Origin: Candidatus Coatesbacteria bacterium RBG_13_66_14
Lineage (GTDB): Bacteria > RBG-13-66-14
Direction: 5' to 3'
Assembly: GCA_001774505.1 (NCBI GenBank)
Contig: MFAF01000102.1
Coordinates: 13,818 to 27,923, forward strand
Length of the DNA stretch: 14,106 nt
In this document: piece after piece, positions 1-14,106 of the stretch
How positions within the stretch are numbered: the stretch's first letter is position 1
How the letters are laid out: every line of letters starts with the position of its first letter
The notes under the pieces: model-generated
What the model saw: only the letters and a program-made list of their open reading frames with translations
Database searches by the model: none
Told to the model about the DNA's origin: nothing
Position numbers and translations under genes: made by a program

Positions 1-2
1 TC

Positions 3-272
3 GCCCTGGCCCCCACGGTGGAGGAGGGTCGCGCCGAGCGGTTGGACCTCTTCCTCGCAGTGCTTCCGGACGACGCCCGGGAGGCCTTCGAGGACGGGCG
101 ATACGACGAGGCCGTCGCCCTGATTTCCGAAGCCTACCGCACCGACCTCGTCTTCCACGAGCGGTGGGAGGAGCTCAAGGACACCGAGCTCATCAACATC
201 TTCACCGTGGACGAGGTCCTGGATTACTACGTCCGGTATTTCGTCCCCGCGGCGCGCTCGCTGGGCCGCTGA
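3..272 (+). CDS. 3' end of an unrecognised protein gene (5' truncated by window edge)
   Basis: The frame is open to the left edge of the window and closes at a TGA (270-272), so only the last ~89 codons are visible. A GTG at position 18 could act as a start, but there is no ribosome binding site before it, so I read it as internal. The visible protein is acidic and probably alpha-helical (segments such as RAERLDLFLAVLPDD and EAVALISEAYR) and ends FVPAARSLGR. I see no signal peptide, membrane segment or catalytic motif, and I do not recognise the family. A terminator hairpin follows directly, so it is the last gene of its transcript and is separate from the DNRLRE genes downstream. Confidence 0.6.
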   Translation, partial: ALAPTVEEGRAERLDLFLAVLPDDAREAFEDGRYDEAVALISEAYRTDLVFHERWEELKDTELINIFTVDEVLDYYVRYFVPAARSLGR

Positions 273-298
273 CGCCGCGAAGGGGCCCGTTCCGCTTT

Positions 299-320
299 GG
301 GGAGGTCGTCTCCCCTTTTT
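299..320 (+). terminator. Rho-independent terminator after the first gene
   Basis: A six-base-pair stem (GGGGAG at 299-304 with CTCCCC at 310-315) closes a five-base loop and is followed by five T residues (316-320). It lies 26 bases after the stop codon of the upstream partial gene. Confidence 0.75.
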
Positions 321-372
321 CATATTGATAATGGAGGGTTTTCACCGCTCGATATTTTTTTTATCAAATATA

Positions 373-401
373 TTGCAAAGTTAATTCGATTTTGGTAAAT
401 T
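373..401 (+). promoter_or_regulatory. Putative sigma70-type promoter for the first DNRLRE gene
   Basis: TTGCAA (373-378) and TAAATT (396-401) are separated by 17 bases in an AT-rich stretch (about 320-405) unlike the GC-rich coding DNA around it. Transcription would start near 408 and leave a leader of about 53 bases. That leader contains a small hairpin (GCTGC 410-414 with GCAGC 421-425). The -10 region overlaps a 17-base motif that recurs inverted upstream of the second DNRLRE gene. Confidence 0.5.
384..400 (-). promoter_or_regulatory. Shared 17-base motif, copy 1 (possible operator)
   Basis: Read on the minus strand this is ATTTACCAAAATCGAAT. It matches ATTTAGCAAAATCGAAT at 1552-1568 on the plus strand at 16 of 17 positions. 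It lies between and over the -35 and -10 elements of the first DNRLRE gene, where a bound regulator would block RNA polymerase. The sequence match is seen; the regulatory role is inference. Confidence 0.35.
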
Positions 402-460
402 ATCGTTTAGCTGCTTGATGGCAGCGAACAAGAAATTACCGATTCAGAAGGGAGGACGTC

Positions 461-1474
461 ATGCGGCTCTTTGTGAAGGTAGCTCTCTGCGTCCTTTTCC
501 TCGCAGGACTGACCGCGGCTGAGACGATACTCTTCCAGCCCGGCGCCGAGGGGAAGGATGCGGAGATAGACAACCAGCAGGGCGGATCGCCCCACGGCGG
601 CACCGCGTACATCCTCAACTACGTCAGTGGCTGAGGCGTCACCGCAGCAGGCTTGGTCGAGTTCGACCTAAGCGAACTTACGTGTTACGACGGTGTCTAT
701 GTGGAAGAGGCCTTACTAGAGGTTTACGAGTGCATCATCGGCGCATCCGGCCTGACCTTCGGTGCCTACAAGATTCTCGAAGACTGGGACGAGGCCACGG
801 TGACGTGGGGCACGCAACCACAGTGGAGTTACACCTACGAGGATTACATCGTCACCGACTCCTCGCCCGGCTGGTGGGAGTTCGACATCTCCGAGCTGTG
901 CCGGGAGTGGGTCTACGGCACCGACAACTACGGCGTCTCCATCTACTACCAGGGCAGCGGTTGCAGCTTCCCCTACGTGTATTCCTCCGATTACTCGGGC
1001 ACCTCGTACCGGCCCAAGCTCACCGTGGATTACTGCTTCGACGAGGAGACCCCCTACGGTGACGGCTTCGATCCCCAGGACGGCGAGACCGACGTGCCGT
1101 CCGACTCGAACGTCGTCTTCCACCTGTGCGACGAGCTGGCCGGCATTGATGTGGACACAATCCACTTCAGCATCGAGGACACCTCCCGAGCCCCCGGCGC
1201 GGGCGGCAACTTCGTGGGCGTGGGCGATCCCATGCCGGCACGCCACATCGCCGGCGACCTGGAGATTGATGACGACGACATCCACGACGTCGTCTGCACC
1301 TTCGATCCCGACGACCCGCTGGATGCGGACGTGATAACCTGCACCGTGGACGGCAGCCTGGCCGACATGCTGGGCAACCCGGTGGGAGATGACATCGTCT
1401 GGAGCTTCTCCGTAGAGGGGATTGAGACGGCGGTCCAGGACACCACCTGGGGCGTCATAAAGGCCGGGTTCTAG
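461..1474 (+). CDS. Secreted DNRLRE + Ig-like protein with in-frame UGA (candidate selenoprotein), paralogue 1
   Basis: ATG at 461 follows a good ribosome binding site (GGGAGG at 451-456). A signal peptide (residues ~1-20, ending LTAA) precedes a mature start ETILFQPG. The frame meets TGA at 632-634 (codon 58) but continues to TAG at 1472-1474, giving 337 residues if the UGA is decoded. Residues 21-~192 form a DNRLRE (CBM96-like) beta-sandwich domain, with LVEFDLSEL, WDEATVTWG, GWWEFDI and YSSDYSG..RPKLTVDY motifs. Residues ~195-320 add an SbsA/Big_5-like Ig domain (YGDGFDPQDGETDVPSDSNV) that the two sister genes lack. The protein ends TTWGVIKAGF, a tail shared with its sisters. Cys168 is conserved in all three. 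The gene sits between its own promoter and terminator. DNRLRE domains are adhesive or carbohydrate-binding modules of exported proteins; the ligand here is unknown. Decoding of UGA as selenocysteine is inferred from the conserved position and the hairpin after it; Trp readthrough is the alternative. Confidence 0.82.
632..634 (+). other. Recoded in-frame UGA codon, paralogue 1
   Basis: TGA in the context GTC AGT GGC TGA GGC GTC falls at codon 58, before the conserved GLVEFDL strand. It aligns exactly with TGA codons 59 and 55 of the two sister genes. No frameshift is needed to continue reading. Confidence 0.8.
651..673 (+). promoter_or_regulatory. SECIS-like hairpin, paralogue 1
   Basis: The upper stem GGTCG/CGACC (655-659, 664-668) closes an AGTT loop. 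A single bulged T (669) separates it from a lower stem GCTT/AAGC (651-654, 670-673). The loop starts 26 bases after the UGA and has G as its second base, which agrees with the known bacterial SECIS pattern (loop about 16-37 bases from UGA, G in the first two loop positions). The element lies within the coding sequence, as bacterial SECIS elements do. Confidence 0.6.
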
Positions 1475-1506
1475 CCACGCACATTTATTGAGGGCAGATA
1501 AATCGG

Positions 1507-1530
1507 GGCGCCCGGAAGGGCGCCTTTTTT
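1507..1530 (+). terminator. Rho-independent terminator of paralogue 1
   Basis: A perfect seven-base-pair stem (GGCGCCC 1507-1513 with GGGCGCC 1518-1524) closes a GGAA tetraloop and is followed by six T residues. It lies 32 bases after the TAG stop. Confidence 0.88.
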
Positions 1531-1551
1531 ACTCGAAGCTGCGCGACGATT

Positions 1552-1568
1552 ATTTAGCAAAATCGAAT
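1552..1568 (+). promoter_or_regulatory. Shared 17-base motif, copy 2 (possible operator)
   Basis: ATTTAGCAAAATCGAAT, inverted relative to copy 1 (384-400) with one mismatch. It lies just upstream of the -35 element of the second DNRLRE gene. I see no convincing copy before the third gene; GCAAATCC on the minus strand near 2445-2455 is at best a weak resemblance. Confidence 0.35.
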
Positions 1569-1576
1569 ATTCCCCC

Positions 1577-1605
1577 TTGTCAATGGGACGGTTCTCTGCT
1601 ATTCT
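1577..1605 (+). promoter_or_regulatory. Putative sigma70-type promoter for paralogue 2
   Basis: TTGTCA (1577-1582) and TATTCT (1600-1605) are separated by 17 bases, about 58 bases before the start codon. A separate promoter agrees with the terminator that ends the preceding gene. Confidence 0.55.
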
Positions 1606-1663
1606 AATACTCGGTCATTCTTGGACCGAGCATCTTCACCTATCCACAGTGGAAGGAGAACCC

Positions 1664-2302
1664 ATGAAACTCCTGAGTGCGGTTTGCGTGAGCCTGCTGC
1701 TCCTCGTCTCGCTGGCGACGGCCGGCACGCTCGTCTTCCAGCCCGACACCGACGAGGGCAAGGACGCGGAGATTGACAACAAGCAGGGCGGCACGCCCCA
1801 CGGGGGGTATCCGTACATCCTGTTGCCCATGGGCGGGTGAGGCAACGACTTCGCCGGTTTGGTCGAGTTCGACCTAAACCCAATCATGAGCTGGTCCATC
1901 AGCGTTGACAGCGCCACCTTTGAGGTTTACGAAAACCTGACGAGCGACGCCGGGGTGACCTTCGGCGCCTACCGCATCCTCGCCGACTGGGACGAGGCCA
2001 CGGTCATCTGGGGCAACCGCCCCGCCTGGGGTTCCAGCGCCTACGGCTACATCACCACCGACTACTCCACCGGCTGGTGGTCCTTCGACGTCACCTCCCT
2101 GGTGGAGGATTGGCTGGACGGTGTCTATCCGAACTACGGCATCTGCATCACCCACCCCGGCGGCGGGTGCTCGCCCCCCCGGGTGTGCGCCTCCGAGTAC
2201 TCCCCGGTGGACCCGTCGCTCTGCCCCAAGCTGACCATCGTTTACACCGAGACCGCCGTCGAGGATGCATCCTGGGGCCAGATCAAGGCCGATTTCGAGT
2301 AG
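1664..2302 (+). CDS. Secreted DNRLRE protein with in-frame UGA (candidate selenoprotein), paralogue 2
   Basis: ATG at 1664 follows GGAAGGAG. A signal peptide (residues 1-~20, ending LATAG) leads to a mature start TLVFQPDTDEGKDAEID, nearly the same as in the sister proteins. TGA at 1838-1840 is codon 59; the frame continues to TAG at 2300-2302, giving 212 residues when decoded. The single DNRLRE domain shows GLVEFDLNP, DWDEATVIWGNRPAW, GWWSFDVTSL and a closing strand CPKLTIVY. The tail is ASWGQIKADFE. Cys169 (GGGCSPPRVCASEY) aligns with Cys168 and Cys164 of the sisters; Cys175 is extra. The gene has its own promoter and terminator. It probably acts at the cell surface or outside the cell; the ligand is unknown. 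The intact frame after the TGA, with strong synonymous-site divergence from its sisters elsewhere, argues against a pseudogene. Confidence 0.82.
1838..1840 (+). other. Recoded in-frame UGA codon, paralogue 2
   Basis: TGA in the context ATG GGC GGG TGA GGC AAC falls at codon 59, seven codons before VEFDL, exactly as in the two sister genes. Confidence 0.8.
1856..1880 (+). promoter_or_regulatory. SECIS-like hairpin, paralogue 2
   Basis: Upper stem GGTCG/CGACC (1861-1865, 1870-1874) with AGTT loop, bulged T (1875), and a five-pair lower stem GGTTT/AAACC (1856-1860, 1876-1880). Compared with paralogues 1 and 3, the third lower-stem pair is U-A instead of C-G, a compensated double change. It has the strongest lower stem of the three. 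Confidence 0.6.
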
Positions 2303-2383
2303 CTATCCCCCCGGCGGGAAGGGAGGGCTGGGCGTTTCGGCGCGGCCCGGACTTGGCTGATTACTTTCCCATCTGCGTGAAGG

Positions 2384-2412
2384 GAGGGCGCCCCAGGGTG
2401 CCCTCTTTTTTT
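2384..2412 (+). terminator. Rho-independent terminator of paralogue 2
   Basis: A nine-pair stem with one G-U pair (GAGGGCGCC 2384-2392 with GGTGCCCTC 2397-2405) closes a four-base loop and is followed by seven T residues. It begins about 80 bases after the stop. Confidence 0.85.
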
Positions 2413-2433
2413 CGACTTTACGGCATTCGTGAA

Positions 2434-2470
2434 GGGCCGAAATACGGATTTGCGCGCGGCCCGTTTTTTT
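2434..2470 (+). terminator. Possible second terminator or attenuator before paralogue 3
   Basis: GGGCCG (2434-2439) can pair with CGGCCC (2457-2462) over a 17-base loop, followed by G and seven T residues. The loop is long, so this is weaker than the other terminators. It would stop readthrough from upstream just before the promoter of the third gene. Confidence 0.35.
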
Positions 2471-2478
2471 GATAATAT
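2449..2478 (+). promoter_or_regulatory. Possible promoter for paralogue 3
   Basis: GATAAT/TAATAT (2471-2478) after a T tract is a good -10 candidate about 45 bases before the start codon. The best -35 (TTTGCG near 2449-2454) is poor. A promoter is expected here because of the strong terminator upstream. Confidence 0.4.
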
Positions 2479-2521
2479 AGCTACAGTGTATCCTGAGAAA
2501 AACCCGATTAGGAGGTGTCGG

Positions 2522-3142
2522 ATGCGTTTAATCGTCTTGTGTGTCCTGCTCGTCTTCACCCTGGCCCTGGCCGAGACGCAGGTTTACCAGCCCGGACCCG
2601 AGGGTAAGGACGCCGAGATAGACAGTGCGCAAGGTGGGTCGCCTCACGGGGCTTACCCGTACCTCTTGATGCCGGTCGGCGGGTGAGGCGTGCAGGCCTG
2701 GGGCTTGGTCGAGTTCGACCTGAGCGATATCCTGGCCGAAGACATAGTCATCGAACTGGCGACCCTCGAGGTTTACGAGGGTCAGGTGGGCAGCTACGGC
2801 GCCGCCGTCAACTGCCAGCGCATCAAGACAGTCTGGGTCGAGGCGAGCGTGATCTGGGCGAGCCGTCCCCAACTGGGGTCGAGGGTGTGGGACTCCGTCG
2901 TCGGCGACGGCGCGCCCGGCTGGTGGGTGTTCGACATCACCGAGCAGGTTCAGCTCTGGGTGGACGGAGAGCAGGATAACAATGGAGTGGCCCTGGTCCA
3001 TTCACCCGGTTGCACGTTCCCCATCGTGTACTCCTCGGACTACACCGCCGATCCCGATTTGCGGCCCATCCTGACCATCGATTACTCCCCCCGCACCGAG
3101 GTGGAGGAAGTTTCCTGGGGCCAGATCAAGGCCACCTTCTAA
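2522..3142 (+). CDS. Secreted DNRLRE protein with in-frame UGA (candidate selenoprotein), paralogue 3
   Basis: ATG at 2522 follows a strong ribosome binding site (AGGAGGTG). The signal peptide is short (residues 1-~17, ending LALA) and the mature start is ETQVYQPGPEGKDAEID. TGA at 2684-2686 is codon 55; the frame continues to TAA at 3140-3142, giving 206 residues when decoded. The DNRLRE domain shows GLVEFDLSD, ATLEVYE, GWWVFDITEQV, NNGVAL, YSSDY and RPILTIDY. The tail SWGQIKATF matches the sister proteins. Cys164 (SPGCTFPIVYSSDY) is the only Cys, besides Cys98, in the mature part, and it is conserved in all three. It is the smallest family member and lacks the Ig-like extension of paralogue 1. 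It has its own terminator and lies tail-to-tail with tpiA. Confidence 0.82.
2684..2686 (+). other. Recoded in-frame UGA codon, paralogue 3
   Basis: TGA in the context GTC GGC GGG TGA GGC GTG falls at codon 55, at the same aligned site as codons 58 and 59 of the sister genes. Confidence 0.8.
2703..2725 (+). promoter_or_regulatory. SECIS-like hairpin, paralogue 3
   Basis: Upper stem GGTCG/CGACC (2707-2711, 2716-2720) with AGTT loop, bulged T (2721), and a lower stem GCTT/GAGC (2703-2706, 2722-2725) with one U-G pair. The distance from the UGA equals that in the other two genes to the base. Confidence 0.6.
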
Positions 3143-3168
3143 TACTGCGGTAAATACAGGGGAAATTT

Positions 3169-3194
3169 AAGACGCCCGATCGGGCGTCTTTTTT
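3169..3194 (+). terminator. Rho-independent terminator of paralogue 3, possibly bidirectional
   Basis: GACGCCCGATCGGGCGTC (3171-3188) is a perfect palindrome flanked by AA/TT. It forms a nine-pair stem with a GATC loop, then a six-T run on the plus strand. On the minus strand the stem is followed by TTAAATTT, so it may also end the convergent tpiA operon. Confidence 0.88.
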
Positions 3195-3216
3195 ACGTTG
3201 GACTGAGCTGAAGCGG

Positions 3217-3969
3217 CTACGCGCCGGCGCGGGCGATGGCGGCGAAGCCCTCCGGGTCCAGGCTCGCCCCGCCCACCAGGACACCGTTCACGTCGGCCTG
3301 CGCCATGAGCTCCGCGGCGTTATCCGGTTTCACCGAGCCGCCGTAGAGGATTCTCACCCCTTCCGAGGCGGCGCCGAGCGCCTTTTCGAGCAGCCCGCGT
3401 AAAAAACGGTGGGCCTCCTGGGCCGTCTCCGGCGTGGCGGTCCGTCCCGTCCCGATGGCCCACACCGGCTCGTAGGCCAGGGTGGTTTTAGTTACCAGAG
3501 CCGGTCCCGCCCCACCCAGGCTTTCGGAAAACTGCCGCCGCAGCACCGCCTCGGTCTCGCCCCGGTCGCGCTCCTCCAGGAGCTCGCCCACGCAGACTAT
3601 GGCCTTGAGACCCAACTCGTGGGCCCGTTTCAGCTTGGCCAGCACCAGGGCGTCGGTCTCGCCGAAAACGTGCCGGCGCTCCGAATGGCCCAGAATCACC
3701 CACCCGACGCCGAGGTCCACCAGAGCGGCGCCCGAAACCTCGCCCGTATAGGCTCCGGACAGCTCCTGGTGCATGTTCTGCGCGCCCACCGCAACGTGCG
3801 TGCCCCGGAAGGCCGCCACCGCCGCGGGTAGGGCCGGGAAGCTCGGGCAGACGAGGAGGTCCACCGTCCCGACCAGGTTCGCCGTCTCGGGCGCAAAACG
3901 CCCGGCGTACCCGGCCACCTCCCTCGGCGAGAGGTGCATCTTCCAGTTCCCGGCGACGAGGTTTTTCAC
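3217..3969 (-). CDS. tpiA: Triosephosphate isomerase
   Basis: A cytosolic glycolytic/gluconeogenic enzyme that interconverts dihydroxyacetone phosphate and glyceraldehyde 3-phosphate. It has 250 residues, the usual length. Key residues are in place: GNWK with Asn8 and Lys10, His95 in ILGHSERR, catalytic Glu167 in AYEPVWAIGTG with the mobile loop 6 (168-175), and phosphate-binding YGGSV (209-213) and GVLVGGAS (229-236). The start is GTG at 3969. Its ribosome binding site (TAGGAG) overlaps the TAG stop of the M18 gene nine bases upstream, so the two are translationally linked. It is the last gene of the minus-strand run. Confidence 0.97.
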   Translation of the reverse strand: MKNLVAGNWKMHLSPREVAGYAGRFAPETANLVGTVDLLVCPSFPALPAAVAAFRGTHVAVGAQNMHQELSGAYTGEVSGAALVDLGVGWVILGHSERRHVFGETDALVLAKLKRAHELGLKAIVCVGELLEERDRGETEAVLRRQFSESLGGAGPALVTKTTLAYEPVWAIGTGRTATPETAQEAHRFLRGLLEKALGAASEGVRILYGGSVKPDNAAELMAQADVNGVLVGGASLDPEGFAAIARAGA

Positions 3970-3978
3970 GAAAAACTC

Positions 3979-5379
3979 CTAGAGTAGCCGCTCGAAGAAG
4001 GCGCGGTAGCCGAGATAGGCGGCGTAGATATCGCACTTGGCCACCAGTTCCAGGGGCGAGTGCATCCCCAGGAGCGGCGGCCCGGCGTCCACCACGTCCA
4101 TCCCGTGGGCGGCGAGGAACCGGGCCACGGTCCCGCCCCCGCCCTCGTCCACCTTGCCCAGCTCGGCGACGTGCCAGGGGACCCCGGCCTCGTTGAACAG
4201 GCGGCGTATCCGGCCCACGTACTCGGCGTTGGCGTCGTTGGCGCCCACCTTGCCCCGGGAGCCGGTGTACTTGTGCAGGGCGAGGCCGTGACCCATGCGG
4301 GCGGCGTTCTGTTTCTCCTGGACCTCCTGCCAGTCGGGGTGCAGCCCGGCGCCCACGTCGGCGGAGATGACGCTGGTGTTCTCCGCGGCGCGGCGGAGCG
4401 CCAGATCGCCCGTCTCGCCCTCCAGGGCCAGGATCTCGGCCATGGTGTTGAGGATAAAGGCGGACCCCGCGCCGGTGGCGCCCACGCTCCCTATCTCCTC
4501 CTTGTCCACGGCGAAAGCCACCCCGCCCCGCTCCAGGCTCTCGGCCTCCAGCAGGGCCCGGACGGCGGTGAAGGCGCAGACCCGGTCGTCGTGGCCGTAA
4601 CCGCCCAGAATCGCCCGGTCGAAGCCCACGTCGCGCGCCATGCAGGCCGGCACGACCTCGAGCTCGGCGCTGACGAAGTCCTCCTCGGTCATCCCGTAAC
4701 GCTCGTGGAGGATGTCCAGCACGGCCAGCTTGACCCGGTTCTTTGCCTTCTCGTCGGCGTCGGGGATGATTCCGGCCACCAGGTTCAGCTTCTCGCCGGG
4801 ATAGAACTCGGTGACCTTCTTATCGTTCTGGACCTGGTACGACAGGTGGGGCTCCAGGTCGCTGATGACGAAGACGGGGTCCTCCTTCGACGAGCCGATG
4901 GAGAGCGCGAGGGTCGAGCCGTCGGCCTTGATGACCACGCCGTGGATCGCCAGGGGCCGCGAGAGCCACTGGTGCTTGCGGACGCCGCCGTAGTAATGGG
5001 TTTTAAGCTGGGCGACGTCCGCCTCCTCGATGAGGGGGCTCACCTTGAGGTCCAGGCGCGGGCTGTCGGTGTGGGCGATGATGATGTTCAGGCCCTTCGC
5101 GGCCGGTTGCTTCCCGGGCCGGTGGAGGGCGACCGCCTTCCCCTTCCAGACGAAGAGATAGCCCGGGGCGCCCTTCTTCGACTTGCCGGGGACATACTCG
5201 ACGAAGCCGTGCTCCGCCGCCATCTTGGTGAAGCTGGCCACGCACTCCCGCTCGGTCTTGGAGATATTCAAGAAGCTGCGGTAGCGGTCGGAGAAGGCGA
5301 ATGACTCGGCGTGCCAGGCCTCGTCCTTGGTGTCGAAGCAGGACTTGCGGGGCATCTCGAAGGTTTTTTTCTTGGCCAC
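3979..5379 (-). CDS. M18 family zinc aminopeptidase
   Basis: A cytosolic metallo-aminopeptidase of the M18 (aminopeptidase I / aspartyl aminopeptidase) family, 466 residues, no signal peptide. The dinuclear-metal ligands expected for the family are visible: His103 in IAHTDSPRLD, Asp264/265 in GGYGHDDRV, Glu294/295 in VDKEEIGSVGATG, Asp341 in SADVG, and His440 in GMHSPLE. The start is GTG at 5379, three bases after the stop of the glcD-like gene, with GAGGAG just before. M18 enzymes remove N-terminal (often acidic or neutral) residues in peptide turnover. Substrate preference cannot be read from the sequence. Confidence 0.93.
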   Translation of the reverse strand: MAKKKTFEMPRKSCFDTKDEAWHAESFAFSDRYRSFLNISKTERECVASFTKMAAEHGFVEYVPGKSKKGAPGYLFVWKGKAVALHRPGKQPAAKGLNIIIAHTDSPRLDLKVSPLIEEADVAQLKTHYYGGVRKHQWLSRPLAIHGVVIKADGSTLALSIGSSKEDPVFVISDLEPHLSYQVQNDKKVTEFYPGEKLNLVAGIIPDADEKAKNRVKLAVLDILHERYGMTEEDFVSAELEVVPACMARDVGFDRAILGGYGHDDRVCAFTAVRALLEAESLERGGVAFAVDKEEIGSVGATGAGSAFILNTMAEILALEGETGDLALRRAAENTSVISADVGAGLHPDWQEVQEKQNAARMGHGLALHKYTGSRGKVGANDANAEYVGRIRRLFNEAGVPWHVAELGKVDEGGGGTVARFLAAHGMDVVDAGPPLLGMHSPLELVAKCDIYAAYLGYRAFFERLL

Positions 5380-5382
5380 GGC

Positions 5383-6756
5383 TCACTCCTCGGAGGGCGG
5401 GATAATTTTTGCGGGGTTCAGGACGTTCCGTGGGTCCAGGCGACGTTTGACGCGCCGGGAGAGCTCAATCACCGACTCGGGCAGCTCCCGCCCGATGAAG
5501 GGCTGCTTGGACAGGCCGACGCCGTGCTCGCCGGAAAGCGTACCGCCCAAGGCTAACACGGCGGCCAACAGCTCGTCCAGGGCCTTCCGCGCCCGGGCGT
5601 GTTCGCCGGAATCCGCCGGGTCGCACATGACGTTCACGTGGAGGTTGCCGTCGCCGGCGTGGCCGAAGACGGGGATCGAGAGATTGTACCTGTGCCGCAG
5701 CTCCTCGATGGTCTCGACCATCCGGGGGAGCGCGCCCCGGGGCACGACAACGTCCTCGTTGATTTTCAGGGGCTTGAGGCGGGCGACGGCCGGCGAGCCG
5801 GCGCGGCGCATGGCCCAGAGCTTTTCCTGCTCCGCGGCCTCCCGGGCCACGGACAGCTCGACGGCCCCCCGGCGCTCGTAGATGCCGCGGACGGCGGGCA
5901 GATTATCCCCGACTTCCCCCGGCGAGCCGTCCAGCTCGACCAGGAGAAGGGTGGAGTCCCCCGGCGGCGGCGGCTCGCCCAGATAGCGGCTGACGCACCG
6001 CAGGGTCTCGGCGTCCATGAACTCCAGCTTGGACGGCGCGAGGCCCGAGGAGAGAATTTCGGTCACCGCGTCGCAGGCCTTTGCCGTGTCCGGAAAGAGC
6101 GCCCGGACGGTCGCCGTGTCCGGGGGAAATTTTGCCAGGTGCAGCCGGAGCTCCAGAGCCACGCCCAGTGTGCCCTCGCTCGCCAGAAGGAGCTGTGTCA
6201 GCGCCGGGTCTTCGCCTGAGTCCACGAGCGTCCCGTCGGGCAGGGCCGCCAGGACCGACTTCACCCAGTCCCCGGTGACGCCGTAGCGAACGCCGCGGGG
6301 GCCGCCGGCGTTCTCGGAAAAGTTGCCGCCCAGGGTCGAGACGTCCTGGCTGGCCGGGTCCGGCGGGTAGAAAAGCCCGATTTTTTCCACCGCCCGTTGG
6401 AGGTCTTCCGTCACCACGCCGGGCTCGACCACCGCCTCGCGCCGGGTTTCGTCAATCCCGAGAATCCGGTTCAGCCGGTCCAGGAGCAATACCACGCCGC
6501 CCCGAACGGTCAGGCTCCCGCCGGTGAAGCCGGTCCCCGCGCCTCGGGGGACGATGGGGATTTTAAAAAAGTTCGCCAGCCGGAGAATCGGCGGGACCTG
6601 GCCCCGGTCGGTCACGCGGACGACGAGTTGCGGTTGCAGGGGCTTGTTCGTGGCGTCGTAGGAGTGGGCGAAGAGGTCGGTGGGCTTCTGAAGCAGGTTC
6701 TTCCGGCCGACGATGCGGCGCAGTCCGCGGATGAAGGCGGGCGGGAGCTTCCCCAT
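5383..6756 (-). CDS. GlcD-type FAD-linked oxidoreductase (glycolate/D-lactate dehydrogenase family)
   Basis: A 457-residue flavoprotein of the FAD_binding_4 / FAD-oxidase_C family. The FAD-binding N-terminal half shows VPRGAGTGFTGGS (69-81), YPPDPAS (130-136) and GGNFSENAGGPRGVRYGVTGDWV (positions 143-165). The substrate half shows the metal-binding-type motif GHAGDGNLHVN (365-375), GTLSGEHGVG (405-414) and the closing DPRNVLNPAKI. It probably oxidises D-lactate or glycolate. No FeS or second Glc subunit is present nearby, so it may act alone or with distant partners. I chose ATG at 6756, which overlaps the upstream TGA (TGATG). The frame stays open upstream, but that part is low-complexity Arg/Gly and shadows the preceding gene. 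Confidence 0.92.
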   Translation of the reverse strand: MGKLPPAFIRGLRRIVGRKNLLQKPTDLFAHSYDATNKPLQPQLVVRVTDRGQVPPILRLANFFKIPIVPRGAGTGFTGGSLTVRGGVVLLLDRLNRILGIDETRREAVVEPGVVTEDLQRAVEKIGLFYPPDPASQDVSTLGGNFSENAGGPRGVRYGVTGDWVKSVLAALPDGTLVDSGEDPALTQLLLASEGTLGVALELRLHLAKFPPDTATVRALFPDTAKACDAVTEILSSGLAPSKLEFMDAETLRCVSRYLGEPPPPGDSTLLLVELDGSPGEVGDNLPAVRGIYERRGAVELSVAREAAEQEKLWAMRRAGSPAVARLKPLKINEDVVVPRGALPRMVETIEELRHRYNLSIPVFGHAGDGNLHVNVMCDPADSGEHARARKALDELLAAVLALGGTLSGEHGVGLSKQPFIGRELPESVIELSRRVKRRLDPRNVLNPAKIIPPSEE

Positions 6757-7580
6757 CACCAGTCCTCGGGGGTGGGGCCCCAGTCCAGGCCGCGGCAGTC
6801 CTCGAGGTCGCGGAGCTTCACCGGGTCGCCGCCCTCGACCGGCGCGGCCATGACCGCCCCGACCCCGGCGTCGTAGTAGGCGACCCATTCCCCGTCTGGG
6901 CTGAAGGAGGGGTAGCAGGGGCGCGCATCGGTGGGCAACGCCAGGTTCCGCGGGCGCTCCCCGCCGGTCAGGTCAACCAGAATCACGTCATTGCCGACGG
7001 CCACCGCCAGACGGGTCCCATCGGGCGAGACGTCCGGCTCCCGGATGGGGTCCATCCGCACCAGGAGCACCTCCTGCTCCCCCGTGTTCACATTGCGTTC
7101 GACGACGGTCCACTCGGCGACGGCGAGACTGACGTAGTACACCGTGAGCCAGTCGCCCTGAACGGGCCACAGGCCGACGTTGTCCAGCCAATCCAGCGGG
7201 TCGGTGACGCCGTTCCAGTGCCACAAATCGCCGTCAATGGTGTAGCACAGGGTGGTGTATTCAATCCAGGAGGGCTCGGCGCCGGGGAAGGGCGCCCGGT
7301 GCGCCGCCACCTCGCCGGTGCGCGTGGGGCGGACGTAGAGCATTTCCTCGCCGTCCACGGTGAGCTCGACGGCCACGCGGGAGCCGTCGTAGATGAGCGC
7401 CAGGTCGCCGCAGTCGGCCTCGACGGGAAGGGGGACCTCGCGGAGGTCGTCGGTTTCGAGGTCGTAGGTGTAGGGGAGGTGCCGCCCGGCATCCGCGTCG
7501 TAGGCGGAAAAGGCCAGCCGACCCTCCTGGGCGAGGGCGACGGTGGAGATGAGGCAAGTAATTTTCAGTAACTTGGACAT
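6756..7580 (-). CDS. Exported TolB-like PD40 beta-propeller protein
   Basis: A 274-residue protein with a signal peptide (residues 1-17, cleavage after VALA) and a repeat pattern typical of TolB/WD40-like PD40 blades: PDVSPDGTRLAVAVGNDVILVDL (182-204) and PSFSPDGEWVAYYDA (224-238), with degenerate blades earlier. Such propellers usually bind proteins or peptides in the periplasm; no enzyme motif is visible. The partner is unknown. The ATG at 7580 has no clear ribosome binding site, unlike its neighbours. It follows the AT-rich gene by 12 bases, so an insertion there may have displaced its original leader. It overlaps the glcD-like gene by one base. Confidence 0.75.
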   Translation of the reverse strand: MSKLLKITCLISTVALAQEGRLAFSAYDADAGRHLPYTYDLETDDLREVPLPVEADCGDLALIYDGSRVAVELTVDGEEMLYVRPTRTGEVAAHRAPFPGAEPSWIEYTTLCYTIDGDLWHWNGVTDPLDWLDNVGLWPVQGDWLTVYYVSLAVAEWTVVERNVNTGEQEVLLVRMDPIREPDVSPDGTRLAVAVGNDVILVDLTGGERPRNLALPTDARPCYPSFSPDGEWVAYYDAGVGAVMAAPVEGGDPVKLRDLEDCRGLDWGPTPEDW

Positions 7581-7592
7581 AGAAGGGTTTTT

Positions 7593-8618
7593 CTATCGTT
7601 GGTATATATCCAGTGCTTTTTTAAGTTCATTTGGTGATACCTTAATAAGGTAATCAGGGATAAAGGATAACGGCATATAATCGCATCTCCAGAAATCGAA
7701 ATAATAAAGATCCCACATTATACGATAAGAGTTGATTTGTTGATAGTAGTGTTTTTCGTTGTCATACAAAGAAATATATAGAAGCATCAATCTATATATT
7801 CCATCTTCAAATTTTGTTATATTATCAAATACCATTTTATTAAAATCATCGTATGTTACATTTGCAAATTGTTGAGGGAAATGATAATGCCCCGGGTAGG
7901 CGTAGTTAGGAAATACATGTATCCAATCATTAAGCAACAATCCCCGTTGTGCATCAATTCCCCGTAAGGGATAACAAATACCATTTGCATTATTATCGAA
8001 AGCAAACATATAAATACCAAATAATGCATGGCCTTGGTTCTTTGTATTCTTAAACGTGTGATAAAAGTGGATTTGATAATGGTCTTGATTGGCCTCTAAA
8101 TACTCCTGATTGTACTGTATACTTGTATCAAATTGAATTTGTCTGAACTCACCCTTTCCGTAAGGTACTATTTTATTAACCTTATATAATTCACCATCAT
8201 CATGGCGCATAAACTTAATTTTATCTTGCTTAATTGTGCATAGATTGGTCGTTTGGGGTATGGATACTATTTCAGGATTAATGCTTGAAATTCGAAGGTC
8301 TAAATCAAAAGCCCTGAAATCCTTTTGTTCCCGTACCTGTTTATATAGAATTAATCCAGTTAAACCATATACCAAGACCGAGAAAAATATTAAAGTCCAT
8401 TCAAGGAAATTGTAAGACCAAGAAAATGTACTTATTTGTAGGTTGCTAGTGCTACTTGCTCCAATGAGAAATGCTATGAAAATAATAGCTACAATAAATA
8501 AAATAATTATTAATAAGTAATATATTTTATCTTCTCTTTTTCTTTGGGTTTTATTTTTACTGTTCTCTGAGATATATCTGAGTGCTTTTAAAACCCTTTT
8601 TAACAAGCTTATCATCAT
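7593..8618 (-). CDS. Unrecognised two-TM membrane protein, AT-rich and probably horizontally acquired
   Basis: A 341-residue protein of unknown function. A basic N-terminus (KNKTQRKRED) leads to two predicted membrane helices (about 32-53 and 71-92), then a soluble domain of ~245 residues rich in Tyr, Phe, Asn and Asp. I recognise no motif. The gene is strongly AT-rich (a sampled 60-base line is about one third G+C) while both flanks are plainly GC-rich, and its codons follow suit (many Lys AAA, Ile ATA, Asn AAT). It nevertheless fits neatly into the operon: its ATG-ATG start lies nine bases after the lptB stop, with GGTAAGGA as ribosome binding site. No transposase, integrase or terminal repeats are visible. 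An accessory role such as defence or envelope stress is possible but has no direct support. Confidence 0.8.
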   Translation of the reverse strand: MMISLLKRVLKALRYISENSKNKTQRKREDKIYYLLIIILFIVAIIFIAFLIGASSTSNLQISTFSWSYNFLEWTLIFFSVLVYGLTGLILYKQVREQKDFRAFDLDLRISSINPEIVSIPQTTNLCTIKQDKIKFMRHDDGELYKVNKIVPYGKGEFRQIQFDTSIQYNQEYLEANQDHYQIHFYHTFKNTKNQGHALFGIYMFAFDNNANGICYPLRGIDAQRGLLLNDWIHVFPNYAYPGHYHFPQQFANVTYDDFNKMVFDNITKFEDGIYRLMLLYISLYDNEKHYYQQINSYRIMWDLYYFDFWRCDYMPLSFIPDYLIKVSPNELKKALDIYQR

Positions 8619-8627
8619 GTCCTTACC

Positions 8628-9407
8628 TCACATCTGGAAGCGCTCGCCCAAATATATCCGGCGGGCTTCGGGGTCGTTCGCCAGCTCCTGGCTCGTCCCC
8701 TCGATAAGAATCTGACCCTCGTACATGATGTACGACCGGTCCGTGATGGAGAGCGTCTCGCGCACGTTGTGGTCGGTCACCAGAATCCCCAGGCCGTCGT
8801 CCTGGAGCTTCTCGATAATTTTCTGGATGCCCTCCACGGCGATGGGGTCTATGCCGGCGAAGGGCTCGTCGAGGAGCATGAAGCGCGGCTGCCTTACCAA
8901 AGCCCGCGTTATCTCCACCCGCCGCCTCTCACCGCCGGAAAGCGTGTAGGCCTTTTTATCCGCCAGGGGGGTCAAGTCCAGCTTGGCCAGCAGTTCCTTC
9001 AGCCGGTCCGCGCGTTCCTTGTGCGTCAGCGGCAGTGTCTCCAGGATGGCGTAGATGTTGTCGCGGACGGTGAGTTTGGTGAAGATGGAGGGCTCCTGGG
9101 CCAGGTAACCGATTCCCATGCGCGCGCGCTTGTACATCGGCTCGCGGGTTATGTCCTCGCCGTCCAGGTGGACGTGGCCCGCGTCGGGGCGGATGAGGCC
9201 GGTTATCATATAAAAGGTGGTGGTCTTCCCCGCGCCGTTGGGGCCCAGAAGTCCCACCACCTCGCCCTGCCGCACCCGGATGGAGGCGTCCGCGACCACC
9301 TTCCGCTTGCGGTAGATTTTATCCAGGCCCGAGGTGGACAGGACGGAGCCGTTGTGCTCCGGCTTCCCCGCGGGCTTGGCGTCGGCTTTGATGTCGGTTT
9401 CGGCCAC
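8628..9407 (-). CDS. lptB: LPS export ABC transporter ATPase LptB
   Basis: The cytosolic ATPase that powers the LptB2FG complex, which extracts lipopolysaccharide from the inner membrane and drives it along the Lpt bridge. The ABC motifs are complete: Walker [10 protein letters not shown] (55-63), Q-loop YLAQEPSIF (101-109), signature LSGGE (156-160), Walker B FMLLDEP (176-182) and H-loop TDHNVRET (211-218). The C-terminal YLGERFQM matches the family ending. It is 259 residues, with an extra ~20-residue charged N-terminus. The start is GTG at 9407, five bases after the lptA-like stop, with GAGGAG overlapping that stop. The lptA-lptB neighbourhood supports the assignment over a generic amino-acid transporter ATPase. 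Confidence 0.93.
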
Positions 9408-9412
9408 CGGCT

Positions 9413-10570
9413 CTACTCCTCGGTTTGCGTTTCTTCGGCTACCGGCGTCTCCGGCTCGGGGGCCTCGGCCCTCTCGGGGGGGACGTAGCTCCCCTGGGCG
9501 TGCCCGCGGGCGACGAAGCGGTCCAGCTCTCCGTCCACCAGAAAGAGGTCCATGTGCGAGCCCTGCATCTCGGTGCGGCCCCGTTCGGGGTGCGGGTTGC
9601 CGGGGTCGGGCTGGTAGAGGGCGTAGGCGTCCCCCTCGAGGGTTATCTGGGTCGCCACCTCGTCCTGGAGGTAGATGGTTATCTCCTGGGCCCGGGAGTC
9701 TATCCGCCCCTCCTCCCCCGAGGCCGGGTCGGGCAGGTACAGGGCGGTGGCGTTCCCGGTGCAGACGATGCGGTCGGCCGCGTCGCCCACGTAGAAGAGT
9801 ACGATACGGTCGCCCGCCAGTTCAAGCTTCCCCTCGCCCCCGTCCGCCGCGTCCTCTTCCTTGGCCACGTGGTACACCGCCCGGGCGGTGCCGTCAATCT
9901 CTATCTTCTCCAGTCCGCCCTCCTCGTCGAGGAGGTGCATGGTCATCAGTTCCCCGCCGGCCTTGTCGTCCCCCCGCCAGGCGATGGGGTCGCCCTCGAG
10001 GATGATCTTGTTCTCGCCGCCGTAATAGGTCGCCCGGTCGCCCTCGGCGTGAAGCTCCCCCTGGTCTATGCGCACCCCGCCCGAGGCCACCCCCCGGTCC
10101 TCGTCCAGGTAGTACTCCATCACCTTGCCCGTGACGTGGACGTCGCCCCCGGCGCGGTTCACCAGAAATAGCTCCGGCTCCTCGGTGAGGATCACGTAGC
10201 GGCCGGCGCGGTGGTACTCCAGGTAGCGCCCCTCGAGTCGGGCGTTCTTCTCTCTGTCCAGGACCATGACCCGGCCCTTGAGGAGGGCTATCTGTTCCCG
10301 GTCGTAGTAGTAGAGCTCGTCGGCGGTAATCTCCGTCGGTCCCTGGACGAGCCTGACGTGACCCAGGGCGCGGACGGTGCGGATGCCCTCGGCGAAGTTC
10401 CCCACCACGCGGTCGGCCTCGAGGTAGTAATCCTCGCCGGGCTTGCCCAGCTCGATGCGCCGGGGCTCCCCGTCGGAGACTGTCGTCTCCTCGGTCTCCT
10501 CGGCCGTCGAAGTCGCCAGCAAAAGGGCCAGGATGGCCGCGGCGAGATTTTTACCGAGGGTCGGTTTCAT
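9413..10570 (-). CDS. LptA/OstA-like periplasmic LPS transport protein
   Basis: A 385-residue exported protein: signal peptide 1-~23 ([14 protein letters not shown]), then repeating short beta-strand units of the OstA/LptA type, such as [25 protein letters not shown]-like and [18 protein letters not shown] and [18 protein letters not shown]. It ends in an acidic, proline-rich tail ([18 protein letters not shown]). LptA forms the beta-jelly-roll bridge that carries LPS across the periplasm, and lptB follows immediately. It is about twice the length of classical LptA, so it may contain two OstA units or combine LptA with LptC-like functions. I chose ATG at 10570, which overlaps the upstream stop as ATGA; the longer open frame upstream is an antisense-like shadow rich in Arg/Gly/Pro. 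Confidence 0.83.
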
Positions 10571-11343
10571 GCGACCAGCGTCAGGTAGGCCGAGTCGGGA
10601 ACGAAGACGTCGGCTAAAAAACGCAACGGAGGCAGGGTTTGAATCAACTTGAGCGCCAGCCGGTACACCCGCCCGCCCTCCTCGGGGAGCCGGAGCCGCC
10701 AGCGGTTGATGATTCTGCCGAATCCCGCTCTTTGCAGCAGCCGTCGCGTCAGGCCCGGCGTGAACCAGTGCAGGGCGGGATTGGCCGTGTGGCCCACCAA
10801 CTCCGGTCGGCGCCGGACGGCCCAGCGCATGAACCGCCGCTTCAGCCGTAACGGGTACCAGCCGAAGAGGGGGAAGCCCCGGATTTCGTGCTGGCGGGGG
10901 CAGAGGGCCGACGTGGAGTAGAACCACAGAGCCCCGTCCGATTTGAGAACCCGCCGCGCCTCCCGCAGACTCAGCTCCAGGTCCGCCGCGTGCTCCAGGA
11001 CGCTCGAGGCGATGACCAGGTCGCAGCTGGCGTCTGGGAGGGGGAGCGCCTCGGCCCGTCCCTCCAGCACCGGAATCTCCTCGCCCAGCTTCGCCGAGAG
11101 CCTCTGAGCCGTTTCCCGGGCTCGTCGGTCGGGCTCCACTCCCACGGCGTCGTACCCCCTGCGTTTCAGGACCAGCACCATGACACCGGCGGCGCAACCC
11201 ACGTCCACGATCCGCGCCCCGGTTTCCAGGCGCTTGAACCTCCCGAGCCGGCGGAGCAGGAGATGAGCGAAAAGCTCCTCTTCGGGCAGCCTGCTCTCCG
11301 CCTCGTCCACGGTCAACGATTCTGTGGCCCGCTGACTCACCAT
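10567..11343 (-). CDS. Class I SAM-dependent methyltransferase (Methyltransf_11 type)
   Basis: A 258-residue cytosolic protein. The SAM-binding motif I is VDVGCAAG (46-53), with the acidic end of strand 2 at Glu70 and a motif IV region CDLVIASSVLEH (107-118). The C-terminal third is basic and carries residues such as PLFGWYPLRLKRRF. Together with the acyltransferase upstream and lptA/lptB downstream, it may modify a lipid- or surface-linked sugar; the substrate is not determined. ATG at 11343 overlaps the acyltransferase end by seven bases; the next codon, GTG, would give a four-base overlap instead. It overlaps lptA by four bases (ATGA), a sign of translational coupling. Confidence 0.88.
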   Translation of the reverse strand: MVSQRATESLTVDEAESRLPEEELFAHLLLRRLGRFKRLETGARIVDVGCAAGVMVLVLKRRGYDAVGVEPDRRARETAQRLSAKLGEEIPVLEGRAEALPLPDASCDLVIASSVLEHAADLELSLREARRVLKSDGALWFYSTSALCPRQHEIRGFPLFGWYPLRLKRRFMRWAVRRRPELVGHTANPALHWFTPGLTRRLLQRAGFGRIINRWRLRLPEEGGRVYRLALKLIQTLPPLRFLADVFVPDSAYLTLVA

Positions 11344-11957
11344 CGGCCCTCGACGGACGGCGGCTCGCCCACCCCCATTATCACGCGGGCCGGGTTCCCG
11401 GCGATGACGACCTTTTCGGGGAAGCGGCCCATCACGACCGCCCCCGCGGCTACGGTGCTGCCCCGGCGGATGCGCGTGCCGGGCAGGATGAAGGCGTCGG
11501 CGGCCACCCAGCAGTCGTCGCCTATCTCCACCGCCCTGACGCCTACGAGCGTCGGATCGCTCCGTCGACCGGGGTAAAGGCTGTGGAAGTGGGTGTCCGT
11601 TATCCGGCAATCAGCCAGAATGCAGTTCTTTCCGACAACTATCCTCTCGGCGCAACCCATGCGCGTGCCGTTCAGGTAGGTGCCGGCGCCGATGTGTATC
11701 TCGGCCTCGGGAGAATACGTCGGCAGGCTGACGGTCAGGGTGCCGTCCACGTAAACGTCGTCCCCGATCACCACCCGGCCCGGCCCCCGGATTCGCAGCC
11801 GGCCCAGCAGACGGAAATTCTTCCCGAGCTTTACCCGTCTCCGGAAGACGCAGCGCAGACGGGCGATCCATCCGCGCAGGCGGCTCCACGCGTACCGGAG
11901 GGCGCGACCCGGCTCTCGGATCGCTCGGCTGAGCTTGGCTGGTTGCGGTTCGTCCAT
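11337..11957 (-). CDS. Left-handed beta-helix (hexapeptide repeat) acyltransferase
   Basis: A 206-residue protein. A basic N-terminal region (1-45) is followed by hexapeptide-repeat turns (about 50-190: IGDDVYVDG, IHIGAGTYLNG, IVVGKNCILADC, VEIGDDCWVAADAFILPG, STVAAGAVV). His123 and His125 in TDTHFHSLYPG fit the catalytic histidine region of WbbJ/maltose O-acetyltransferase-type enzymes, and GNPARVI is the usual C-terminal signature. It probably transfers an acetyl or similar acyl group to a sugar of a surface glycan. It is the first gene of the minus-strand run, behind a good promoter. The ribosome binding site before the ATG at 11957 is weak (CAGGG). Confidence 0.88.
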   Translation of the reverse strand: MDEPQPAKLSRAIREPGRALRYAWSRLRGWIARLRCVFRRRVKLGKNFRLLGRLRIRGPGRVVIGDDVYVDGTLTVSLPTYSPEAEIHIGAGTYLNGTRMGCAERIVVGKNCILADCRITDTHFHSLYPGRRSDPTLVGVRAVEIGDDCWVAADAFILPGTRIRRGSTVAAGAVVMGRFPEKVVIAGNPARVIMGVGEPPSVEGRW

Positions 11958-11996
11958 TGCCCTGGGAAAGTGAGCTTAGTTCCCTTTCGACAAGGG

Positions 11997-12025
11997 ATTA
12001 TGCCACGCACAATCCAGCGGGTCAA
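11997..12025 (-). promoter_or_regulatory. Promoter of the minus-strand acyltransferase-lpt gene run
   Basis: On the minus strand TTGACC (12025-12020) and CATAAT (12002-11997) are separated by 17 bases, matching five of six consensus positions in each box. It lies about 40 bases before the acyltransferase start and back-to-back with the M14 promoter. Confidence 0.72.
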
Positions 12026-12044
12026 CGCTCGGGCTCGGCCCCCC

Positions 12045-12073
12045 TTGACGCTCGGCCGGTCGGGTACTAATAT
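12045..12073 (+). promoter_or_regulatory. Promoter of the M14 carboxypeptidase gene
   Basis: TTGACG (12045-12050) and TAATAT (12068-12073) are separated by 17 bases. Transcription would start near 12080, leaving a very short leader that holds the AAGGAGG ribosome binding site (12083-12089). Confidence 0.7.
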
Positions 12074-12093
12074 GAATCGTGGAAGGAGGAGCA

Positions 12094-14049
12094 ATGAAAC
12101 GGATCGTGTTTTTGCTCCTTGTCTGGGCGGTCCTGACCGGCGCGACCGAGTCGCTGGTCCTGGTCGGCCCGATCGAACGCGATGATCTGGCCCTGCTCTC
12201 GGGGTACCCCCTCGTCATTGACGACTACCGCTCGGGATACGCCTATTGCTACACCGACGCCCCGGGGCTCCTGGCCGGTCTGCCGTGGCCGCACCGGGTG
12301 CTCGTCGCCGACCTGGCGGCGCATTACGCCGCCGAGCGCGCCCTCTGGCCGGCCGACGACCGCGACGAGCCCTGGGACGCCTTCCACTCCTACGACGACA
12401 CCATCGCCCTGCTGCAGCAGTGGGCCGCCGAATACCCCAACATCTGCCGACTGGTGGACGCGGGCGATTCGGTCCAGGGCCGGAAGCTCTACGTTCTCGT
12501 CGTCACCGACAACCCCTCCTTCGAGGAGTACGAGCCCGAGGTCCGCATCGTCGGCACCATCCACGGTGACGAGATAACCGCCAACGAGATAGTCCTCTAC
12601 GCCGCCGAGCGCCTCCTCACCGGCTACGGCGTAGATCCCGAGATAACCGGTCTGGTCAAGGGCTTCGAAATCTGGCTCCAGCCGCTGGTCAACCCCGACG
12701 GATACGTCATGGGTACCCGGTTAAACGCCGACGGTGTGGACCTGAACCGCAACTTCAGCTACCAGTGGGATTCGGACGAGTGGTACGCCGGCCCCGCCCC
12801 GTTCAGCGAGCCGGAGACCCGGGCCGTGGCCGATTACTCCGGGTGTCGGGAGGCGCACGTTCCCGATGTGGTCGAGGACAACACCTTCGTCCTGGGCCTC
12901 ACCTACCACTCCGGCGCCATCTGCGTGAACTACGTCTGGAACTACCAGCAGGAGCGCGCGCCCGACGACGCCCACGTCCAGACCATCTGCTACGACTACT
13001 CCGACTCGTGCGAACTCTCCCCGCAGTACCCGCCCTGGGTCGAGGGCCACAGCCACCAGGACGACACGTACATGGACTGGGTGACCAACGGCTGGGATTG
13101 GTACGAGACCCACGGGGACTTGAACGACTGGAGCTACGGCGCGCGGGGGTGCATTGACACCACCATCGAGGCCGACGACGACAAGCACACCGACCCGCGC
13201 GACATCCTCTCCCAGGCCGACGTGAACTGGTACGCCGTCAAGAGCTGGATCGAGTGGGCCGACGACGGACTCCACGGGCGGGTCACCGAGGCCGGCGGCG
13301 GACCCGTTCCGGTCACCATCACCGTGGGCGACCGCGACGAGGGCTTCGCATACTCGGATCCCACCCAGCACGGAGATTACTGGCTCCCACTGGCCGACGG
13401 CCTCTACAACATCGCCTTTTCCGCCATGGGTTACGTTCCCGTCGTCTTCGAGGATGTGGAGGTCACCGGGGAGGACACGCCGCCGCTGGACGTGGAACTC
13501 GACCCCTTAGAGGCGGGCGACGATCTGGTGCTCAGCGCCGGTAGGACCTCCGACGGGGTGCTCGTCCTCTGGCGGCCGGTCGGCGTTTACACCGGTTTCA
13601 ACCTGTACCGGTGTGACGCCGCGGGCCACGTGGGTGAGAAGCTGAACGGGTCCGTTCTCCCTGACTCCACCGTGAGCTTCCTGGACCTGGAACCGCCCGC
13701 CCCGGTGGCGCGGTACCGCCTCGAGGCCTTTACCCCCGAGGGGCACCGCCTGCTCTTCGGCCCCGTCGAGACAGAGACGGGGGCCGACCAGGAAAGGTTC
13801 GCGATTCTGGGTATCTATCCAAATCCTGTCGGGGAGCGGGCCGGGGTGGAGGTGAGCTCGGCCGGCGGGTACTGTGAGATCTCCGTGTACGATCTGGCCG
13901 GGCGGCTGGAATGCGTCCTCTATCGGGGGGAGCTCCCGTCCGGCCGCAAGCTCGTCGAGCTGGACGCCGGCGGGCTCGCCAACGGCGTGCATCTGCTGGT
14001 GGCGCACGGGGATGGGGTTCGGGTCCAGCGCTTCGTCGTCGCCCGGTGA
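12094..14049 (+). CDS. Secreted M14 metallocarboxypeptidase with C-terminal Por/T9SS-type sorting domain
   Basis: A 651-residue exported zinc carboxypeptidase. ATG at 12094 follows AAGGAGG; a signal peptide covers ~1-18. The M14 catalytic domain (about 95-390) shows zinc ligands His157 and Glu160 in GTIHGDEITANE and His272 in TYHSGA, substrate-binding NPDGY (200-204) and LNRNF (217-221), and the probable general-base Glu359 in DTTIEADDDKHTDP. A carboxypeptidase regulatory-like beta-sandwich follows (about 391-470), then a fibronectin-like region (~475-560). Residues ~570-651 (ILGIYPNPVG ... VYDLAGR ... LANGVHLL ... QRFVVA) are a type A Por-secretion C-terminal domain. The likely role is extracellular or surface peptide degradation. 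The secretion-system genes are not in this window. TGA at 14047-14049 is a true stop, because the sorting domain is complete. Confidence 0.92.
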   Translation: MKRIVFLLLVWAVLTGATESLVLVGPIERDDLALLSGYPLVIDDYRSGYAYCYTDAPGLLAGLPWPHRVLVADLAAHYAAERALWPADDRDEPWDAFHSYDDTIALLQQWAAEYPNICRLVDAGDSVQGRKLYVLVVTDNPSFEEYEPEVRIVGTIHGDEITANEIVLYAAERLLTGYGVDPEITGLVKGFEIWLQPLVNPDGYVMGTRLNADGVDLNRNFSYQWDSDEWYAGPAPFSEPETRAVADYSGCREAHVPDVVEDNTFVLGLTYHSGAICVNYVWNYQQERAPDDAHVQTICYDYSDSCELSPQYPPWVEGHSHQDDTYMDWVTNGWDWYETHGDLNDWSYGARGCIDTTIEADDDKHTDPRDILSQADVNWYAVKSWIEWADDGLHGRVTEAGGGPVPVTITVGDRDEGFAYSDPTQHGDYWLPLADGLYNIAFSAMGYVPVVFEDVEVTGEDTPPLDVELDPLEAGDDLVLSAGRTSDGVLVLWRPVGVYTGFNLYRCDAAGHVGEKLNGSVLPDSTVSFLDLEPPAPVARYRLEAFTPEGHRLLFGPVETETGADQERFAILGIYPNPVGERAGVEVSSAGGYCEISVYDLAGRLECVLYRGELPSGRKLVELDAGGLANGVHLLVAHGDGVRVQRFVVAR

Positions 14050-14106
14050 GCTTCTCAATCAAACGCTTCGAGAGGGTCGCTGATCGGTGACACTTCGACG
14101 AAATGG
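14050..14106. other. Non-coding tail of the window
   Basis: The last 57 bases after the M14 stop hold no terminator, ribosome binding site or recognisable gene start. The M14 frame happens to stay open to the edge, but the protein is already complete. Confidence 0.5.

Follow-up and report, generated by a model that had tools for sequence, protein, structure and literature searches.

Prokaryotic selenoproteins have been classified into 119 families and subfamilies (Table 1 of PMC13188914, 2026), and the majority of the characterized selenoproteins are thioredoxin-like in fold (PMC13188914). No DNRLRE, CBM96, NF033679 or PF24517 family appears among the 119 entries of that table. The three tandem genes described here, win1, win2 and win3, resemble bacterial selenoprotein genes with a bSECIS element in that they combine an in-frame UGA, a stem-loop with a G in the apical loop and the presence of selA, selB, selC and selD in the genome, but they encode proteins of a different fold, whereas the known bSECIS selenoproteins are mostly thioredoxin-like according to the same source. 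The selenobacteriocins (SGUG motif, TIGR04081; Table 1 of PMC13188914) share Gly-Sec-Gly with the predicted products, and win1 also has S-G-U-G; however, TIGR04081 is absent among the NCBIfam matches (E up to 1), and the win1–win3 proteins are domain-sized.

As members of DNRLRE/CBM96, the win1–win3 products are short stand-alone proteins and do not form modules of a lyase. The prodomains of the TGF-beta family are animal proteins of 11–21% sequence identity, and no shared function is claimed. In a search of published, largely open-access literature, no paper was found that names members of DNRLRE (NF033679) or CBM96 (PF24517) as selenoproteins, combines Coatesbacteria with selenocysteine (Sec), or combines a selenoprotein with DNRLRE.

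Three tandem genes with an in-frame UGA

The window, that is, the whole stretch of 14,106 nucleotides that was analysed, corresponds to positions 13,818–27,923 on the forward strand of contig MFAF01000102.1 (assembly GCA_001774505.1) of Candidatus Coatesbacteria bacterium RBG_13_66_14, whose phylum is represented in this analysis by metagenome assemblies. The relevant features, in window coordinates, are as follows:

461–1474, + strand: DNRLRE/CBM96 gene 1 (win1), 337 aa when the UGA is read through
632–634, + strand: in-frame UGA of win1, codon 58, predicted Sec
651–673, + strand: SECIS-type hairpin of win1
962–964, + strand: codon of win1 Cys168, the UGA-associated cysteine (Cys169 of gene 2)
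1664–2302, + strand: DNRLRE/CBM96 gene 2 (win2), 212 aa when the UGA is read through
1838–1840, + strand: in-frame UGA of win2, codon 59, predicted Sec
1856–1880, + strand: SECIS-type hairpin of win2, with one additional outer pair
2168–2170, + strand: codon of win2 Cys169
2522–3142, + strand: DNRLRE/CBM96 gene 3 (win3), 206 aa when the UGA is read through
2684–2686, + strand: in-frame UGA of win3, codon 55, predicted Sec
2703–2725, + strand: SECIS-type hairpin of win3
3011–3013, + strand: codon of win3 Cys164 (Cys169 of gene 2)

With TGA translated as a residue, each gene forms one open frame with exactly one internal TGA and is terminated by TAG, TAG and TAA, respectively. Frame translation bears out the placement of the TGAs at codons 58, 59 and 55 (632, 1838 and 2684) in the initial annotation, and the three codons indeed occupy a single alignment column, as it had claimed; the GLVEFDL sequence that it reported after the UGA also stands, but the spacer has to be corrected to five residues (GVTAA, GNDFA and GVQAW). 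The products of win1, win2 and win3 score 81.5, 80.8 and 63.7 bits with NF033679 (DNRLRE; cut-off 34) and 48.1, 57.1 and 39.8 with PF24517 (CBM96; cut-off 26), and are assigned a CBM-type beta-sandwich fold. A PDB sequence search with the protein P0002 as the query gave no match at E up to 1. The win1 protein has an additional C-terminal region with a weak likeness to Big_5, under the Big_5 cut-off in a profile search. All three proteins are predicted to be secreted, given an N terminus that, judged by eye, is signal-peptide-like.

At the same aligned position, UGA is also found in seven more genes from five other genomes of a single Coatesbacteria family. The UGA genes form one clade (89/71, or 79/80 when the two sites are masked) that spans six genomes and four genera and in which the column is invariant (UGA in 10/10 genes), a pattern which argues that the shared codon is more than chance. 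Close orthologues are under purifying selection 3′ of the UGA (for example, dN 0.06/dS 0.32, 0.12/0.68 and 0.27/1.54); when the diverged copies are compared, dN nears dS.

Sequencing error or decay as the source of the UGA, already discounted in the initial annotation, is rejected in view of the conservation of the codon across six genomes. A reassigned genetic code is likewise rejected because other genes stop at UGA: 7 of the 11 other listed window genes end in TGA, the same seven that had been named earlier. In L054, from a relative, one and the same gene contains UGA both internally (codon 59) and as the terminator (codon 212).

The downstream hairpin and the selenocysteine machinery

Each UGA is followed by a hairpin that is absent from the initial annotation. 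The stretch that forms it doubles as the coding sequence of the conserved GLVEFDL.

In all ten UGA genes, the hairpin lies 16 nt past the UGA and consists of nine pairs, a bulged U and an AGUU/GGUU loop located 25 nt from the UGA, with a minimum free energy (MFE) of −11.1 to −12.9. Across these genes, 98.8% of 81 cells are paired, and RNAalifold, unaided, recovers the same fold. Compensatory, both-sided changes occur at 4 of the 9 pairs, a number equalled by 8/500 shuffles, and the covariation score is 0.42 compared to 0.19 in the shuffled alignments, none of which (0/500) scored as high; further pair types show no excess (6 vs 6.4 in shuffles). Synonymous differences are only slightly rarer within the hairpin (11/47) than elsewhere (63/198 and 81/265), which is a weak test.

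The published bSECIS model stipulates a loop of 3–9 nt located 16–37 nt from the UGA, MFE ≤ −7.5 and a G within the first two loop positions (PMC13188914), and the hairpins of all ten UGA genes conform to it with respect to the G, the spacing and the MFE. In a bSECIS-style test, 10/10 UGA genes passed vs 3/68 aligned non-UGA relatives. A covariance model (R1), run on 14 genomes with up to 150 candidates scored per genome, retrieved the ten UGA genes at E ≤ 3.4e-8, followed by at least seven weaker matches (E 0.008–0.97), the best two of which, by eye, fall within parts of other genes that encode L-[VI]-E-F-D-L. No match in an Rfam scan of the window reached the gathering threshold; the six matches between 400 and 3300 (E 2.1–4.5) are at chance level. 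Comparison with selD hairpins (8 of 13 selD loci, by pattern, and the window genome's own selD) disclosed no clear loop in common with the UGA genes.

The selenocysteine machinery, for which the initial annotation had proposed to search, was recovered in the genome, with selA, selB and selD above curated cut-offs and selC as an 80-nt fragment. The selD gene carries an in-frame TGA of its own. The tRNA-Sec fragment, with a UCA anticodon, adjoins selB and is interrupted by a run of N; over its length it shows no difference from the uninterrupted tRNA-Sec gene of a relative, G011, and alone it scores 38.4 bits, under the family cut-off of 47. A search of the whole genome (150 of 409 candidates scored) gave at least 11 sub-threshold matches; among the eight that were inspected (L012–L019), L017 corresponds to the interrupted selC and the other seven contain ordinary tRNAs. 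Within the phylum, tRNA-Sec is above the cut-off in 11/14 genomes, and ARAGORN reports tRNA-Sec(tca) at the best locus of all 11; the score by itself is no proof because the model also exceeds the cut-off in 5/14 control genomes. The same-genus genome G009 (96% complete) possesses selD and tRNA-Sec and is without a UGA copy.

The SECIS-type hairpin with its compensatory changes and the Sec genes support the recoding to selenocysteine proposed initially, and, from the sequence evidence, the UGA codons of win1–win3 are very likely read as Sec. Decoding would be carried out by SelB with Sec-tRNA, aided by the SelA, SelD and tRNA-Sec encoded in the genome, and the protein would be exported via its signal-peptide-like N terminus. 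The three proteins would thus be a likely new selenoprotein family, in a fold without known selenoproteins.

A putative partner cysteine and the possible role of selenium

A cysteine at position 169 (gene 2 numbering) is present in 9/10 UGA proteins vs 0/61 non-UGA relatives (Fisher P 1e-10, which overstates independence because the UGA genes are related) and in 12/12 database fragments of the UGA-protein type that begin shortly past the UGA position. It accompanies the UGA and is absent otherwise, and this co-occurrence suggests that Sec and the distant cysteine form a pair. The pair is not universal because the G012 gene has a UGA and encodes no cysteine. In two structural models, DSSP places both the residue at Sec+2 and the residue before Cys169 in a strand or bridge, which fits neighbouring strands for Sec59 and Cys169 and does not prove contact. 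Sec59 could lie near Cys169 and, outside the cytoplasm, be joined to it by a selenenylsulfide that opens and closes reversibly. Such a pair could act as a switch or as protection for a surface-binding module with a carbohydrate-binding fold; that the two residues work as a redox pair is an evenly balanced proposition. The reading as a whole, with Sec decoded via the hairpin, secreted proteins and a Sec–Cys redox pair, appears probable. Tentatively, these proteins may be lectin-like secreted modules in which a selenenylsulfide across the beta-sandwich, between a Sec and a Cys 110 residues apart, serves as a redox switch, the first such selenoprotein family with a non-enzymatic extracellular fold. 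Confidence as to what the module binds is low.

Two alternatives accept Sec and assign it another role; both appear unlikely. Sec is a good binder of soft metals, and together with Cys169 and the His of a PHG motif (His46 in gene 2), which is present in 8/10 UGA proteins, it might bind a soft metal or metalloid instead of acting in redox chemistry. However, this His is missing in G012 as well as in G008, which retains Sec and Cys169 despite its loss, and no metal transport or resistance family was matched when ten genes of the window were scanned against Pfam. The second alternative, equally improbable, is that Sec acts alone, in a peroxidase-like manner or through an intermolecular bond, with Cys169 incidental. 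The cysteine-free G012 protein and the similar fragment P0028, also without cysteine, favor such a role, whereas the retention of Cys169 in 9/10 UGA proteins and in the 12/12 other fragments argues against it, as does the lack of any further cysteine both in the fragment P0009 and in the aligned portion of the G008 protein.

The residues at the UGA site bear on a further possibility, namely that a near-cognate tRNA (Trp or other) reads the UGA at a low rate, stimulated by the hairpin and with no involvement of selenium. Hairpins past stop codons are able to stimulate readthrough. Of the Cys or Trp that the initial annotation had proposed to look for at this site in homologues, Cys occurs in 6/68 non-UGA relatives, including L032 from the sister group, and also in P0041 and P0043, and Trp occurs in none (0/68). 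The usual Sec/Cys pattern is weak because non-UGA relatives carry mostly mixed residues, and this lack of restriction to Cys would also suit readthrough; nevertheless, the absence of Trp, the Sec system of the genome, the SECIS-type spacing and loop, and the fact that within the clade UGA is never swapped for another codon render near-cognate readthrough highly improbable. Even less credible is a reading of the genes as decaying duplicates or as each being expressed in two pieces, a short secreted peptide and a reinitiated C-terminal part, as the 12 database fragments (gene-finder calls comprising the C-terminal part alone) might suggest, given that a single domain model spans the UGA (NF033679, residues 34–192 of P0002), that the ten genes hold one frame with no further in-frame stop within the match, that dN is well below dS on either side of the UGA in close orthologues, and that the C-terminal piece would be without a signal peptide.

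Recoding of the UGA to Sec, if true, extends selenocysteine from selenoproteins that are mostly thioredoxin-like or metalloenzymes to a secreted binding fold, and raises the question of the purpose of selenium on the exterior of such a bacterium. The UGA with its 23-nt hairpin offers a compact test case for SelB recognition. The same reading would explain why the closest protein records retrieved cover only the part after the UGA, such as P0016, a record of 146 aa titled ‘DNRLRE domain-containing protein’.

In-frame UGA codons in three tandem DNRLRE genes

The initial annotation had proposed that three tandem genes share an in-frame UGA, and this was confirmed, with all three TGAs falling in one alignment column.

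461-1474, first gene (win1), frame open through one TGA, at 632
1664-2302, second gene (win2), frame open through one TGA, at 1838
2522-3142, third gene (win3), frame open through one TGA, at 2684

The three products match both DNRLRE (NF033679) and CBM96 (PF24517) above the curated cut-offs, and their N termini, judged by eye, look like signal peptides. Between close orthologues, dN is lower than dS on either side of the UGA (dN/dS of 0.08/0.45 before and 0.06/0.32 after for win2 and G011a; 0.05/0.19 and 0.08/0.25 for win3 and G011b; 0.18/1.52 and 0.27/1.54 for G010a and G013). Between diverged copies, dN approaches dS (after the UGA, 0.52/0.66 for win2 and win3, and 0.88/0.89 for win2 and the G012 gene), and these pairs therefore say little. 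In one gene, L054:3001-3636, TGA is codon 59 and also codon 212, the last codon; the first of these is the one followed by the hairpin described below, as seen in the G010 copy of this gene, and UGA would appear to carry both of its meanings within a single gene.

A DNRLRE relative was found in 13 of the 14 Coatesbacteria genomes searched (E up to 1e-10). The matches that contain TGA come from the window genome (three), G010 and G011 (two each) and G013, G008 and G012 (one each), all in family f1 and representing four genera. The UGA occupies the same column in all ten genes. Among the matches listed, one other in-frame stop occurs, a TAA within a paralogue from G012. Synteny of the locus, which adjoins tpiA and an M18 peptidase gene, is retained in G010, G011 and G013, with two, two and one UGA copies, respectively. 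A tree was built from the 54 Coatesbacteria sequences that have the site occupied and no fewer than 141 aligned residues. All ten UGA genes together form one side of a single branch (support 89/71, and 79/80 with both key residues masked), which makes a single origin likely, albeit not certain. G009, from the same genus, possesses selD and tRNA-Sec, with a partial selA match and no UGA copy. DNRLRE paralogues, several of them in tandem, are numerous in G012 (15 matches, one being the UGA gene) and G003 (13 matches, none with UGA).

A conserved hairpin and a co-occurring cysteine

In all ten genes, a nine-pair stem with a single bulged U, capped by a four-base loop, can form in the RNA 16 nt past the UGA. 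The loop is AGUU in nine of the genes and GGUU in G012, and the G008 stem has one U-U mismatch. The same structure was recovered by RNAalifold unaided. Pairing holds in 98.8% of 81 cells (9 distinct rows) and falls to 14-48% when the partner is slid by 1-3 columns. Changes on both sides occur at 4 of 9 pairs, a count reached in 8 of 500 shuffles. The covariation score of 0.420 (shuffles: 0.192) was reached in 0 of 500; further pair types show no excess (6 against 6.4 in shuffles). Single-sequence z-scores of the three window hairpins are -3.46, -3.21 and -2.34.

A simple test for the bacterial SECIS (bSECIS) hairpin required an MFE of at most -7.5 over the 30 nt that lie 17-46 nt from the codon's first base, at least four pairs and a G within the first two loop positions. 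All 10 UGA genes passed, as did 3 of the 68 aligned relatives that lack UGA; 11 of these 68 reached the MFE threshold alone. The 78 rows remained from 142 matches (110 distinct) after removal of those lacking a residue at the site and of repeated DNA. The loop lies 25 nt from the UGA, within the 16-37 nt of the published bSECIS model (PMC13188914).

The UGA is accompanied by a cysteine, Cys169 in win2, in 9 of 10 UGA proteins. Of the 61 non-UGA relatives in which this column is occupied, none has it (Fisher P 1.3e-10, uncorrected for relatedness), and ten have a cysteine within three residues of the column. It is the sole cysteine of the G008 protein, and the G012 UGA protein contains none. 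A set of 5.8 billion proteins was searched twice, the second time with scoring limited to the 7998 candidates that had most words in common; this yielded 12 fragments of 137-150 aa (P0004-P0011, P0015-P0018) that begin shortly after the UGA position. The UGA itself is invisible in protein records. All 12 carry the column-169 cysteine; two of them, P0008 and P0016, match genes already counted, and P0016, a public NCBI MAG record, is a DNRLRE protein of 146 aa that comprises the post-UGA part only. None of 41 other proteins (P0012, P0019-P0058) has the cysteine, the column being gapped in a match for four of them; P0028 is similar to the cysteine-free type seen in G012, and P0041 and P0043 have a cysteine at the UGA column itself.

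Selenocysteine machinery

The initial annotation favored selenocysteine (Sec) and named selA, selB, selC and selD as the genes to seek. In the window genome (2.06 Mb assembly, 75.6% complete), three of the four score above cut-off, namely selA (378 bits, cut-off 268), selB (296, cut-off 242) and selD (332, cut-off 125), the latter with its own in-frame TGA; selC was recovered only in part. Adjoining selB (locus L017), a tRNA-Sec gene is interrupted by a run of N, and the remaining 80 nt, which include the UCA anticodon and are identical to the intact G011 gene, score 38.4 bits (cut-off 47). Across the phylum, selA exceeds the cut-off in 12 of 14 genomes and tRNA-Sec in 11 of 14 (5 of 14 in controls). 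For each of these 11 genomes, ARAGORN reports tRNA-Sec(tca) at the top-scoring locus (L141-L151). The selD gene, above cut-off in 13 of 14, has one internal TGA in each of the 13 (L001, L170-L181), and Sec use is therefore probably phylum-wide.

Relation to known selenoproteins and other features

The proposed decoding of UGA follows a known kind of system; within the scope of these searches, both the protein family and its fold are new to that system. Table 1 of a 2026 review (PMC13188914) covers 119 prokaryotic selenoprotein families and subfamilies, and DNRLRE, CBM96, NF033679 and PF24517 are all absent from it. Against NCBIfam (E up to 1), the three products match NF033679 and no other family, and full-text literature searches found no paper combining "selenoprotein" with "DNRLRE" or "Coatesbacteria" with "selenocysteine".

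The three proteins and many other DNRLRE proteins of the phylum share a C-terminal tail of the S-[W/F/L]-G-x-I-K-A-x-F type, which looks like a sorting tag. The strict pattern is present in 33 of 53 uncut Coatesbacteria rows and in 0 of 21 from other organisms, frames read on beyond a UGA stop being scored as misses.

One further window gene, located between the PD40 and lptB genes, differs in composition from its surroundings.

7593-8618, minus strand, ORF without a Pfam match, GC 0.31 against 0.62-0.70 in surrounding genes

Its sole match in the neighboring-genome stretches compared is partial (32%, in G010), and the ORF was probably acquired.
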